Assembly (NCBI RefSeq): GCF_029278565.1 | Contig: NZ_CP119560.1 | Location: forward strand, 124,001-188,000 | Direction: 5' to 3' | From: Haloarcula halophila | GTDB lineage: Archaea; Halobacteriota; Halobacteria; Halobacteriales; Haloarculaceae | Length of the DNA stretch: 64,000 nucleotides | Shown: piece after piece, positions 1 to 64,000 of the stretch | How positions within the stretch are numbered: position 1 is the stretch's first letter | How the letters are laid out: every line of letters starts with the position of its first letter | Notes under the pieces: model-generated | Databases searched by the model: none | What the model saw: the letters and a program-made list of their open reading frames with translations, nothing else | What the model was told of the DNA's origin: nothing | Made by a program: the position numbers and the translations under genes

Positions 1-926
1 GGAGGATCGCCTGGAGTTGATTGGCGTCGTAGTCGTCGAAGTGGACGTCCTCCGGCGTGAACGAGCTCAGTGCGCGGCTCCCGACGGACTCCATCATCTT
101 CGTGTCGTTCGAGATCGCGACGACGGAAAGATACGCCGTCAGTTCGTCGTTGGCACCCGCCCGCGAGAGTTGATAGAGAAGGCGGGAAAACGCCGGTTCC
201 TGTTTGTCGCGACGACCGACGAGCATATCTAACTCGTCGAGGACGAAGACGACCGAGTCGAAGTTCTCGTTGACGATCCGGAACAGTTCGTCCCACTTCT
301 CTTTGGTCGCGACACCGTGTTTCGGGACCTCTACCTCGACGCCCGCTTCGTCTGCTGCACGGCAGGCGAGTTCGTAGACACCGACGCCCAGCGTGTCGAT
401 GTCCTGGCAGTTCACTTCGACGGTTCCGAACCGGATATCCCGGGACTCACAGATCCGACTGATGTTTTTACAGACTGCCTTGGTTATCAGCGATTTGCCG
501 GTCCCCGAGGGACCGTATAGAAAGAGGTTCGGCGGCCGGTTGTCCCCGAGCGCGACCCTGAGCATCTTGGTGACTTCCTGCAGTTGCCTGTCCCGGCCGA
601 CGATCCGGTCTTCCGCAACGACGTGGTTCGGGTCGATGAGCGATCGATCCCGGATCAGTCCTTCCTGTTCGTCGAACTCCAGAAGCATCTCCTCGATCGA
701 CTGAGATCCAGTGTCCGACTGTGACTCCGATTCGGCCGATAGCTCGTCGGGCGACGAGTCGACGGTCGCTTCCGACGAGTCGACAGCATCCTGTTGCTCC
801 GTAGGTGGCGGATCGGACTGTTCCTCCGAACTACCGATCCGCTCCGAGAGACTCGTCTGTTCCCCGTCCCCCCCGTTCGACGCCGCACGGCCCTCGGTGT
901 TGTCCTGGGCGTCGTCCGTGTCCATG
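1..926 (-). CDS. cdc6: Orc1/Cdc6 replication initiator AAA+ ATPase (3' end outside the window)
   Basis: Binds origin recognition boxes and helps load the MCM helicase. The gene reads leftward off the window edge, so only about 308 residues are visible and the C-terminal winged-helix DNA-binding domain is missing here. The first ~85 residues are an acidic Asp/Glu/Ser/Gln-rich tail typical of haloarchaeal Orc proteins. Walker A GPSGTGKS lies near residues 138-145, Walker B VVFVLDELD near residue 230, and a sensor-1-like AISND follows, so the ATPase core is intact. The ATG at 924-926 is the first start after the upstream stops. The gene points away from a cluster of origin-type repeats at 1090-1899, the usual arrangement of a haloarchaeal orc gene and its own origin, so this protein is the likely reader of those repeats. 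The family call is firm; which Orc paralogue it is cannot be told. Confidence 0.95.
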
Positions 927-1089
927 TCAGTTCCCAACGACGCTGGGCTTAAATAACTTCCCCACCCCTATCGATATGAAATACCGCTTCTCAGGAGGTT
1001 CACAGTCATTTCAGACGAGTGTGAGCGAGAGGGGCGGTAGATACGAGGGGTGGTCCGACGATGTGTGTCCTCCTGATGGGTGGGAACAG

Positions 1090-1114
1090 ACACACCCCTC
1101 TATCGATGTGTTCG
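1090..1114 (+). repeat. Origin recognition box 1 (left arm)
   Basis: Contains CCTCTATCGATGTGTTC preceded by ACACACC, and is followed by a G-run at 1121-1136. Same orientation as the copy at 1336, opposite to the four right-hand copies. Confidence 0.85.
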
Positions 1115-1335
1115 GGAGTAATGGGGGGGAGGGGTCAAAACGTCCGTCCAAACGGAGGGAACGTTCCAACTAGATCTACGATACGCGAGGGATACCAGGC
1201 CTGAAAGGGATGTTTCGGGTGTTCTCCGGAGTGAACCTATACTTCTAAATCAGCCAGTGAAGCGCTCTCTCTCCGGTCTTATCTCGTTCGTTCTTCTTCT
1301 AGTCGGTTCTAGCTAGCTAGTTCTAGTAGTGGACC

Positions 1336-1360
1336 CACACACACCTCTATCGAAGTGTTC
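1336..1360 (+). repeat. Origin recognition box 2 (left arm)
   Basis: Contains ACACCTCTATCGAAGTGTTC, one central base different from box 1 (GAAG instead of GATG). It borders the left side of the AT-richer spacer. Confidence 0.85.
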
Positions 1361-1569
1361 AATCTGTACCTCCCTTCGTGTATCTCCATGGACAGACCAC
1401 TGGACTCATCCATCTCTCACTCCATCATTCTCAACACTCCAAAGTTGCTTTGCTAGGTCTGCTACTGCCTATTATATACACTCTGTTTATCCTTCCCGGT
1501 TCTGCCCGTCCCTTCCATCTGACTAGTCGGCCCGGACCGGTGCCATCGTCCGACCCACACGATCGTCCT
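1361..1569. other. Candidate duplex-unwinding element between inverted ORBs
   Basis: About 210 bases between the innermost inverted boxes. The first two thirds are clearly AT-richer than neighbouring coding DNA and include the run CCTATTATATACACTCTG near 1468-1485. Its position between oppositely oriented boxes fits a DNA-unwinding element. This is inferred from position and composition only. Confidence 0.6.
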
Positions 1570-1594
1570 GAACACATCGATAGAGGGGTGTGTC
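1570..1594 (-). repeat. Origin recognition box 3 (right arm)
   Basis: Contains GAACACATCGATAGAGGGGT, an exact reverse complement match to the core of box 1, including the extra C/G run. It opens the right-hand set. Confidence 0.85.
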
Positions 1595-1772
1595 TGTGCC
1601 GGCCGTCTCTCCATCGGTGGACGGGCAATCCCTCGACCAGACACCGTACTCACCAGTTTTGCCGTTTGAACCAGTGGTTTTCACCTCTGGCCTCTTTGTC
1701 GAGAAGACGTTCTCTGACTCTCCAACTGCTTCGGATCGCTCGTGAGTCTCTGTCTGATTCGATACGGCGACA

Positions 1773-1791
1773 GATCGATAGAGGTGTGTGG
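1773..1791 (-). repeat. Origin recognition box 4 (right arm, truncated)
   Basis: Contains ATCGATAGAGGTGTGTGG but lacks the GAACAC half, so it is an incomplete box and possibly a weaker binding site. Confidence 0.7.
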
Positions 1792-1822
1792 CCCTCCCTC
1801 TATCCCGGGAAAATACCCGTTG

Positions 1823-1845
1823 GAACACTTCGATAGAGGTGTGTC
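1823..1845 (-). repeat. Origin recognition box 5 (right arm)
   Basis: Contains GAACACTTCGATAGAGGTGT, the reverse complement of box 2 with its TTC variant. Confidence 0.85.
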
Positions 1846-1875
1846 TGGTGGGTCTGGACGGACCCACTCGTATCC

Positions 1876-1899
1876 GAACACATCGATAGAGGTGTGTGG
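1876..1899 (-). repeat. Origin recognition box 6 (right arm)
   Basis: Contains GAACACATCGATAGAGGTGT followed by GTGG. It is the last of the four right-hand boxes, 53 bases after the start of box 5. Confidence 0.85.
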
Positions 1900-1920
1900 C
1901 GGTCGCCGTTGGCGGATAGC

Positions 1921-1961
1921 TTAACCAACAAGCCCGGATTGTCCCGGAGATTGTTGGTTAA
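1921..1961. repeat. 11-base perfect inverted repeat at the edge of the origin
   Basis: TTAACCAACAA (1921-1931) and TTGTTGGTTAA (1951-1961) form a perfect inverted repeat with a 19-base spacer. It lies between the last ORB and the 3' end of the gene ending at 2044. It could be a protein-binding site at the origin, or a hairpin. There is no T-run typical of a terminator. Confidence 0.6.
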
Positions 1962-2043
1962 CACTTCACTCCCGATCTACCACCTCCCGATAGCGTCTTA
2001 CAACCCGATCGCGACGCACTCAGGTCTGCCGAGCTGCCACTGA

Positions 2044-2952
2044 TCAGGCTGGGGAACGTTCCCGCCGCCGAGCGGTACCGTCTTCGAGCGACCGCCGCAC
2101 AGCCTCCTCGAATGCAGTCAATTCGACGTCGACGTAGTCGGTGATGCTATCGTCGGTGACCACGACCCTGTTCTTTAGCCCGTTGACGAGGGGTTTGGCC
2201 ACACCGACGGGTACGTCGGTGACGAGCCCCAGCCACCGTGCCGACAGACCTGGCGTCAGCACTGGGACCGGGAGGATGAGCGGTCGCCGGCCGACGTGGA
2301 GCTTCGCGGTCCGGACGAGGATGTCCTGGTAAGTCAACACTTCCGGACCACCGATTTCGAAGGTCCGGCCGGCTGTGGCCGGCGCTTCTAATACTCCGAC
2401 GAGATAGGCGATCACGTCGTCGATGTAGATCGGCTGACAGTCCGTCCGGACCCAACTCGGCGTCACCATCACGGGCAATCGCTCGGTGAGTTGCCGGATC
2501 ACGGTGAAGCTGGCCGACCCGTCGCCGATGACGATGGCGGCCCTGAGCGCCGTCAGTGCGGCCTCCCCCTCACCGAGTAGCTGTTCGACCTCCCGCCTAG
2601 AGCGCAGGTGTTCCGAGAGATCCGCGTCGTCGTCACCCAGGCCACCGAGATAGATGATCCGACCGATCCCTGCCGCGTCGACGGCCTCGACGAAGTTCCG
2701 GGCTGCCCGGCGGTCGAGTTCGGAGAAGTCCCCGTCGGCGCCCATCGAGTGGATCAGATAGTACGCCGCATCGGCGGGTGGCAGTTTGAGATTCGAATCG
2801 AGTACGTCCCCCTCACGTACTTCGACCCCGGATGGCGGGTCGTACTCGCTGGGATCCCGAACCATCGCGACCACCTTGTGACCGGCTTCCAATAACGCAG
2901 GGACGAGATGGCCACCGACGAACCCGGTCGCTCCCGTCACGAGGACGCGCAT
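2044..2952 (-). CDS. NAD(P)-binding Rossmann protein (atypical SDR, NDUFA9/NmrA-like)
   Basis: A 302-residue protein of the extended or atypical short-chain dehydrogenase group, which includes complex I NDUFA9-like proteins and nucleoside-diphosphate-sugar epimerase relatives. The N-terminus carries the dinucleotide-binding glycine motif GATGFVGGH (residues 7-15) after a beta strand that starts at the initiator Met. [10 protein letters not shown] stretch near residue 85 and IIYLGGLGD near residue 100 match the NmrA/NDUFA9 pattern rather than a classical YxxxK enzyme; no clear YxxxK is visible. A catalytic role is therefore uncertain and no substrate can be named. It stands alone: the origin lies on its 3' side and a divergent-free intergenic stretch on its 5' side. 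Family fairly sure, function open. Confidence 0.85.
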
Positions 2953-3129
2953 ATCCCTTGGTTGTTACTGGCGATAGTTAATTCCGCCCCCGGAACGGAA
3001 GCACGGATTCGCGAGGGCGACATAGTCACCGTGGCGTCTGAACCCCTTTTCCCTGTCTGAGAATTCCTCGGAACACGGCTGAGATCCGTACTACACGTGG
3101 TCGAGACCTATTCGGACGAACAAGCACCG

Positions 3130-4023
3130 TTATTCTGCTGTGGTGTCCCGAGCGTTGACCGCGACCACCGGGACCGATGCGTGTCTGATGACTCGTTCGG
3201 TCGTACTCCCGAGGAGAAACCTGCTGAGACCGGTCTGGCCGGCCGTCCCCATGGTCAGTAGATCGATCCCGTGCTCCTCGGCGTAGTCGAGGATATCGCG
3301 TGCGGGATACCCCTCCAGGACCTCGGTCTCGACAGTACAGCCTGCCTCTCGGATTCGGTCGGCCGCGGAGTCGACTGCCGACTGGCCGTTCTCGCGTAAC
3401 GTCTGCAACAATCCAACAGGGAGTGGCTGGTCAGGGCCGCTCGATACTGCACCGAGGTTGACGACGTTGATCACGTGGACGGTGGCGTCGAAAGCACTCG
3501 CCAGGGCGAGACAGTGATCGACGGTGGCTGTGGCCCGTTCGCTCCCGTCGGTGGGAAAGAGAATGTCGTCGTAGCCGGAGACCGGGGCGTCGTCGTCCTG
3601 TGCCCGAACAGTAAGGACGGGGACTGGCGACTGCCGGACCACGTCTTCTGTGACACTCCCCGCGACGAAGCGGCGGACACCCGTCCGGCCGTGGGTCCCC
3701 ATACTCACGAGGTCGATATCGCGACTCTCGACGAAGTCGAGGATGGCATCCGAGGGCGACCCCTCCACGACGTGTCCCTCCACCGACTCGGCCGCTGTGA
3801 GTGCCTCGATCGCGTCGATCGATTCCCGTCCTCTCTCACGCAGTCGCTCGACGTAGTCGTCAGTGACACCCCCGGCGTTGATCGGCCCGGCCGCGGCGTC
3901 CACGTCGACAACGGTGAGAACGTGAACAGTCGCGTCGAAAGCGTCTGCGAGTGCGAGCGCGTGTGCTGCCGCGCGGAGCGCGTGATCGCTGCCGTCTGTC
4001 GGAACGAGGATGGTATCGTACAT
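3130..4023 (-). CDS. Tandem universal stress protein (two UspA domains)
   Basis: A 297-residue cytosolic protein with two full UspA domains in tandem, residues about 1-145 and 150-297. Each starts with the domain's first strand (YDTILVPTDGS, then YDDILFPTDGS) and each ends with an ATP-binding G-x2-G-x9-G-S/T type loop (GTHGRTGVRRFVAGS and GTAGQTGLSRFLLGS), so both halves probably bind nucleotide. I chose the ATG at 4021-4023, because the frame remains open another 43 residues upstream but those residues (arginine- and serine-rich) are unlike UspA and the domain begins exactly at this Met. Tandem UspA proteins are common in haloarchaea. A separate broken UspA remnant is present at 28292. Confidence 0.92.
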   Translation of the reverse strand: MYDTILVPTDGSDHALRAAAHALALADAFDATVHVLTVVDVDAAAGPINAGGVTDDYVERLRERGRESIDAIEALTAAESVEGHVVEGSPSDAILDFVESRDIDLVSMGTHGRTGVRRFVAGSVTEDVVRQSPVPVLTVRAQDDDAPVSGYDDILFPTDGSERATATVDHCLALASAFDATVHVINVVNLGAVSSGPDQPLPVGLLQTLRENGQSAVDSAADRIREAGCTVETEVLEGYPARDILDYAEEHGIDLLTMGTAGQTGLSRFLLGSTTERVIRHASVPVVAVNARDTTAE

Positions 4024-4350
4024 GGCTGGAATCACTGAAGGGCGGCCTCGAACCCCCTCTATGGCTGTAATCGACGGTTCGACGGGACCTGTGTTAAGCG
4101 TTCGTGGTCGGAAACTGATCCGACGGACGACTGCCCCATACCGGGAGAGCACCGACGTGGACGTGCGTTAGACGGGCCACACGACCGACTCTGTTCACCC
4201 TCCCTCTCGACGGTGACACTCCAGAGACGGATATATACTCTCAATAGTAGTTTTTCGGGAACAATAGCGAAAAAACCCGACATACCACTCAATACTGATA
4301 TATGTAGCTCATAGCACAGTTAATGGGTCCATGGTTGCCGCATGTAGGTG
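4024..4350. other. Intergenic region, divergent promoters of uspA and ugp operon
   Basis: About 330 bases between divergent genes, AT-rich in its right half. It holds a near-perfect hairpin (4250-4276) and TATA-like stretches (ATATATAC at 4231-4238 and GATATATG at 4297-4304). The second is about 50 bases before the ugpB start, which implies a short 5' leader. No gene seen. Confidence 0.6.
4250..4276. promoter_or_regulatory. Candidate operator hairpin upstream of the ugp operon
   Basis: GTTTTTCG (4250-4257) and CGAAAAAAC (4268-4276) form an inverted repeat with one extra A on the right arm. It lies just upstream of the TATA-like stretch of the ugp operon. The position fits an activator or repressor site; the binding protein is unknown. 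Confidence 0.45.
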
Positions 4351-5802
4351 ATGGCACGCAGTACGAAGTCCGGAGATGGCGTATCGAGACGACAGTTCGT
4401 TACCGGCGCGGGCGCGGTCGGCGTCGCCGCACTCGCCGGCTGTACCGGCGGGAGCGGCGAATCGAGTGACGGTGGAAGCGGCGGTTCGAGTGACGGTGGG
4501 AGCGGCGGTTCGAACGACGGCGGGAGCACCGGCGGGAGCGGCGGTGGTTCGTCGAACACGATCGAGTTCTGGCACATCTTCGGTGACGAACTCGGATCGA
4601 CGCTGGAAGATATGGCCGGTGAGTTCTCCCAGCAAACCGACGGGGTGACCATCGAGGCGGTCAACAACGGCGGGTACCGGCAGAACCTCAATCAGGCGCT
4701 CCAGGCCTCGCGAGCAGGTGACCCGCCCGGAATCATCCAGATCTTCGAGATCGGGACACGGCTGGCGCTGGACAGCGGTGCGTTCACGCCCATCGGCGAG
4801 ATCCTGCCCCAGGACCAGATGAACCTCGACGACTTCCTCCCCTCGGTCCTGAACTACTACCGGATCGACGGGACCCTCAACTCGATGCCGTTCAACTCCT
4901 CGAACACGATCATGCTGTACAACAAAACCGCCTTCGAGGAGGCCGGTCTCGATCCCGAGTCCCCGCCACGATCGCTGGCGGAGGTCCGCAGCGCGGCCGA
5001 GACCATCGTCGATCAGACGGAGATGGAGCAGGGGATCACCTGGCCCAACCACACGTGGATGCAGGTCGAACAGCAGTTCGCCAAACAGGACCAGACCCTC
5101 GTCAACAACCAGAACGGCCGCTCGGGACGTCCCACCCAGACGAACTTCGACAGCGAAGCGGGCCGGAACGTCTACAACTGGTGGAAGGAGATGGCCGACG
5201 CAGGGCTGTATCTGAACCCGGGCATCGAGGCCTGGGGCGAAGCGCGTCAGGCGTTCCTGACCGGGAAAGTCCCGATGTTGTGGGACTCGACCTCGAACAT
5301 GGTCTCGATGAAATCCGGCGCACAGGAGAACGGCTTCGAACTCGGGTCGGCGTATCTCCCGACCCCCGACGGCGACAACACCGGCGTCGTCATCGGCGGG
5401 GGATCGCTGTGGGTCCCCGACGCGCTCTCAGACGAGAAGAAGGAAGCCGCTGGAGAGTTCGTCGCTCACCTGACTGGGACCGAGCAACAGGCTCGCTGGC
5501 ACCGCAACAGCGGCTACTTCCCCGTCCGACAGAGCGCGATCGACCAACTGACCGACGACGGCTGGTTCGAGGAGAACCCCAACTTCCGGACCGCCTTCGA
5601 CCAACTCCAGGACACACAGGACACTCCCGCGACGCGGGGTGCCGTGATGGGCGTGTTCCCCGAAGCGCGAACGATCAACGAGGAGCTCTCCGTCAGCATC
5701 ATCAACGGCGAGGTCGGGGTCCAGGAAGGACTCTCGGAGATGGACACGCAGGTCGAAGAGGCGCTCAGCGGCTACAGCGGGAACTACGACGGTAGCGAAT
5801 AA
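4351..5802 (+). CDS. ugpB: ABC transporter substrate-binding lipoprotein, UgpB-type
   Basis: The extracellular binding protein of a UgpBAEC importer, expected to bind sn-glycerol-3-phosphate or glycerophosphodiesters. It has a Tat motif SRRQFV (residues 12-17) and a lipobox ending LAGC with the lipidated Cys at residue 31, followed by a Gly/Ser-rich linker to about residue 67, typical of a membrane-tethered haloarchaeal lipoprotein. The mature part matches the E. coli UgpB pattern from memory: EFWHIFGDELG at its start, PFNSSNTIMLYNK, AGLDPESPP, a GGGSLWV segment and HRNSGYFPVR near the end. Total 483 residues, somewhat longer than the bacterial protein because of the linker. The ATG at 4351 is preferred to the GTG directly before it. 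It is the first gene of a four-gene operon. Substrate is inferred by homology; a sugar substrate is the main alternative. Confidence 0.9.
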   Translation: MARSTKSGDGVSRRQFVTGAGAVGVAALAGCTGGSGESSDGGSGGSSDGGSGGSNDGGSTGGSGGGSSNTIEFWHIFGDELGSTLEDMAGEFSQQTDGVTIEAVNNGGYRQNLNQALQASRAGDPPGIIQIFEIGTRLALDSGAFTPIGEILPQDQMNLDDFLPSVLNYYRIDGTLNSMPFNSSNTIMLYNKTAFEEAGLDPESPPRSLAEVRSAAETIVDQTEMEQGITWPNHTWMQVEQQFAKQDQTLVNNQNGRSGRPTQTNFDSEAGRNVYNWWKEMADAGLYLNPGIEAWGEARQAFLTGKVPMLWDSTSNMVSMKSGAQENGFELGSAYLPTPDGDNTGVVIGGGSLWVPDALSDEKKEAAGEFVAHLTGTEQQARWHRNSGYFPVRQSAIDQLTDDGWFEENPNFRTAFDQLQDTQDTPATRGAVMGVFPEARTINEELSVSIINGEVGVQEGLSEMDTQVEEALSGYSGNYDGSE

Positions 5803-5812
5803 CCACGGGAGC

Positions 5813-6706
5813 ATGTCGACCCAAACGAAACCGTACGATTCCATCCCGCAGGCTGCCGTTCTCCTCCTCCCGACAGCGGTGGTGCTGGTCGCGTTCCTCT
5901 ACTATCCGGGTCTGGAGACGTTCCGGCTGAGCCTGTACGAGACGCTGTTTCTGGGCCAACAGACCAACTGGGTCGGCCTCGGGAACTTCGCCGAGCTAGC
6001 GACCTCGTCGGCCTACCACAACAGTTTCCTGATCACGGTCCTGTTCGCGGCGATCGTCGTCGTCGGGACCCTCTCGCTGTCGCTCGTGATCAGCTACATG
6101 CTCTTTCACGTCGAGGTCGGTTCCTCGACGTATCTCGTCGCGGCCATCTGGCCGTACGCGCTCCCACCGGCTGTAGCGGCTATCCTGCTGAACTTCCTCC
6201 TCCATCCGAACCTCGGTATCTTCACCCACTATCTGGAACTGCTGACGCCGTTCACGCTCGATTGGTTCAACAGCGGCCCCCAGGCGTTCGGGGTCGTCGC
6301 GGTCGTCGCCATCTGGAAGCAGTTGGGCTACAACATCATCTTCCTCGTGGCGGCACTGAACAACGTCCCCGAGAGCCTCCGGGAGACGGCACGGATCGAC
6401 GGCGTCGGGCACCTCCGACTGCTGTACAAGGTGTATATCCCGCTCGTCTCCCCGACGCTCGTCTTCCTCGCCGTGATGAACACGATCTACTCCTTCTTCT
6501 CGACGTTCCCGCTCGTGGACCTGATGACCAGCGGCGGACCGAGCGACGCGACGAACTTCCTCATCTTCAAGCTCTACCGTGACGCCTTCGAGTTCAGCAG
6601 TCTGGGCCTGGCGTCGGCCGAATCAGTCGTGCTGTTCGTCCTCGTGGCGATCCTGATGTACGGGCAGATCAGACTCTCGGACGAGTACGCACAGTACGGG
6701 GTGTGA
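5813..6706 (+). CDS. ugpA: ABC transporter permease, UgpA-type
   Basis: One of the two membrane subunits that form the translocation channel with UgpE. The 297-residue protein has six predicted membrane segments, the first at about residues 14-31, and the EAA coupling motif ETARIDGVGHLRLLYKVYIP at about residues 191-210, which contacts the ATPase. It begins 10 bases after the ugpB stop. The gene order binding protein, permease, permease, ATPase and the length match the MalF-like UgpA family. Its 3' end runs into the next gene with only two bases between the TGA and the ATG of ugpE (a GTG overlapping the stop is an alternative start), so translation is probably coupled. Confidence 0.92.
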   Translation: MSTQTKPYDSIPQAAVLLLPTAVVLVAFLYYPGLETFRLSLYETLFLGQQTNWVGLGNFAELATSSAYHNSFLITVLFAAIVVVGTLSLSLVISYMLFHVEVGSSTYLVAAIWPYALPPAVAAILLNFLLHPNLGIFTHYLELLTPFTLDWFNSGPQAFGVVAVVAIWKQLGYNIIFLVAALNNVPESLRETARIDGVGHLRLLYKVYIPLVSPTLVFLAVMNTIYSFFSTFPLVDLMTSGGPSDATNFLIFKLYRDAFEFSSLGLASAESVVLFVLVAILMYGQIRLSDEYAQYGV

Positions 6707-6708
6707 CA

Positions 6709-7572
6709 ATGGGAACGAAAACACAACAGACGACAGTTGCCGACGCGGTCGAGACACGGCTCCCGGGGAACCTCACGATGCACGCCGGACTCGTCGGGGC
6801 TATCGCTCTGATGTCGGCCCCCCTCGTGCTCGCGCTCGTGATGAGCACCCAGACCACCACCGAGGTGTACCAGGTGACGAACCTCGGCATCGGCAGTCAG
6901 GGACTCAGCAACTACCAGACGGCGCTCACGGAGTACGGGTTCGCGAACTACATGCTCAACTCGCTCGTGATGAGCGTCGTCATCGTGGTCGGCAAGGTCA
7001 CCCTGTCACTGCTTGCCGCCCTGGCGCTCGTCTACTACGACTTCCCCTTCCAGCGAGGGGTGTTCATGTTCGTCCTGCTGACGCTGTTGCTTCCCGTCCC
7101 GGTCCGGATCGTTCCGCTGTTCCAGCTGATGGCGGACCTGGGGTGGACGAACACCCTGCTGGCGCTGACCGGCCCCTACATCGCCAGTGCGACCGCCGTC
7201 TTCCTGTTCCGACAGCATTTCATGTCGATCCCCTCGTCGCTGGTCGAGGCGGCACGCCTCGACGGGGTCGGGCCGCTGACGTTCTTGGTCAAGGTGTTGA
7301 TCCCGATGTCCCGGGGAATGATCGCCGGCGTCGCCGTCATCACGTTCATCTACGCTTGGAACCAGTTCCTCTGGCCGCTGGTCGCGGTCACGGACAAGAG
7401 TAGCCAGGTCGTCCAGGTCGGGATTCGCTACATCCAGGGATCGGCTCAGGCCGGACTCACGCGGTGGGGCCTGATCATGGCCGGCGCGGTGTTGGCACTC
7501 CTGCCACCGCTGCTCGTCCTGATCGCACTCCATCGGCCGCTCCTCGAAACGTTCGCTATCCAGCAGAAGTGA
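6709..7572 (+). CDS. ugpE: ABC transporter permease, UgpE-type
   Basis: Second membrane subunit, partner of UgpA. The 287-residue protein has six predicted membrane helices (first at about residues 26-46) and an EAA motif, EAARLDGVGPLTFLVKVLIP, near residues 180-199. Length and motif match the MalG-like UgpE family. The ATG at 6709 is chosen. A GTG two codons upstream overlaps the ugpA stop and would add only two residues. Only five bases separate it from the ATPase gene that follows, so the four genes form one transcription unit. Confidence 0.92.
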   Translation: MGTKTQQTTVADAVETRLPGNLTMHAGLVGAIALMSAPLVLALVMSTQTTTEVYQVTNLGIGSQGLSNYQTALTEYGFANYMLNSLVMSVVIVVGKVTLSLLAALALVYYDFPFQRGVFMFVLLTLLLPVPVRIVPLFQLMADLGWTNTLLALTGPYIASATAVFLFRQHFMSIPSSLVEAARLDGVGPLTFLVKVLIPMSRGMIAGVAVITFIYAWNQFLWPLVAVTDKSSQVVQVGIRYIQGSAQAGLTRWGLIMAGAVLALLPPLLVLIALHRPLLETFAIQQK

Positions 7573-7577
7573 GAGTC

Positions 7578-8732
7578 ATGAGCACGATCGAACTACAGAA
7601 CCTACAGAAGCGATACGACGACGTTCGCGCGGTGAAAGGCATCGATCTGACGGTCCGTGACGGCGAGTTTCTCGTCGTCGTCGGCCCCTCCGGCTGTGGG
7701 AAGTCGACCACGCTGCGGACGATCGCCGGCCTCGAATCGGCGACCGACGGGGAGATACTGCTCGGCGGCGAGGTGGTCACCGACCGACCACCCAAGGAGC
7801 GGAGCGTCGCGATGGTGTTCCAGAACTACGCGCTGTACCCGCACATGTCCGCGGCCCAGAACATGCGTTTCGGGATGAAATCCGTCGGCGACTACTCGAC
7901 CGAGGAGATCGAGCGTCGGGTCGATGACGCCGCCGAGACGCTCGACATCGAGGACCTACTGGACCGGAAACCCGAGGCGCTGTCCGGCGGCGAGCGCCAG
8001 CGCGTGGCGATCGGCCGCGCGCTCGTCCGTGAACCCGACGTGTTCCTGCTGGACGAACCCCTCTCGAACCTCGACGCGAAGCTCCGGGTCCAGATGCGGG
8101 CCGAACTCCTGAAACTCCACCGCGATCTGGACGCCACGACAGTGTACGTCACCCACGATCAAACCGAGGCGATGACACTCGGTGACCGCGTCGCGGTGTT
8201 GAACGAGGGTCGGTTACAGCAGGTCGCAGCCCCACAGGAACTCTACGACTACCCGGCCAACCGGTTCGTCGCGGAGTTCGTCGGCGAACCGGCGATGAAC
8301 GTGTTCACGACCGGCCTTCGACACCACGACGAACGAGTGGTCGTCGACCACGACGGGTTCACGGTCACGCTTCCCGCGGCGGACCGCATCCCGGCGACCG
8401 ACGACGAAGTCGCCTTCGGCGTCCGTCCCGAAGACATCTCTCTGGCAGCGAACTGTCCGTCCGGTTCGGAGACGTTCACGGCGACCGTCACCGTCCGGGA
8501 ACCACTCGGCGAGTTGTTGTTGCTACACTGTGACGTCGGTGGTGGCGAACTCCGGACCAAGGTCGAACCCCGGAGCGAGATCTACCCCGGCGACACCGTC
8601 GAACTCGGGTTCGACGACGACCGGCTCCACCTGTTCGACATCGAGTCGGGGGAAGCGCTGTATCACTCGGCACCACAACCGGCGGGAACCAGCGTGGAAC
8701 CCAGCGACGCCGTGCCGACGCAGTCCCGGTAA
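7578..8732 (+). CDS. ugpC: ABC transporter ATP-binding protein, UgpC/MalK-type
   Basis: Cytoplasmic ATPase that powers the UgpBAE importer. Of 384 residues, the first ~235 form the nucleotide-binding domain: Walker A GPSGCGKS at 36-43, Q-loop VFQNYALYPHM, signature LSGGERQR, Walker B DVFLLDEPLSNLD and the H-loop TVYVTHDQTEAM are all intact. The rest is a TOBE/OB regulatory domain with repeated short beta strands, as in MalK and UgpC. The frame is open upstream inside ugpE, but the ATG at 7578 places the first strand of the domain right after the start and avoids a 38-residue overlap. It ends the operon; the next gene has its own promoter. Confidence 0.94.
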   Translation: MSTIELQNLQKRYDDVRAVKGIDLTVRDGEFLVVVGPSGCGKSTTLRTIAGLESATDGEILLGGEVVTDRPPKERSVAMVFQNYALYPHMSAAQNMRFGMKSVGDYSTEEIERRVDDAAETLDIEDLLDRKPEALSGGERQRVAIGRALVREPDVFLLDEPLSNLDAKLRVQMRAELLKLHRDLDATTVYVTHDQTEAMTLGDRVAVLNEGRLQQVAAPQELYDYPANRFVAEFVGEPAMNVFTTGLRHHDERVVVDHDGFTVTLPAADRIPATDDEVAFGVRPEDISLAANCPSGSETFTATVTVREPLGELLLLHCDVGGGELRTKVEPRSEIYPGDTVELGFDDDRLHLFDIESGEALYHSAPQPAGTSVEPSDAVPTQSR

Positions 8733-8799
8733 GGTTCCGGGGATCGACCGTTTTCCAGCGAAACTTGTCCGTGTCATTCCCTTTCTCTCTGCCTACACA

Positions 8800-8811
8800 G
8801 TATAGCTATAC
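8800..8811. promoter_or_regulatory. 12-base perfect palindrome GTATAGCTATAC, copy 1
   Basis: GTATAGCTATAC is its own reverse complement. It is followed by CGTAT and lies in the intergenic stretch 110-120 bases upstream of the aldo/keto reductase start. The same 12 bases, again followed by a GTAT element, occur at 43440-43451. A regulator site is possible; no regulator is assigned. Confidence 0.4.
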
Positions 8812-8922
8812 CGTATCACTATTTTGGTACGCCCGTTCGCCGTCGCCGGTGAGAAACCGACCGGGGACGGACCCACAGCGGACACGACCAACTGTTATGC
8901 CTCCGGACCTGTATGATCCGGT

Positions 8923-9807
8923 ATGGAGACGAGACCACTCGGCGACACCGGACACGACAGCAGCGTCATGACCTTCGGTGCGATCGCGCTCAGCTTGCTA
9001 GAACAGGAGGGTGCCAACCAGATGGTCGAACTGGTGTTGGACCACGGCGTCAACCACTTCGACGTGGCACCGGCCTACGGCGACGCGGAGCTGAAACTCG
9101 GACCGAAACTCCGCCAGCACCGCGAGGATATCTTCCTGGGCTGTAAGACACAGGAGCGAGGGTACGAGGGCGCGAAACGGAAACTAGACCGTTCGCTGGA
9201 CCGGCTCGGCGTCGATCACATCGACCTCTATCAGGTCCACGGCCTGGAGTACGACTCGGAACTCGACGAGATCACGGGCGAGGACGGGGCGTTGCGGGCG
9301 TTCCGGGAGGCCAAGGAGACCGGAAAGATCGGCCATATCGGACTCACGAGCCACGGCAACCCCGGGCTGATTCGCGATGCGATCGATCGCATCGACGACC
9401 TGGAGACGCTGATGTTCCCGCTGAACCCGGTGGTCGTCGGAAAAGACGACGCCGAACACGACTACGCCGGAGTGTTACAGGCCGCCGAGGAAGCCGGGAT
9501 CGGGACGCTCGGGATCAAAGCGTTCGCGAAGGGTCGGTGGCCCTCGACCGACGACCTCCCCGAGACCGACCGGCCGTACGCGAACTGGTACGAACCGGTC
9601 GACTCCCCCGAGGAGATCGCCGAACGGTTCGACTTCGCCGCCTCGCGTGGCCTGACAAGCGTCGTCAGCCCCGGCGACCCGAAACTGGTCGCGATGGTCC
9701 TCCAGGCCGCCAGTCAGTACGACGGCATGGACGAGGCGGCCCAGCGCTCGCTCGTCGAACGGCTCCGCCACGACGAGAGCCCGGTGCCGGAACAACTCCA
9801 CCACTGA
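8923..9807 (+). CDS. Aldo/keto reductase family oxidoreductase
   Basis: A 294-residue (alpha/beta)8-barrel NADP-dependent reductase of the aldo/keto reductase superfamily. The catalytic set is visible: Asp and Tyr in FDVAPAYGDAE (about residues 46-56), Lys in LGCKTQ (about 76) and His in YQVHGL (about 106). The group is the one with a GxKTQ-type strand and a long C-terminal part; the substrate is not predictable. A TATA-like TGTTATGC about 30 bases before the ATG suggests a leaderless or near-leaderless transcript independent of the ugp operon. The methyltransferase gene begins three bases after its stop, so the two are very probably co-transcribed. A second, different aldo/keto reductase is at 57246-58079. 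Confidence 0.9.
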   Translation: METRPLGDTGHDSSVMTFGAIALSLLEQEGANQMVELVLDHGVNHFDVAPAYGDAELKLGPKLRQHREDIFLGCKTQERGYEGAKRKLDRSLDRLGVDHIDLYQVHGLEYDSELDEITGEDGALRAFREAKETGKIGHIGLTSHGNPGLIRDAIDRIDDLETLMFPLNPVVVGKDDAEHDYAGVLQAAEEAGIGTLGIKAFAKGRWPSTDDLPETDRPYANWYEPVDSPEEIAERFDFAASRGLTSVVSPGDPKLVAMVLQAASQYDGMDEAAQRSLVERLRHDESPVPEQLHH

Positions 9808-9810
9808 GGG

Positions 9811-10533
9811 ATGGACGTTCCCGAGACGGTCCGGGCGGCGCTGGCGGATGTCTCCGTCGAGGGCACGACGTGTCTGGAAGCCGGCGCCGGCGTCGGAAAC
9901 ACGACGGCCGGGCTGCTCGGGGCCGGTGCACGGCGGGTGTACGCGGTGACCAAAGATCGGGACCACGCCCGGACGGTCCGTGAGCGGGTCGGCCACGCCG
10001 ACGGCAGACTCCACGTCCTTCAGGCCGACCTCAGATCCCTCCCCGTCGATGCCGAGACGGTCGACGTGATCACGGCCCACGGACTCTGTAACGTCCTCCC
10101 ACCGGCCGCCCTCGACGCTGTCGTCACGGAGCTGTCCCGCGTCGCTACCCCGGGCTGTCGGCTCGTGGTCGACGACTACGACCCGCCGCCGGCGGACTCG
10201 GGCGTCAGCACGCTGTTCGGGCTGGAGAACGCAGCTGCGAACGCTACTACCGGGACGCCGGCACTCTCGTTTTACCCGTCCGGGGCGCTCCGACGCTGGT
10301 TCGAAGGTGCCGGCTGGGAGTTCCAGCGCGAGCGGACGCTGCTCGATCCGGTGCCGTGGACACGCTCACATCTGTCGGCACACACGGCGGTGATCGAGGA
10401 GTTGGCTGCCGAAGACGGGTCGGCGCACCTCCGATCGCTCCGCGACAGGGCGAGATCCCTCGTCGAGGGGATCGAACAGGAATCGGTCGGTCGGATGTAC
10501 AGCCTCGCGTTTACCTTTCCGGACGCCGACTGA
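9811..10533 (+). CDS. Class I SAM-dependent methyltransferase
   Basis: A 240-residue Rossmann-fold methyltransferase. Motif I is CLEAGAGVGNTTAGL (about residues 19-33), with an acidic end of strand 2 (YAVTKDRDHA) and a motif II/III-like VDVITAHGLCNVLPP about residues 85-100. No substrate-specific domain is visible, so small molecule, lipid or protein targets are all possible. It directly follows the aldo/keto reductase gene and was probably transcribed with it, but the pairing does not reveal a pathway. A second small methyltransferase sits at 16285-16839 and is not closely similar. Confidence 0.85.
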   Translation: MDVPETVRAALADVSVEGTTCLEAGAGVGNTTAGLLGAGARRVYAVTKDRDHARTVRERVGHADGRLHVLQADLRSLPVDAETVDVITAHGLCNVLPPAALDAVVTELSRVATPGCRLVVDDYDPPPADSGVSTLFGLENAAANATTGTPALSFYPSGALRRWFEGAGWEFQRERTLLDPVPWTRSHLSAHTAVIEELAAEDGSAHLRSLRDRARSLVEGIEQESVGRMYSLAFTFPDAD

Positions 10534-10559
10534 GTTGGGCACTACCACCAGCTACCGTC

Positions 10560-11297
10560 TCACTCGACAACGACGGCGTCCTGCAACCGTGCGACAGCAG
10601 TCAGGACCGGGAACGTCCAGGGTTGGTCGGCGTAGAGGTGGACACAGAGCGAGCGGCCGTCGATCGGCGACGGGGAGATCCGCCCGTGGACGACGGACTG
10701 CCGGTCCCGGATAATCTCGTCGAGTCGAGTTTCGAACTCCGCCTTGTACCAGTCCTGGATGAGCACGTCGTCGAGTCCCTCGACGATCTCTTTGATCGCA
10801 CTGTCGGCTGTCGCGAGCGCGGTGGCTTCCTCGGCGAGTACGTCCGCGTAGGCAGTCCGGTCGTCGATCGTCCGATCGATTGCGGTCAGAAGCGCAGACC
10901 GTTGCTGGGGAGTGATCGTGTTCGTGGGCGAGTCGACGACTGCTGCGGCGGGATCTCCGAGTTCGGCGAGCATGTGTTGCGACAGCGACTCGTCGTAGAC
11001 CGCCTCGTAGTGTGGAACGCTCATCACAGTCGATTCGAAGGTCTCACACAGTCGCTCGACTTGGTCGGGCTGACTGTCGAGACCGACGACGGACCGCTGA
11101 CGCTTCGACGGCGACACTGTGACGGGACGGAGGTCGGCCACCGCCGTCCTGAACGCTTCGAAGGCCGACCGCTCGGCCGCGATCTCCTCGCGTTCCCGGG
11201 CGACTCTGCCTTGTGCGTCGGATATGGGCTCTCTAACGTGGTGTCTGAAGACCCTGAGATACTGTCGTGGGCCGTCAGGGAGGGTGGTTTCGGCCAT
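10560..11297 (-). CDS. Haloarchaeal DUF7260-type protein of unknown function
   Basis: About 245 residues, mostly helical, with long charged stretches (EREEIAAERSAFEAFRTAVADL) suggesting coiled coil. It shares a conserved centre with the gene at 38420: ESTVMSVPHYEAVYDESL here versus EETVMAVPHYETVYGESL there, with the same helical flanks and a C-terminal end that aligns (DGRSLCVHLY versus DADSLVGFLY). From memory this is the haloarchaeal DUF7260 family; no function is known. I chose the ATG at 11295-11297, since an AT-rich TATA-like stretch lies about 25-30 bases upstream; an in-frame ATG at 11318 would add seven residues. It ends 27 bases from the convergent methyltransferase. Confidence 0.7.
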   Translation of the reverse strand: MAETTLPDGPRQYLRVFRHHVREPISDAQGRVAREREEIAAERSAFEAFRTAVADLRPVTVSPSKRQRSVVGLDSQPDQVERLCETFESTVMSVPHYEAVYDESLSQHMLAELGDPAAAVVDSPTNTITPQQRSALLTAIDRTIDDRTAYADVLAEEATALATADSAIKEIVEGLDDVLIQDWYKAEFETRLDEIIRDRQSVVHGRISPSPIDGRSLCVHLYADQPWTFPVLTAVARLQDAVVVE

Positions 11298-11474
11298 GTC
11301 TATGTTATGGATTACCATGTAACTAAAATGTTTGTTTTACATATCTCCCGATCTCGGAATATATCGGGAACATACGAAATAATGTATGGTAAAAACAACT
11401 GAAAAAATTTGATACGGTGTCGATCCGCGGCCGTCGTCCTCATGGTATTTCAACGTGCGAATCCAAGACTCTCT

Positions 11475-12827
11475 ATGACCGACGACCGTACCCGACGCCG
11501 ATACCTGGCCACGTTGGCTGGTGTGGCGACGGTCGGTATGGCGGGGTGTACGACCGACTCTGGCGGCGAGACACCGACGGGGACACAGACCGATCCCGAT
11601 ACCGGGACGGGACAGACGGCGACGACGGCGTCGACAGAGCTACCCGACGCCGTGGGGCTCGACCCGCTGACGACAGCGCTCTCGGCACCGCTGGATGTCG
11701 TCTTCCCGTCGGACATCGACGCTCGGTATATCGCCCAACAGGAGGGTATCGTCGCCAGACACGGTCCCGACGGCCTCGCGTCGACGCCGTTCCTGGACCT
11801 CCGGGACGCCGTAACCACCGGCGGGGAGAAGGGGGTGCTCGGACTGGCGCTCCATCCCGAATTCGAACAGAACCGTCGGTTCTACGTCCGCTACAGCGCC
11901 CCAGGCCGACCGGGGCTCCCCTCGGGATACAGCCACACGTTCGTCCTCAGCGAATTCCGGGCGACTGACGACGGGACGCGGGCCAGACGCGACTCCGAAC
12001 GCACTCTTTTGGAGATCCACCAGCCACAGAGTAACCACAACGCCGGCTCGATCGCGTTCGGCCCCGATGGGTACCTCTACGTCGGCGTCGGCGACGGCGG
12101 AGCCGGCGGGGACCAGGGACGCGGTCACGTCGAGGACTGGTACGACGGCGTCGGCGGCGGCAACGGCCAGGACGTCACGGAGAACCTGCTGGGAAGCATC
12201 CTCAGGATCGACGTGGACAACCACGACGATGGGCGGGCGTATGCGATCCCCAAAGAGAACCCGCTTGTCGGCCGGACGGGACTCGACGAACAGTACGCCT
12301 GGGGACTCCGCAATCCGTGGCGGTTCTCCTTCGACGGCTCGGAGTTCTTCGTCGGTGACGTCGGGCAGGGTCGCTTCGAGGAGGTCGACCTCGTCGAGCG
12401 GGGCGGCAACTACGGCTGGAACGTCCGCGAGGGGACCCACTGTTACCAGGCCTCGGAGTGTCCCGATCGGACGCCAGATTCGGTCCGTGGCGGCGAACCT
12501 CTCCGGGACCCGATCGTCGAGTACCCACACGAGGGCGCGCCCGTCAGCGGTCTCTCCGTCATCGGCGGCTACGTCTATCGGGGTGACGCGCTCCCGAGCC
12601 TCGACGGGCGGTACGTCTTCGGCGACTACGTCGCGCAGGGGCGACTGTTCGTGGCGAGCCGACCCGCTGCGGGACGGCAGTGGCCGACGACGACCCTCCC
12701 GGTGAGGGAGGAAGATACCGGAAAACTCGCCCAGGTTCGATCGTTCGGGCGTGACGCGGACGGCGAACTCTACGTGGTGACAAACGGGGAGTCCGACGCC
12801 GGACTCCACCGGATCGTCCCGGCCTGA
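11475..12827 (+). CDS. PQQ-dependent sugar dehydrogenase-like lipoprotein (glucose/sorbosone dehydrogenase family)
   Basis: Predicted cell-surface beta-propeller dehydrogenase of the soluble aldose dehydrogenase (YliI/Gdh) family, 450 residues. The signal is RRRYLATL followed by MAGC, a Tat-type lipobox ending at about Cys 25, then a Thr/Gly/Asp-rich linker. The mature part has the family's repeated blade motifs: GVLGLALHPEF, the metal- and cofactor-region GSIAFGPDGYLYVGVGDGG, and YAWGLRNPWRFSFD. These are the family marks from memory; actual PQQ binding is not shown. The frame is open 22 residues further upstream, but the ATG at 11475 starts directly at the Tat signal. It converges with the peptidase gene at 12828 with no spacer. 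Confidence 0.88.
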   Translation: MTDDRTRRRYLATLAGVATVGMAGCTTDSGGETPTGTQTDPDTGTGQTATTASTELPDAVGLDPLTTALSAPLDVVFPSDIDARYIAQQEGIVARHGPDGLASTPFLDLRDAVTTGGEKGVLGLALHPEFEQNRRFYVRYSAPGRPGLPSGYSHTFVLSEFRATDDGTRARRDSERTLLEIHQPQSNHNAGSIAFGPDGYLYVGVGDGGAGGDQGRGHVEDWYDGVGGGNGQDVTENLLGSILRIDVDNHDDGRAYAIPKENPLVGRTGLDEQYAWGLRNPWRFSFDGSEFFVGDVGQGRFEEVDLVERGGNYGWNVREGTHCYQASECPDRTPDSVRGGEPLRDPIVEYPHEGAPVSGLSVIGGYVYRGDALPSLDGRYVFGDYVAQGRLFVASRPAAGRQWPTTTLPVREEDTGKLAQVRSFGRDADGELYVVTNGESDAGLHRIVPA

Positions 12828-14156
12828 TCAGTCGTCGTACGGCCAGTCACCGGTCAGTCGCATCCCCGTGGCCTTCCCCTCGGCCTCCAGGCGTCGGGCG
12901 ACTTCCTTGGGGTCTCGATGGCTCGGCTCGAACCCCTCACTGGCGAAGGCGACGGCCAGTTCCGTCAGAACGACTGCCTGTTCGCGCAGCGTTCGCACGT
13001 CCAGTTTCTCCAGGGTGTCGGCGTGGGTGTGTGCCCAGCCCCGCCCAGCGTCGGCGGTCTCGCTCATGACGTGACAGCCGGGCACTCCCCACTGGACGAA
13101 CGGCCAGTGATCGCTGTGTGGCCCCTGTCGGGGCGTCGTCGCGGTGGCGTGATCGAGGCGATCGGACACCTCGTCGACGGCTTCCTTGATCGCCGCGAAG
13201 TCGTGGGTGTGAAACTCCAGGGTGCGCTCGCGAACGACGCCGTCGAAGTTGAGGACGGCGTCGACTGTATCCAGGTCCCGCTTCGCTGCCAGCCGCTCGG
13301 AGCCGACCAGTCCGACCTCTTCGGCCCCGAAGGCGACGAACTCGACGCGTCGGTCTAGTTCCCCCTCGCGGGCGGCCAGCGCGCGGGCGACCTCGACAAG
13401 CATCGCCGTCCCGGCGCCGTTGTCCAGCGCGCCCTCGGCGATGTCGTGTGCATCGACGTGGCTCGTCACCAGTACCGTCCCCTCGGTCTCCGGGCCGAGT
13501 TCGGCGTGGACGTTCCGGCTCGTGGCCGCCGGCGTCTCACAGTCGACGCTGACGGCGACCGGCTCGCCGTCGTACCGACGGGAGAGGCGAGCGCCGGTCT
13601 CGCGGGCGACGCCGACCGCCGGGATCGCACCGAGCGGATCGGTCTGGGTCCCGACGCTCCCCGTCGGCGGAACCATCCCCTCGACGTGGTTGCGGTAGAC
13701 GAACCCGGCCGCGCCGGCGTCGACGGCGCGGTAGTACTTCTCCCGACGGTGGATGAACCGGTCGTACCAGTCGGGCACGTCCGAGCGGACCATGACGATC
13801 TTGCCCGCACAGTCCGTCTGTTCGAACTCCTCCGGCAGCCCGTAGCCCAGGTCGATCAGTTCCCCGCTGGCGTCGCCGGCCGGCGATCGGGGTAACGCGA
13901 TGACCTCGTGGTCGGCCGTCGCGACTGGCTCGCCGTCGGCCGAGACCCCGCTGTCGCCCCGCTCCCAGCCCTGTATGTCGAACGGTTCCAACCGGACGGT
14001 CTCTGCGTATTCGGCCAGTGCGTCCCGGGTCGCCTCGGCGGCGGCCCGTTCGCCGTCGCTACCGGCCATCCGGTTCCCGATGTCGACGAGGCGCTCTAAG
14101 TGCGACCAACCCACGTCGCTCGTGATCGTCTCGCCGATCCAGGCGGTGTCCGTCAT
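12828..14156 (-). CDS. M28 family zinc metallopeptidase (aminopeptidase)
   Basis: A 442-residue di-zinc peptidase with a protease-associated (PA) insert at about residues 110-205 and the M28 core after it. The metal ligands are visible: TSHVDAHD (His 233 and following Asp), ALDNGAGTAML (Asp 245), FGAEEVGLVGSE (Glu-Glu 279-280), NFDG and HSDHWPF. This complete set predicts an active enzyme. No export signal is present, so it is probably cytoplasmic. The frame remains open upstream to 14390, but the ATG at 14154-14156 starts a typical acidic protein (MTDTAWIGETI), while the upstream extension is arginine- and cysteine-rich and unlike the family. Confidence 0.92.
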   Translation of the reverse strand: MTDTAWIGETITSDVGWSHLERLVDIGNRMAGSDGERAAAEATRDALAEYAETVRLEPFDIQGWERGDSGVSADGEPVATADHEVIALPRSPAGDASGELIDLGYGLPEEFEQTDCAGKIVMVRSDVPDWYDRFIHRREKYYRAVDAGAAGFVYRNHVEGMVPPTGSVGTQTDPLGAIPAVGVARETGARLSRRYDGEPVAVSVDCETPAATSRNVHAELGPETEGTVLVTSHVDAHDIAEGALDNGAGTAMLVEVARALAAREGELDRRVEFVAFGAEEVGLVGSERLAAKRDLDTVDAVLNFDGVVRERTLEFHTHDFAAIKEAVDEVSDRLDHATATTPRQGPHSDHWPFVQWGVPGCHVMSETADAGRGWAHTHADTLEKLDVRTLREQAVVLTELAVAFASEGFEPSHRDPKEVARRLEAEGKATGMRLTGDWPYDD

Positions 14157-14347
14157 GGACCCACGTGCGTCCCCGGTCGGTTTGAAACCACTGGACGGGA
14201 CAATCCGTTGCTCGGCGGCGCATATCGCGGACCGCTCGACGACGCCTCCAGGGAGTCGTCTCCGAACTGGATCGACCACCACATCGGGGAGTCCGATCGG
14301 ACGGTCCCGACCACAGGTTACAGGGGGCAAGCCACCACAGATGAGGT

Positions 14348-14479
14348 ATGACCGACGCGTCCGACCCCGAGGAATCCGATGGACTCCCACGCTACCTGAA
14401 GGTCATCATCGCCGTCGCGGCCCTCGTCATCCTGTTCGTCCTCGTGATCGACCTCCTGACGTTCGCGAGCGCCCTGTAA
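14348..14479 (+). CDS. Small single-span membrane protein (43 residues)
   Basis: A very short gene: an acidic N-terminus (MTDASDPEESDGLPRY), then one strongly hydrophobic helix (VIIAVAALVILFVLVIDLL), ending FASAL. The charge pattern and codon use are like those of real haloarchaeal small membrane proteins. Only 11 bases separate it from the next small gene, so the two may be translated from one message. Function unknown. Confidence 0.65.
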   Translation: MTDASDPEESDGLPRYLKVIIAVAALVILFVLVIDLLTFASAL

Positions 14480-14490
14480 CTGGTCGACGG

Positions 14491-14655
14491 ATGACCACCT
14501 ATCGCATCGTCGAGACCGGAACGCGCCTCAACGGGCTCGAACTGGACCTGCATCTGTTGTTGGGCACCTGGACCGTCCGCGACCGGGACGGCGAGACGTG
14601 GCACGTCCGGACCAGGGAGGGCGACGAGCTGACCGTTACGCCAGTCCCGGACTGA
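14491..14655 (+). CDS. Small conserved-looking protein (54 residues), function unknown
   Basis: A 54-residue beta-rich acidic protein starting MTTYRIVETGTRLNG and ending ELTVTPVPD. It shows alternating hydrophobic and charged residues (TWTVRDRDGETWHVRTREGD) suggestive of a small beta sheet. The ATG at 14491 lies 11 bases after the preceding small membrane protein. The frame is open far upstream across other features, but only this part has protein-like composition. I do not recognise the family. Confidence 0.6.
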   Translation: MTTYRIVETGTRLNGLELDLHLLLGTWTVRDRDGETWHVRTREGDELTVTPVPD

Positions 14656-14707
14656 GCGTTCCCGACCGAAGCAGCTTTGTGACATACGCCCAAACCTGGT
14701 ACCAGCG

Positions 14708-15145
14708 ATGCTCCCAATCGATCCGACGACTATCGACCCGGCAGATATCGGCGAGAAGCGGACGACACTGGAGATGGACCACGAGGAAGCCGTCGAACAC
14801 GTCCGCGAGACGTTCGCGGACGCCGGATTCGGGTTCCCGGCCGAGTTCTCCCCGTCGGAGCTACTCAACGAGAAAGTCGACGCCGACCGTGCCCCCTACT
14901 ACGTCCTGGGCGCGTGTAACCCGGCGGTCGCCGACCGGGCCCTGGACGCTTCCGACAACCGGCTCGGCGGGCTCTTCCCCTGTAACGTCGTCGTCTGGCA
15001 GGAGGAACCCGGTCTCCAGACGGTCTATCACGTCAGCATCATGCGCCTCGCCCGGTTGACCGGGATGGCTCCGGACGACGACGAGATGGCCGACATCATC
15101 GACCAGACCGGCGAACTCGTCGAGGAAGCGTACGAGAACCTCTAG
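14708..15145 (+). CDS. DUF302 family protein
   Basis: A 145-residue protein of the DUF302 family. Characteristic parts are a strand-helix start (RTTLEMDHEEAVEHVRETFADAGF), the segment YYVLGACNPAVADRALD and LGGLFPCNVVVWQEE, with Cys in both. No enzymatic role has been established for this family as far as I know; DUF302 proteins often neighbour thiol, sulfur or redox genes. Here the convergent neighbour is a thioredoxin whose gene ends one base away, consistent with but not proof of a redox link. Confidence 0.85.
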   Translation: MLPIDPTTIDPADIGEKRTTLEMDHEEAVEHVRETFADAGFGFPAEFSPSELLNEKVDADRAPYYVLGACNPAVADRALDASDNRLGGLFPCNVVVWQEEPGLQTVYHVSIMRLARLTGMAPDDDEMADIIDQTGELVEEAYENL

Positions 15146-15146
15146 A

Positions 15147-15551
15147 TCAGGAGCTGTACTGCTCGATCTTGGCGACGAGTTCGTCCTTCTGCTGGACCCC
15201 GACAAGCTGCTCGACCGACTCGCCGTCGGCGAACAGGACCAGTGTCGGGACCCCCCGGACGCCGTACTCGCCGGCGAGTTGCTGGTTCGCGTCGACGTCG
15301 ATCTTCGCGACCGCCGCCGGAGTCTCCGCTGCGATCTCCTCGACGACCGGCGCGATCATCTGACACGGGCCACACCAGTCGGCGTAGAAATCAGCTACCA
15401 CGACGTCGTAACGCTCGACGGCCTCGGAGAGATCCGCGCTCGAACCGATCCGGATCGGATCGGCAGGGCTGTGCGTTCCGGTATCACCGTTGGACTGCAG
15501 GTTCTCGATCTTCTGTTCCCTGAGTTCTTCGATGGTGTCGTTGTCGCTCAT
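15147..15551 (-). CDS. trxA: Thioredoxin
   Basis: A 134-residue thioredoxin. The active site FYADWCGPCQMIAP is canonical (WCGPC), followed by PVVEEIAAE, the cis-Pro loop GVRGVPTLVLF and the C-terminal helix. An N-terminal helix of about 35 residues (MSDNDTIEELREQKIENL) precedes the fold, common in haloarchaeal thioredoxins. The ATG at 15549-15551 is chosen. A TATA-like TTAAGC stretch lies about 25 bases upstream, fitting a leaderless message; the upstream in-frame codons to 15602 are basic and unlike the protein. It would reduce disulfides in the cytoplasm. The next gene upstream encodes a small regulator with two cysteines near its N-terminus. Confidence 0.95.
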   Translation of the reverse strand: MSDNDTIEELREQKIENLQSNGDTGTHSPADPIRIGSSADLSEAVERYDVVVADFYADWCGPCQMIAPVVEEIAAETPAAVAKIDVDANQQLAGEYGVRGVPTLVLFADGESVEQLVGVQQKDELVAKIEQYSS

Positions 15552-15736
15552 CGTCGGAACTAGGTGATACACACGCTTAACTGTTTTGCGATATTTGTAC
15601 AATACACACTACTAGAACGCGTCCGGACAGCGTTGTGTACCGGCCTCACTGGACTGTCGGGGACGCCCTCACGCGACGCGCCGACGTTCGAAGAAAGGTG
15701 ACCTGTCTACGGGTCTGGCGCTCGTTGGGGTGGGTA

Positions 15737-16132
15737 CTATTCTGTGGGGACAGACTGTGGCTGGTCGTATTTCTCGCGGAACTCCCGGATCAGTTGCCCC
15801 ATCTTCGCGTACCAGTCGTTGAGCATCCGCTGCATGTCCTCGGCCATCTCGTCGGGGTCGGTCGGATGGTAGACGTGGTAGTAGCCGCCGTGGTCGTAGT
15901 TGACCTGCTCTTTCTGGATAAACCCCGCGTCGAGCAGTCGTTGGACGGACCGATAGGCGGTCGAGTGGTCCCGGTCGACTGCTTCCGCGATCTCCTCGAC
16001 AGTCATCGAACCACCCGCAGCCGTGATGTGCCCGAAGACCTCCCGGTCTAACTGCTTTAGTCCGTGGAAACACTCCAACAACCCTTCACAGTCCATATCC
16101 TGCTGGAGGTACTCACTCATCGAATCTGGCAT
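15737..16132 (-). CDS. Winged-helix transcriptional regulator (TrmB/MarR-like)
   Basis: A 131-residue DNA-binding protein. After a short N-terminal segment with two cysteines (DMDCEGLLECFHGLK, about residues 12-26) comes a winged helix-turn-helix: MTVEEIAEAVDRDHSTAYRS as the helix-turn-helix and LLDAGFIQKEQV as the start of the wing, then a C-terminal helix that could dimerise. The pattern is that of TrmB-like haloarchaeal regulators. The paired cysteines and histidine before the HTH could bind metal or sense redox state; that is inference. An upstream ATG only four codons before MSEYLQ is included. Thioredoxin downstream and a methyltransferase upstream on the same strand are candidate targets. 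Confidence 0.85.
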   Translation of the reverse strand: MPDSMSEYLQQDMDCEGLLECFHGLKQLDREVFGHITAAGGSMTVEEIAEAVDRDHSTAYRSVQRLLDAGFIQKEQVNYDHGGYYHVYHPTDPDEMAEDMQRMLNDWYAKMGQLIREFREKYDQPQSVPTE

Positions 16133-16284
16133 GTGTAACTGATCGTACTTCTCTGGCGAGTATAAGTGTGTGGATCTTCTGCATTACTACCCTATCGCCG
16201 CTGACGGGGCCGTTCGGCCCGTCTCTGACGGTGTGTGGTCCGTAACCGAGTCCCGCGTGGCTAACAGCGACAGAGCGGGCCGGC

Positions 16285-16839
16285 TCAACTGGTCGCGACG
16301 ACGACGAAGGTGTCGGGCCGTTCCACGCTGTGGTCGACGGTAAAGCCCGCCGCCTGGAATTTCTCGACTGCCGCCGCGGCGTCGTAGCGCTCGTCCAGGG
16401 GCGGTCCCGGCTCACCGGTCCCTTCCGCCGTCCAGTCGACCGTGACGACACGGCCGCCGTCGGCCGTCACACGGTCGAGTTCCCGCAGACTCTCCGGGGT
16501 CGCGAACTCGTGGAAGGTCATCGTCGAGAACGCGGCGTCGAGTTCCCCGTCGGCGAACGGGAGCGAGGCGATGTCGCTGGTCACCGGGTCGACGTTCTCC
16601 GGCATCCCCTTCGACCGGTAGTAGTCGTGCATCTCCGCCTGGACGTCGACCGCGTAGACGCTCCCGACGAACGGCGCGACCTCGTCCGTGTAGAACCCGG
16701 TTCCGCTCCCCAGGTCCGCGACGACTGCCTCCCGGTCGACTGCCATGTGACCGAGCAGTTCGTCCCGTGAACAGTACCGGAACCGCGAGAGGTCTTCGAG
16801 GTCGGCGGCCCGCTCCGCGTCGAACGTGTGAAACCCCAT
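16285..16839 (-). CDS. Class I SAM-dependent methyltransferase (UbiE-like)
   Basis: A 184-residue methyltransferase. Motif I VVADLGSGTGFYTDEV lies near residues 39-54, the acidic strand 2 end is YAVDVQAEMHD, and motif II/III is LDAAFSTMTFHEFATP near 108-123. It resembles UbiE-type enzymes, and similar haloarchaeal proteins of this size are common. The substrate is unknown. Its ATG overlaps the stop codon of a 26-codon upstream frame (TGATG), so it may be the second cistron of a message. The regulator at 15737 lies 150 bases downstream on the same strand. Confidence 0.88.
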   Translation of the reverse strand: MGFHTFDAERAADLEDLSRFRYCSRDELLGHMAVDREAVVADLGSGTGFYTDEVAPFVGSVYAVDVQAEMHDYYRSKGMPENVDPVTSDIASLPFADGELDAAFSTMTFHEFATPESLRELDRVTADGGRVVTVDWTAEGTGEPGPPLDERYDAAAAVEKFQAAGFTVDHSVERPDTFVVVATS

Positions 16840-16919
16840 CAGTCGGACGCTCCCGCGGTTGCGACGGCGTTTTGGTCCGTCCGGCCGTCGGCGTTAGCGA
16901 CGCCTGCGAGTGCTGTCAT
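16839..16919 (-). CDS. Possible 26-codon leader ORF overlapping the methyltransferase start
   Basis: A short frame encoding MTALAGVANADGRTDQNA and a few more residues whose TGA overlaps the ATG of the methyltransferase (TGATG). The overlap is the coupled-translation arrangement, but the peptide has no recognisable feature and could be chance. Confidence 0.25.
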   Translation of the reverse strand: MTALAGVANADGRTDQNAVATAGASD

Positions 16920-17057
16920 CGTACGTCCCTAGCGGTGCCAGAGGGCCAAGAAGATTCAGGTAGCGGTTGGTCGAGAGTCGACGGGGGACCGGCCCGCTTC
17001 CGCCCCGGCAGTCGGTACCCATTCGTATCCCGACCGCGTTGGCTGGGGTACAGACAG

Positions 17058-17870
17058 ATGGACGCCGATTCCGCCCCCCGCATGATCGCTCACCGTGGCT
17101 TCGCCGGCGCTGCCCCCGAAAACACCGTCCCGGCCGTCGAGTACGCTTGCCGGCACGACGAGACCGACATGGTCGAGGTCGACGTGGTCCCCACGGCCGA
17201 CGGGACGGTCGTCTGCTTTCACGACTCCCATCTCCACGAGACCGACGAGAGCCGAGGGATCACCGACGCCGAGGGGACGGTCTGGGAGACGGCCACCGAG
17301 ACGGTGCTGGACGCACGCGTCCTCGGCACACACGCGACAGTTCCGACCCTCGATGCCGTCCTCGACGTGCTCCCCGACGGCGTCGGTATCAACGTCGAAC
17401 TGAAACACCCCGCCGGCCCGGTCGCCCCGATCACCGACGCGCTCGCGCTGGCCCAGCCACGGCGCGCACGCGGGCGGTGGCAGCCGTTCGTCGACGACGT
17501 GCTGACCGTGCTGGACGGCTTCGACGGCCGGGTGCTGCTCTCCTCGTTCTACGAGGGCGCGCTCGCGGCGGCCGACGCTGCCGGGAGCGGACACCCCCTC
17601 GCCGTCATCACCGCCGAATCCTTCGCTGACGGGCTGACGACGGCGGCTCGCTACGACGCGACGGCGATCCACCCACCCTGGCAACTCGTCACCGAGACCG
17701 ATGTCGTCACCGAAGCCCACGACCGTGATATGGCAGTCAACGTCTGGACCGTCGACACCTGGCACCGTGGCGCGACCCTCGCCGACGCCGGCGTGGACGG
17801 GCTGATCGCCGACTATCCGGGCCTGACTGCCTGGGGCAGCGGGACAGCAGGCTCGGTCGACAGTCGGTAG
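17058..17870 (+). CDS. ugpQ: Glycerophosphodiester phosphodiesterase (GDPD)
   Basis: Hydrolyses glycerophosphodiesters to glycerol-3-phosphate and an alcohol. The 270-residue TIM-barrel protein has the catalytic HRG with ENT (IAHRGFAGAAPENT, about residues 10-23), metal-binding MVEVDVVPTADG, the second catalytic His in VVCFHDSHL, and NVELKHP. The C-terminal strand VNVWTVDT and DGLIADYPG complete the barrel as in UgpQ/GlpQ. No signal peptide is seen, so it is cytoplasmic, like bacterial UgpQ. The ATG at 17058 starts right before the first strand; the upstream open frame is unlike the family. The ugpBAEC operon is about 8.3 kb upstream; a shared role in glycerophosphodiester use is a reasonable inference though they are not in one operon. 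Confidence 0.93.
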   Translation: MDADSAPRMIAHRGFAGAAPENTVPAVEYACRHDETDMVEVDVVPTADGTVVCFHDSHLHETDESRGITDAEGTVWETATETVLDARVLGTHATVPTLDAVLDVLPDGVGINVELKHPAGPVAPITDALALAQPRRARGRWQPFVDDVLTVLDGFDGRVLLSSFYEGALAAADAAGSGHPLAVITAESFADGLTTAARYDATAIHPPWQLVTETDVVTEAHDRDMAVNVWTVDTWHRGATLADAGVDGLIADYPGLTAWGSGTAGSVDSR

Positions 17871-17921
17871 CTCCGGGACGGAACTGTTCCCTTTTTCACC
17901 GTCGACCGACGACCGGTGAGT

Positions 17922-18713
17922 ATGGGACGTTCGCGACTCGGCATCTGTCTGCTGCTCTTGGTCGTCCTGGCTGGCTGTAACGCCCTCGGTGGGCCAGGGG
18001 GAGAGACTCCCACGGACGCGAACACGACGGTCTCGGGACCGAACGCCGTTCCCGGCGTCACCGACGGACAGCTCACCGACTCGCAGGCGCTGCTCGATGC
18101 ACACGCCCAGTCGATGCTCGCCACCGGGTTCGAGAACGATTACCGGGCGAACCGGTCGGCCGTCCGGAACGGACAGGTCGTCACGATCGTCGGCCGACAG
18201 CGGACCCTCGTCGAGGCCAACAAGACCGAATACCGGTATCGGGTGACGTCCGGAGCCGGGACGCCGACCTCTCAGTTCGACACCTGGGGGAACCAGAGCA
18301 TGCAAGTCCTGCGCGGACAGGTGGGCGATACCGTCCGGTACTCCACCGGCGCACCGGCGACCGCCGCCGATCTCACTGGAACCGGCGCACTGGGTCCGTA
18401 TCTCACCGCGTCGTCTTTCGAGGTCGTCGATAGCCGGTCCAGTGACGGTCGATATCTGGTAACGCTGGAAGCGACCTCGACGAACGCTTCCGCCGTTCTC
18501 CCGGCCAACGGTACCGACCTCCGGAACTACGAGGCCCGGATGGTCGTCGACGCCAGCGGTCGAATCCTGGTCTTCGAAGCCTCCGGAAACTACACTGTCA
18601 GGTCGGGATCGGCCAGCGAACCGGGTGTCGTCGATATCACCTACGAGGTCGTCAGCCTCGGCGACCGCGATCTCGAACGGCCCGAGTGGGTCGCTACTGC
18701 ACTCGCCCAGTGA
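17922..18713 (+). CDS. DUF7537-type lipoprotein
   Basis: A 263-residue secreted lipoprotein. The hydrophobic signal ends at lipobox VLAGC, with the lipidated Cys around residue 20. There is no twin arginine, so it may use the Sec route. The mature part is mainly beta and Thr/Ser/Asn-rich. The C-terminus, YEVVSLGDRDLERPEWVATA, matches the end of the lipoprotein at 48390 (YQVQELG...RPSWVEEEF), so both belong to one family, which I recall as DUF7537 in haloarchaea. Function unknown; a surface sensor or binding role is only a guess. ATG at 17922 is used; a GTG two codons upstream is possible. It converges with the sensor kinase gene. Confidence 0.75.
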   Translation: MGRSRLGICLLLLVVLAGCNALGGPGGETPTDANTTVSGPNAVPGVTDGQLTDSQALLDAHAQSMLATGFENDYRANRSAVRNGQVVTIVGRQRTLVEANKTEYRYRVTSGAGTPTSQFDTWGNQSMQVLRGQVGDTVRYSTGAPATAADLTGTGALGPYLTASSFEVVDSRSSDGRYLVTLEATSTNASAVLPANGTDLRNYEARMVVDASGRILVFEASGNYTVRSGSASEPGVVDITYEVVSLGDRDLERPEWVATALAQ

Positions 18714-18719
18714 CCGGCC

Positions 18720-20405
18720 TCATTCGGGCGGAAGCGTTATGATGAACCTGTTCCCCTCGTCGTAGCGATACTCGATGCCACCGTTCAGGGTCGTGACACA
18801 CCAGTTAACGATCCACAACCCGATCCCTTGCCCGTGTTTCAACGGGCTCTCGGTCCCCGTCCGGAGGACGGCGGTTTCGCTCTCCGAAATCCGTCGATTG
18901 GTGTCGCGAACTTCGATGGCTATCGGTCTGTCCGCTCGATCGACGGTCTCCATCCGTAACTGGACAGTAGGATCGGCCGGGGACGCATGCTTTAGTGCGT
19001 TCTCGGTCAGGTTCGCGAGTGCGAGTTCGAGGATGGACGGTCGCGTACACAGTGTCGGATCAGAAACCGAAATATCAGTCTCGATCGTCGCGTCGGGAAA
19101 CTGTTCCAGAAGGTCCTCTCGTAACCGTGCAAACATCGATTCGACATCGACCTGTTCCACGTGGACGACCTCGTCTTGCATCCGGTCGATTTCGCGCACC
19201 TTCTCGCCGATAGCCAACAGGCGATCGCCGGCGCGGGAGATCGTTGCGGCTTGCTCCTGTAACTCCGAGTCGGTGAGGGACCGCTCCAACGACTCCGCGA
19301 ACCCCTGTATGACGGTCATCTCGTTGCGGAGGTTGTGTCTGAGGACACGGTTGAGCACCGACAGTTGTTGCTTGCGCTGGCGTTCCTCACGGACGTCGTA
19401 GAGGACGATCATCCCCCCGACGGGGTCCCCGCTCGGGTCCGTCAACGGCGTGTAGGAGACAGCGAATATCCCCCCATCGGGGCCGCCGATCTCCACCTCG
19501 CCCGTCTCCCGGAGTGTCGACAGCCCGTTGCCGACGAGGGACGACAGCGGTACCAGCCCGTCCGCCGTCTGCGCTCGTTCGAACAGCTGCTGAGCACGTT
19601 CGTTGAATTTCACGACGTTCTCGCCCGTATCGAGGACCATCACGGGCTCCGTGAGTTTGTCGAGCCCCGTCTGTTCGGCCACGCGCTGTGTCGCCGGGTT
19701 CGTCTCGAACATGTGGGTACCCACGAAGGCATACCCGTCGAGGGCGACGTGAACGAGCATCAGCGGTCCGGTGAGGTGGAGTTCCGGCACCGGTCCGAGA
19801 CCGAAGAGCCACACCAACACACCGACGCTCGGTGGGAGTGTACTCAGGGTGACTGCCGTCGCCTCACGTCGGTACAACGGCCCGTAGCTGAGGATCGCTC
19901 CGATGAGCAGCAACGAACCGACGGCCGCGGTCCCGACACTGAACAGGAGCGCGAACACGCCCCATGTTTCGATGGTGTACCGAGCGGTTGCCAACCCGAA
20001 GACCGGTGTCAGGCGGAAGTCGGTCCACACCAACCCGTGGGCTGTGTTGGTCGCTGCCAACAGTATCGTCGAGATCGGCACGGCAGCGACCACCCCGAAA
20101 AGCGGACTCCGGATGAGGTCAGTTCGGCCGGTGTAATCCAAGCCGAAGGCGAGGAAGAACGGCCCCATGAAACAGACGCTGACGAACGAAACCGCCTCGG
20201 CTGCACCCCGAAGCTGCGGGTCGAACACGAGGAGTGAGACTCCGTAGGTGATACAGAATACGGTCACTGCCGCGATATTACCCATGAACCACGACGCACC
20301 CGGGCTCCCCCGCTTGTGATAGAGATACTGGAGCAGGTACGCCGCGCCGAAGCCGGCTGTGACTGAGGCGGTAATCACTCCGACTCCGATCGGTCCGACG
20401 CTCAT
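18720..20405 (-). CDS. Membrane sensor histidine kinase (7TM - PAS - kinase)
   Basis: A 561-residue sensor kinase. The N-terminal ~230 residues hold about seven hydrophobic segments of the 7TM sensor kind found in haloarchaeal kinases. A PAS domain follows (about 245-355: VMVLDTGENVVKFNERAQQLF), then the HisKA H-box with RHNLRNEMTVIQGFAESL (phosphoacceptor His), and a HATPase domain with N-box LELALANLTENALKH and G2 box GQGIGLWIVNW. The G1 region reads VRDTNRRIS instead of a classical DNGPGI, a variant known in this haloarchaeal group. No response regulator is adjacent. The ATG at 20403-20405 precedes the first membrane helix; upstream in-frame codons are unlike a membrane protein start. The ligand is unknown. 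Confidence 0.9.
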   Translation of the reverse strand: MSVGPIGVGVITASVTAGFGAAYLLQYLYHKRGSPGASWFMGNIAAVTVFCITYGVSLLVFDPQLRGAAEAVSFVSVCFMGPFFLAFGLDYTGRTDLIRSPLFGVVAAVPISTILLAATNTAHGLVWTDFRLTPVFGLATARYTIETWGVFALLFSVGTAAVGSLLLIGAILSYGPLYRREATAVTLSTLPPSVGVLVWLFGLGPVPELHLTGPLMLVHVALDGYAFVGTHMFETNPATQRVAEQTGLDKLTEPVMVLDTGENVVKFNERAQQLFERAQTADGLVPLSSLVGNGLSTLRETGEVEIGGPDGGIFAVSYTPLTDPSGDPVGGMIVLYDVREERQRKQQLSVLNRVLRHNLRNEMTVIQGFAESLERSLTDSELQEQAATISRAGDRLLAIGEKVREIDRMQDEVVHVEQVDVESMFARLREDLLEQFPDATIETDISVSDPTLCTRPSILELALANLTENALKHASPADPTVQLRMETVDRADRPIAIEVRDTNRRISESETAVLRTGTESPLKHGQGIGLWIVNWCVTTLNGGIEYRYDEGNRFIITLPPE

Positions 20406-20825
20406 TACCGGGAGAACACCTGTCCCAGATACGGTGGCATACTGACGAGAGCTGACCAATTGACGCACCGCTCTTCCGCCGACGCCGCTCGCATTCGGGT
20501 CCCGTTATACTGTGGCCCGAACTGAGTCCCTGCAGCCGACAGCAGCCCACTCCCGCCTCGCATATCTTTCGAGGAGCGTTTCGAGCCTCTTTATTTTGTT
20601 CCCCCGATCCACGGCACGGCTGTCTCAGTTCCGAACCCGGTGTGTTGATCGGCTCTCACCAGGGCCGTTCTGACCGAACAGAGTACCCGAAGTGGGCTGT
20701 CGTCGCTCCGGTCGCGACGGACGCTCTCCGACCCACTACCGTATTGCGTGGTGGGGGGAGGATCACCCAGTCGACGGGCGGTCCAGACTACTAGCGATTA
20801 TTTACCAGGAGCCACAGTGTGTGGT
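20406..20825. other. 420-base intergenic region
   Basis: Lies between the divergent sensor kinase and TRAM genes. The right end has a TATA-like ATTATTTA at 20797-20804, about 25 bases before the TRAM gene ATG, fitting a leaderless transcript. Nothing else with a recognisable signal was seen. Confidence 0.55.
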
Positions 20826-21251
20826 ATGGTCGAGATTCCCGAACGACTCACGTCGTTGTTCAGTGGGACCGTCGAAGCGGAGAACGATCGGTTCGTCATC
20901 GAAGTTCCGAAAGACGAGATCGAGTTCGACGCGGTCGAAGCCGGTCAGACCTATCGTATCGGCGTCCTTCCACACCACGGTGAGGGCTCGTCGGACAACG
21001 AATCCAGTCCCGAGACGACCGAACTGGCCGCGATCGACCGTGAACCGGGTCCGCCGTCGCCGCCGGTCGACGAAGGTGAAGTCCGAACGGTCACCATCGA
21101 GTCGATCGGTGACCAGGGTGACGGCATCGCTAAGGTCGAGCGGGGGTACGTCGTCATCGTCCCCGAGACAGAACCCGGTGAGGAACCGACCGTCGAGATC
21201 GAACGGGTGACACAGAACGTCGCGTTCGCTGCTGTCGTCGGGGCTGAGTGA
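20826..21251 (+). CDS. TRAM domain protein
   Basis: A 141-residue acidic protein ending in a TRAM domain (about residues 85-140): VRTVTIESIGDQGDGIAKVE, then GYVVIVPETEPGE and VTQNVAFAAVV, the usual beta-barrel pattern of this RNA-binding domain. The N-terminal half is a second small beta segment with no clear family (LTSLFSGTVEAENDRFVIEVP). Small TRAM proteins in archaea act as RNA-binding or RNA-chaperone-like factors; the specific target here is unknown. The start is supported by the TATA-like element 25 bases upstream. It is monocistronic. Confidence 0.88.
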   Translation: MVEIPERLTSLFSGTVEAENDRFVIEVPKDEIEFDAVEAGQTYRIGVLPHHGEGSSDNESSPETTELAAIDREPGPPSPPVDEGEVRTVTIESIGDQGDGIAKVERGYVVIVPETEPGEEPTVEIERVTQNVAFAAVVGAE

Positions 21252-21452
21252 ACGTCTGGAGCGAGTCAGTCCACCCAAAGAGGACCGGTCGGGACGTGGT
21301 CTCGAACACGTCCAGCGACCGAACAGATGGTGGTCGGAGTCAGGGCCCCGGCGGGATGCTGAGGGAGGGATGGGGGAGTCCGTAGCGGGAACCGGGACCC
21401 ATCCGGAGGTGTGGCCAGGTCCAAAATAAGTTTTCTGGAGCGCGGCGACGGC

Positions 21453-21722
21453 CTACGCGTCGAGCGACTCGGCGATCGCTTCGAGTTCGCCTTTCCGGAA
21501 CGGCCGGTCGGTTCCGTCGCCGCCCTCAGTGGCACCGATCGCCGAGAGGATTCCGGCCCGCATCTCCGGCTTCGGTGGTAGCGACTCGGTGTCGATCTCG
21601 TACCCGACTGCGTCACAGAGGGCCGCGAGATCCTCCTTGGTGAACGACGCCGAGATCTCTCGCTCGAACCGGCCCGTCGCCTCCCTGATCTCGTTTCGCA
21701 GTTCGTCGACTGTCTTTGCCAT
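21453..21722 (-). CDS. Conserved haloarchaeal hypothetical protein (89 residues)
   Basis: An acidic helical protein starting MAKTVDELRNEIREATG, with a middle segment DLAALCDAVGYEIDTESLPP and an end ELEAIAESLDA. The balance of charged residues and absence of stops or unusual composition make it a convincing gene. No motif reveals a function. It is flanked by about 200 bases of intergenic DNA on its 3' side. Confidence 0.7.
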   Translation of the reverse strand: MAKTVDELRNEIREATGRFEREISASFTKEDLAALCDAVGYEIDTESLPPKPEMRAGILSAIGATEGGDGTDRPFRKGELEAIAESLDA

Positions 21723-21848
21723 ACGGTAGCCAGTTGACCACGGATCCCTGTAGGTTCTGGGTGCCCACCCCGGGACCCGGTTCGTTTAATGTCCCACGCT
21801 ACGCAGCACAGATCGACACCGATCCGCAGCAACCACGGTGAGACCACT

Positions 21849-22151
21849 ATGTCAGACACAGAGACCGACTCCGACGACGAGCCGGACCGAACGGTGATCA
21901 GAACGGGCCGCGAGTTCGAACAGGAGTACCGACTGGACGCCGACGAGGCCGGCCGGTTCCTGATCGAACTCGGCGAACAACTCCGGGACGGCGACGAGGT
22001 CCTCATCACGGACGAGGAGTGGGAACTCCCCTTCGCGTTCGGCGAACCCGTCGAACTGGAGGTCGACTTCGACGGTGTCGGCGAGCCGGAACTGGAGATC
22101 GAACTGGAGCTCCCGGGTCGATCCGACGAGACGGCGCCGTCCGTCGAGTGA
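21849..22151 (+). CDS. amphi-Trp domain protein
   Basis: A 100-residue very acidic protein. It has the amphi-Trp pattern: GREFEQEYRLDADEAGRFLI, GDEVLITDEEWELPFAFG with the single conserved Trp, then two acidic beta strands (VELEVDFDGV and LEIELELPG). Members are widespread in haloarchaea; their role is unknown to me, though binding or gas-phase/ion-homeostasis contexts have been suggested for relatives. The ATG at 21849 is chosen as the first acidic-rich start; the frame is open 20 codons upstream with basic residues. The nucleoside hydrolase gene follows 85 bases later on the same strand. Confidence 0.8.
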   Translation: MSDTETDSDDEPDRTVIRTGREFEQEYRLDADEAGRFLIELGEQLRDGDEVLITDEEWELPFAFGEPVELEVDFDGVGEPELEIELELPGRSDETAPSVE

Positions 22152-22236
22152 GACAGCCACGAGGGCGATCCGGGATTCGTCGTCCACGTAGCCCGGACGC
22201 CGCCGCAGTTTAGTCCGTGGCGGCGAGATACCGCAC

Positions 22237-23184
22237 ATGTCATCTCCACTCCTCATCGACGCCGATCCGGGGTGTGACGACGCCGTCGCGCTCTGTTTGG
22301 CGGCGGCCGATCCGGCGATCGAACTCCGAGCGGTTACGACGACCCACGGGAACAGCACGGTGGAAAACACCACGCGGAACGCCCGTGCGATCGTGGAACT
22401 GTTCGACTCGGGAGACGTGCCAGTCGTCGCGGGCGCGGCGCACCCGCTGCTCGTCGCCCGATCGACTGCTGAGCATATCCACGGGTCCGGTGGCATCCGC
22501 GGGGACCTCCCGGCGGTGTCCGGATCACCTGCCACAGTCGAGACACACGCCGCACAGTTCATCGTCGAGCAGGCCCGGGCACACGAGGGCGACCTCTCGA
22601 TCGTCGCGGTCGGTCCGCTGACGAATATCGCGCTCGCAGTAGCTATCGAACCTGCGCTCCCGGAGTTGCTCGACGAACTCGTCGTCATGGGCGGGACGGT
22701 CGCGGCCCACGGGAACGTGACGCCGCTCGCGGAGGCGAACTTCCACTCGGACCCACACGCCGCTCGGAAGGTGATCGAGGAGTGTGCGCCGACCGTGGTC
22801 GGACTGGACGCGACCCTCCAGGCCACACTCTCGCCAGCGTGGATCGAGGCGATCGACCGCGAGACGCGCCGCGGGCGACTGCTCGCCGAGTGGCTGACCT
22901 ACTACGACGAGGAGGCGCTCGCCCGCTACGACCTCGAATCGGCGCCGATCCACGACGCCGCGGTCGTCGCTCATCTCCTCGACGACCAGTTGCTGACGAT
23001 CAAGGACTGTCACATGGCCGTAGGGACCAACTCGTCGATCGAACACGGTGCGCTGGCGTGTGATCTCCACGGCATCTCCGAGGAGGCGGCAAACGGGCGC
23101 GTGGCGCTCGACGCCGACACCGACAGGTTCCGGGACCGTCTCACCGGCACGTTGTCGGAGTTTCTGGACCGAGCGCCGTCCTGA
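22237..23184 (+). CDS. Nucleoside hydrolase (inosine-uridine preferring type)
   Basis: Cleaves the N-glycosidic bond of ribonucleosides to base plus ribose. It is 315 residues long, the normal family length. The N-terminal calcium-binding signature DADPGCDDAVAL (about residues 8-19, DxDxxxDD type) is intact, as are TTTHGNSTVENTTRNA, VAVGPLTNIALA, VVMGGTV, the EANFHSDPHAA segment and a C-terminal PIHDAAVVAHLL, which holds the second metal Asp and catalytic His region. Cytosolic, in nucleoside salvage. The start is set by SD-less context with the ATG directly before the first strand. The gene stands alone. Confidence 0.94.
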   Translation: MSSPLLIDADPGCDDAVALCLAAADPAIELRAVTTTHGNSTVENTTRNARAIVELFDSGDVPVVAGAAHPLLVARSTAEHIHGSGGIRGDLPAVSGSPATVETHAAQFIVEQARAHEGDLSIVAVGPLTNIALAVAIEPALPELLDELVVMGGTVAAHGNVTPLAEANFHSDPHAARKVIEECAPTVVGLDATLQATLSPAWIEAIDRETRRGRLLAEWLTYYDEEALARYDLESAPIHDAAVVAHLLDDQLLTIKDCHMAVGTNSSIEHGALACDLHGISEEAANGRVALDADTDRFRDRLTGTLSEFLDRAPS

Positions 23185-23237
23185 CCGGAGCCGTCGGGGT
23201 GCTGTCTCGGCATCCTGTCGAGGGGCCGGTATCGGTG

Positions 23238-24284
23238 TCAACGGTCGTCGAGGACGTGGATGGCCTCGGGTGGCAGCGAGACGTCGACTTCGGTGCCGGT
23301 GTCGATGGCCAACCGATCGAAGACGGGCGGGCGGACGGTCACAGTGAGTGTGAGCGCCCCGCTCTCGACGTCGATCCGATAGGCGGTCCCTTCGTTCAGC
23401 CAGCGGCTGACGGTCCCGGTGAGCACGTTCTCCTCGCCGGACCCGCCGTTGCCCGCTGGCCCGTCGAGGACGACTCGCGAGGGGTGGAGACAGACCGTCA
23501 CTGCTCCCTCGGAGAGGTCCCCCGTGGCTGTCCGGAGTGTGTGGTCGCCGATCCGGACGGTGACGTCGTCCCCGGATACGTCGGTCACACGCCCTTCGAA
23601 GACGTTCTCGTTGCCGGTAAAACGGGCGACGAACCGGTTCGCCGGCTGGTCCAACAGTTCCGTCGGTGCGCCGACCTGTTCGAGGCCGCCGTCCCGGAGG
23701 ACGGCGAGTCGGTCCCCCAGAGCGGTTGCCGTCCGCTGGTCGTGGGTGACGTAGACGACGGGGATATCCAGCCCCTCGAACAGCCGGTGGAGATGATCCC
23801 GGAGGCGTCGCCGGATCGGGGCGTCGAGGCTCGACAGCGGTTCGTCGAGCAACAACGCGTCGGGGTCGGCCGCCAGCGTCCGCGCGAGCGCGACACGCTG
23901 GCGTTCACCGCCTGACATGGCGTCAGGCGTCCGGTCGAGTACGCCCTGCAGTTCGAGTAGCGCCGCCAGTTCGTCGAGTCGGTCGGCCCCGGCACCCGCG
24001 TACGCGATGTTCTCGCGGGCGGTCATGTGCGGGAACAACGCCCCGTCCTGGAACACTATCCCGACCTGCCGTCCCTCCAGCGGGACCCCGTCCAGCACCC
24101 GCCCGTCGAGCGTGATCGAGCCTTCGTCAGGGTCGGTGATCCCGGTGATCAGCGAGAGCAGTGTCGTCTTCCCGCTCCCGGAGGGGCCAAGCAGCGCGAG
24201 GACCTCCCGGCCGACGGTGAGATCGACCGGGCCGAACTCGAACCCGCCGTAGGCCTTCGAGAGGCCGGTGAGTTCCAGTGTCAT
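23238..24284 (-). CDS. Molybdate/tungstate ABC transporter ATP-binding protein (ModC/WtpC-type)
   Basis: ATPase of the importer encoded by this three-gene operon, 348 residues. Walker A GPSGSGKTT is near residues 33-41, Q-loop VFQDGALFPHM, signature MSGGERQRVAL, Walker B DALLLDEPLSSLD, H-loop VVYVTHDQRTA: all intact. The C-terminal ~110 residues form a TOBE-type domain. The ATG at 24282-24284 overlaps the permease stop (ATGA), so translation is coupled; the open frame continuing upstream inside the permease gene is not used. The C-terminal domain and the ModE-like neighbour support an oxyanion substrate, but Mo versus W cannot be decided from sequence. Confidence 0.88.
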   Translation of the reverse strand: MTLELTGLSKAYGGFEFGPVDLTVGREVLALLGPSGSGKTTLLSLITGITDPDEGSITLDGRVLDGVPLEGRQVGIVFQDGALFPHMTARENIAYAGAGADRLDELAALLELQGVLDRTPDAMSGGERQRVALARTLAADPDALLLDEPLSSLDAPIRRRLRDHLHRLFEGLDIPVVYVTHDQRTATALGDRLAVLRDGGLEQVGAPTELLDQPANRFVARFTGNENVFEGRVTDVSGDDVTVRIGDHTLRTATGDLSEGAVTVCLHPSRVVLDGPAGNGGSGEENVLTGTVSRWLNEGTAYRIDVESGALTLTVTVRPPVFDRLAIDTGTEVDVSLPPEAIHVLDDR

Positions 24285-25081
24285 CGCCAGGGGTTGGCCG
24301 CGACAGTATTGAGGACGACGAGGGCGGCGACCGCGACGACGACCAGGAGGATCGCGACCGGATACGCCGCGTCGAGCCCGGTCGAGACGAACGAGACCCA
24401 GATCTCGACCGGCAGCGTCCGCGGGTAGTACGCGACCATCATCGTCGCCCCGAACTCGCCGATCGACCGTGCGAACGCGAGTGTCACCCCGGCGGCGATC
24501 CCGGGACCGGCAAGCGGCAGCGTGACGTTCCGAGCGGTGGTCCACCGGCTCTTGCCCAGCGAACGCGAGGCGTGTTCCAGCGTCCGGTCGACGCTCTCGA
24601 AGGCCGCCTTTGCGGTCACCACGACGAACGGGGAGGCCACGAACGTCTGGGCGAGGACGACCCCGGCCAGCGAGCGCGTGAGCGGGACCCCGGCCGCCGC
24701 GGCCGTCCGGCCGACGAAGGTCTCCGGCCCGACGACGGTGAGCAACACGACCCCGCCGACCGTCGGCGGCACCACGAGCGGGAGGACGACGACCGCGAGT
24801 ACGAGTGGTTTCAACGGCGTCGACGCCCGGGCCAACCAGTACGCCAGCGGCAGGCCACAGGCAGTCGCGAGCACGGTCGTGATCGACGCCGACAGCAGCG
24901 ACGTGGCCGCCGCGTGCTGGACGGCGGGGTCGGCCAGTCGCCCGGCAACCGCGCCCGGTGACGCCGAGAGGAACAGCGACGCGAGCGGGACGAGGTAGTA
25001 CAGGACCAACAGCCCGCCCAGGACGAGGGCGACCGACAGCCAGTCACGCGAGCGAACGGCGTTGTACACCTGTGTCGACAT
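24281..25081 (-). CDS. Molybdate/tungstate ABC transporter permease (ModB/WtpB-type)
   Basis: Membrane subunit, 266 residues with five to six predicted helices. The coupling (EAA-like) motif is EHASRSLGKSRWTTARNVTLP near residues 177-197, and the typical ModB segment RSIGEFGATMMV follows at about 217-228. LPLVVPPTVGGVVLL near residue 100 is also characteristic of the ModB/WtpB group. It overlaps the ATPase gene by four bases and begins four bases from the binding-protein stop, so the three genes form one unit read leftward. Confidence 0.92.
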   Translation of the reverse strand: MSTQVYNAVRSRDWLSVALVLGGLLVLYYLVPLASLFLSASPGAVAGRLADPAVQHAAATSLLSASITTVLATACGLPLAYWLARASTPLKPLVLAVVVLPLVVPPTVGGVVLLTVVGPETFVGRTAAAAGVPLTRSLAGVVLAQTFVASPFVVVTAKAAFESVDRTLEHASRSLGKSRWTTARNVTLPLAGPGIAAGVTLAFARSIGEFGATMMVAYYPRTLPVEIWVSFVSTGLDAAYPVAILLVVVAVAALVVLNTVAANPWR

Positions 25082-25084
25082 CGC

Positions 25085-26029
25085 TCACTCCTCCTGTGTT
25101 GCTGTCGGGACGGTCCCTGGAACGTCACCCTCGAAGCGGGGGAACCGGTCGCCGAGGACGAACCCCGTCTCGTCCAGGTACGCCCCGGTCGTCAACTGCT
25201 CGAACACCGACCGAACCGACTCGGTGTCGGTCCGGATCGCCGCCCCGTATTCGATCGGTCCGCCCTCGACGCGCTGGCCGCTCGGTAGTTCGTAGGCGGT
25301 CGTCGAGTACCACTCGTCGGCGTACCTGCGGTCGCTGAGGTCGATCCGGTTCGGGAGGGACACGTAGTCGTAGCCGCGTTCGACGGCCATGTTCCGGTAG
25401 GCGAACGCCGCGTCGATGCTCCCGGTCTCGAACTGGCTGAGCAGCCCCGTCTCCGGGTACCGCTGTTCGCGCGTCGGAACCACCGCCCGGAGGTCCGGCG
25501 CGTCGTCGTAGTAGCGGCTAGCCAGTTCCAGCACGAACAGCGTGCGATAGCCGAGCGGGTCCTGGTCCGGGTCGGTCCGGCCGAGGCTGACGGTATCCTC
25601 GACCAGGGGAACGTACCACCGCTCTGTCCCCGCTTCCTCCATCCGCTGGCCGCCACTGGTGTCGGGGTTGTACGCGAGGACCACGGCGTTGCTCGCGAAG
25701 GCCGAGTACCACGGCGGGGAAATCGGCGCGTCGAACAGTGCGGTATCGGCGACGGCGACGATGTCGGGGTCGCGCTGGCCCTCGTCGATCAGTCGGGCGA
25801 CGGTCGCCGAGCCGTGGGATTCGACCCGGAGCGGCACGTCGACCGTGGGCTTCAGTCCGTTCTCCAGCGCGTGCTGGAGGCTCCCGGCGGAGAGAATCGA
25901 AACCGGGGTCGGAGACTGCGCACTGGAGAGACAGCCACCGAGCACGCCGGTGAGCCCGATTCCGGCCGTCCGGAGGAGCTGTCGCCGTGAGTGTGTCCGA
26001 ACTCGCCCCCGTTGTTTCCCCATAGACAT
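25085..26029 (-). CDS. Molybdate/tungstate-binding lipoprotein (ModA/WtpA-type)
   Basis: Extracellular binding protein, 314 residues. The signal has twin arginines (HSRRQLLRTAG) and a lipobox ending VLGGC, Cys about residue 33, so it is a Tat-exported lipoprotein. The start of the mature domain, VSILSAGSLQHALENGL, then ESHGSATVARLIDEGQ and DIVAVADTALF, follows the WtpA pattern (a Ser-containing anion site near AGS and HGSA). The ATG at 26027-26029 is chosen; a second ATG two codons later is equally possible. The open frame upstream to 26740 is antisense to the regulator gene and not real. First gene of the leftward importer operon; divergent to the ModE-like regulator, which probably controls it. 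Confidence 0.9.
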   Translation of the reverse strand: MSMGKQRGRVRTHSRRQLLRTAGIGLTGVLGGCLSSAQSPTPVSILSAGSLQHALENGLKPTVDVPLRVESHGSATVARLIDEGQRDPDIVAVADTALFDAPISPPWYSAFASNAVVLAYNPDTSGGQRMEEAGTERWYVPLVEDTVSLGRTDPDQDPLGYRTLFVLELASRYYDDAPDLRAVVPTREQRYPETGLLSQFETGSIDAAFAYRNMAVERGYDYVSLPNRIDLSDRRYADEWYSTTAYELPSGQRVEGGPIEYGAAIRTDTESVRSVFEQLTTGAYLDETGFVLGDRFPRFEGDVPGTVPTATQEE

Positions 26030-26087
26030 ATCCCCGTTGTGTCGGTTCCAGCATAATCGTTTTGCTCGCGGACGGTAATGGGGGAAC
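26030..26087. promoter_or_regulatory. Divergent promoter between modA/wtpA-like gene and ModE-like regulator
   Basis: Only 58 bases separate the two divergent start codons. The centre is AT-richer (GCATAATCGTTTTGC), and this must contain both promoters, so one bound regulator could control both directions. Confidence 0.55.
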
Positions 26088-26780
26088 ATGGAACTCGACG
26101 CGGACTTCGATGCCCATCTGGACAAGGGGGGTGTCCGGGTCACCCGACGGGACGTGCAGTTGCTCAGAGCGGTTCGGGAACAGGGATCGCTCAACGCGGC
26201 GGCGGCCGAACTCGGGCGGTCGTACTCCCGTTCACAACAGCGCGTCGTCGAACTCGAAGACGGGTTCGGCCAGCTAGTCGAGCGACAGCGCGGGGGATCT
26301 GGCGGGGGCGGGAGTTCGCTGACGGCGACCGCGAGCGACCTCCTCGCGGAGTTCGACCGCGTCGAGGCCGAGTTCATGGGCGTGGCGGAGGCCGAAGAGA
26401 CGGTGTTCCGGGGGACGGTCGTCGAGCGCGAGGGTGAACTCGGGACGGTCGACACCGATCCGGGACCCGTCCAGGCGATGGTCCCGCCGGGGACGCGCCG
26501 GGTTCGGCTGGCGATCCGTGACGACGCCGTCACGCTCCATCCCCCCGAGAGCGTCCCGGAGACGGAGACCAGCGCCCGGAACCGCTTCCACGGCGAGGTC
26601 CGGGAGGTCGTGCCCGGCGACGCCGTCGTGCGGGTGACCGTCGATATCGGCGGCGACACCCCCCTCGAAGCGCTGGTGACAGAGACGAGCGCCGAGACGC
26701 TGGCTCTGGCGCCGGGTGAGCCGATCGCGGCGTCGTTCAAAGCGACCGCGACGAGAGCGTACCCGGACGACCCTCGCTGA
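26088..26780 (+). CDS. ModE-like regulator (HTH plus TOBE domains)
   Basis: A 230-residue regulator. The N-terminal winged HTH is of LysR/ModE type: LLRAVREQGSLNAAAAELG and SYSRSQQRVVELE (about residues 25-60). The C-terminal half contains two TOBE-like (molybdate/tungstate-binding) beta segments: MVPPGTRRVRLAIRDDAVTL and a second FHGEVREVVPGDAVVRVTVD with VTETSAETLALAPGEPI. This is the ModE architecture, which senses molybdate or tungstate and represses import and/or activates cofactor synthesis. The divergent importer operon is the obvious target. The middle spacer (GGSGGGGSS) is Gly-rich. Confidence 0.88.
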   Translation: MELDADFDAHLDKGGVRVTRRDVQLLRAVREQGSLNAAAAELGRSYSRSQQRVVELEDGFGQLVERQRGGSGGGGSSLTATASDLLAEFDRVEAEFMGVAEAEETVFRGTVVEREGELGTVDTDPGPVQAMVPPGTRRVRLAIRDDAVTLHPPESVPETETSARNRFHGEVREVVPGDAVVRVTVDIGGDTPLEALVTETSAETLALAPGEPIAASFKATATRAYPDDPR

Positions 26781-26888
26781 GTCGCTCCGGTCCGACCCGA
26801 CGGACAGGACTCTCCGGGTATTTATACCCCGTCACTGGTGAGGCAGCGCACACACCGGCTCCCAGCGGCAAGTACCGCACGCGAGACG

Positions 26889-26963
26889 ATGCGACAACAA
26901 CGACCCTCGACCGACGACTGGCCCGGAGCTGTGGCAGTCACCGAAGGAGGGAGCGATCGATGA
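26889..26963 (+). CDS. Possible 24-codon leader ORF overlapping a zinc-ribbon gene
   Basis: Encodes MRQQRPSTDDWPGAVAVTEG and a few more residues; its TGA overlaps the ATG of the next gene (ATGA). The arrangement resembles translational coupling but a chance frame is just as likely. Confidence 0.25.
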   Translation: MRQQRPSTDDWPGAVAVTEGGSDR

Positions 26964-27268
26964 CGATCTCTCCCTCGGCGCTGTGGGACGACGATCACAC
27001 CCGTCGGGTCACGTGTATCGCCTGTGGGGAGACGGTCGACCGCGGAGACGCCCGGGAGTACGACAAACACGGCGAGCGCTGGGACCGCGAGGACAAGGCG
27101 TTCGAGTACCTCTGTAAACCCTGCGACCGTGCGTGCTGCCACCAGCCGCGCGACGGGCTCGAACGGACGCTCGTGGCCGCCGGGGCCGGCCGAAGCGACC
27201 GCCGGACGTTTCTCAGGCGGTACTGCGAGCTAGCGTCTGCGGACGCGGAGCCGGGTGAGGAGTCGTGA
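26960..27268 (+). CDS. Small zinc-ribbon protein (DUF7562-type), function unknown
   Basis: A 102-residue cytosolic protein. Two Cys pairs, CIAC (about residues 19-22) and CKPC (about 52-55), with a third CC pair shortly after (ACCHQPRDG), form a likely zinc-binding knot: TCIACGETVDRGDAREYDKH, then FEYLCKPCDRACCHQPRDG. I recall the haloarchaeal family as DUF7562; no function is established. The C-terminal part is Arg- and Glu-rich and may be unstructured. Its start overlaps a tiny upstream frame. Confidence 0.7.
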   Translation: MTISPSALWDDDHTRRVTCIACGETVDRGDAREYDKHGERWDREDKAFEYLCKPCDRACCHQPRDGLERTLVAAGAGRSDRRTFLRRYCELASADAEPGEES

Positions 27269-27451
27269 CGGGACGGCCCTCTCCAACCTGGTAGCCAGCG
27301 AGTAGGACCCGGTCACGCGTTCGCCTCGGGGCCGATCGCGCGAGTCGGTCACACGCCCGGGACACGACGACAGGTTCGCGTCTCGCCGTCGCCTCCCGTC
27401 CCCGCTACCGGCGACAAAAGACATATGCGACGCCCAGTCGCTGGTTGGGAC

Positions 27452-28204
27452 ATGGCCCCGCGTACGCCCCTCCTCCGCCCCGACAGCTACTTCGCGAACC
27501 GTGAGCTATCGATCGCTCGGGCGGCCGTCCTCGGCGTCCTGTTGACCGGTGCCGCGGTCGCGTTCGTCGCCGGGCTGGGGATGGTGTTCACCGAGAAAGT
27601 CGACGGCACCGTCACGGTCGACAACCCCGACAGACCGCCGGAAGGGTTCTGCGAGTCCGGGATGAACGAGACGTTCGACGACATGAACGACAACCTGACC
27701 GGGACGAACGGGACCGGATTCGACTGTAGCCAACCCGCCCGGATCGAGCGAAACGTCGACACGATCCTCCGGCAGGCGATCGGCCAGATATACCCCGCGA
27801 TGGTGATCGGCTTCCCCATCGTCATCTTCGTCACGGCTGGCCTGCTCCACGCCGGAACGGCGATCTGTGACGCAAGCGGCGGGTTCGCCCGAACGCTGAC
27901 CGTGACTCTCTGGGGGATGACGCCGTTTATCGTCACCACGCCGGTCGCGTTGGGGGCGCTGTGGCTGCTGATGGACCCAGTCACCGTCTCACCGGGGGTC
28001 GCCCCGCAGGCGCTGCAACAGTCCCTCCTCGATAGCCTCCAGCCGTGGGTCCCGGTCGCGCTGGCGCTCAACCTCGTGGGGTCGCTGTGGGGTGCAGTCG
28101 TCTGGACCTTCGGGCTCGAACGCGCCCGTTCGGTCACGCGCGGCCAGGCGGCCGCGGTCGCTGGCTTCGTGACCCTGCTACTCGTCGTCCTCGGGCTCCT
28201 GTGA
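27452..28204 (+). CDS. Yip1-like integral membrane protein
   Basis: A 250-residue membrane protein. After an N-terminal cytosolic stretch ending PDSYFANRELSIARA comes the first helix (AVLGVLLTGAAVAFVAGLG), then a Asn/Thr-rich loop with two Cys (GFCESGMNE and GFDCSQPA), and four more hydrophobic helices. The layout and the PDSYFANRE opening are typical of the haloarchaeal Yip1-domain family. The outside loop with Asn-rich NxT sites could be N-glycosylated. Function unknown. The ATG at 27452 is chosen over the upstream one at 27425 because the preceding residues are not family-like. Confidence 0.75.
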   Translation: MAPRTPLLRPDSYFANRELSIARAAVLGVLLTGAAVAFVAGLGMVFTEKVDGTVTVDNPDRPPEGFCESGMNETFDDMNDNLTGTNGTGFDCSQPARIERNVDTILRQAIGQIYPAMVIGFPIVIFVTAGLLHAGTAICDASGGFARTLTVTLWGMTPFIVTTPVALGALWLLMDPVTVSPGVAPQALQQSLLDSLQPWVPVALALNLVGSLWGAVVWTFGLERARSVTRGQAAAVAGFVTLLLVVLGLL

Positions 28205-28291
28205 GCGTCGGGTCAGGAGCGACGCCGTGGGAGCGGCCGGTCGGTCCCGCCCGACGTTTATACATAGTGGATGTCAACGTCGGGCACGCAG

Positions 28292-28531
28292 ATGTTCCAG
28301 ACCATCGTGGTTCCCACGGACGACGGCCTCGGTGCCCGGCAAGCGGGCAGTCACGCGGGGCCGCTGGTCGACTGCTATCGGGCGGCTGCCAACGCACCGG
28401 CTGCCGTCCCGGGAGACAGGGGCGTCGACCGGTATTTTCCGGGGGTCGTGACCGAGAACCTCGCCCGAACCGCCTCGTCTCCGGGACCATCGGTCCGCAC
28501 CTCGGGCGACAACGCGGAGGGCGGAGTATGA
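28292..28531 (+). pseudogene. Internally deleted UspA remnant
   Basis: The frame opens MFQTIVVPTDDGLGARQAG, a clear first strand of a UspA domain (compare YDTILVPTDGSDHALR in the intact gene at 3130), and near its end reads VVTENLARTASSPGPSVRTS, like a UspA C-terminus (SVTEDVVRQSPVPVLTVR). Between them are only about 40 residues of unrelated composition instead of ~90, so the ATP-binding GxxG loop and the central fold are missing. It is a collapsed copy that cannot form the domain. A promoter-like TTTATAC sits at 28257-28263, just upstream. Its stop codon overlaps the start of the next lipoprotein gene (ATGA), so it may survive as a leader cistron. Confidence 0.65.
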
Positions 28532-29181
28532 ATCCATCGACCTCTCGGATGGACCGACGTACCTTCCTTCGATCCGGCGTGGCAGCCGCGGTCCTCGGAC
28601 TCGCCGGCTGTGGGGCTCGGTCGGGTGGTTCCGCCTTCGAGGAGGGGTTCGAGGACGGAGTCGGTCAGTGGGACTCGGCGGCCGCCATCGGTCCGGAAGT
28701 GGCCATCGACGAGTTCGAGTGGTCGGTGGCGGTGACCGACGAGCGGGCCGCGAGCGGCCAACAGAGTCTGGAACTGTTCACGGAAGGCGATTACGACGAC
28801 GGGACCGCCTGGGTCGTCCATCCGGTTTCGGTGCCGTCGTCGGGTCGGTACCGGGCAACCGTTACGGCCTCGTTCTGGAGCGAGTCGGAGTCGTTCAACA
28901 CGCTCCGAAACGCCGTGATGTGCCTGGGGACCGATCGCCCCGAAGACGAATCCGACTTCCCGGACCCCGGCGTGAACACGACGACGCTGGGTGAGGTACC
29001 GTACGGCGGGCTCCGCGAACCGCTGCACCTCGCCGAAGGGTGGCGCGAGTACCGCTTCGAGTGGACAACACCGCCGCTGTCGACGGACACGCTGTACGTC
29101 GCGGCTGGGACGAGCGTCGTCTGGGAGGCCGACGCGACCCACTACCTCGACGACCTCACCGTCGACCTCACACCACGGTGA
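28528..29181 (+). CDS. Tat-exported lipoprotein, carbohydrate-binding-like fold
   Basis: A 217-residue lipoprotein. The signal contains DRRTFLRSG (twin arginine) and a lipobox ending LAGC, Cys about residue 28. The mature part, FEEGFEDGVGQWDSAAAIGP at its start, repeated beta strands with aromatic residues (TASFWSESESFN) and a final YLDDLTVDLTPR, has the look of a jelly-roll carbohydrate-binding module: such modules often begin with a GFEDG..W element and end with an LDD strand. No catalytic residues are evident. Ligand unknown. The frame continues upstream for 160 codons but with no family-like content; the ATG at 28528 directly precedes the Tat signal and overlaps the stop of the UspA remnant. 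Confidence 0.78.
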   Translation: MNPSTSRMDRRTFLRSGVAAAVLGLAGCGARSGGSAFEEGFEDGVGQWDSAAAIGPEVAIDEFEWSVAVTDERAASGQQSLELFTEGDYDDGTAWVVHPVSVPSSGRYRATVTASFWSESESFNTLRNAVMCLGTDRPEDESDFPDPGVNTTTLGEVPYGGLREPLHLAEGWREYRFEWTTPPLSTDTLYVAAGTSVVWEADATHYLDDLTVDLTPR

Positions 29182-29191
29182 GCCGGGACCC

Positions 29192-29668
29192 ATGACGGTC
29201 GGTGCCGACCTCCGTCGATCGAACGTCCCCGTCGCCGTCGCGTTCCTGCTCGGACTGGTTGCCCACGCTGTCGACCAGCTACTGTTTCTCCGTGCTGGAC
29301 CGATCCCGATACTCGTCGCCGGCCCCGTCGTCGCCACACTCCTGTTCGCCCGCGTCCGACCTCGGACGCCGCCGCTCCAGACGGTCGGGCTCTTGCTCTG
29401 GGGCGCTGCCGGCTCGGGCATCGCCGTCCTCCTGGTGTACGTTCAGGCGGTCTCCATGGAACTACCACGCCCGCTCTCGGGGACCGAGATGGTGCTGTTC
29501 GACGTGGGGATGTTCTGCTGGTTCGTGGGGGTCTTGGCAGCCGGCTACGCTCACGCCGCAGGCCAGCGGCCCGACCGTGCAGTAGCCCTCCTGGCGGTGC
29601 TTCCCATCCTGCAGGCCGCCTACGTGCTCGGTCTCGGGGTGTTGGTCGTCCTGGGGGTGTACGCCTGA
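29192..29668 (+). CDS. Five-helix integral membrane protein, function unknown
   Basis: A 158-residue protein that is nearly all membrane: five hydrophobic helices with short loops, beginning FLLGLVAHAVDQLLF and ending AYVLGLGVLVVLGVY. The helices contain few charged residues and two of them hold His or Asp (AHAVDQ). Not a family I recognise. It starts 10 bases after the lipoprotein stop, so the two genes are probably co-transcribed. The ATG at 29192 follows directly after the previous gene; no other start is better. Confidence 0.7.
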   Translation: MTVGADLRRSNVPVAVAFLLGLVAHAVDQLLFLRAGPIPILVAGPVVATLLFARVRPRTPPLQTVGLLLWGAAGSGIAVLLVYVQAVSMELPRPLSGTEMVLFDVGMFCWFVGVLAAGYAHAAGQRPDRAVALLAVLPILQAAYVLGLGVLVVLGVYA

Positions 29669-29750
29669 AAGAGCGGATATTCCCCTCGAATGACTGGATG
29701 GCGAAAACACACGCCCTCTGACACTCCTTCGCCGGGCGGTACCTACCGGC

Positions 29751-30323
29751 TCAGCCCAGCAGGAGTTTGAGCCACTCGTTGTCTCGTACCACCGACAGCT
29801 CTTCGATGTAGCTGTCCAATCCGAGGATGCGTCCAGCGCCGAACGCGCCGAGCCCGAACAGTAACACCGCGTAGACGATGTGATCGTCGACGACCCAGCC
29901 GTGTGCGACCGGGAGCCCGGCCAACAGTCCGCCCTGTAGTGCCGCGAGCCAGTAGAACAGCATCATTACCGCGCCCCAGAACGCGCTGAACCGGACGAAC
30001 GCGCCCACTAAGAGTGCGAGTCCGGTCAGGGTCAGCCCGAGCATGTTCAGCCAGTCGATGACCGGCAACCCCGCCATCGAGGCGAAAACGCCGGTCAACG
30101 GGTTCCCCGCCGGCACTGCGTTCTGCAGGAAGCCTGCTGCTGTCCAGTTGTTCGACGGGTCCGCGTCGAGATACGTGACGAGTTTCGTGATCCCGCCCTG
30201 GAACAGCGTCCAGCCCATCACGATCCGCATGAAAAACAGGGAGTAGCCGATCCAGGTCTCCGAGTAATCGAACCTGACGTTGCGTCCGAGCATCTCCGAC
30301 TGGAGCGTCCGTTTGGTGCTCAT
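29751..30323 (-). CDS. doxX: DoxX family membrane protein
   Basis: A 190-residue membrane protein of the DoxX/DoxD group. Four hydrophobic helices are visible: WIGYSLFFMRIVMGWTLFQG, DWLNMLGLTLTGLALLVGA, FWGAVMMLFYWLAALQGG and IVYAVLLFGLGAFGAGRI. The arrangement R..MGWTLFQGGITKL and later LLVGAFVRFSAFWG matches the family. DoxX proteins are linked to thiosulfate-quinone oxidoreductase subunits or membrane redox roles; here no DoxD/DoxA partner is adjacent, so a role is not assigned. A second Met two codons upstream is possible. The leaderless start is supported by an ATATATAT box about 25 bases before the ATG. Confidence 0.85.
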   Translation of the reverse strand: MSTKRTLQSEMLGRNVRFDYSETWIGYSLFFMRIVMGWTLFQGGITKLVTYLDADPSNNWTAAGFLQNAVPAGNPLTGVFASMAGLPVIDWLNMLGLTLTGLALLVGAFVRFSAFWGAVMMLFYWLAALQGGLLAGLPVAHGWVVDDHIVYAVLLFGLGAFGAGRILGLDSYIEELSVVRDNEWLKLLLG

Positions 30324-30592
30324 ACACAAATATTGATCAAATGAATATATATCCGTTTGGGGTATTATTCATTTCCGAGAATTCGAGCCCGGAACTGATT
30401 CTCGTGACGGTCTGTCCTCTGCCGCGACGCGTCTGTGGGCGGGTCAGTGTGGTTCCCAGCCGCTGGGAACCTCGGGCTCGATTGAAGACATCACTCACGA
30501 AAGTTCCTACTAGACCGTCGCCCTCAACCCGCCGCTCGCCCAGTGTACGGGCCTGGCCGACAGCCGAGGAATCCACACCCGCATCCAGAGCA
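30324..30592. promoter_or_regulatory. Intergenic promoter region, doxX-like gene and small membrane gene
   Basis: The 269 bases between the divergent genes hold a TATA box (ATATATAT at 30345-30352) for the leftward doxX-like gene, and the palindrome TTGATCAA (30333-30340) between that TATA box and the start codon, a place typical for repressor binding. The rest is GC-richer with no gene seen. Confidence 0.55.
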
Positions 30593-30898
30593 ATGATCCC
30601 TACGACTACCTCGACGGTGTTGCTCGTCGTCGTGACCGCCGTGACGCTGGTCGTCGGCGGCAGCATCGCACGTCTGGCGTATCGCGCGGCGCGTCGGACC
30701 GATTCGGAGCCGCTCAGGCTGTTCAGCTACGGGTTCGGTAGCATCGCCGTCGGGCTGGCGGCGAGCGGTTTCGTCTCGCTCGTGACGACCTGGTCGACTG
30801 GCGAGGTCCTCATCGTCCAGGGAGTCTTCGTGCTGATCGGACTCGCTTTCCTGGTGCGCTCGCTGTACGTCGGGGGACAGAACCCGACGAGCACGTGA
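30593..30898 (+). CDS. DUF7521-type small membrane protein
   Basis: A 101-residue protein with three predicted helices: VLLVVVTAVTLVVGGSIARL, FGSIAVGLAASGFVSLVTT and VLIVQGVFVLIGLAFLVRSL. The pattern RLAYRAARRTDSEPLRLFSYGFG between helices 1 and 2 is characteristic of the haloarchaeal family I recall as DUF7521, often linked to a small HTH regulator; none is adjacent here. The ATG at 30593 lies right before the first helix; the frame is open a further 84 codons upstream but with arginine- and serine-rich, non-membrane sequence. It ends 9 bases from the convergent ATPase gene. Confidence 0.72.
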   Translation: MIPTTTSTVLLVVVTAVTLVVGGSIARLAYRAARRTDSEPLRLFSYGFGSIAVGLAASGFVSLVTTWSTGEVLIVQGVFVLIGLAFLVRSLYVGGQNPTST

Positions 30899-30907
30899 AC
30901 GACCCGC

Positions 30908-33292
30908 TCAGTCGGCCTCGGCGGCGACGGCTCCCGTCGGATCGGTGCCCGCAGCGTCGGCGGCGGTGCTGTCGGACCCAGTCGTCAGGCGTCTCGCGGA
31001 GTTTCCGACGACCAACAGGCTGCTCGCGGTCATGGCGAGCGCGGCAAACAGCGGGTTGAGGACGCCGGCGAGCGCAAGCGGAAGTGCGACGGCGTTGTAA
31101 CAGAACGCCCACGCGAGGTTCTGGCGGATCCGCGACCGCGTCGCGGCGGTGAGATCGAACACCGACGGGACCTGCCTGAGGCTGTCGGTCGTCACCACTG
31201 CGTCGGCGGCCTCCGCGGCGAGTCGGGTCCCCGACTCCAGTGCGATACCCAGATCCGCGGTTCCCAGTGCTGGCGCGTCGTTCGTCCCGTCCCCGACCAT
31301 CGCGACGGTCCCGCGGGACTGGAGGCGCTGGATCACCTCGGCTTTCGCTTCCGGCGGGACGCCGGCGAACACCTCGTCGACAGCCTCGTGTTCGCGGAAC
31401 CCTTGGGCCGCCTCCGGGCTGTCGCCGGTGATGACGACGACCTCGTGGTCGACGGAGAGCGCGCGTACGACCGACTCCCAGGCCTCGCGTGGCCGGTCGC
31501 CACCGACGACGACGTCCCGAGCGCGTCCGTTCCAGCCCACGAGCGCGGGGACGTATCCGTTCGAACGCGCGCGGTCACATCGATCGCGGAGTTCCGCGGG
31601 GACGGTCAGCCCCTCGTCCGTGAGCAGCGAGGGGGTGCCGACGACGACGCGCTCGCCGTCGACGGTCGCACTGACGCCCCGTCCCGGGTGGGTCTCGAAC
31701 CGCTCGACCGTCGCGTCGGGGGCCGATGCCGCGTCCGTGATAGCAGTCGCGAGCGGGTGGTCGGCGAACTGCTCGACGGCAGCGGCTCTACGCATGACGC
31801 GCTCGTCGGCTCGCTCGACGAGTGACACGTCGCCCGTCGTCAGCGTGCCGGTCTTGTCGAAGGCGACCACGTCGGCTTCCGTCGCCGTCTCGAACACCGA
31901 CCCGTCGGTGATGACGACGCCGTCGTCGAGGGCCTGTCTCACGCCGGCGGCCGTCGCCAGCGGCGTCGCTAGCCCGAGCGCACAGGGACAGGAGACGACC
32001 AGTATCGCCAGCCCGGTCAACAGGGCGTCGGTGGCTGTCGTCCCCGCAAGGAGGTGTGCGCCGGTCGCGACGACCGCCAGGACCACCACGAGCGGGACGA
32101 ACACCGCGGCGATCCGGTCGACGAGCCGTTGCACGTCGCTCCGGTCGCTCTGGACCTCCCAGAGGAAGTCGGTGAGCCGGTCGACGGTACTCCGTGCGTC
32201 GGGGCCGACCGTCACGACGAGGCCGCCGTCGGTGACCATCCCGCCGCCGATTACTTCGTCGCCCGGCGTTTTCCGGACCGGTAGCGACTCGCCGGTGACC
32301 AACGACTCGTCGACGGCCGCGGTCCCCTCCAGGACGGTTCCGTCGACCGGTAGCCGCTCGCCGTCTCCGACGACCACCTCGTCACCGGCCGCGAGGTCGC
32401 CGACACCGACCGTCTCGGTCCCATCGGCGGTGCGTCGGCGAGCGGTGTCTGTCCGTTGTTCCGTGAGTTCGGTCAACCGCCCGGCAGCGGCCTCCCGGAC
32501 CCGGTCCTGGTAGTAGTCGCCGACCGAGACGGCCACGACGATGACCGTCGCCACGTCGAAGTACACCTCCGTGTGGCCCAGCAACAGCGCGAGGACGCTG
32601 TAGCCGAAGGCCGTCGCCGCGGCCATCGCCACCAGTAGATCCATGTTGGGGTGGCCGGCCCGGAGGCTGACGTACGCGCCCCGGAGGATCGGGAAGCCGG
32701 TGTAGCCGACGACGACGGCGGTCATGACGGCGGTGTTCCACAGCAGATACGATCCGGCGGGACCGGTCAGATCGACGAACAGGAGATCGGAGCCGAGACC
32801 CAGATACGCCGGGTAGAGAAAGAGGACGTACCACAGCATCGTCATCATCCCGAAGAACCCGCCGACCAGCAACCGGCCTTCGAGTTCGTGTTCGTCGTCG
32901 GTGCCCGCCTCGGCAGCAGTGGCTTCGTACCCAGTGCCTTCGACGACCGCGGGCAGTTCCTCGGCCGCGACTCGGTCGGGATCGTAGGTGAGTTTCATCG
33001 TCCCGGTCGAGTAGCTCGCGGCGGCACCGGCGACCCCCTCGTGATCGGTGGCACGGGCCTCCAGGAACGTCTCGCAGGTCCCACAGTGCATCCCGTCGAC
33101 GGAGAGATACGCCGTCTCGCCCTCGGCGTCGTCGGGATCAGCCCCCGTTTCGACGTCGGCGACGCTCCGGTCGGCCGGTTCGTCGAGCGTTCTCGCCACT
33201 TCCAGACAGCCCCGACAGCAGAACTCGCCGTCGACGCCGCTGTCGGTGACGGGCGGATCGGCGGGCAATCCACAGAGCGGACAGGTCGTCAT
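30908..33292 (-). CDS. Copper-transporting P1B-type ATPase (CcoI/CopA-type)
   Basis: A 794-residue heavy-metal pump. The N-terminus has a Cys-rich metal-binding segment (CPLCGLPAD and FCCRGCLEV) of the kind found in CcoI/FixI ATPases, then a heavy-metal-associated domain with GMHCGTC (Cys 70, Cys 73). The core has TGES, the membrane metal site SCPCALGLATP (CPC 435-437), the phosphorylated Asp in DKTGTLTTG (479-487), and the hinge GDGTNDAPAL. All catalytic parts are intact. The CPC motif and neighbouring SafE-like and cytochrome oxidase genes point to copper delivery to the ba3-type oxidase rather than mere export. Start chosen as the ATG at 33290-33292 because it begins the CPLC element; the frame continues upstream. 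It is the last gene of a leftward three-gene set. Confidence 0.93.
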   Translation of the reverse strand: MTTCPLCGLPADPPVTDSGVDGEFCCRGCLEVARTLDEPADRSVADVETGADPDDAEGETAYLSVDGMHCGTCETFLEARATDHEGVAGAAASYSTGTMKLTYDPDRVAAEELPAVVEGTGYEATAAEAGTDDEHELEGRLLVGGFFGMMTMLWYVLFLYPAYLGLGSDLLFVDLTGPAGSYLLWNTAVMTAVVVGYTGFPILRGAYVSLRAGHPNMDLLVAMAAATAFGYSVLALLLGHTEVYFDVATVIVVAVSVGDYYQDRVREAAAGRLTELTEQRTDTARRRTADGTETVGVGDLAAGDEVVVGDGERLPVDGTVLEGTAAVDESLVTGESLPVRKTPGDEVIGGGMVTDGGLVVTVGPDARSTVDRLTDFLWEVQSDRSDVQRLVDRIAAVFVPLVVVLAVVATGAHLLAGTTATDALLTGLAILVVSCPCALGLATPLATAAGVRQALDDGVVITDGSVFETATEADVVAFDKTGTLTTGDVSLVERADERVMRRAAAVEQFADHPLATAITDAASAPDATVERFETHPGRGVSATVDGERVVVGTPSLLTDEGLTVPAELRDRCDRARSNGYVPALVGWNGRARDVVVGGDRPREAWESVVRALSVDHEVVVITGDSPEAAQGFREHEAVDEVFAGVPPEAKAEVIQRLQSRGTVAMVGDGTNDAPALGTADLGIALESGTRLAAEAADAVVTTDSLRQVPSVFDLTAATRSRIRQNLAWAFCYNAVALPLALAGVLNPLFAALAMTASSLLVVGNSARRLTTGSDSTAADAAGTDPTGAVAAEAD

Positions 33293-33296
33293 TGTC

Positions 33297-34070
33297 TCAG
33301 GTCCATGGCATCGGCAGGGCTGGGTTCGGGATCGAGACGCCGAAGACGCCGAGGCCGTTCGAGAGGGGCACCAGCGCCAGCACCAGGAAGACGGCCCCGA
33401 GGACGCGGTGGAGTGTGGCTCTGCGTGAGGGGGATAGCGACCCGAAGGCCGTCCCGTAGGCGAACACCAGCGGGATCGTTCCCAGTCCAAGCGCCGCAAG
33501 CGAGAGCCCGCCGGTCACCGCCGAACCGGTGGCGAAGGCGTAGAGAAACGCCGGGTAGAGCAACGGACACGGGAGCAACCCGTGCATCGCACCGAGCGCG
33601 ACGATCCCGGGGCCGTCGACCCAGGCGTCGACACGCGCCACAAGTACCGTCGAGACCCGACGGAAGAGGCCACCGACGACGGGGATCGACGCCGCGAGAT
33701 CCACCGCGCTCCCGCGCGTGAGATAGCCCAGCCCGACGGCGAGGATACAGAGTCCGACCGCGACACCGACGACGCCGCGAACCGCCGTCCCGAGTCGGGC
33801 GAGTCCGGCCACGTCGAAGAGGACGCCGCCCGCGGCACCCAGGACCACACCGACAGCCGTGTAGCTGCCTGCCCGCCCGACGTTGAAGAGGGCCTGTTGC
33901 CGGAGTTCGTGCGTCGAGACCGGGCCACCGTCGTCCAGTCGCTCGGCGTAGGTGGTTACGAGCGGGCCACACATCCCCAGACAGTGGACGCTCCCGACCA
34001 GTCCGAGACCGGCGAAGGCCGCGATCCCGACTGTCTCGCCCGCGGTCAAGCCGGCGGTCAGTGGCCCCAT
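33297..34070 (-). CDS. Sulfite exporter TauE/SafE-like membrane protein (oxidase maturation)
   Basis: A 257-residue membrane protein with six or more helices of the TauE/SafE (DsbD-transmembrane-like, UreH-type) group. The two cysteine motifs in membrane segments are visible: SVHCLGMCGPLV (about residues 27-38) and HGLLPCPLLYP (about 163-173). In bacteria such a protein beside a CcoI-type ATPase is linked to cytochrome oxidase maturation (copper or heme handling); that is the inferred role here. Only four bases separate it from the ATPase gene, so the two are co-transcribed. The start at 34068-34070 is directly before the first helix, one base from the stop of the small upstream gene. Confidence 0.88.
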   Translation of the reverse strand: MGPLTAGLTAGETVGIAAFAGLGLVGSVHCLGMCGPLVTTYAERLDDGGPVSTHELRQQALFNVGRAGSYTAVGVVLGAAGGVLFDVAGLARLGTAVRGVVGVAVGLCILAVGLGYLTRGSAVDLAASIPVVGGLFRRVSTVLVARVDAWVDGPGIVALGAMHGLLPCPLLYPAFLYAFATGSAVTGGLSLAALGLGTIPLVFAYGTAFGSLSPSRRATLHRVLGAVFLVLALVPLSNGLGVFGVSIPNPALPMPWT

Positions 34071-34071
34071 C

Positions 34072-34248
34072 TCAGGCGGGCTGGCCCTCGTGGGGTGCGG
34101 TCATCAGGAAGAGGCTCGCGGCGATGATGACGACGCTCACGAGCGACAGCGCGACGATCGTCCGACCGGTTCCTTGGAGATAGTACGCGACGGGTGCCAG
34201 CCCGACCAGGGCCAGGACAGTCACGAGACGCGGACTAGATCCGGACAT
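34072..34248 (-). CDS. Small two-helix membrane protein (58 residues)
   Basis: A short gene: MSGSSPRLVTVLALVGLAPV then YYLQGTGRTIV and a second helix ALSLVSVVIIAASLFLMT, ending PHEGQPA. Its stop is one base from the start of the SafE-like gene, so it is the first cistron of the leftward oxidase-maturation operon. Its size and position suit a small oxidase accessory protein, but no family is recognised. Good hydrophobic pattern and tight spacing support it as real. Confidence 0.7.
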   Translation of the reverse strand: MSGSSPRLVTVLALVGLAPVAYYLQGTGRTIVALSLVSVVIIAASLFLMTAPHEGQPA

Positions 34249-34405
34249 ACTCGCCCCTAAGATGGAGGGAACATAAAAACGATAGGCCCGTTCCTGCCGG
34301 CTGAAAAGGCGGGAGGTGGTTTTTTGTACTGGTCCTGATGGCGTCGACTATGGGCAGAGGAACTGCTGGAGATTCACACGGATCGCGACAACAGGAGGGG
34401 TCGCG
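34249..34405. promoter_or_regulatory. Divergent promoter region of the oxidase cluster
   Basis: 157 bases between the divergent maturation and oxidase operons. It contains an AT-rich stretch near 34261-34278 (ACATAAAAACGATAGG) and GGTTTTTTG at 34317-34325. A strong Shine-Dalgarno-like AGGAGGGG at 34393-34400 precedes the halocyanin start by five bases, unusual in a genome with many leaderless genes. Confidence 0.6.
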
Positions 34406-35599
34406 ATGGCGCTGAACCGGCGCCAGTTCGTTCAGACCGCGGCCGCTGCTGGGGCGCTGGCGGGAGCCGGGACGGCGACAGCACAGGAAGAACCCGACTA
34501 CGGCGGCTGGTTCGACGACGTCTCGAACTTTGAGGGGACCGTCGACAGCCGCGGGCAGGACACCGTCGAGATCACGGTCGGCGCGGAGGGCAACAACGGC
34601 GCGTACGCCTTCGACCCGCCCGCGGTGATGGTCAGTCCAGGCACCGAGGTCGTCTGGTCTTGGAACGGCGAAGGTGGCGGCCACAACGTCGTCTCCGACG
34701 GGGACGGGCCGCTAGACTCGGGCGATCCGGTCTCGGAGGCCGGGACGACCTACAGTCACACCTTCGAGAGCGAGGGCATCTACAAGTACGTCTGTACGCC
34801 CCACGAGGCCCTGGGGATGAAAGGTGCCGTCGTAGTTCGGCCCGGTGGGTCCGGCGGCTCCGGTGGCGGCGATCAACCGACCGGCCCGCCGGCCGACCCC
34901 GACTACGGCGGCTTCTTCGAGGGGGTCTCGAACTTCGACGGCGAAACTACCGACCGAACCGGCCAGGACTCGGTCGAGATCACGGTCGGCGCGGAGGGCA
35001 ACAACGGCGCGTACGCCTTCGACCCACCCGCAGTCCGGGTCTCGCCCGGGACGGAGGTGGTCTGGAGCTGGACCGGTGAGGGCGGCGGCCACAACGTCGT
35101 CTCCGACGGGGACGGGCCGCTGGACTCGGGTGACCCGGTCTCGGAGGCCGGGACGACCTACAGCCACACCTTCGAGGAGACGGGGATCTACAAGTACGTC
35201 TGTACGCCCCACGAGGCCCTGGGGATGAAAGGTGCCGTCGTCGTCGGCGCGCCTCCGGACAGCGGCGGAGGCGGCGGTGGCGGCGGCCCGAGCGTCGAAG
35301 TGTCGGGGCCGCGGTGGCTCTTTACCGGGTCGATCATGGCGGCGTTTTTCGTACCGTTGCTGTACGCCACTGTATCACGCCGCCGGAAACGACAGGGACC
35401 GCCCTCGGTCACCGACGAGGACGGGCGGGCAGTCGTCGAAGAGGCTACAGAGACAGCTCCGACGACGGAGATCGGACACGACGAGTACGACCCCTGGGGG
35501 ACGGCCGCCCTGGTGGCGTTTTACTTCGTCCTCATCGCCGTCCTGTGGGTGTTCATGTACTTCGTCGAGTTCCTCGGCCGCGTCTCGGTGATCGGGTGA
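34406..35599 (+). CDS. Double halocyanin-domain membrane protein of the oxidase cluster
   Basis: A 397-residue protein with two blue-copper (plastocyanin/halocyanin) domains at about residues 35-140 and 170-275, outside the membrane, then two hydrophobic anchors (about 308-325 and 373-392). A Tat signal (NRRQFVQTAA) and an AxA-like cleavage site start it. Each domain has the complete type-1 copper set: His in GGHNVVSDGD and Cys, His, Met in YVCTPHEALGMKG. The two copies are almost identical even in DNA, from ITVGAEGNNGAYAFDPP to EALGMKGAVVV. It would carry electrons to the adjacent ba3-type oxidase, replacing cytochrome c. Start ATG at 34406 with a Shine-Dalgarno sequence. Ends 4 bases before cbaB. 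Confidence 0.92.
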   Translation: MALNRRQFVQTAAAAGALAGAGTATAQEEPDYGGWFDDVSNFEGTVDSRGQDTVEITVGAEGNNGAYAFDPPAVMVSPGTEVVWSWNGEGGGHNVVSDGDGPLDSGDPVSEAGTTYSHTFESEGIYKYVCTPHEALGMKGAVVVRPGGSGGSGGGDQPTGPPADPDYGGFFEGVSNFDGETTDRTGQDSVEITVGAEGNNGAYAFDPPAVRVSPGTEVVWSWTGEGGGHNVVSDGDGPLDSGDPVSEAGTTYSHTFEETGIYKYVCTPHEALGMKGAVVVGAPPDSGGGGGGGGPSVEVSGPRWLFTGSIMAAFFVPLLYATVSRRRKRQGPPSVTDEDGRAVVEEATETAPTTEIGHDEYDPWGTAALVAFYFVLIAVLWVFMYFVEFLGRVSVIG

Positions 35600-35603
35600 T
35601 ACC

Positions 35604-36140
35604 ATGCAGGTCCACAACTTCGAGAAGGTCTGGCTCGGTGTCGCGCTCCTGTTGATCGTCGGCTTCATCGCCACCATCGCCTACGGTTCGGTCGGCGCTG
35701 GCATCTCGATGGTCGACGACAGCGGCGGAACGATCAGCGCACAGGCAGTCCAGAGCGGCGAGACTGGCACCGGCTTCGACGATCCCGGCGTCGTCAAACA
35801 GAGCGACGACCACTACGTCGTCTACGTCGTCGCCCGCCAGTTCCAGTTTAGCCCCGGCAGCGGTGACAACCCCATTCGGGTCCCGGCGGACGCCCGGATC
35901 ACCTTCAAGGTGACCAGCGCGGACGTCACGCACGGGTTCTCGATCACAGAGACGAACATCAACACCATGGTCATCCCAGGACAGGTCGCGGAGGTATCGG
36001 CACGGTTCGACGAGACGGGCACGTACGGGCTCGTCTGTCACGAGTACTGTGGGGCCGCCCACCACACGATGGGTGGATCCGTCGAGGTGGTCGCCCCGTC
36101 TAACTACACTGCACAGCAGTCCCAGGAGGTGAGCGCCTGA
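35604..36140 (+). CDS. cbaB: Cytochrome c oxidase subunit II, ba3-type (CuA)
   Basis: A 178-residue subunit with a single N-terminal anchor (residues about 10-28) and a cupredoxin domain facing out. The dinuclear CuA ligands are all present: His in DVTHGFSI, then CHEYCGAAHHTMGG (two Cys, His, Met). It passes electrons from the halocyanin donor to heme in subunit I. Length is that of the short ba3-type subunit II. Its stop overlaps the start of subunit I (TGATG), so the two are translationally coupled. There are four bases between the preceding gene's stop and this start. Confidence 0.95.
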   Translation: MQVHNFEKVWLGVALLLIVGFIATIAYGSVGAGISMVDDSGGTISAQAVQSGETGTGFDDPGVVKQSDDHYVVYVVARQFQFSPGSGDNPIRVPADARITFKVTSADVTHGFSITETNINTMVIPGQVAEVSARFDETGTYGLVCHEYCGAAHHTMGGSVEVVAPSNYTAQQSQEVSA

Positions 36141-37828
36141 TGGTTTACGTCGACGAGTACCCGAAAACGTCGAAGCTCGTCCGGAGCGAGTTCATCGTCG
36201 CGTTCGGTGCGCTCGCGATCGGCGCGATCTTCGGCGTGATCCAGGCGCTCCACCGGACCGGCGTCTTCCGCGGGTTCGTCAGCTCGGCGGACTACTACAC
36301 GCTCCTGACGGCCCACGGCGTCCTGCTGGCGCTCGTGTTCACGACGTTCTTCATCGCCGGGCTGTTCAGCTGGGCGGTCTCGAACAGCCTCGAACGGGAA
36401 CTCCCACACCGCATCGCCTGGGCCGCCTTCTGGGTGATGCTCGTCGGGACAGTCATGGCGGCTGTCGCCATCATCGGCGGGCTCGTCGGCGCGCCCAGTA
36501 TCCTCGGGCATTCGCTGCAAGCCGACGTGCTGTTCACGTTCTACGCGCCGATGAAGGCACACCCGGCGTTCTACCTGGGGGCGGCACTGATCATCGTCGG
36601 TTCCTGGGTCGCCGGCGGGGCCTACTTCAAGTCGCTGTGGGAGTGGCGCTCCGAGAACCCGGACGAGCGCATCCCCCTGCGGACGTTCATGGTCGTGACG
36701 ACGATGCTGATGTGGTACATCTCCACCATCGGCGTCGCCGTCGAGGTGGTCGTCTTCCTCATCCCGTGGTCGCTGGGGCTCATCCAGAACGTCGACCCAC
36801 TCCTGACCCGGACGCTGTTCTGGTACTTCGGCCACCCGGTCGTCTACTTCTGGCTCATGCCGGCGTACCTCGTCTGGTACACCGTTCTGCCGAAACTGGC
36901 CGGTGGGCGACTGTTCAGTGACCCGCTCGCACGCGTGGTGTTCGTCCTGTTCCTGTTGCTGTCGACGCCGGTGGGCTTCCACCACCAGTACGTCGACCCC
37001 GGCATCCCGGAAGGGTTCAAGTTCATCGCGATGACGAACACGATGTTCCTGCTGTTGCCGTCGCTGCTGACCGCCTTTACGGTGGTCGCCTCGATGGAAC
37101 ACGGGGCGCGACAGCGCGGCGCGACGGGGTACCTCTCCTGGCTCCGCAACCTGCCGTGGGGTAATCCCGCCTTCGCCGGCTGTGCGCTCGCGGGCCTGAT
37201 GTTCGCCGCCGGCGGGTTCTCCGGGATGATCAACGCCGGGATGAACATCAACTACCTCATCCACAACACGCTGTGGGTGCCCGGCCACTTCCACCTGACC
37301 GTCGGCACCGCCTTCGCGCTGACGGCGATGGCGATCAGTTACTGGCTGGTCCCCCAGATCACCGGCAAGAAGCTCCAGCGGCGCTCGCTCGCGGTCGCAC
37401 AGCCGTACGTCTGGTTCATCGGCATGACGCTGATGTCCAACGCGATGCACCGGGCCGGCCTCGCGGGCATCCCGCGCCGGACCGCCGAACCGACCTACGA
37501 CGAGTTCGCCTTCGAGGGCGTCGCCGGCACGGTCGGCGAGATGCGGATACAGATCGCGATCGGCGGGTTCCTGCTGTTCGTCGGTGCCGCGCTGTTCCTG
37601 ATCGTGATGGCCGAGACGTTCCTGGCCCGGCGGGGCGGAACCCTCTCGGTCAACGGGACGCTCCCGGACCCGCTGTCCGGAGCCGAACACAGTCCGCGCA
37701 TCCTCGACAACTACAAGCTCTGGACGGCGATCGCGCTGGTGCTCATCGTCATCGCCTACGGGCCGCCGCTGGCGAGTATGATCGCCGACGGCATCACTGC
37801 ACCCGGTAGCCCGCCGATCCCGGTCTGA
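36140..37828 (+). CDS. cbaA: Cytochrome c oxidase subunit I, ba3-type
   Basis: The catalytic oxygen-reducing subunit, 562 residues with twelve or more helices. Conserved heme/copper ligands are visible: LTAHGVLLAL (low-spin heme His), GHPVVYFWLMPAY (CuB His and Tyr pair), HHQYVDPG (two CuB His) and WVPGHFHLTVG (heme a3 and low-spin heme His). The lack of an extra N-terminal helix and the sequence features around YTLLTAHGV match type B (ba3) oxidases. Type B enzymes are usually high-affinity. It begins one base inside the cbaB stop. A long antisense frame over this gene is not a gene. Confidence 0.96.
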   Translation: MVYVDEYPKTSKLVRSEFIVAFGALAIGAIFGVIQALHRTGVFRGFVSSADYYTLLTAHGVLLALVFTTFFIAGLFSWAVSNSLERELPHRIAWAAFWVMLVGTVMAAVAIIGGLVGAPSILGHSLQADVLFTFYAPMKAHPAFYLGAALIIVGSWVAGGAYFKSLWEWRSENPDERIPLRTFMVVTTMLMWYISTIGVAVEVVVFLIPWSLGLIQNVDPLLTRTLFWYFGHPVVYFWLMPAYLVWYTVLPKLAGGRLFSDPLARVVFVLFLLLSTPVGFHHQYVDPGIPEGFKFIAMTNTMFLLLPSLLTAFTVVASMEHGARQRGATGYLSWLRNLPWGNPAFAGCALAGLMFAAGGFSGMINAGMNINYLIHNTLWVPGHFHLTVGTAFALTAMAISYWLVPQITGKKLQRRSLAVAQPYVWFIGMTLMSNAMHRAGLAGIPRRTAEPTYDEFAFEGVAGTVGEMRIQIAIGGFLLFVGAALFLIVMAETFLARRGGTLSVNGTLPDPLSGAEHSPRILDNYKLWTAIALVLIVIAYGPPLASMIADGITAPGSPPIPV

Positions 37829-37850
37829 GAACCGCACAGTTTCAGTATCC

Positions 37851-38402
37851 ATGCTCGACGATATCGACGGTCCCGAACAGACGACACTGGTCCGGACACT
37901 GATCGTCCTGGCGATCGCGATCCCCGTCCTCATCGAGGTGGTGACCTTCGGCAGTCTGGTCAGCCACTCGCTGCTGGGTTCCGGGGGTGACGGGGCGACC
38001 GCCACGGCGACCACGCCGACCGTAGAGATGGAGGGTGCCGGTGTCGGCGACGATATCCTCACCGGGACGCCAGCGGTCGAGCGGATCGACCGCGCTGCCG
38101 TCGTCACCGGCGAGGACGGCTGGCGGTTCCTCCTGACAGTCTCGGTCTCGAACCCGACCGACCAGCCCTACGAACTCCGACTGCGCGCGGTTCAGACCAG
38201 GGACGGCGCGACGGTTCCCGGTAGCGCGACGACTGGGACGGTCCCGGCCGGTGGCAACGGAACCGTCACCGGGGCGTGGGTACTTCCGAAAGGCCACCAG
38301 CCAGACGCCGTGAGGGCGACGGCGGTCACACGGAACGACACCGGGACCCGGACAACGAACGACACCGTCGATCTGGGATCGATCCAGGTCTCGAACGGCT
38401 GA
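37851..38402 (+). CDS. Single-anchor outer protein of the oxidase cluster
   Basis: A 183-residue protein with one N-terminal helix (about residues 14-33: LIVLAIAIPVLIEVVTFGSL), a Gly/Ala/Thr linker and an external beta-sandwich-like domain with repeated short strands (LLTVSVSNPTDQPYELRLRA). It looks like a small accessory subunit or an assembly factor and starts 22 bases after the cbaA stop. I do not recognise the family and do not assign a function; a CbaD/E-like role is a guess. Probably co-transcribed with cbaBA. Confidence 0.7.
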   Translation: MLDDIDGPEQTTLVRTLIVLAIAIPVLIEVVTFGSLVSHSLLGSGGDGATATATTPTVEMEGAGVGDDILTGTPAVERIDRAAVVTGEDGWRFLLTVSVSNPTDQPYELRLRAVQTRDGATVPGSATTGTVPAGGNGTVTGAWVLPKGHQPDAVRATAVTRNDTGTRTTNDTVDLGSIQVSNG

Positions 38403-38419
38403 CTCCACTCACCCGGTTT

Positions 38420-39193
38420 TCACCGGAGACATCGCTCGCGCTGTCGCCGGATCGTTCCGATGCAGTCCGTGATCTCGGCCAACGCGGGACAGGTCTCCGC
38501 ACGATCGTCGTAGAGGAACCCGACCAGACTGTCGGCGTCGACGCCGGAGAGGCGGCCTGACGAACGCCGGTGGAGGAGCCGTTGACGCTGTGTCGCCAAC
38601 TGTTCACAGTCCGCTTCGAGGCGTTCCAGTTCCGCGTCGTACTGCCCGAGCTGGGCACTTTCGGTCGCGTCACCGATCGATTCGCCGATGACTGCAGCCC
38701 GGGATTCGATCTCGGAGAGTGTCTCCCGTATCTCTTCGAGAGCGGCACGTTCGGTTTCGAGCCTCTCCCCGAACTCCTCGCGTTCGGTCATCGCTCGTTC
38801 CCCGGCGGCGATAATCGTCTCTCGAAGAACGGGCGTCAACTGCTGGCCGTCGAGGAGCTGTGTCGCGACCGCCGTGCCGAACTCCGCGGCCAGGCTCTCG
38901 GCCAGTGACTCCCCGTAGACGGTTTCGTAGTGTGGAACCGCCATAACCGTCTCCTCGTACGCGTCGCGGACCGACCGCAGCCCGTTCGACTGGAGCTGTT
39001 GTCCACCGGTCGAGACGGCCATCGTGTCACCGCCGACTGCCGTCCCGTGGGCTGTCTGTTCAGGGCTCAGCTCCCGCGTCCGTGTCGTGAACCGACTGAA
39101 CGCCTGCCGTTCGTCGGCCACGTACGTGATCTCACGGTCGACTGTCTCGATCGCAGTTTCGATCCGGTTGTGGGTCGTTCGTGGCATGGGCAT
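38420..39193 (-). CDS. DUF7260-type protein, paralogue of the gene at 10560
   Basis: A 257-residue helical protein. The conserved centre EETVMAVPHYETVYGESLAES is nearly the same as in the gene at 10560. Long coiled-coil-like helices (ERAALEEIRETLSEIESRAA, AELERLEADCEQLATQRQRL) surround it. No enzyme motif is visible. The start is chosen at the ATG 39191-39193 because the TATA-like TATATA (around 39290) would place the transcript start downstream of an alternative ATG at 39302-39304. The first 37 residues from that alternative, IAHIATNNDVPAVVV, have an unusual composition. The neighbour is a coaD gene; no functional link is suggested. Confidence 0.7.
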   Translation of the reverse strand: MPMPRTTHNRIETAIETVDREITYVADERQAFSRFTTRTRELSPEQTAHGTAVGGDTMAVSTGGQQLQSNGLRSVRDAYEETVMAVPHYETVYGESLAESLAAEFGTAVATQLLDGQQLTPVLRETIIAAGERAMTEREEFGERLETERAALEEIRETLSEIESRAAVIGESIGDATESAQLGQYDAELERLEADCEQLATQRQRLLHRRSSGRLSGVDADSLVGFLYDDRAETCPALAEITDCIGTIRRQRERCLR

Positions 39194-39435
39194 TGTCCGA
39201 TCGGAGCGCAGTTTCCGAAGCTCCGGGGCACCCCGAAGGGCGTTACGAACGACAACTGCGGGGACATCGTTGTTCGTTGCTATGTGAGCTATATACCTCC
39301 CCATGGAGATACGTAGTCAGGACGATGCCGACCGTTCGGACGACAGGGGACGCTTAACCTGGGTCCGACAGGCGGAATCACTCGGTGTGAGCGGGTCTGG
39401 ATCGAATACGGTACCGTTTCGTGGAACTGGTGTCG

Positions 39436-39957
39436 TCACTCCGACCGCAGTCGTCCGTGCACGTCGATCTCGCCGTTCCGAACCCGCGTGCTACTGATCC
39501 GCGTGCCGTCTTCGGCGACGATAAAGGGTGGCGTGTGGATCTCCAGGGGGTCGAGATCGCTCTCGACGCGGCGCTCGTTGAGTTCGTACGCCCGCCGCTG
39601 GGCCTTCGCCTCCGGGGAGACGATCAACGCATCGAGGTCCGATCGCGTTGCGGCCGGACCCAGCGGCGACGAGAGTTCGACGATCTCGAAAGAACTCGTG
39701 TAGGCGGCGCCGATCCGATCCAGTTCCGCTTCCAGCGCATCGTAACGGTCGGCGAACGAACCGAGCGTGTCGGCGTGGTCCGGATCGCTTCGCGTCTGTC
39801 GGGCGAGTTCGGTCCCGGTGAGGCCGACGACGACGTGGCCCGCTCCCGGCCCGTCGTGGCTCGCGGTCTGAAACGCCTTGTGGAGCAAGGCTCGATGCCC
39901 GTTGTGGATCGGAGTGAAGGTTCCACCCAGGATCGCAGTCCGCTCGGATGCGCCCAT
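39436..39957 (-). CDS. coaD: Phosphopantetheine adenylyltransferase (archaeal CoaD)
   Basis: Transfers AMP from ATP to 4'-phosphopantetheine, giving dephospho-CoA. The 173-residue nucleotidyltransferase has the HxGH motif in GGTFTPIHNGHRALL (about residues 11-25), GLTGTEL, and the final signature ISSTRVRNGEID, which holds the second nucleotide-binding element of archaeal PPATs. Length is right for the archaeal enzyme. It is cytosolic and essential for CoA synthesis. Start ATG at 39955-39957 is close to the first strand. An upstream alternative is not better. No pathway partners lie nearby. Confidence 0.93.
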   Translation of the reverse strand: MGASERTAILGGTFTPIHNGHRALLHKAFQTASHDGPGAGHVVVGLTGTELARQTRSDPDHADTLGSFADRYDALEAELDRIGAAYTSSFEIVELSSPLGPAATRSDLDALIVSPEAKAQRRAYELNERRVESDLDPLEIHTPPFIVAEDGTRISSTRVRNGEIDVHGRLRSE

Positions 39958-40067
39958 GTTCGCTGCTTGACGGCGATCGACGTATGTGTATCGGCGATCT
40001 CGGCCCTCCGACCCTGGTCCCCGACCGATATATATATTCGCGTCCCATCAGTCCCTGGTGGGAGAGC

Positions 40068-40217
40068 ATGACTCACACGATAGAGATCAGTGACGAACTC
40101 AGCGAGCGGCTAGAGCGACACCTCGACGAGGACGAGACCTACGAGGAACTCATCGCGGAACTGGTTTCGATGTACGAGACGGAGGGAACGTTCCTCCAAG
40201 AAGGGTACTCAGAGTAG
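40068..40217 (+). CDS. Small DUF7557-type protein (antitoxin-like, 49 residues)
   Basis: A 49-residue acidic protein: MTHTIEISDELSERLERHL, then DEDETYEELIAELVSMYE and a short end. The ISDEL..RL start plus the acidic helix resembles ribbon-helix-helix antitoxins such as VapB, and I recall a haloarchaeal family DUF7557 with this form. No toxin gene (PIN or RelE) lies next to it, so a solitary antitoxin-like regulator is the best reading. TATATATATT at 40027-40036 is about 35 bases upstream of the ATG. Confidence 0.75.
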   Translation: MTHTIEISDELSERLERHLDEDETYEELIAELVSMYETEGTFLQEGYSE

Positions 40218-40464
40218 CCTCGCAAGCAGCGACCACACTGCCCTCGATGTGGGTCGAGCGGTCGAGAGCGTCTCCGTAGATGCGACTACCCGTTCCGCCT
40301 GTGTGGGGGTGTCCGGGGCGACAGCCCGACGAACGGATCGTGCGTCCAGAGACACACCTCTATCGAAGTGTATTCGCCGTTCCCGTCCCCGGGTACGAAC
40401 GGTCCGTGGACGGTGCAGCGGGGAGTCCGCGGTGGCTTCCCAGTGGGTGTAGTCTGGTTCGGTG
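40218..40464. other. Intergenic region with a solitary ORB-type box
   Basis: 247 bases without a convincing gene between a small DUF7557-type gene and the VOC dioxygenase gene. The box at 40351 is the only recognisable element. Confidence 0.55.
40351..40376 (+). repeat. Solitary origin recognition box-like element (copy 7)
   Basis: GACACACCTCTATCGAAGTG then TATTCG matches box 2 at 1336 (ACACACCTCTATCGAAGTG then TTC), except for one or two bases at the 3' end. It is intergenic and 39 kb from the origin. It could be a binding site for the same Orc1/Cdc6 protein. Confidence 0.65.
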
Positions 40465-41448
40465 TCAGTCGTCCGCGTCCGCCTGTTCGGCCCGCGGAAC
40501 CGTGACGGACGTGAGCTGTGATTCGATCTCGTCGCGCCGGTCCCCGAACGATCCCGGAAGAACGAGCCGTTCACCCAGCTCCGACAGCGGTTCGTCGCTC
40601 GTGTATCCGGGTCCGCTCGTCGCGAGTTCGAAGAGGACGCCGCCGAACTCACGGAAGTAGACGGACCGGAACCAGTGACGGTCGATCTGCTGTGTCGGGC
40701 GGAGTCCGAGCGACCTGACGGCGTCTCGCATCTCCATCTGGTGGTCGTCGGTGGGCGTCTGGAACGCGACGTGATGGACCGTTCCGTGACCCTGCCGACC
40801 GCCTTCGATGGTCGGCAACACGTCGACGTACTTGCCGACTGGTCCCTCGGCGGCAAAGCGTGTCCGCTCGTCGCCAGGGGTATCACCCGGCGACGATTCG
40901 GTCCCGACCCGCTCGAACCCCATCGTCTCGAGCAGGTCCTCTGTCTGCTCGGGATCGGCGAGCCACAGCGTCACCGAGTGGAACCCGCGGATAGCGGCCG
41001 ATTCGGGGACGAACTCGGTCCAGGGAACTGTCGGATCGTCGTCGGGGAGCTCTACCGCGACGAGTTCGATGGGCAGTCCGTCCGGGTCCCGGAACGGGAG
41101 GACCGTCTCGCCGAACCGCTCGATCCTGTCGTCGTACTCGACACCGTAGTCGTCGAACCGATCCTCCCAGTAGTCCAGGCTCCCTTCGGGAACGCGGAAC
41201 GCGGTCCGTGAGACCTGTCCCGAGCCGACCTTCCCCTGTGAGATGTCTTCCCAGGGGAAAAACGTCATGCTCGTCCCGGGTGTCCCCTCCGCGTCGGCGA
41301 AGAAGAAGTGGTAGGTCCCGTCGTCGTCCTGGTTTATCGATCTCTTGACCAGGCGCAGCCCGAGTGTCTCGACCCAGAAGTCGATGTTCTCCTGCGGGTC
41401 GGATGCGATACAGGTCACGTGGTGGATTCCAGGTGTCGGCTCTGTCAT
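40465..41448 (-). CDS. Ring-cleaving dioxygenase-type VOC family protein
   Basis: A 327-residue protein with two tandem vicinal-oxygen-chelate modules, residues about 5-135 and 150-290, typical of the extradiol dioxygenase-like/glyoxalase superfamily. Candidate metal ligands are His in GIHHVTCIA (residue 9), His in GTVHHVAFQTP and Glu in FGGVLFELATSGPG. These match the PcpA-like ring-cleaving dioxygenase group, in which Fe(II) is bound in the C-terminal half. The substrate could be a hydroquinone-like compound, but this is from family knowledge only. No accessory genes for aromatic breakdown are nearby. Confidence 0.85.
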   Translation of the reverse strand: MTEPTPGIHHVTCIASDPQENIDFWVETLGLRLVKRSINQDDDGTYHFFFADAEGTPGTSMTFFPWEDISQGKVGSGQVSRTAFRVPEGSLDYWEDRFDDYGVEYDDRIERFGETVLPFRDPDGLPIELVAVELPDDDPTVPWTEFVPESAAIRGFHSVTLWLADPEQTEDLLETMGFERVGTESSPGDTPGDERTRFAAEGPVGKYVDVLPTIEGGRQGHGTVHHVAFQTPTDDHQMEMRDAVRSLGLRPTQQIDRHWFRSVYFREFGGVLFELATSGPGYTSDEPLSELGERLVLPGSFGDRRDEIESQLTSVTVPRAEQADADD

Positions 41449-41540
41449 TACCCACCGATACGGGATGGAGGTACTTGAGTCCGTGCTGGCACGAGTGTTA
41501 CCAGGGTGGGTCCGTGTCCTCCGATGAGCGATGCCTTTTC

Positions 41541-42026
41541 ATGTCAGTGAAAAATACAGTGTGCCATGGTGGCATCCGAGCAACGGGGTGGAAGGACGCC
41601 GAGGCCGGCGTTCGCCCGGCCCCGGAGAGTACAGTTCACGACGAAACCACCACGACGGAGGCGTCGACAGTGATTCTCAGGCTGTTGAAACTCCCGTTCC
41701 GGTTCGTCGGGTTCCTGGTCTCGCTCGTATTCGTCGGGGGGATGCTGGAGTTTTTCGGCATGATCCTGTACCTCCAGTGGCGCGACGAGGCGGCACTCCG
41801 GGCGCTGACGGCCGACGGTGTCACGCCCCCGGAGGTCGCCGCGTTCGTCCTCGCCAGCCCCGATCGAATCCTGGTCGCGGCGGTCCTGGCCGTCGTCTCC
41901 GTCGGTTTTGTCCTGACGAGCGATTCCGGGGGGAGTCGCCACGCCGATGGGGGATACGACGACGATGGCGGTGGTGTCGGCGGGTTCGGCGGCGACGGCG
42001 GCGGGGGTGACGGAGGTGGCGAGTAG
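41541..42026 (+). CDS. Membrane protein with Gly/Asp-rich C-terminus, function unknown
   Basis: About 161 residues: an acidic/polar N-terminal half, two helices (LLKLPFRFVGFLVSLVFVGGMLEFFG near residue 55-80 and ILVAAVLAVVSVGFVL near residue 115-130), and a final 30 residues almost entirely Gly and Asp. The start is uncertain; the ATG at 41541 is the most acidic choice and the helical part is unaffected, while a GTG at 41670 would begin right before the first helix. The Gly/Asp-rich tail could be in solution. I do not recognise the family. Confidence 0.5.
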   Translation: MSVKNTVCHGGIRATGWKDAEAGVRPAPESTVHDETTTTEASTVILRLLKLPFRFVGFLVSLVFVGGMLEFFGMILYLQWRDEAALRALTADGVTPPEVAAFVLASPDRILVAAVLAVVSVGFVLTSDSGGSRHADGGYDDDGGGVGGFGGDGGGGDGGGE

Positions 42027-42274
42027 TGAGAAGGCGGCAAAAACTTCGGGGGAGGTCCCCGCGTGCCTCTGACAGGTTCGTGGATACAGCAGGTCCGGTC
42101 CGGTTACTGTACCCAATAGGACCTACAGGGTCGACAGGGAAAAACAGATTGGCTGTGTTACACTTCTGCAACACCGGTCGGGTCCTCCGGGACGGGCACG
42201 ACCGAACATACCGGAGTGGACGGGCCGATCCGACACTGCCCCCAGTTTAATACTGTGGGATGTAACCGTGTTCC

Positions 42275-43360
42275 ATGGAACTGGACGCGTTGACCGAGGG
42301 GTTCACCCGACGGGACTGGCAGACTGTCACCGAAACCGACGATCCGGTCCGCTTCGCCATGATCGGCCTCGGGTGGTGGACGCGGGAGCAGGCGATGCCA
42401 GCAGTGGCTGCCGGCGAGCTCTGTGAGACGACGGTACTCGTCAGTGGTGACACCACGAAAGCCCAGTCGGTCGCGGCCGATACGCCGACTGTCGAGCAGA
42501 CGCTGACGTACGACCAGTTTCACGACGGCGAGGCAAGCGACGCCTTCGACGCCGTCTACGTTGCCACACCGAACGCGCGCCACCTCCCGTTCGTCGAGAC
42601 GGCTGCGGAACTGGGGAAGGCGATTCTCTGCGAGAAACCGATGGAAACGACCGTCGAGCGTGCGAGACAGATGGTCGCCACCTGCGAGACGCACGATGTC
42701 CCGCTGATGATCGCCTACCGGATGCACACCGAACCGGCGGTTCGCCGGGCCAGGGAGCTCCTCCGCGAGGGGTACGTCGGCGAGCCGGTGGTCGTCCACG
42801 GCAGTATGACCGAACCGATCCTCGACCTCGTTCCCGATCCCGATCAGTGGCGTCTCGACGGCGATCTCTCCGGTGGCTGTGCGGCCATGGATCTCGGGAT
42901 CTACCCGCTCAACACCGCCCGGTTCCTGTTGGAGGCCGATCCCGTCGCGGTCTCGGGAACCGTCGCGTCGGTCGAGGAGGCCTTCGCGGACGTACCCGAC
43001 GAACACGCCACCTTCCAAGTCGAGTTCCCCGGACACACCACCGCCTGCTGTACGGCCAGCCAGAACGCCCACATGTCGAGTCATATCCGGGTGACCGGTA
43101 CCGCCGGCGAGGTCCGCGTCGAACCGGCCTTTTACCCCTGGGACGACCGACAGCTCCACCTCTCTCACGGCGACGGCGAGATCACCGTCGACTTCGAGCA
43201 GGTCGATCAGATGGAAACGGAGTTCGAGTACTTCGCACACTGTGTGCTGACCGAGACCGATCCGTTCGCCGACGGCGAGCACGGGCTTGTCGACATAAAG
43301 ACGCTGAAAGCCGTCTACGAGGCCGCCGAGACCGGCCGTCGGGTCGCAGTCGGCGAGTGA
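42275..43360 (+). CDS. gfo6: Gfo/Idh/MocA oxidoreductase, D-xylose 1-dehydrogenase-like
   Basis: A 361-residue NADP-dependent sugar dehydrogenase. The N-terminal Rossmann domain has [17 protein letters not shown], the family start, then [10 protein letters not shown] and the catalytic-site EKP in [10 protein letters not shown] (about residues 110-122). The C-terminal half is the GFO/IDH alpha/beta domain with a [12 protein letters not shown] motif. The opening [16 protein letters not shown] matches haloarchaeal xylose dehydrogenases as I remember them (Haloarcula gfo6, Haloferax xylose dehydrogenase), which start the oxidative pentose pathway. Without other xylose genes beside it, the substrate is a good but not certain inference. 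Confidence 0.8.
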
Positions 43361-43679
43361 CGCTCCGTCGGCACAATACTGCCACCGTCTCACCGCCGTT
43401 TAGGGGAGGTTGCCCCTGACCGACCCCCTGCTCATAGTAGTATAGCTATACGGTATAGCCACTCTATATCACTACGGAACTACGAGACTGAGCCGCTCCG
43501 GGCGGGTCCGGTTGCCCAGCGCCGACGCTGGCCGATCGGTCCCGTCTTGGCTCCCCGCGCGGGGGCCGGCACAAACTTATTCCAGTTGCCTCCGAGTAGG
43601 CGTTTGGAGCCCCAGTCTCGTATTCGTCTCGACGACCCGGATCCGTTCCCTTCGAGCGCAGACTGGATGGCCACTCAGT
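43361..43679. other. 319-base intergenic region upstream of cdc48
   Basis: Holds the 12-base palindrome GTATAGCTATAC (43440-43451) and an AT-rich run after it, then a GC-rich stretch (43490-43575) with no tRNA cloverleaf. A TATA-like AAACTTATTCC near 43573-43583 may serve cdc48. No gene seen. Confidence 0.55.
43440..43451. promoter_or_regulatory. 12-base perfect palindrome GTATAGCTATAC, copy 2
   Basis: Identical to the palindrome at 8800-8811 and, like it, is followed by a GTAT element, in intergenic DNA upstream of a gene (240 bases before the cdc48 start). A shared site for one regulator is possible. Confidence 0.4.
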
Positions 43680-45857
43680 ATGAGATTACTTGTCAAACCG
43701 CTCGATAGGCAGAGTGCGGGGAAGGGTATCGCAGCGATCGATCAGGAGGCGATGTCGGAACTCGGGATCGAACCCGGGGACTTCGTCACCATCGAAGGCG
43801 AAGACGGAACCGCAGTCGCCCGTGCCCGGCCCGGACAGGCCGGCGAGCGACAGCGCGGGATCGTCGGTATCGACGGACAGACACGCAAGACGATCGGGGC
43901 ACGGCTCGATCAACTCGTTTCGGTCGCGGAAGCCGACGTGGAGCCAGCACACACGCTGTCGATCGCACTCCCCGACGGACTCCAGATCCGTGGCGACCTC
44001 GCTCCGTATCTCCGTAAGAAACTCGTCAACCGGGCGGTCCAGGCGGGACAGACCGTCCCGCTGGCACTCGGACTCGGCTCGGTGATGGGGCGTGCGAACC
44101 GCCGGATTCCGATCCGCATCGTCGGCACCGACCCCGAGGGGACCGTGATCGTCACGCAGTCGACCGACGTCGAGGTCGTCGAGCAGTCGGCCGAAGCCGT
44201 CGATGCCGACCGCGATGCCGAGACGGCCGACGGCTCGGAACCGCCGAGTGTCACCTACGAGGATGTCGGTGGTCTCAACGACGAACTCGACCAGGTCCGG
44301 GAGATGATCGAACTCCCGATGACCCATCCCGAGCTGTTCCAGGCACTCGGTATCGAGCCGCCACAGGGCGTCTTGCTCCACGGGCCGCCGGGGACCGGCA
44401 AGACGCTGATCGCGAAGGCGGTGGCCAACGAGATCGACGCCAACTTCTCGACGATCTCCGGCCCGGAGATCATGTCGAAATACCACGGCGAAAGCGAGGA
44501 ACGCCTCCGTGAGGTCTTCGAGGAGGCCGGCGAGAACGAGCCGTCGATCATCTTCATCGACGAGATCGACTCCATCGCCCCGAAGCGGGACGACACCCAG
44601 GGCGAGGTCGAGCGCCGGGTCGTCGCGCAGTTGCTCTCCCTGATGGACGGACTCGAAGACCGCGGCCAGGTGACCGTCATCGGGACGACCAACCGCGTCG
44701 ACTCGATCGACAACGCACTCAGGCGAGGCGGCCGGTTCGACCGCGAGATCGAGATCGGTGCTCCCGACACCGAGGGCCGTCACGAGGTCCTCCAGATCCA
44801 CACCCGGGAGATGCCCATCGCCGAGGACGTCGACCTCCAGCAGTACGCCGACAACACGCACGGCTTCGTCGGGGCGGACCTCGAAAGCCTCGTCCGTGAG
44901 GCGGCGATGAACGCGCTCCGCCGAGTTCGGCCCGATCTCGACCTCGAAGGCGACGAGATCAGCGCCGAGACCCTCGAAACGCTCGAAGTCACCGAGAGCG
45001 ACCTCCGGTCGGCGCTCCGGGAGATCGATCCCAGCGCGCTCCGGGAGGTCTTCGTCGAGAAACCCGACGTGACGTGGGACGACGTGGGCGGCCTCGCGGA
45101 GACGAAAGAGCGGCTGCAGGAGGCCATCGAGTGGCCCCTCGCCTATCCCGACGCGTACAAGCAAGTCGATCTACAGTCGACGAAAGGCATTCTCCTCCAC
45201 GGACCGCCCGGGACCGGGAAGACGCTCCTGGCGAAGGCCGTCGCGAACGAGGCACAGTCGAACTTCATCTCGGTGAAGGGGCCGGAACTGTTCGACAAGT
45301 ACGTCGGCGAGAGCGAGAAAGGCGTCCGGGAGATCTTCGAGAAAGCGCGCTCGAATGCCCCCACCGTCATCTTCTTCGACGAGATCGACGCCATCGCGAG
45401 CAAGCGGGGTAGCGGTGGCGGGGACAATCAGGTCGGTGAACGCGTCGTCTCGCAGTTGTTGACCGAACTCGACGGGCTCGAAGAACTGGAGGACGTCGTC
45501 GTGATCGCGGCCACGAACCGGCCGGACCTCATCGACGACGCGTTGACCCGTGCCGGCCGGATCGAACGGAAGATCGAGGTCGGTGTGCCCGACGAGGAGA
45601 CCCGACGCGAGATTCTGACGATCCACACGCGAAAACGGCCGCTGGCCGACGACGTCGATCTCGATGCGCTCGCCGCCGAGATGGACGGACTCGTGGGGGC
45701 CGACGTGGCAGCCATGTGTCGCGGCGCGGCGACCGCTGCCGTCCGTGAGCACGTCCGATCACAGTCCAGCGACGAACCGACAGCCGTCGAGGACATCGTC
45801 CTGACACAGGCGCACTTCGAGTCGGCACTCGAAGAGATCACCGCCGACGGCGAGTGA
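43680..45857 (+). CDS. cdc48: CDC48/VCP-type AAA+ ATPase
   Basis: Hexameric ATP-driven unfoldase that pulls proteins from complexes and passes them to the proteasome. It is 725 residues, typical of the archaeal enzyme. The N-domain (double-psi barrel and beta domain, about residues 1-180) is followed by two AAA modules: D1 Walker A GPPGTGKT near 235 and Walker [14 protein letters not shown]2 Walker A GPPGTGKT near 508 and Walker [13 protein letters not shown]. Both have arginine fingers ([10 protein letters not shown] and [10 protein letters not shown]). All are intact. Start ATG at 43680 begins the N-domain ([11 protein letters not shown]); the frame goes on upstream but is not domain-like. 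Haloarchaea often have several paralogues. Confidence 0.96.
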
Positions 45858-45947
45858 ACAAGGCGTCGGTCCGTTCTCGTTCCGTTTCCTCCGCGTTTCC
45901 GGCGTTCCAGGAGTGCCAATCCACCTACCGAGCTATCGAACGCTAAA

Positions 45948-47084
45948 TCACTCTACAATATCACGTCGTAAGATACCGTCCCGAGCGAGTGGTGCGATCT
46001 GTCCGACGACGATAGAGAACTCGTTTTGCCGTATGGGGAACGATTCCTGGAAGTTATCGGGGCCTACTGTCGAGCGTTCCGAATGAGGGAGCGAAGAGAG
46101 ATCTCGGGTTATTTCGGTCGTACCCGAACCGTCGATGGCCTCAAAATCATCGGCATCGATTTCGTACAAGTAGTCGCGAGTCAAACTCCCCCCGAAATCA
46201 GTGTGGAGGTTCACGTACTGGGTTGGCTTCTCGGATTCGATCGATACTTCGGCGGAGAGCTGTTCGAGCTGAACACCTTCGTCGCTCGATCGGGCTGTGA
46301 AATCAAACGATTCGATCGAGATATCGGGATACGGTAGGTGGAGATAATATGTTTCCTGCTCTGTTGTCATCGTGACCCGAGCTTTCGTGACCGGGTACCG
46401 GAGATAGGCCGGAGAGAGTTCCTCATACGGAAGTACGATCGTATTATCCTGGATACTCACTGCCGAGTTCGAGCTGATCAACTGGTTCTTCGTGATGTTT
46501 ACTTCTCGGATCTCGCTCGAGACGGGAAGGGTGAACTCGAGTCCCGCAGACGTTTCCTCTCCGGGAACCAGTTCCCGCCAGTCATCCAACGCCGGTTTGA
46601 ACGGCTTCGAGGGAGGATTGAAATTGTTGTTGTACACAGCTTGCAGGTCACTGACCGTTTGATCGGATGGGAGCAACACGTGCAATCGGTAGTGATCTGA
46701 CGCTGATACCTCGCCCTCACCCCGTTCGAGTTCGGGATTCGAATAGGACTCCACCCAATACCGCTCAAGACATGCACCCAGCCACCCATCGAACGTGCTC
46801 GTGTAGAGATCGATATCTCGCCCGCCGATATTCTGCTGTCCTGTCACCGATACCACACTGTCGTCATCGGCAATGACCATCTCTTCCGGTCGAAACGTCA
46901 CTGGCTGATCGTCTTCCGCAGTTTCAGCCGACTCCACTGTGTCGACCTCTGTGGCATCGTCGACGGTCGGTGGGTCCGGATCCGTTACCGACTCATCTTC
47001 GCCGCTACATCCTGCGAGTACAACTGTTCCGACGAGACCACTCGTTCGAATCAACTGGCGCCGTGTATACGATTTCCGTCCCAT
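45948..47084 (-). CDS. Tat-exported lipoprotein of unknown function
   Basis: A 378-residue secreted protein. A twin-arginine signal (TRRQLIRTSG) ends at the lipobox VLAGC (Cys about residue 26), followed by an acidic Asp/Glu/Thr linker. The rest is beta-rich, with no enzyme motif; the C-terminal half contains several long strands (YYLHLPYPDISIESFDF). Not a family I recognise. It is the first of three leftward lipoprotein genes (45948-49175) with lower GC, probably acquired together. The gene is complete, with a normal start at 47082-47084. Confidence 0.72.
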   Translation of the reverse strand: MGRKSYTRRQLIRTSGLVGTVVLAGCSGEDESVTDPDPPTVDDATEVDTVESAETAEDDQPVTFRPEEMVIADDDSVVSVTGQQNIGGRDIDLYTSTFDGWLGACLERYWVESYSNPELERGEGEVSASDHYRLHVLLPSDQTVSDLQAVYNNNFNPPSKPFKPALDDWRELVPGEETSAGLEFTLPVSSEIREVNITKNQLISSNSAVSIQDNTIVLPYEELSPAYLRYPVTKARVTMTTEQETYYLHLPYPDISIESFDFTARSSDEGVQLEQLSAEVSIESEKPTQYVNLHTDFGGSLTRDYLYEIDADDFEAIDGSGTTEITRDLSSLPHSERSTVGPDNFQESFPIRQNEFSIVVGQIAPLARDGILRRDIVE

Positions 47085-47264
47085 CGAGACAGATTACAAG
47101 TCCCGTTGAAAGAACACTAATCTTACCATTCCTGCAGAAACCCATCGAACTTCTTGGACTGTAGCCCTCGGGTAATCGAGTGCGCAGACCGACCGCGGGA
47201 GTCAGCGAAACAGGCGCCTGGAAACCCTGGTTGCTTTCTTCGTTGAGGACTCACGGACGAGCGA

Positions 47265-48356
47265 TCACCGGCCGACGACCCCGTACGACCACGTCGGGGG
47301 ACCCTCTTTGATCGTCCCAACTAGATCGGGAATCTCGGCTTCGAAGAGGAGTGCTCGCCCTGCCCGTCGAACCGTCCGATACTCGACGGCGATCGGTGTG
47401 AATCGCGCAGTCCCCTCGTCAGTTGTGAACTGGATGCTGCCGTCGTCGACTCTGAACCGTTTCGCAGTCTCGGCTGCCCTGTCCGGGTCTGGATACGTAG
47501 CCACCACTGTCTTGGTTTGTGCCTCCAGATCAATACCGACCGACTGCGACCGCGGAGCCGTTTCGGCGTCTTCGATGTAAGCCGGCCCGTATGTCGTCAC
47601 GATATCCATCTTCTCCACGTGTCTGACTGGGTGGTTCTCCAGATTGCGTTCCGTTCCGGCCCGCTCCAGCGCCTCCTGTAGATGGTAATCACTCTCATCA
47701 CCTGTTAGTTCGCCATCCGAGCCGACAGCGGCAAGCAAAAGCCCGTCCTCGATTACCACAACTCTCTCGATCAACTGTCCGTTATCGGTGATTCCCCCTC
47801 CACCCCCCTCCAGCACAGTCATGCCGTTTACTTCCCGCGCGTCCGCTCCGGTTACGTCCAGCAGGCGTTGTTTCAGCTCTGCCTTCGAGGAGGAGTCCGG
47901 AAGTTGAAATACAGCCAGATGGCGCTGTTCCTCTGCTTCCCCGGTCCTGTCGATCGTGAGCGCGGCCATGGCGGGAATATCTCGACTATGGTGCCATCCG
48001 CTTCCTTCGTTCCCGACGACAAACGGTTTGCCGCCAGCGACCACGTCCTTTGGAATCAGTGGTAAACGCCCCTGTTCATTCACGTACGCTGTGGGCGCAG
48101 ACAGCCACGAGACAAACTCGGACCACGTGACACCGTCCATCGTTTTCACGTGGTTATAGAGGTCGTAGGGTTCCGCATAGCCGGACGAAATCCCGGGACC
48201 GTTTTCGGACGGTTTGATCCAGTTCGAACTATGTAGCGTCACGTCGCGTTCTTCCTCATCGAACGCTCCCAGACAGCCCGTCAAACTGGCACTCGTGACT
48301 GCACCACCCAACGTGCGAAGCACTGCTCTCCGATCTATATGGGAAGTATCAGACAT
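47265..48356 (-). CDS. Lipoprotein of unknown function
   Basis: A 363-residue secreted protein starting MSDTSHIDRRAVLRTLGGAV, with twin arginines (DRRAVLRTLG) and a lipobox ending LTGC (Cys about residue 24). The mature domain has a mixed alpha/beta profile with a Gly-rich turn (EGGGGG) and ends with VRRAGRALLFEAEIPDLVG. No catalytic motif was recognised. An alternative ATG at 48368 would add four residues. It is the second lipoprotein of the tandem set. Base composition is lower in GC than in the surrounding haloarchaeal genes. Confidence 0.7.
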   Translation of the reverse strand: MSDTSHIDRRAVLRTLGGAVTSASLTGCLGAFDEEERDVTLHSSNWIKPSENGPGISSGYAEPYDLYNHVKTMDGVTWSEFVSWLSAPTAYVNEQGRLPLIPKDVVAGGKPFVVGNEGSGWHHSRDIPAMAALTIDRTGEAEEQRHLAVFQLPDSSSKAELKQRLLDVTGADAREVNGMTVLEGGGGGITDNGQLIERVVVIEDGLLLAAVGSDGELTGDESDYHLQEALERAGTERNLENHPVRHVEKMDIVTTYGPAYIEDAETAPRSQSVGIDLEAQTKTVVATYPDPDRAAETAKRFRVDDGSIQFTTDEGTARFTPIAVEYRTVRRAGRALLFEAEIPDLVGTIKEGPPTWSYGVVGR

Positions 48357-48389
48357 TCTATTGGTCATTGATTGATAACCACAAGGTAG

Positions 48390-49175
48390 TCATTGGAACT
48401 CTTCCTCAACCCAAGACGGCCGTGAAACAACGGTATTTCCCAGTTCTTGGACCTGGTATCTTCTGTTTTCAGCTGTGCTCGTCTCTCCCGATGACGACGT
48501 TCTCACTTGGATCTCTACAGAGCGAGATACACTCTCCGGGTCAACTATGAGTGACCCACTTGACCCCGTAACGGTGTCGTCAAAGGCATCTTGGCTTACG
48601 CTCTCTATCTCGAATTCAACAACTGCCCGACCACTACGATCGGTTGCTTGGACCGGAGCAAACTCTGAAACTTCGAGAATATTTTGGAGAAAATACCCTC
48701 GGATATGTTTGATGATATTCGCCCACAAAATCTCCTCATCACCAGGCAGATCTTCTCTATAATAACTGTTCGATGCGTGAAAGTCGCTGAAAGATCGCTC
48801 TGTCTTTCCGGTGTAGTATTCGTACCCACTATGTGTCTCGTATTTTATATATAGCATCCCCTCATCGAGAAGCACTTCATTGGCGAAATCAGCGTCCCCG
48901 ACTTTCCGGTAGTGACGACTGTCCTGGAGACTGCTGTGAAATCGTAATGTCGTCCCATCATGCTCTAGTTTGACATCGTACCCATTGTTAGCCAACGCAG
49001 TACGTGTGGAACCGACAATGGTAGCGGGATCAGTGATCCCGTCTTGCGAGGTCCCAGCGGGATACTCTTCTTCTGAAATATTTGGGCCTCCAAGACTGGC
49101 ACATCCTGCAAGCGACGCACTGACAATGCCAGCACTTGATATGACAAACTCCCTTCTGGAAATCCTGTTGGACAT
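48390..49175 (-). CDS. DUF7537-type lipoprotein, low-GC
   Basis: A 261-residue lipoprotein of the same family as the gene at 17922: both have a lipobox (LAGC here, Cys about residue 25), a beta-rich mature part and a matching C-terminal end (YQVQELGNTVVSRPSWVEEE here). The signal is SRREFVISS, a twin-arginine type. This gene is much lower in GC (about 45% in lines counted by eye) than its neighbours and uses A/T-ending codons; it was probably acquired recently. Function unknown. First gene at the right-hand end of the leftward lipoprotein set; the divergent membrane gene starts about 130 bases away. Confidence 0.75.
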   Translation of the reverse strand: MSNRISRREFVISSAGIVSASLAGCASLGGPNISEEEYPAGTSQDGITDPATIVGSTRTALANNGYDVKLEHDGTTLRFHSSLQDSRHYRKVGDADFANEVLLDEGMLYIKYETHSGYEYYTGKTERSFSDFHASNSYYREDLPGDEEILWANIIKHIRGYFLQNILEVSEFAPVQATDRSGRAVVEFEIESVSQDAFDDTVTGSSGSLIVDPESVSRSVEIQVRTSSSGETSTAENRRYQVQELGNTVVSRPSWVEEEFQ

Positions 49176-49303
49176 TTATCTATTTACTCCAGTCATCGTG
49201 CTACCTCGTTGATACTCGATCTGATAAAATATTGGGATATACCGATACAAAAATTGAATGGATACGGTAATTATATTACCTAACAACATATTAGCTCTTC
49301 CGT

Positions 49304-50167
49304 GTGAACGTTAAATCGGTTCTCTCGTGGGTTGGGAGTCTCTTATTGCTCCTCCTCGGCGTTGTGTTTCTGTTCGGTGCCCCACCTGTTGGCGTTGTTC
49401 TCGTGTTGGTGGGGCTGTACTTCCTTCCGGCAGTGCAGTTTGACTTCCAGATCGCGGAGGCACTGTTCTGGCTCGGCGGTGTGGTGTTAATTCTACTGGG
49501 ACTCCTGTTCGTGAGTTCGACGGTAATCGGCGGTGTATTGGGTATCCTAAGCGGGCTGTTGGCATTGCCGCCAGCTAGAGATCGATTGACGAGTCGGTTT
49601 GAAATCAGATTTGAACGGGCGGTCATGGCTACTGTCGTCCTGCTCGTCGCAGGGGCGTCGTTCGGTGCCATTTACCTCCAAGAAAGCCAGTCAGAGCCGC
49701 CGACGATCAAACAGCATGATACAGGTGAACAGTTTACCGTCGAGGGAACTGCCAGCACTGTTGGATTCACGGTTGAGAAAGTTCGAACAGTCCCGACACT
49801 CCAGCCAGGTGAGGAAGACGGCTCTCCCGGTGAAACAAACCTCCTCGTCGTCGTTCGAATGGAAAATCGGGGGGAGGAACCGGTCACTGTCTGGAAAGAC
49901 GACTTGGCGGTCGTAACCGAAGACGACGAGGTGTATCAATCGGCAAGTGAGGTTTCCAGCGATATTCCGTCGGACGGAGAGTATACGGGACTGTCAGTCG
50001 GTGAGGTGAGCCCGCGGATCGAGCCTGGCGGAGAAATCCGGCGTACATACGTCTTCGAGACCACTGAAAGTGGCACGTATCTGTTCACCGTATCGACCGC
50101 CGAACAGTTCTCACCCGCTGCGAACCACTACGTCCCGATCGGCCGAGTCGAAATCGAAACAGAGTGA
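49304..50167 (+). CDS. Membrane protein with DUF4352-like C-terminal domain
   Basis: A 287-residue protein: four N-terminal helices (SWVGSLLLLLLGVVFLFGAPP, VVLVLVGLYFL, LFWLGGVVLILLGLLFV and AVMATVVLLVAGASFGAIY), then an extracellular domain of the DUF4352 (Ig-like) type: SQSEPPTIKQHDTGE, VGFTVEKVRTVPTLQPG, TNLLVVVRMENRGEEPVTV and a final YLFTVSTAEQF. The start is GTG at 49304, supported by a preceding AT-rich promoter-like stretch; no ATG fits. It is divergent from the three lipoprotein genes and shares their lower GC. The external domain may bind or sense something; the ligand is unknown. Confidence 0.72.
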   Translation: MNVKSVLSWVGSLLLLLLGVVFLFGAPPVGVVLVLVGLYFLPAVQFDFQIAEALFWLGGVVLILLGLLFVSSTVIGGVLGILSGLLALPPARDRLTSRFEIRFERAVMATVVLLVAGASFGAIYLQESQSEPPTIKQHDTGEQFTVEGTASTVGFTVEKVRTVPTLQPGEEDGSPGETNLLVVVRMENRGEEPVTVWKDDLAVVTEDDEVYQSASEVSSDIPSDGEYTGLSVGEVSPRIEPGGEIRRTYVFETTESGTYLFTVSTAEQFSPAANHYVPIGRVEIETE

Positions 50168-50296
50168 TCTGCCCTTCGCCAAACACGACGCCAGTCTGAA
50201 GACCGACTCCAACCGAACTGTGACGGACTGTAAGTGGCTCAAATCAGTCTTGAACCCTTAGCCGACTATAAGTCCGCGCTGTCCGTCCTCCGCAGT

Positions 50297-50656
50297 ATGC
50301 CCGGATTGCCCTCCATCGACGTCTCGGGTAGTCGACCGGTTCTCGGATCGACCACGGTGTGGCGCCGACGCCGCGAGGACCTGTCCGTCCACAACGACAG
50401 TTCGGAGACGGCCCACGAAATCCGGATCACCGTCACGGACGACGGCGGCGTCTGCCACGAGGAGACGTACCGACTCAACCCCGGCCAGAGCGGCTGCTCG
50501 CTGGACTTGCTCTCAGACGGTCGTTACACTGTCACGGTGACACTGGACAACGACACGGAGACCACTGCAACAGTCCGCGTCGGCGACACCCCGGCCCGGA
50601 CGATCGTCGTGAGGCTCACCGACGACGACGTGACAATCGAGCAGGGCCACGAGTAG
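50297..50656 (+). CDS. Small beta-sandwich-like protein, function unknown
   Basis: A 119-residue protein with a beta-rich Ig-like profile: SSETAHEIRITVTDDGGVCHEE, RLNPGQSGCSLDLLSDGRYTVTV and TATVRVGDTPARTIVVRL. Two Cys could pair. It has no clear signal peptide, so its location is uncertain. It is acidic and of normal haloarchaeal composition. ATG at 50297 is chosen as the first likely start. I do not recognise the family. Confidence 0.55.
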   Translation: MPGLPSIDVSGSRPVLGSTTVWRRRREDLSVHNDSSETAHEIRITVTDDGGVCHEETYRLNPGQSGCSLDLLSDGRYTVTVTLDNDTETTATVRVGDTPARTIVVRLTDDDVTIEQGHE

Positions 50657-50795
50657 CGGTCGAGACCGTTCTCCCGACGACCGACGGGCTGGTATCGGCG
50701 GCCCCGCCACGCTACCGCTGCCTGCTGGCACCGTCGGAATAAAGGGGCCGAACGACCAATACCCGTATATCTCCGAGACAGACGACTCCCGATCG

Positions 50796-51248
50796 GTGGC
50801 CGAGGCCAGCGACGAGGATCACGGCCCGGTCCTCCTCTTCGACGGCGTGTGTAACCTCTGTAACTGGCTCGTCCAGACGATCGTCCCCCGGGACCCCGAG
50901 GGTCGGATCAGTTTCGCGTCACTGCAATCGGAGTACGGGACGCGGGTCCGAGCGTCCCACGGCCTTTCGACGGACTCGCTCGACTCCGTCGTCCTCGTCG
51001 ATGGCGAGCGGGTCTACACGAAGTCACGGGCCGTCATCAGAGTCCTGGAGCTGCTTGGATGGCCGTACCGGCTCGCTACTGTCGGCCGACTCGTTCCCGT
51101 CCGGATCAGCGATTTCGTCTACGATCTCGTCGCCGACCGTCGCTACGAGTGGTTCGGCCGGAAAGACCAGTGTATGGTCCCCGACGACGACATCAGTGAC
51201 CGGTTCGTCGGCGGCACCGACTCTCCCCGGTCCCGGTCGGGATCGTAG
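50796..51248 (+). CDS. DCC1-type thiol-disulfide oxidoreductase (DUF393)
   Basis: A 150-residue protein of the DUF393 family, predicted thioredoxin-like oxidoreductases. The active-site motif is FDGVCNLCNWLVQTIV (CxxC, about residues 15-30), followed by RISFASLQSEYG, and the DSVVLVDGERVYTKSRAVIRVL segment characteristic of the family, where the central segment carries TKS. The start is a GTG at 50796, the nearest start before the first strand. Substrate unknown. A role in disulfide exchange is inferred from the family. Confidence 0.88.
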   Translation: MAEASDEDHGPVLLFDGVCNLCNWLVQTIVPRDPEGRISFASLQSEYGTRVRASHGLSTDSLDSVVLVDGERVYTKSRAVIRVLELLGWPYRLATVGRLVPVRISDFVYDLVADRRYEWFGRKDQCMVPDDDISDRFVGGTDSPRSRSGS

Positions 51249-51293
51249 GTCGGTTCCACAACAGCTAAGCAGGATTGACTTATCCGTTGAAAT

Positions 51294-52355
51294 ATGTCCT
51301 CCGGCTCTTTCCGATCCTCCTCGCCAGCCCTTATCGCCGGAGTCGGTGTCCTGTTGCTCGTCGCTGCCATCACCCATCACATTACGGAGTTGTTCGTTCT
51401 CGACACCGCCGTGGGGCCGATCGCTGCGCTGGTGTTGGATGTCCCCGCAGCGGTGGGACTGACCTACGCCGGCTACTGGTTGTCGCGGACGACCCTCGAT
51501 CAACGCGAACGCTGGACGGTGTGTGTCTGGTGTTTCGCCGGTGTCATCCTGTTCGTCGCCGTCATCGGAGCGACGCTCGGCATCCAGTTCATCGAAGGGC
51601 GGACGGTCTCCGAACCCGGCTTCTCGCTGTTGATCGCTGCCGAGGCCGGTGGCGTCGCCGGCTTTCTGGGGGGCTACTACAACGCCCGTGCTCGGGCGAG
51701 CGCACGCCGTGCCACTACCGCCAGAAACGCGCTCGGGTTCGTCAACGAGCTCATCCGACACGACCTCCGGAACGACCTGAACGTGATCCACGGACACGCG
51801 GACCTGCTCGCCGACGCCGACCGGAACACGAACGAACCGGGTGATCCAGCGATCGTCCGTGAGAAGTCCATGGAGGCCCTGACCCGGATCGAGACCAGTC
51901 GAGCGATCGCTTCGACGCTCCTCCATGACCCCGAACTCGACCCCGTCGATGTCGTCCCGATCGTCCGTGAGATAACGACCCAGTTCGACGACGCTTTCCA
52001 GGCGACGGTCACGGTCGATCTCCCGGAGTCGGCGGTCGTCTCGGCGAACGCCGGTATCCGCTCGGTGCTGGACAATCTCGTCGAGAACGCGATCGAACAC
52101 AACGACTCGGCCGAGCCGAGAGTCGAGGTAACAGTCCACAACGAGCCGGAGACAGTCACGATCACGGTCGCCGACAACGGCCCGGGGATCGACTCGGTGG
52201 GGCAAGAACAGTTGTTGAACGCCGATGCCGCCACCGGTGGCGGCGGTCTCTCGCTTGCTGCGACGCTCGTGGAGAACTTCGGCGGCGAGCTCGACGTTAC
52301 CGAGTCGCCGTTGGGCGGGACCGCTGTCGAGGTGACCCTGCCGACCGCCGAGTGA
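51294..52355 (+). CDS. Membrane sensor histidine kinase
   Basis: A 353-residue kinase. The N-terminal 130 residues contain four hydrophobic segments (VGVLLLVAAITHHITELFVL etc.) with short external loops, then a HisKA domain with H-box RHDLRNDLNVIHGHADLL (about residues 155-173), N-box SVLDNLVENAIEHND, and G1 DNGPGID and G2 GGGGLSLAATL. All catalytic boxes are intact. There is no PAS or sensor domain other than the membrane part. It converges with a second kinase gene at 52365; no response regulator is adjacent. Signal unknown. Confidence 0.92.
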   Translation: MSSGSFRSSSPALIAGVGVLLLVAAITHHITELFVLDTAVGPIAALVLDVPAAVGLTYAGYWLSRTTLDQRERWTVCVWCFAGVILFVAVIGATLGIQFIEGRTVSEPGFSLLIAAEAGGVAGFLGGYYNARARASARRATTARNALGFVNELIRHDLRNDLNVIHGHADLLADADRNTNEPGDPAIVREKSMEALTRIETSRAIASTLLHDPELDPVDVVPIVREITTQFDDAFQATVTVDLPESAVVSANAGIRSVLDNLVENAIEHNDSAEPRVEVTVHNEPETVTITVADNGPGIDSVGQEQLLNADAATGGGGLSLAATLVENFGGELDVTESPLGGTAVEVTLPTAE

Positions 52356-52364
52356 AGCTCCGGT

Positions 52365-53489
52365 TCACTCCACAGCCGTTGTTGCAGTCGCGAGCGGGAG
52401 CCGAACGACGAATTCGGCACCCTCCTTGCCGTCGGTGACCTGGACTTCGCCGCCGTACTTCTCGACGAGGCTGTCGACGAGGTACAGCCCCAGCCCGGTC
52501 CCGGAACTCTCCAGGCCCTTTTCGCCGCGGCCGAAGATCTCGGTTTTGCGTTCGTCCGGGACGCCAGGCCCGTTGTCGGCGATCCGCACCTCGGCGAAGT
52601 CCTCGTCTGTCGTCGCGGTGACGGTCACTCTGGGGACCTCGGAATCGTTGTGCTGGATGCCGTTCGCGATGATGTTCCGGAAGACCGAAGAGAGCATCTC
52701 GTCCGCGATGACTTCCGCCTCCGGGATGGTGTCGGCGATAGTGACGACCGCCCTGTCGTATGCCGACCCCACCTCGTCGACCTGTGCTTCCAAGGCGGGG
52801 CGAAGCGACATCGCCGTCAGCTCCTCGTCGCCGCTCAACATCGTCTCGGTCAGGTCCCGGGCTTGCCGCGTGAGGTCGACGACGTGTTTACCGCTTTCGG
52901 CGAGGCGTTCGAGGTACTGCTGTCCCTCCTCGTCGACGTACCCGCGCAACACGTCGGCCATCCCCAGGATGACCTGCATGTCGTTTCGGATGTCGTGGCG
53001 GGTGACTTGGTTCAGTATTTCCAGGTTCCGTGTCTGCTCGCGGAGTTCGGTTTCACGGCGTTGTTGGAGCGTCACGTCCTGAATGACACCGACGATTCCA
53101 CTGAACCCGTCCCCGTCGTAGCCGCGCCGCTCGACGACGATGTCCCGGTTCCCGTTGGCCAGTTCGATCGTCAACTCCAGTTGTTCGGTGCCACCACTGG
53201 CGAGCAACTGTGCGTCGGTGGTATCACAGACCCTTGCGAGATCCGGGCGGAACTCCGCGGTTCGCTTGCCGATGATCGCGTCTCGATCCCGCTCGACAAA
53301 CGACACGAACTCGTCGTTACAGACCACGTATCGACCGTCAGCGTCCTTGAGAAACGTTGGGTTCTGGACACAGTCGATGACGGCGGCCAACCGCGCGTCG
53401 GCGTGTCGGCGGGTGATCAGTTCCTCCCGGAACAGATCGACGAACGGGGTCTCCCGTGTCCTGTCGTTGGCTCTATCCGTCGCCTCCAT
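52365..53489 (-). CDS. PAS-domain histidine kinase (N-terminus probably lost to a frameshift)
   Basis: At least 374 residues from the first good ATG at 53487-53489: a PAS domain (VIDCVQNPTFLKDADGRYVV to about VGVIQDVTLQQRR), H-box VTRHDIRNDMQVILGMADVL, N-box FRNIIANGIQHNDS, G1 DNGPGVPDERK and G2 SGTGLGLYLVD: a complete kinase core. The same frame continues upstream through about 35 more protein-like residues (DVVDSLEAGAVGYVERDPPN), which look like the end of a receiver-like domain. The rest of that domain lies in another frame (53490-53824), so the gene probably has a one-base frameshift near 53590-53605. The core may still be made from the internal ATG. Confidence 0.8.
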   Translation of the reverse strand: MEATDRANDRTRETPFVDLFREELITRRHADARLAAVIDCVQNPTFLKDADGRYVVCNDEFVSFVERDRDAIIGKRTAEFRPDLARVCDTTDAQLLASGGTEQLELTIELANGNRDIVVERRGYDGDGFSGIVGVIQDVTLQQRRETELREQTRNLEILNQVTRHDIRNDMQVILGMADVLRGYVDEEGQQYLERLAESGKHVVDLTRQARDLTETMLSGDEELTAMSLRPALEAQVDEVGSAYDRAVVTIADTIPEAEVIADEMLSSVFRNIIANGIQHNDSEVPRVTVTATTDEDFAEVRIADNGPGVPDERKTEIFGRGEKGLESSGTGLGLYLVDSLVEKYGGEVQVTDGKEGAEFVVRLPLATATTAVE

Positions 53490-53824
53490 CGACGACGCGA
53501 CACGGGTCGGGCCTCCGTTTGGCGGATCGCGTTCGACGTATCCGACGGCACCGGCTTCCAGGCTATCGACCACGTCTCGGGTGCCGTCTCGCTCCCTGCG
53601 ATCAGAAGCACCGCTCCGACGCTGGCGTCCAGTTCTTCGACGGTCTCTGGGACCTCGACCGCCAGCGTCGCGAGATCCAGGACGGCGACACCGACGTCGA
53701 TCTCGGTACCGACGACGTCGTCGACCGTCTCGGCCTGTCCGAGTTCGATCTCCGCGACGTGCGCCTGAATCCGGTCGACGTACTCCTCGTCGTGACTGAA
53801 AACGACTGCTTGGCACCCCTCCAT
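53490..53824 (-). pseudogene. Receiver-like N-terminus of the PAS kinase, out of frame
   Basis: From an ATG at 53822-53824 the frame reads MEGCQAVVFSHDEEYVDRIQ, then VDDVVGTEIDVGVAVLDLAT and ELDASVGAVLLIAGSE, which is acidic, hydrophobic-patterned, and resembles a response-regulator receiver fold. It then changes to an unlikely composition (WSIAWKPVPSDTSN) near 53590. In the neighbouring frame, family-like sequence resumes with DGTRDVVDSLEAGAVGYV. Adding one base near 53595 joins both into one protein (receiver-like, PAS, kinase). It follows the LOV gene by 32 bases on the same strand. Either a true mutation or a sequencing error. Confidence 0.7.
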
Positions 53825-53856
53825 AGTCCGTACACGTTCCAGCGACCGCAGAACCG

Positions 53857-55731
53857 TCAATGTGTCTGTCTGCTCCCCGTCTCGGCGTCCCGTTGGAACG
53901 AGAGAATCACCACGCCACCGCTCTCGGTGTTTTCGAGCGACACCCAGCCGCTAGCGTTCTCGACAGCCCACTTGACGAGCCAGAGTCGGATTCCCTGTGT
54001 GTGTTCCAGCGGCGTCTCGCTTCCGGCCTCCAGCGCACTGAGGGCGATCTCCGAGAACTCCATACCCGGGACCTCTACCCGAACTCGAACTGTGTCGTTC
54101 GACGGATCGTCGACGATCCGTACGGCGAACCGCCCCGACGGGCGCTCCCACCCGTCGACAGCGCGCTCGACGAGCTGTTCGAGACAGAGTTCTAGTTGGG
54201 GCGGACAGCGCGCCCTCGCGGTCGTCGGGCCGTCGACCGAGAACTCGATCTCCGGATACTCCGCCCGGAGCGTCGAGACTGCCGACCGAACGAGTGTCGG
54301 TACGTCGAGTGGATCGCTCGATTTCTCGGGGTTTCGCCCGATCTCGAACTGCCTGACGGTATCGACGATGTCCAACAGATCGTCCGACGCGGCCTGGATC
54401 GCTCCGGCGCTATCTGCCAGCGCCGACGGGTCCAGCTCGTCGGCGTGGGTCGTGACGTATTCGGCCTGGCCTGAGATGACCGTCAACCTGTTCCGGAGGT
54501 TGTGCCGGAGGACTCTGTCCAGTACGGTCAGTCGGCCCTGCTGTTCGCGGATCGCGGAGATGTCACGCGCGATCGCGATGATATGGTCGCCGTCGCGCTC
54601 CGAGACGGATTCGTGTTCGAATTTCACCTGAAACGTCCGCTTCTGACCTGTCGGAACCGAAAGCGACAGCTCCCGTTCCTGGGTCTGGCCCGTCTCGACG
54701 ACGATCCGGCAGGCTCGACGGACGATGGCGGCAAGCTCTGTGGGGAGACGGTCCGCTAGAACGGTCGGCTCCGGACCGGCGAACCCGGCTCCGAACACGT
54801 CTATCGCGGCACCGTTAGCGTGGACCACCGTCGTGTCCGCACGCAACACGACGACCGGATCACTGACGGACTCGAAGACGTGTTCGTACTGTTCGAGCAG
54901 CCGCTTGCGTTCGATCTCTTCGGTCACGTCCCGCTGGAACCCGAGGAAGTGTGTCACCGTCCCGCCATCGTCGTAGACCGGGACGATATCCAGTTGGTTC
55001 CAGAACGGCTCCCCGCTTTTCCGGTAGTTTCGGATGACGACGGAGACCGGCTCCCGGGCCTCCAGAGCCTCGCGCAGTTGCGTAACCGTCGTCTCGTCGG
55101 TCCCGTCTCCCTGGAGAAACCGACAGTTCCGCCCCAAAACCTCCGGTAGCGAGTAGCCGGTCAGATCGACGAACCCACGGTTGACGTAGATCAGGGGGGC
55201 TCCCTCGGCACGCGCATCGGCGATACTGATGCCGATGTCCGCGTTGTCCATCGCGCGGCTGTACAGTTCGAGCCGTTCCCATCGGCGTGCGGCGACCAGC
55301 GAGTACTGACGGACGGCCATCAGCCCGTCGACGTGTGAGCGGATCGCGCGTTTCGATGCCGGTATCCGGATGATCCCGTCGATCACGTCACCGAACTCCC
55401 CGGCGTGTTGTGACCAGGGGTCGGACACACTGTCGGGGACCAACAGCAAGACCGGTGCCATCGCCGGCCGCTCGGATCGTTTCCAGTCACGGATCCGTGT
55501 GCGACAGTCGTCGAGTTGACCGACGCCGACCACACAGATATCCGTTCCCTCGGAGATCCCGTCCTCGACGCGTCGCAGTTCGTACTCAGAGAGCGTCTCG
55601 GTCAGAAGCTGTTGATCACGCCCGTCCGGGACGGCTACTGTGACCGTGGTCGCCCCTCGTTCGGGGAGCGGAACTTCGCCGGCCCCCCTGCCACCACTCG
55701 CAAGGCGGTTTGGCGAGCGGTCGTCGGCCAT
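53857..55731 (-). CDS. LOV-PAS histidine kinase-like protein with degraded ATPase domain
   Basis: A 624-residue protein. Order: receiver-like domain (28-145), LOV domain (about 160-275), PAS (about 285-395), HisKA (about 400-470), HATPase-like (about 480-600). LOV marks are complete: GRNCRFLQ with the photoactive Cys at 203, flavin-contact Asn in NYRKSGEPFWNQ (235, 245) and Gln in FLGFQRDVT (266). The H-box LRHNLRNRLTVISG is intact (His 410). In the HATPase domain, the N-box reads LCLEQLVERAVDG, without the Asn, the DNGPG box is missing, and G2 reads TQGIRLW, so ATP binding looks lost. A blue-light sensor that acts without its own kinase activity is inferred. Its start overlaps the KaiC-like stop (TGATG). 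Confidence 0.85.
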   Translation of the reverse strand: MADDRSPNRLASGGRGAGEVPLPERGATTVTVAVPDGRDQQLLTETLSEYELRRVEDGISEGTDICVVGVGQLDDCRTRIRDWKRSERPAMAPVLLLVPDSVSDPWSQHAGEFGDVIDGIIRIPASKRAIRSHVDGLMAVRQYSLVAARRWERLELYSRAMDNADIGISIADARAEGAPLIYVNRGFVDLTGYSLPEVLGRNCRFLQGDGTDETTVTQLREALEAREPVSVVIRNYRKSGEPFWNQLDIVPVYDDGGTVTHFLGFQRDVTEEIERKRLLEQYEHVFESVSDPVVVLRADTTVVHANGAAIDVFGAGFAGPEPTVLADRLPTELAAIVRRACRIVVETGQTQERELSLSVPTGQKRTFQVKFEHESVSERDGDHIIAIARDISAIREQQGRLTVLDRVLRHNLRNRLTVISGQAEYVTTHADELDPSALADSAGAIQAASDDLLDIVDTVRQFEIGRNPEKSSDPLDVPTLVRSAVSTLRAEYPEIEFSVDGPTTARARCPPQLELCLEQLVERAVDGWERPSGRFAVRIVDDPSNDTVRVRVEVPGMEFSEIALSALEAGSETPLEHTQGIRLWLVKWAVENASGWVSLENTESGGVVILSFQRDAETGSRQTH

Positions 55732-57188
55732 CAGTCGCCCTCGTCGGCCCGTCTGGGCACGCCGGTCAGCACGCCCTGATAGCCCGCCACCGAGGGACCG
55801 ACGGTGAGCCCGTCGGCACCGATCTCCACGTTCCGGATCGTCCGCTCGAAGTCACCGTATCGTTTCTTGAGGACGCCGATGACCTTCTGGATCTCCCCGT
55901 CGATCTCGACGTACCGGAGGAAGACGATGTTGTCGGCGAGGTAGCTGATCTGGTCTTTCGTGGCGGTCAGATCACCGGTGACGGTCGAGGCCTCGTCGAG
56001 GAGAAGCGTCGTCACGCCCATGCGTTTGAGATATCGACACAGCGCGTGGAGTTCACGGGTGAGTTGGGTCTGCGAATCGCCGCCACGGAGGGCGAGCCGG
56101 TACCCCGAGATCCCGTCGATGACGACCATCCCGACGCCGTCTTCTTCGACACTGTCTCTGACCATCGCGGCGAACTCGTCGGGGCTCTGTGTGAGGGACT
56201 CGATCTCGGTCAGCAGTAACTGGTCCCGTTCGATCAACTCGTCGAGGTCGAGGCCGAGTTGGCGCGCCCGATACTGGAAATCAGCGGCGAGTTCCTCGAA
56301 GAGGAACCCCTGTGGACGGTCGCCGCGCTGGGCCGCCGCCCGCAGGAACACGGTCGCGAGTGTCGACTTCCCGACGCCCGAGGGTCCGGAGATCACTGTC
56401 ACGGACCCACGCTGGATTCCGCCACCCAGGAGGCTGTCCAGCGATTCGATCCCGGAGCCGACCTGTTCCCGCGAGCGCTCGTCCTGGTGGTCGCCGGGGA
56501 CTAACTTCGGATAGACGTGGCCGCCCGTGCCCGAGCGGATGCGGTACGTGTGTCTGCCACCCGCGTAGTCCGAGCCGCGGAACTTCGTGACCTCCAGACT
56601 CCGGTGGTCCGTCGTCCGGCGAATCTCGATCGACGCGTCGCCGAGAAACTGGATGTCCCGCTCTTCGTTCTCGCTCGTCGCCTGTGCCGTACAGACTGTC
56701 GTGATCGACCGCTCTTTGAGTGCGTTGACGAGCGAGGAGATGTGGCGCCGAAACTGATACTCGTCGGGCAGGAGCGCACGGAGCTCGGTCAGCGGGTCGA
56801 TCACCAGCCTGTCGGGCGATTCGCGGTCGATCGCGTCCCCGATCTTCCCGATGAGTTCCGTCCCCTCGGCCTCCTCGGGCGAGAGGAGGGAGTACCCCTG
56901 TTCGGTGAAAAACCGCGATTCCGATTCGCTGAGATCCAGAATCGTACTGCTCGAGAGATCGATCCCCAGGGTCGCGGCGTTGCGCCGGAGATCGTCCGCT
57001 CGCTCCTCGAATCCGACGTACAGTCCCGACTCGCCGGCAGCGAGGAACTGCAGTGCGAGCACTGTCTTGCCGGTCCCCGGTCCTCCGTTGACGATCGTCG
57101 TCTGTCCACGCAGGAACCCGCCGTGTAACACGGCGTCCAGGCCGGGCGTTCCGGACGGGACCCGCTCTCGCTCGACCGAATCTGCCAT
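55731..57188 (-). CDS. KaiC-like double-domain RecA-type ATPase
   Basis: A 485-residue protein with two RecA/KaiC domains. Walker A motifs are GGPGTGKT (35-42) and GPSGVGKS (268-275). Each is followed by the catalytic Glu pair of KaiC (FEERADDL, 60-63; LFEELAADF, 297-302), and each has a Walker B (RLVIDPLTEL; MVVIDGISGY). In the second domain, the position of the KaiC phosphorylation pair reads DQISYLADN: one Ser kept, the neighbouring Thr is Tyr. It lacks KaiC's long C-terminal tail. Members of this group sit beside sensor kinases in haloarchaea. No KaiA or KaiB is nearby, so a circadian clock is not implied. Its stop overlaps the LOV gene start, so the two are translated together. Confidence 0.9.
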   Translation of the reverse strand: MADSVERERVPSGTPGLDAVLHGGFLRGQTTIVNGGPGTGKTVLALQFLAAGESGLYVGFEERADDLRRNAATLGIDLSSSTILDLSESESRFFTEQGYSLLSPEEAEGTELIGKIGDAIDRESPDRLVIDPLTELRALLPDEYQFRRHISSLVNALKERSITTVCTAQATSENEERDIQFLGDASIEIRRTTDHRSLEVTKFRGSDYAGGRHTYRIRSGTGGHVYPKLVPGDHQDERSREQVGSGIESLDSLLGGGIQRGSVTVISGPSGVGKSTLATVFLRAAAQRGDRPQGFLFEELAADFQYRARQLGLDLDELIERDQLLLTEIESLTQSPDEFAAMVRDSVEEDGVGMVVIDGISGYRLALRGGDSQTQLTRELHALCRYLKRMGVTTLLLDEASTVTGDLTATKDQISYLADNIVFLRYVEIDGEIQKVIGVLKKRYGDFERTIRNVEIGADGLTVGPSVAGYQGVLTGVPRRADEGD

Positions 57189-57245
57189 ATGGATATGAGG
57201 GCCGCAAGCAATGATAAAACCTCCCGCCGTGTGAAACGCGGGCCG

Positions 57246-58079
57246 TTACAGCGGGAACGACCGGACGAGTTTCGGGAGTTGGTTGCGGAGTCGACGACCG
57301 ATGCTGCCGGTCCGATCCCGGATTCGCCGCATCTCCGCCCGGGACAGCGAGAAGTCGAAGACGTCGAGGTTCGCCTCCAGGTGGTCCCGGCTGCGGGCTT
57401 TCGGGATGGCGACGACTCCCTCCTGTTGGACCAGCCACCTGAGCGCGACCTGGGCCGGGCTCTTGCCGTAGCTGTCCCCGATGCCGTCGAGGATCGGGTC
57501 GTCGAGCACGTCGCCCCGTGCCAGCGGACTGTAGGCCGTCAGTGCGAGGTCGTTGTCGGCGCAGTACTCCCGGAGTTCCCGCTGGTCCTTGTAGGGGTGG
57601 TACTCGACCTGATCGGCGACGATCGGGACGTCGACTGCTCGCCGAGCACGGGCCAGTTGCGATCGGGTGAAGTTGCTGACGCCGACGTGCTCGACCACCC
57701 CCTCGCCGCGGAGGCCGGCCATCGCGCCCAGGGTCTCCTCGACGGGGACCCGTGGATGTGGCCAGTGGATCAACAACAGATCGACGAAGTCGAGCCCCAG
57801 TCGGTCCAGGCTCGCCCGTGCCGCCCGCCGGACGTCGTCGGCACGGAGGTTCGACCGCCACACCTTGGTCGTCACGAACACGTCGTCGCGGTCGACAGCG
57901 GACGCCGCTATCGCGTCCCCGACCGCCGCCTCGTTCCCGTAGTACTCCGCGGTGTCGACGTGCCTGTAGCCCAGTTCCAGAGCAGTTCGCACAGCCTCCC
58001 GACACTCCCCGCCGTCCATCTGGAAGGTCCCCACCCCGAGAGTCGGGATGTCAGCGTTACCGGCCGAGACGTAATGCAT
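57246..58079 (-). CDS. Aldo/keto reductase (2,5-diketogluconate reductase-like)
   Basis: A 277-residue (alpha/beta)8 NADPH-dependent reductase. The catalytic tetrad is visible: Asp and Tyr in HVDTAEYYGNE (about residues 40-50), Lys in FVTTKVW and His in LLIHWPHP. GVSNFTRSQL and the C-terminal QVALRWL, AIPKARS are the usual cofactor-binding elements. Length and motifs match the AKR5 type (2,5-diketo-D-gluconate and aldehyde reductases). Cytosolic. The substrate is not predictable. The other reductase in the window, at 8923, belongs to a different subgroup. Confidence 0.9.
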   Translation of the reverse strand: MHYVSAGNADIPTLGVGTFQMDGGECREAVRTALELGYRHVDTAEYYGNEAAVGDAIAASAVDRDDVFVTTKVWRSNLRADDVRRAARASLDRLGLDFVDLLLIHWPHPRVPVEETLGAMAGLRGEGVVEHVGVSNFTRSQLARARRAVDVPIVADQVEYHPYKDQRELREYCADNDLALTAYSPLARGDVLDDPILDGIGDSYGKSPAQVALRWLVQQEGVVAIPKARSRDHLEANLDVFDFSLSRAEMRRIRDRTGSIGRRLRNQLPKLVRSFPL

Positions 58080-58192
58080 AGCGGCGGTACGGCACGGATC
58101 GAGGAGTAAGTGACGCCGCCGACTGGCGTCGCTCAGTCGCCGTTTGAGCGAAAGCCGCCTTTACGGGGACCGCGCGTTTCGTCGCTAGTACC

Positions 58193-58411
58193 ATGACGAA
58201 CCTCCTCCACGCCCTCCGTGCCGTCGCCCTCGCCGCGGTTGATCTGGTCGTCGGCGCCGTGCTCTTCGGCGTCACGACCTCGCCGATCGGTCTCCTGGTG
58301 ATCGCTGTCGGTCTCCTGATCCTCTTTCACGTCGCCTACACCGGCGTCAGCAAGCTCCGGACGATCACCGCTGGGACCGGCGACCGGGCGCGGGGTAACC
58401 TTCACCGGTGA
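58193..58411 (+). CDS. Small two-helix membrane protein (72 residues)
   Basis: Begins MTNLLHALRAVALAAVDLVV and has a second hydrophobic segment IGLLVIAVGLLILFHVAYTG, ending with a basic tail SKLRTITAGTGDRARGN. The basic tail would stay inside. Good composition and its own start; no family recognised. The ATG at 58193 stands 110 bases after the divergent reductase gene. Confidence 0.65.
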   Translation: MTNLLHALRAVALAAVDLVVGAVLFGVTTSPIGLLVIAVGLLILFHVAYTGVSKLRTITAGTGDRARGNLHR

Positions 58412-58422
58412 GTGCTGTCCCA

Positions 58423-59307
58423 TCACTGCGTACAGGCAGTGAGAACGCGCTCCCGAGCGCGAAGCAGCGTCGTGAGATGATCGGTGTCGTCGACGCGGAG
58501 TTCGGCACCGGGGATAGTATCGGCCAAGCGTCTGGCAGCCGCCAGCGGAACGTTCGTGTCCAACTCTCCGTGAAAGAGGCTGACGGGCGACTCGACGGCC
58601 GCCACGTCGAACTCCCAGGGATCGGCGAGTAGCCCCGCCTCAGTTACCGCGCCGCTTCGAGTTCGCTCGATGGCGGCGACGAACTCCTCGTGGACGAGTT
58701 CTTCCTCGGCCTCACTGAGCGCCGGTCCCTCCGCGGTCGTGTACTGCGAGACGACGAACGACGGCGGGAGGACACGTGCCAGGCGGCCAGTGACGGCGAA
58801 CGCCCCGGCCAGGAGCCAGCCGGCGTGGTTCCCGAGAACGCCCAGGAACCGCTGGACGGCCGGCGGCTCCTCTTGCAGGCTCGGCGGCACCGCCCCGGAG
58901 ACGACCGCAACACGGTCGACACGCTCCGGCCGTGTCCTCGCCAGTGCGAGTGCGTGGGGACCACCGCCGGAGAACCCCGCGACCGTCGCCGTATCGACGC
59001 CGGCATCGTCCAGCACTGGGAGCGCGAACGCCGCGGTATCGTCGAGCCGACGGTCGGGCCAGACGCTGGATCGGCCGTAGCCGGGTCGATCGAGCGCGAT
59101 GACTCGAACTGACTTCCGGTTGGCGGGGTCGTCGAAGAGCGCACCGACGAGGCGTGACCCCGGCGTGCCGTGGAACAGGAGTAGCGGTGTGCCATCGGGG
59201 TCGCCGTACTCGGCGTAGGCCACGTGACGGTCGCCACCGATCGGGACGCGGGACACCTGCGCCGCTCGGTCACATTCTCGGTCGGGGGCCGCAGCGCTCG
59301 CTCGCAT
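58423..59307 (-). CDS. Alpha/beta-fold hydrolase
   Basis: A 294-residue serine hydrolase of the alpha/beta superfamily. HGTPGS (oxyanion hole, about residues 46-51), the nucleophile elbow GFSGGGPHAL (Ser in GxSxG, about 112), the acid in FHGELDTNVP and the catalytic His in DTDHLTTLL are all present, so it should be active. The upper lid region is large, as in haloalkane- or ester-hydrolase-like enzymes; the substrate is unknown. The frame begins with an acidic-rich but non-family stretch of about 20 residues, so the true start may be further inside, near VPIGGDRHVAYAEYGDPDG. Confidence 0.85.
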   Translation of the reverse strand: MRASAAAPDRECDRAAQVSRVPIGGDRHVAYAEYGDPDGTPLLLFHGTPGSRLVGALFDDPANRKSVRVIALDRPGYGRSSVWPDRRLDDTAAFALPVLDDAGVDTATVAGFSGGGPHALALARTRPERVDRVAVVSGAVPPSLQEEPPAVQRFLGVLGNHAGWLLAGAFAVTGRLARVLPPSFVVSQYTTAEGPALSEAEEELVHEEFVAAIERTRSGAVTEAGLLADPWEFDVAAVESPVSLFHGELDTNVPLAAARRLADTIPGAELRVDDTDHLTTLLRARERVLTACTQ

Positions 59308-59362
59308 CGCCTGTCGCTACCGCTCCTCGATACGAAGGTCCTCCGGCGGATGCATCCGGTTA

Positions 59363-59370
59363 TTTATATA
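59363..59370 (+). promoter_or_regulatory. TATA box of the HTH-10 regulator gene
   Basis: TTTATATA lies about 25 bases before the GTG start at 59391, the spacing expected for a leaderless haloarchaeal transcript. It also supports that start. Confidence 0.7.
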
Positions 59371-59390
59371 CAAGCGCCGATCGGTCGGCC

Positions 59391-60032
59391 GTGCAACGGG
59401 TCGAGTTCGCCGTCACGTATCCGCCGGATCGAAGGCATCCACTCCACGACGCCGTCGAGACGACTGCGGGCGTCTCGCGCGCCGAACTGCTGATGTGGGG
59501 GCCGACGGGCCGGATCACGTCGCTGTTGTGGCTCGATTGCCGGCCGGACCGGGCAAAAGACCTGCTCGATGCGGTCGATTCCACGACGAGGGAACTGATC
59601 GGGGAGGGGACGGGCACCTACGCGTTTCTCGAACAGGACCACTACGAACTCGATACGGGCGTGCTGGCTGTCGTCGCCGACGCACGCGTCATCTTCCTCC
59701 CGCCGGTCGTCTTCCAGGAAGCGGGAGAGGCGACGGTCGAAGCCGTCGGAAGCCGGGCCACACTGGGGGAGTTCTACGAGGCACTGGACGAGCGTGTCCC
59801 GACGACGATCCGGCGGGTCCGCCCCTTCGAGCGCCGACAGGCGACCGGCGTTCTCACCGATCGCCAGCGTGCAGCCCTCGATGCCGCGTCGGCGGTCGGC
59901 TACTACGAGATACCCAGAACCGGGAGCGTCGCCGACGTGGCGACCGAACTCGACTGCGCCCACAGCACCGCCGGCGAACTCCTCCGAAAGGCAGAGGCCG
60001 CGCTCGTCGCAGCGGCCGTCGGGGACGGCTGA
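59391..60032 (+). CDS. HTH-10 (bacterio-opsin activator-type) transcriptional regulator
   Basis: A 213-residue regulator of the haloarchaeal Bat family in its short form. The N-terminal ~145 residues are the Bat C-terminal-like effector domain, with mixed beta strands (VQRVEFAVTYPPD, AELLMWGPTGRITSLLWL, GVLAVVADARVIFLPPV). The C-terminus is the HTH_10 domain: LTDRQRAALDAASAVGYYEI, SVADVATELDCAHSTAGELL. It lacks the PAS/GAF sensors of full Bat proteins, so it probably binds DNA with its own small sensor or partner. Start GTG at 59391 is chosen because a TATA box lies 25 bases upstream; ATGs further up lack this. Targets unknown. Confidence 0.9.
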   Translation: MQRVEFAVTYPPDRRHPLHDAVETTAGVSRAELLMWGPTGRITSLLWLDCRPDRAKDLLDAVDSTTRELIGEGTGTYAFLEQDHYELDTGVLAVVADARVIFLPPVVFQEAGEATVEAVGSRATLGEFYEALDERVPTTIRRVRPFERRQATGVLTDRQRAALDAASAVGYYEIPRTGSVADVATELDCAHSTAGELLRKAEAALVAAAVGDG

Positions 60033-60052
60033 ACAGCCACCAGGTCGCTCTC

Positions 60053-60694
60053 TCACCCATCACAGCCTGTTCCCGGGGCGACCGTCCCTTCGTCGATTAT
60101 CGCCGTCGCCGCTTGGCCACGCCAGATGACCTTGATCGGATCACAGGGTTCGAGAACGTCGACTGCCTCCGGATCGTTCCGTTCCTGGATGACGAGTCGC
60201 TGGCCGGCCGTGACGTTTTCCTCCCACTCGTTGACCACACCGGGGTCGGAGCCGTCCCCGTCGCCCGGGGGTCCGCCACGGGTGTCTGACGGTGCGATCG
60301 ACGGGGGCTTGTTGAGGTCGTTGAACTCGTCGTCGTTGATCTCGACGATCAGCCCTCTCACGTCGGTCGACGGCGAGTCGTTGTTGCTCTCGCTGTCGGC
60401 GGTATCGTTGAACACTGTCGTCCCGCCGACGACGACTTCCAGGCGCGTCCGTCGCAGTCGGTCGCCACCGTCGTGCGTGATGACGACGGAGTCGTTTTTC
60501 GCGACACCGTCCTCGAAGTAGCGGGACTCGAACTCGATGTCGGCCGTCGGCGCGACCGACGAGACGCTGTCGCCAAACGAGAACGCGAGCACCGTCAGGA
60601 GCGTTCCCACGAGGACGACTACGCCGACCATGAGGACCACACCGATCAGTGACGAGACGCCCCGGTCTCTCCATGGAACAGACGAACCACCCAT
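60053..60694 (-). CDS. Archaeal type IV pilin
   Basis: A 213-residue pilin. The N-terminus is the class III signal: a short charged part with GRDRGVSSL-like pattern (PWRDRGVSSLIGVVLM), then a hydrophobic helix (VGVVVLVGTLLTVLAF) that forms the pilus core. The rest is a beta-rich, Asp/Asn-rich head exposed at the surface. It would be cut by prepilin peptidase before the hydrophobic part and assembled by a PilB/PilC machine encoded elsewhere. The ATG at 60692-60694 is chosen; the upstream open frame is not signal-like. It ends 20 bases from the convergent HTH-10 gene. Confidence 0.88.
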   Translation of the reverse strand: MGGSSVPWRDRGVSSLIGVVLMVGVVVLVGTLLTVLAFSFGDSVSSVAPTADIEFESRYFEDGVAKNDSVVITHDGGDRLRRTRLEVVVGGTTVFNDTADSESNNDSPSTDVRGLIVEINDDEFNDLNKPPSIAPSDTRGGPPGDGDGSDPGVVNEWEENVTAGQRLVIQERNDPEAVDVLEPCDPIKVIWRGQAATAIIDEGTVAPGTGCDG

Positions 60695-60875
60695 CGGCTG
60701 CGTTACTACCACTGTGAGTATCCATCCAGATAATAGTTCCTGGAGCGACAATTTTGCCCCAGATCTAGCTCCGGTCCGGAACGCCCGACCCCATACCGAA
60801 CATGTTCGCGCACCCGCCCGGCGACTGGGAACCCGGTAGGCACTTTTGGAGTGTCCGTGTCGAACCACCGCCTGT

Positions 60876-63158
60876 ATGGAAGTACAACGCAAGACGATCG
60901 CGAAATTCATCGCCGCCGCCTTCGTCCTCAACCTGGTCGTCATGGGGGCAGGGGCCTGGTTCGCCTACCAGGAGGCCCCGCCGATCCCCGACGAGATCAC
61001 GGGTCCGGACGGGGCGACTGTCGTCACGGACGAACAGATCAGAGACGGGAAGAAAGCCTTCCAGCGGGACGGCCTGATGAACCACGGGTCGATCCTGGGC
61101 AACGGTGCGTACTATGGCCCCGACTACACCGCCGATACGCTCGATCTGAAGACCGAGTACATGCGCCAGTACTACGCCCGTGAGCGCTACGGCGACGACT
61201 ACACGGCTCTGCAAAGCAGTGAGCAGGCCGCGATCGACGACGTCGTGAGACAGGACCTGGACGACCAGTACGACGGCGGCGACATCCAGTACTCCGCCGC
61301 CGAACTGTTCGCCCACAAGCAGGTCCGGGAAGAATACGTCGAGCGCTACCACGAGGGGAGCCACGAGCGCGGGGTCCCCGAGGGAATGATCGACTCCGAG
61401 GCCGACGCCAGGAAGTTCGCGGACTTCGCGCTCTGGACGGCCTGGTTCTCCCACACCGACCGGCCCGACGGTGACCACTCCTACACCAACGAGTGGCCCT
61501 ACGCGCCCGGTGCAGGCAACGACGCTACCGCCGCCGCGATGACCTGGAGCGTCATCGCGATGGTCCTGCTGGTCGGCGCCGCCGGCTTCGGGATCTGGCT
61601 CTACCGGTCGGTCGAACTCCCGGAACCCTCCGCCGACGGGCTCTCGGTGCCCGAACCGAGCGAGGTAGAGATCTTCCCCAGCCAGCGGGCGGCCCTGCGG
61701 TTCATCCCCGTCGCGGCCGGGCTGTTCCTCGCACAGGTGTTTTTGGGCGGGTTACTGGCGCACTTCTACATCGAACGGGCCGGCTTCTTCGGTATCGAGG
61801 AGATATTCGGCGTCCACATCCTCCAGTTGCTGCCCTTCGCCATCGCGAAGACCTGGCACATCGATCTGGGGATCCTCTGGATCGCCGCGACCTGGCTCGG
61901 TGCAGGGCTCTTCCTCCCGCCCCTGCTGACCGGCCACGAGCCCAAGCGGCAGTCGACGTACATCGACGGCCTGCTGGGTGCCATCGTCGTCGTGACCGTC
62001 GGCGGCCTCGGCGGCATCTGGCTCGGTTCCCACGGCTACTTCGGCGACCTCTGGTGGGTGTTCGGCAACGAAGGGCTGGAGTACCTCGAAGTCGGGAAAA
62101 TCTGGCAGGTCGGACTGCTCGCTGGCTTCGGGATCTGGGCAGTGCTGTCGATCCGCGGTCTCAAGCCGTTGCTCGACGAGGAGCCTGTCTTCGGTCTCGG
62201 CCACATGATCCTCTATGCCGGCGGCTCCATCGCACTGCTGTTTACCGCCGGATTCCTCTTTACCCCCGACACCAACATCGCCGTCACGGAGTTCTGGCGC
62301 TGGTGGGTCGTCCACATGTGGGTCGAAGGCGCCTTCGAGTTCTTCATCGTCGCCATCGTCGGACTGACGCTGGTGTCGATGAACCTCCTCTCCCGGCGTA
62401 GCGCCGAGAAGGCCGTCATGCTACAGGCGCTGCTCGTGATGGGGACCGGCGTCATCGGCGTCTCGCACCACTACTGGTGGGTCGGGATGCCCGACATGTG
62501 GATTCCCATCGGGAGCGCCTTCTCTACCCTGGAGTTGATCCCGCTCGTGTTCATCCTCTACGAGGCGCTAGGTCAGTACCAGGCGATGTCCGAGAGCGGC
62601 GGCTTCCCCTACAAACTCCCGTTCATGTTCATCATCGCCAGCGGCGTCTGGAACTTCGTGGGCGCCGGCGTGCTCGGGTTCTTCATCAACCTCCCGCTGA
62701 TCAACTACTACGAGCACGGGACCTACCTCACCGTCGGCCACGCCCACGCCGCGATGTTCGGGGCTTTCGGTTTCCTCGCGCTGGGGATGGTCAGCTACAT
62801 GCTCCAGCTGTCGATCCAGCCCAGTCGGTGGGACGGTTCCTGGCTCCGGGCCGCCTTCTGGTGTTGGAACGTCGGCCTGGCGTTGATGGTGTTCGTCTCC
62901 GTCCTGCCGGTCGGGTTCCTGCAACTGGAGACGGTGTTCACCCAGAGCTACGACGCCGCGCGCAGCCTGGCGTTCTACAACCTACCGATCGTCCAGACGC
63001 TGTTCTGGGCACGACTCCCTGGTGATACGCTAATCATCCTGGGGACGGTCATCTACGCTGCGGACCTGATCCGCAAGCGGTTCGTGCTCAGGCAGTCCGC
63101 GGACGACCCGAGCGTCGACGACGTCGCCGTCGCGGACGGCGTACTCAACGACGATTGA
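60876..63158 (+). CDS. norB: Quinol-dependent nitric oxide reductase (qNOR/NorB-type)
   Basis: Reduces NO to N2O in the membrane, part of denitrification or NO detoxification. It is 760 residues with fourteen or so helices, typical of the single-subunit quinol-type NorZ with an N-terminal extra domain (FQRDGLMNHGSILGNGAYYG and YTADTLDLKTEYM). Heme/metal ligands: WHIDLGILWIAATW, the GVSHHYWWVG dihistidine, VGHAHAAMFGAF and a further TLELIPLVFILYEALG region with the Glu of the NOR active site. The ATG at 60876 starts the first helix; an upstream one at 60846 would add ten residues. Genes for nitrite or N2O reduction are not in the window. Confidence 0.93.
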   Translation: MEVQRKTIAKFIAAAFVLNLVVMGAGAWFAYQEAPPIPDEITGPDGATVVTDEQIRDGKKAFQRDGLMNHGSILGNGAYYGPDYTADTLDLKTEYMRQYYARERYGDDYTALQSSEQAAIDDVVRQDLDDQYDGGDIQYSAAELFAHKQVREEYVERYHEGSHERGVPEGMIDSEADARKFADFALWTAWFSHTDRPDGDHSYTNEWPYAPGAGNDATAAAMTWSVIAMVLLVGAAGFGIWLYRSVELPEPSADGLSVPEPSEVEIFPSQRAALRFIPVAAGLFLAQVFLGGLLAHFYIERAGFFGIEEIFGVHILQLLPFAIAKTWHIDLGILWIAATWLGAGLFLPPLLTGHEPKRQSTYIDGLLGAIVVVTVGGLGGIWLGSHGYFGDLWWVFGNEGLEYLEVGKIWQVGLLAGFGIWAVLSIRGLKPLLDEEPVFGLGHMILYAGGSIALLFTAGFLFTPDTNIAVTEFWRWWVVHMWVEGAFEFFIVAIVGLTLVSMNLLSRRSAEKAVMLQALLVMGTGVIGVSHHYWWVGMPDMWIPIGSAFSTLELIPLVFILYEALGQYQAMSESGGFPYKLPFMFIIASGVWNFVGAGVLGFFINLPLINYYEHGTYLTVGHAHAAMFGAFGFLALGMVSYMLQLSIQPSRWDGSWLRAAFWCWNVGLALMVFVSVLPVGFLQLETVFTQSYDAARSLAFYNLPIVQTLFWARLPGDTLIILGTVIYAADLIRKRFVLRQSADDPSVDDVAVADGVLNDD

Positions 63159-63400
63159 ACTCGTCGGTCGGACATTCGACCGATATCGTTCGTCTCGCGG
63201 TCCGAGACACTGCTACTGGCGGTTTCAAACGAACCGTATCAAAAAGCGGGCTAGCCGCTCTCCCCCATAGTTTCTCGAAAAATCTATCGAAATAAGCTCT
63301 TCGGACGGCGTGGCTCTCGCTGAACTCGGCGTTCGATTCCGTGGGTTCCCACGCGTCAGGAGAAGTCGGTCGGAGTGAACTCGGGGAAGACGCCGATCCG

Positions 63401-63499
63401 TTATTCGGTCGGTTCTTCGTCGTTCCCGCCACGGCGGCGGAGACCGATGACGACGATAGCGACGATAGCGACGATCGCGATGAGTTTTGTTCGATTCAT
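63401..63499 (-). CDS. Possible 32-residue single-helix peptide
   Basis: Encodes MNRTKLIAIVAIVAIVVIGL followed by a basic RRR and an acidic DDE-like tail. The single hydrophobic helix and charge pattern look like a small membrane protein, and the sequence repeats an ATCGTCGCT unit that codes for IVAIVA. A low-complexity chance frame is the alternative. Confidence 0.4.
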   Translation of the reverse strand: MNRTKLIAIVAIVAIVVIGLRRRGGNDEEPTE

Positions 63500-63612
63500 C
63501 GTGGATTGGCGTTCCCCCGTCTCGGATATAAAGATTTGCGTGGGAGGAGAGTCGAACAGCGACGACTCGTCTCACGATCGGGACGCGTCTGTCCGGTCTA
63601 TCGTGGTGTGTT

Positions 63613-63637
63613 CACACACCGCTATCGATGTGTATTG
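63613..63637 (+). repeat. Solitary origin recognition box-like element (copy 8)
   Basis: CACACACCGCTATCGATGTG then TATTG matches box 1 at 1090 (ACACCCCTCTATCGATGTG), with G replacing T in CCTCT. It lies in intergenic DNA about 62 kb from the origin, the second box away from it. The TATT 3' end is shared with the copy at 40351. Confidence 0.6.
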
Positions 63638-63860
63638 TTGCTCGGTATCGCCGGGTAGGCCGACTGAGACGGGACAACTACCGATCCGTCCTCTCTCGAC
63701 ACGGCAGCTCGTTTCCATCCCTATCCCCTGGAACGCCAGCGACGAGTGTGCGCCGCAGAAAGCGAACCACAAGCTCGATCTGCCGTCGTCGAACTACGAC
63801 AGCAGGCCCGATCCGAACGGCATTCCCCCTACGATCGTCGGTCGAGGCTCGGACTGCCCA

Positions 63861-64000
63861 TTAGTCCGTGAACTCCCCGTCGATCGCTGCTTCTGGCGAA
63901 TTCGCCATCACACTCCGGAGCCCTTTCAAGGCGTTGTGTTTACGCGTGTAGCCTTGCCCGCCGGTCGCGATGATGTTCCCGTTGTGGTGGCGGAGTCGCC
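63861..64000 (-). CDS. HVO_2922-type (DUF1508/YegP-fold) protein, C-terminal part
   Basis: Only the final 46 codons are inside the window. The visible end, RLRHHNGNIIATGGQGYTRK followed by HNALKGLRSVMANSP, is the characteristic second YegP-like motif: a beta hairpin with the NGNIIATG..GYT(R/K)K pattern and a helix. Such proteins (DUF1508, HVO_2922 type in haloarchaea) are small, and their role is unknown. The stop is at 63861-63863; the start lies beyond 64000. Confidence 0.82.
   Translation of the reverse strand, partial: RLRHHNGNIIATGGQGYTRKHNALKGLRSVMANSPEAAIDGEFTD

Follow-up and report, generated by a model that had tools for sequence, protein, structure and literature searches.

The window analysed here, a stretch of 64,000 nucleotides from Haloarcula halophila, is part of a Haloarcula replicon and carries on its minus strand a gene for a two-domain KaiC-family ATPase, a gene for a LOV sensor protein and a broken gene of the receiver-PAS-histidine kinase type (Table 1). 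The first two open reading frames have exactly one base in common, within the sequence TGATG at 55731, so that the ATG of the LOV gene begins on the final base of the KaiC stop codon; the one-base overlap claimed in an earlier note on this DNA is thus borne out. Upstream of the KaiC gene, the placement of a putative TATA-like element would fit a possible leaderless haloarchaeal transcript, while scans for sigma-70 promoters and terminators, using models unsuited to archaea, gave no signal exceeding that of shuffled sequences.

Table 1. Features of the KaiC-LOV locus, in window coordinates
Feature	Position	Strand	Remarks
Two-domain KaiC-family ATPase gene	55731-57188	-	485 aa, ATG start; PF06745 1.9e-69, KaiC structures 7.7e-63
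CI Walker A of the KaiC-family gene	57063-57086	-	
CII Walker A of the KaiC-family gene	56364-56387	-	
Ser415 codon of the KaiC-family gene	55944-55946	-	Equivalent of KaiC S431; Tyr416 replaces T432
TTTTAT, putative TATA-like element	57214-57219	-	~26-31 nt 5' of the KaiC ATG; sequence reading
LOV sensor gene	53857-55731	-	624 aa, ATG start; receiver-like, LOV, PAS, DHp-like helices, degenerate ATP-binding domain
N-terminal receiver-like domain of the LOV protein	55327-55650	-	Without phosphoacceptor Asp; motif ICVVGVG
LOV photosensory core	54919-55269	-	Residues 155-271; Cys203 codon 55123-55125
Third gene, receiver-PAS-histidine kinase, broken	52365-53824	-	One base missing near 53573

The KaiC-family ATPase and the LOV protein

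The KaiC-like protein is composed of two KaiC/RecA-type domains, matched by Pfam PF06745 in two stretches, and can be aligned over its full length with KaiC proteins of solved structure, the top match being 8zn5. It possesses the hallmarks of the two-domain KaiC family, namely the RecA-type domains CI and CII, each with its Walker A motif, and the catalytic Glu pairs. Twenty relatives show no variation in E61/E62 and E298/E299, in either P-loop, or at S415 and Y416. Set against the cyanobacterial phosphosites T426/S431/T432, these proteins have Thr or Ser at 426, the invariant Ser415 and Tyr416. Some plasmid records label such genes as GvpD, an identity that was rejected on a PF07088 score of 19.6 bits, below the cut-off of 24.

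Residues 154-290 of the LOV protein, comprising the LOV core, match solved LOV photoreceptors (9vf7, 2e-36; YtvA 2mwg, 2e-35), and the best PDB and NCBIfam matches of this core are LOV proteins rather than other PAS structures; the top NCBIfam model for the protein is YtvA_fam (1.5e-48, under its whole-protein cut-off). The photoactive-Cys motif reads GRNCRFLQG, with the cysteine at position 203, and the canonical FMN-contact set is present as R204, Q207, R220, N235, N245 and Q266. A previous statement that the domain keeps its photoactive Cys and all flavin contacts therefore stands for Cys203 and the canonical six, but not for YtvA Thr30 and Asn37, both of which are Ala in Haloarcula halophila on our reading of the YtvA alignment.

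Beyond the photosensory core, the architecture is that of a histidine kinase which appears to have lost its catalytic end. The family profile of the receiver-like N-terminus matches solely response-regulator receivers, and does so weakly (best E 0.016), while Pfam matched PAS and HisKA on the protein and returned no HATPase match (PF02518). The DHp histidine, His410, is invariant in 21 of 21 LOV-protein sequences, and the N-box Asn is kept in just nine of them. In Haloarcula halophila this Asn is replaced by R523 and VPGME stands where DxGxG is expected; both boxes are intact in relatives such as G118, whose LOV protein keeps its HATPase domain, and the closest aligned relative, from H. pelagica (68% identity), has the same degenerate boxes. 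Because its own ATP-binding domain is degenerate, the LOV protein of this lineage is probably not a self-sufficient kinase, to judge by sequence, and we infer that it acts as a scaffold or phosphotransfer partner gated by LOV, not as a complete kinase. An AlphaFold model of the protein made without an alignment had a pLDDT of 44.6 and was left unused.

A third gene, intact in relatives and broken here

The third gene was described earlier as following the LOV gene by 32 bases, and its ATG at 53824 does lie 32 bases past the LOV stop, but it does not form one open frame. Its receiver is encoded in the ORF 53860-53417 and its PAS-HisKA-HATPase portion runs to the stop at 52365, with a frameshift near 53573 parting PF00512 and PF02518, both of which were found, from the receiver. 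A plasmid of Haloarcula sp. GH36 bears the same locus, 95% identical in DNA, in which the third gene is intact (487 aa) and again begins after a 32-base gap; the H. pelagica gene is likewise intact (503 aa). Alignment to these two places the loss of one base near 53573 in Haloarcula halophila, either as a true frameshift or as a sequencing or assembly error. Past the break, the frame differs from that of GH36 at 31 synonymous versus 22 non-synonymous codons, and this excess indicates that the break is either recent or a sequence error. The trio of KaiC, LOV and third gene is real in relatives and broken in Haloarcula halophila as sequenced; given the frameshift, a lineage-specific place in the operon and the fact that most relatives have KaiC and LOV alone, the functional trio originally proposed is not supported. 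A few relatives show the order KaiC > REC-PAS-HK > LOV/PAS-HK.

Two further observations concern this part of the locus. A histidine kinase with four transmembrane segments (HisKA_4TM, PF16926) at 51294-52355 on the plus strand converges on the third gene, with nine bases between them. In H. pelagica, the KaiC-LOV-kinase locus is found twice on one plasmid (NZ_CP126162.1, ~5-8 kb and 439-442 kb; L069, L070), the two third genes being identical and the LOV start differing in the second copy.

Conservation of the KaiC-LOV pair

The search for KaiC and LOV proteins covered 146 genomes of the family; of 103 KaiC neighbourhoods selected from them, 100 were typed, with ORFs at the typed loci called by a simple script. 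A PAS/kinase-type gene lies directly downstream of KaiC at 84 of these 100 loci: in 31, the protein encoded directly 3' of KaiC has the LOV motif, and in 53 it is a PAS/kinase protein without that motif. The exact one-base overlap recurs in 12 of the 31 same-strand KaiC-LOV pairs, including relatives only 50-66% identical, and the pair as such is found both on the same strand and head to head, in both gene orders. With 20 further loci, picked from an order-wide search and adding examples from outside the family, adjacency extends to at least four families of the order (f1, f4, f6, f7). The KaiC-LOV pair in haloarchaea is therefore real and conserved; of the trio whose conservation beyond the strain was in question, it is the pair that extends to other families, while the third gene falls outside the conserved unit.

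Several lines of evidence bear on how tightly the two genes are associated. On a tree of 122 KaiC proteins, LOV linkage requires 11 changes, 10 of them forced by supported branches, against a mean of 40.8 when shuffled; linkage has thus changed some ten times and is kept inside clades. In the clade that holds the Haloarcula halophila gene (SH-aLRT 99), 44 of 48 KaiC genes have a LOV-type partner, and KaiC and LOV divergence are correlated within it (rho 0.37, permutation p 0.001, with species kinship left in). Of the 150 exact GRNCRFLQG coding sites listed, 37 have a two-domain KaiC no more than 3.5 kb away, far above the ~0.5 that random placement in 3.5 Mb genomes would give, a rough yardstick given that the genomes are related. 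Two of the three such sites in the Haloarcula halophila genome have a two-domain KaiC within that distance. A profile search of contigs with the KaiC alignment returned a single cyanobacterial KaiC, with no LOV neighbour.

Around the clade, the search for a conserved output gene found none, bringing up only antisense noise, synteny within a genus and, in two genera, a gene of the acyl-CoA ligase type; beyond the pair itself, gene neighbours in the clade are not conserved and so indicate no output. The gene in question, of ~530 residues, follows the pair in two genera (L071, L083; G117, G116, G131, G014, G027, G028), and both tested examples are AMP-binding proteins of the acyl-CoA ligase type.

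A second KaiC-LOV operon is present in the same genome and on the same replicon (G000:C2, ~64000-73000; L068, L209), in the order MCP-CheW-REC-PAS-HK-KaiC-LOV-HK-PAS-HK, and recurs in Haloarcula sp. GH36, H. pelagica and Halorientalis marina (L208, L211, L212). Its position behind MCP and CheW suggests, from gene order, a light-linked taxis output for its sub-lineage only: chemoreceptor genes do not generally adjoin KaiC-LOV pairs, but are tied mainly to one sub-lineage.

Relation to known systems

The LOV core resembles that of YtvA (2e-35) and shares its contact motif. In YtvA, however, the C-terminal domain is STAS, and the LOV histidine kinases of bacteria are self-sufficient; neither is known to be co-translated with a KaiC. 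Closer to hand, the haloarchaeal LOV histidine kinase ALovD-1 of Lake Diamante has, as here, its LOV domain within REC/PAS/kinase architectures, although the paper describing it mentions neither KaiC nor operons (PMC12202551).

On the KaiC side, KaiC-family ATPases have been proposed as signal-transduction hubs in archaea (Makarova et al. 2017, cited in PMC5847659), in which a KaiC-like ATPase is likewise linked to receiver, PAS and histidine-kinase proteins; as far as the account of these hubs in PMC5847659 extends, it makes no mention of LOV, and so none of a recurrent pairing of KaiC with a canonical LOV domain. A literature search for KaiC with LOV in archaea, with Makarova 2017 (mBio) outside its scope, found no description. 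The suggestion that such a system is undescribed in haloarchaea accordingly survives for KaiC with LOV, but not for KaiC followed by a histidine kinase, an arrangement already known. Plasmids of Rhizobium, Agrobacterium, Sphingobium, Azospirillum, Bradyrhizobium, Aureimonas and Paraburkholderia carry comparable pairs, in which a two-domain KaiC is followed by a kinase-type gene that overlaps it or lies a few bases away, as here, but the seven kinases examined contain no LOV domain. These alpha- and betaproteobacterial loci are L210 and L235-L240, and that of Sphingobium cloacae has the same one-base overlap. The order KaiC then histidine kinase is general, and LOV input is a recurrent haloarchaeal variant of it.

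The cyanobacterial KaiABC system with CikA/SasA is similar in its KaiC fold, both P-loops, the S431 equivalent, its kinase partners and the presence, in one partner, of a receiver-like domain without the phospho-Asp; it differs in that KaiB is absent from the Haloarcula halophila genome. Among haloarchaea, the KaiC homologues cirA-D of H. volcanii show light-dependent expression, with no photoreceptor neighbour described (PMC3941300).

A candidate light input and its alternatives

Our preferred reading, held with modest confidence, is that the KaiC-LOV pair constitutes a module through which blue light feeds into a signalling ATPase of the KaiC family. The LOV domain would bind flavin, and blue light would drive formation of a Cys203-FMN adduct; the resulting change would travel by way of the next PAS domain and the dimerisation helices to KaiC, co-translated and presumably hexameric, where it would alter the ATPase or the autophosphorylation state (at Ser415, an adjacent Thr being the other candidate site), and either KaiC or a histidine kinase associated with it would then act on targets elsewhere. 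Having kept its DHp histidine and lost its ATP-binding residues, the LOV protein may, where needed, receive kinase activity in trans; the source could be the REC-PAS-HK encoded next to it, which is whole in GH36 and H. pelagica but broken in Haloarcula halophila. A haloarchaeal LOV domain has been found to photocycle in up to 3 M salt (PMC12202551), and expression of the H. volcanii kaiC homologues shifts with light and dark (PMC3941300). A more specific version, in which the LOV protein makes direct contact with KaiC and the ATPase or phosphorylation state of KaiC is set by light, possibly as an archaeal light-set timer, strikes us as rather doubtful. Some KaiC-linked LOV-type domains have lost the Cys, so light cannot signal by the classical route in all of them. 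Since many related KaiCs sit beside a PAS kinase that is not a LOV protein, the association of a sensor with KaiC is firmer than that of light with KaiC.

The main rival reverses the flow of information: KaiC would be the sensor or timer, responding to ATP state or phosphorylation, and the downstream protein its output kinase, with the LOV domain gating that output by light. SasA and CikA are the output kinases of cyanobacterial KaiC, and a reversed flow would sit comfortably with the 53 of 100 family loci whose PAS/HK partner has no LOV motif, with the HATPase domain in a relative's LOV protein, and with the seven annotated bacterial plasmid loci examined, where a kinase-type gene always comes right behind KaiC, overlapping it by one base in one case and in no case carrying LOV. 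Yet the degenerate ATP-binding domain in this lineage means that the partner cannot simply be an output kinase, and a SasA-type KaiC-binding domain was not seen; we consider this reading unlikely, while giving it more weight than any other alternative.

A second possibility, less likely again, is that the LOV domain senses flavin redox state or oxygen instead of light, with KaiC following redox or energy state. The Cys is missing from 12 of 64 KaiC-linked LOV-type domains, replaced by Pro in eight and by His, Tyr or Arg in four, with flavin contacts mostly kept, and the NifL redox-PAS model also scores on the LOV protein. The Pro-for-Cys domains, in which the other flavin contacts are largely kept, come mostly from family f4 (L192-L195, L197, L198, L202; also L076), and such variants have already been seen in Lake Diamante sequences (PMC12202551). 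Against redox or oxygen sensing as the general role, the Haloarcula halophila domain and 52 of the 64 keep the Cys and nearly the whole photochemical site. As natural relatives paired with KaiC, the Cys-to-Pro variants provide a ready-made control for what light contributes.

It is improbable that KaiC and LOV act in separate pathways and are joined merely by operon economy or co-transfer. The locus is carried on plasmids in the named relatives and its adjoining genes vary freely, as co-transcription alone would allow, but the roughly ten linkage changes on the KaiC tree have left linkage conserved inside clades, and the pair recurs in different orientations and both gene orders. We give still less credence to a decaying locus that no longer signals in this strain: the single-base deletion in the third gene and the degenerate HATPase of the LOV protein would be expected of one, whereas comparison with GH36 gives 31 synonymous against 16 non-synonymous codons in KaiC and 60 against 25 in LOV, an excess resembling that under purifying selection, and the degeneracy, common to H. 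pelagica at 68% identity, is old and tolerated. Finally, a light-entrained KaiC circadian clock is barely credible despite the KaiC family membership, the light sensor, the conserved S431 equivalent and the diurnal expression of H. volcanii kaiC homologues (PMC3941300), since the absence of KaiB (no PF07689 match in the genome) makes a KaiABC-type clock unlikely, Tyr occupies the T432 position, archaea reportedly lack the RpaA/B output, and KaiA is confined to cyanobacteria (PMC5520375).

Significance

KaiC-type ATPases are abundant in archaea, and the signals they sense are mostly unknown; the LOV pair offers a concrete candidate input, and one that could explain the light-dependent behaviour of haloarchaeal KaiC homologues. 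No photoreceptor has been detected in the input pathway of the Synechococcus clock (PMC5520375), so that the KaiC-LOV pair would, if the preferred reading is true, provide the direct photoreceptor for a KaiC protein that is reportedly missing there. Haloarchaea may thus pass light straight into a KaiC-type switch.
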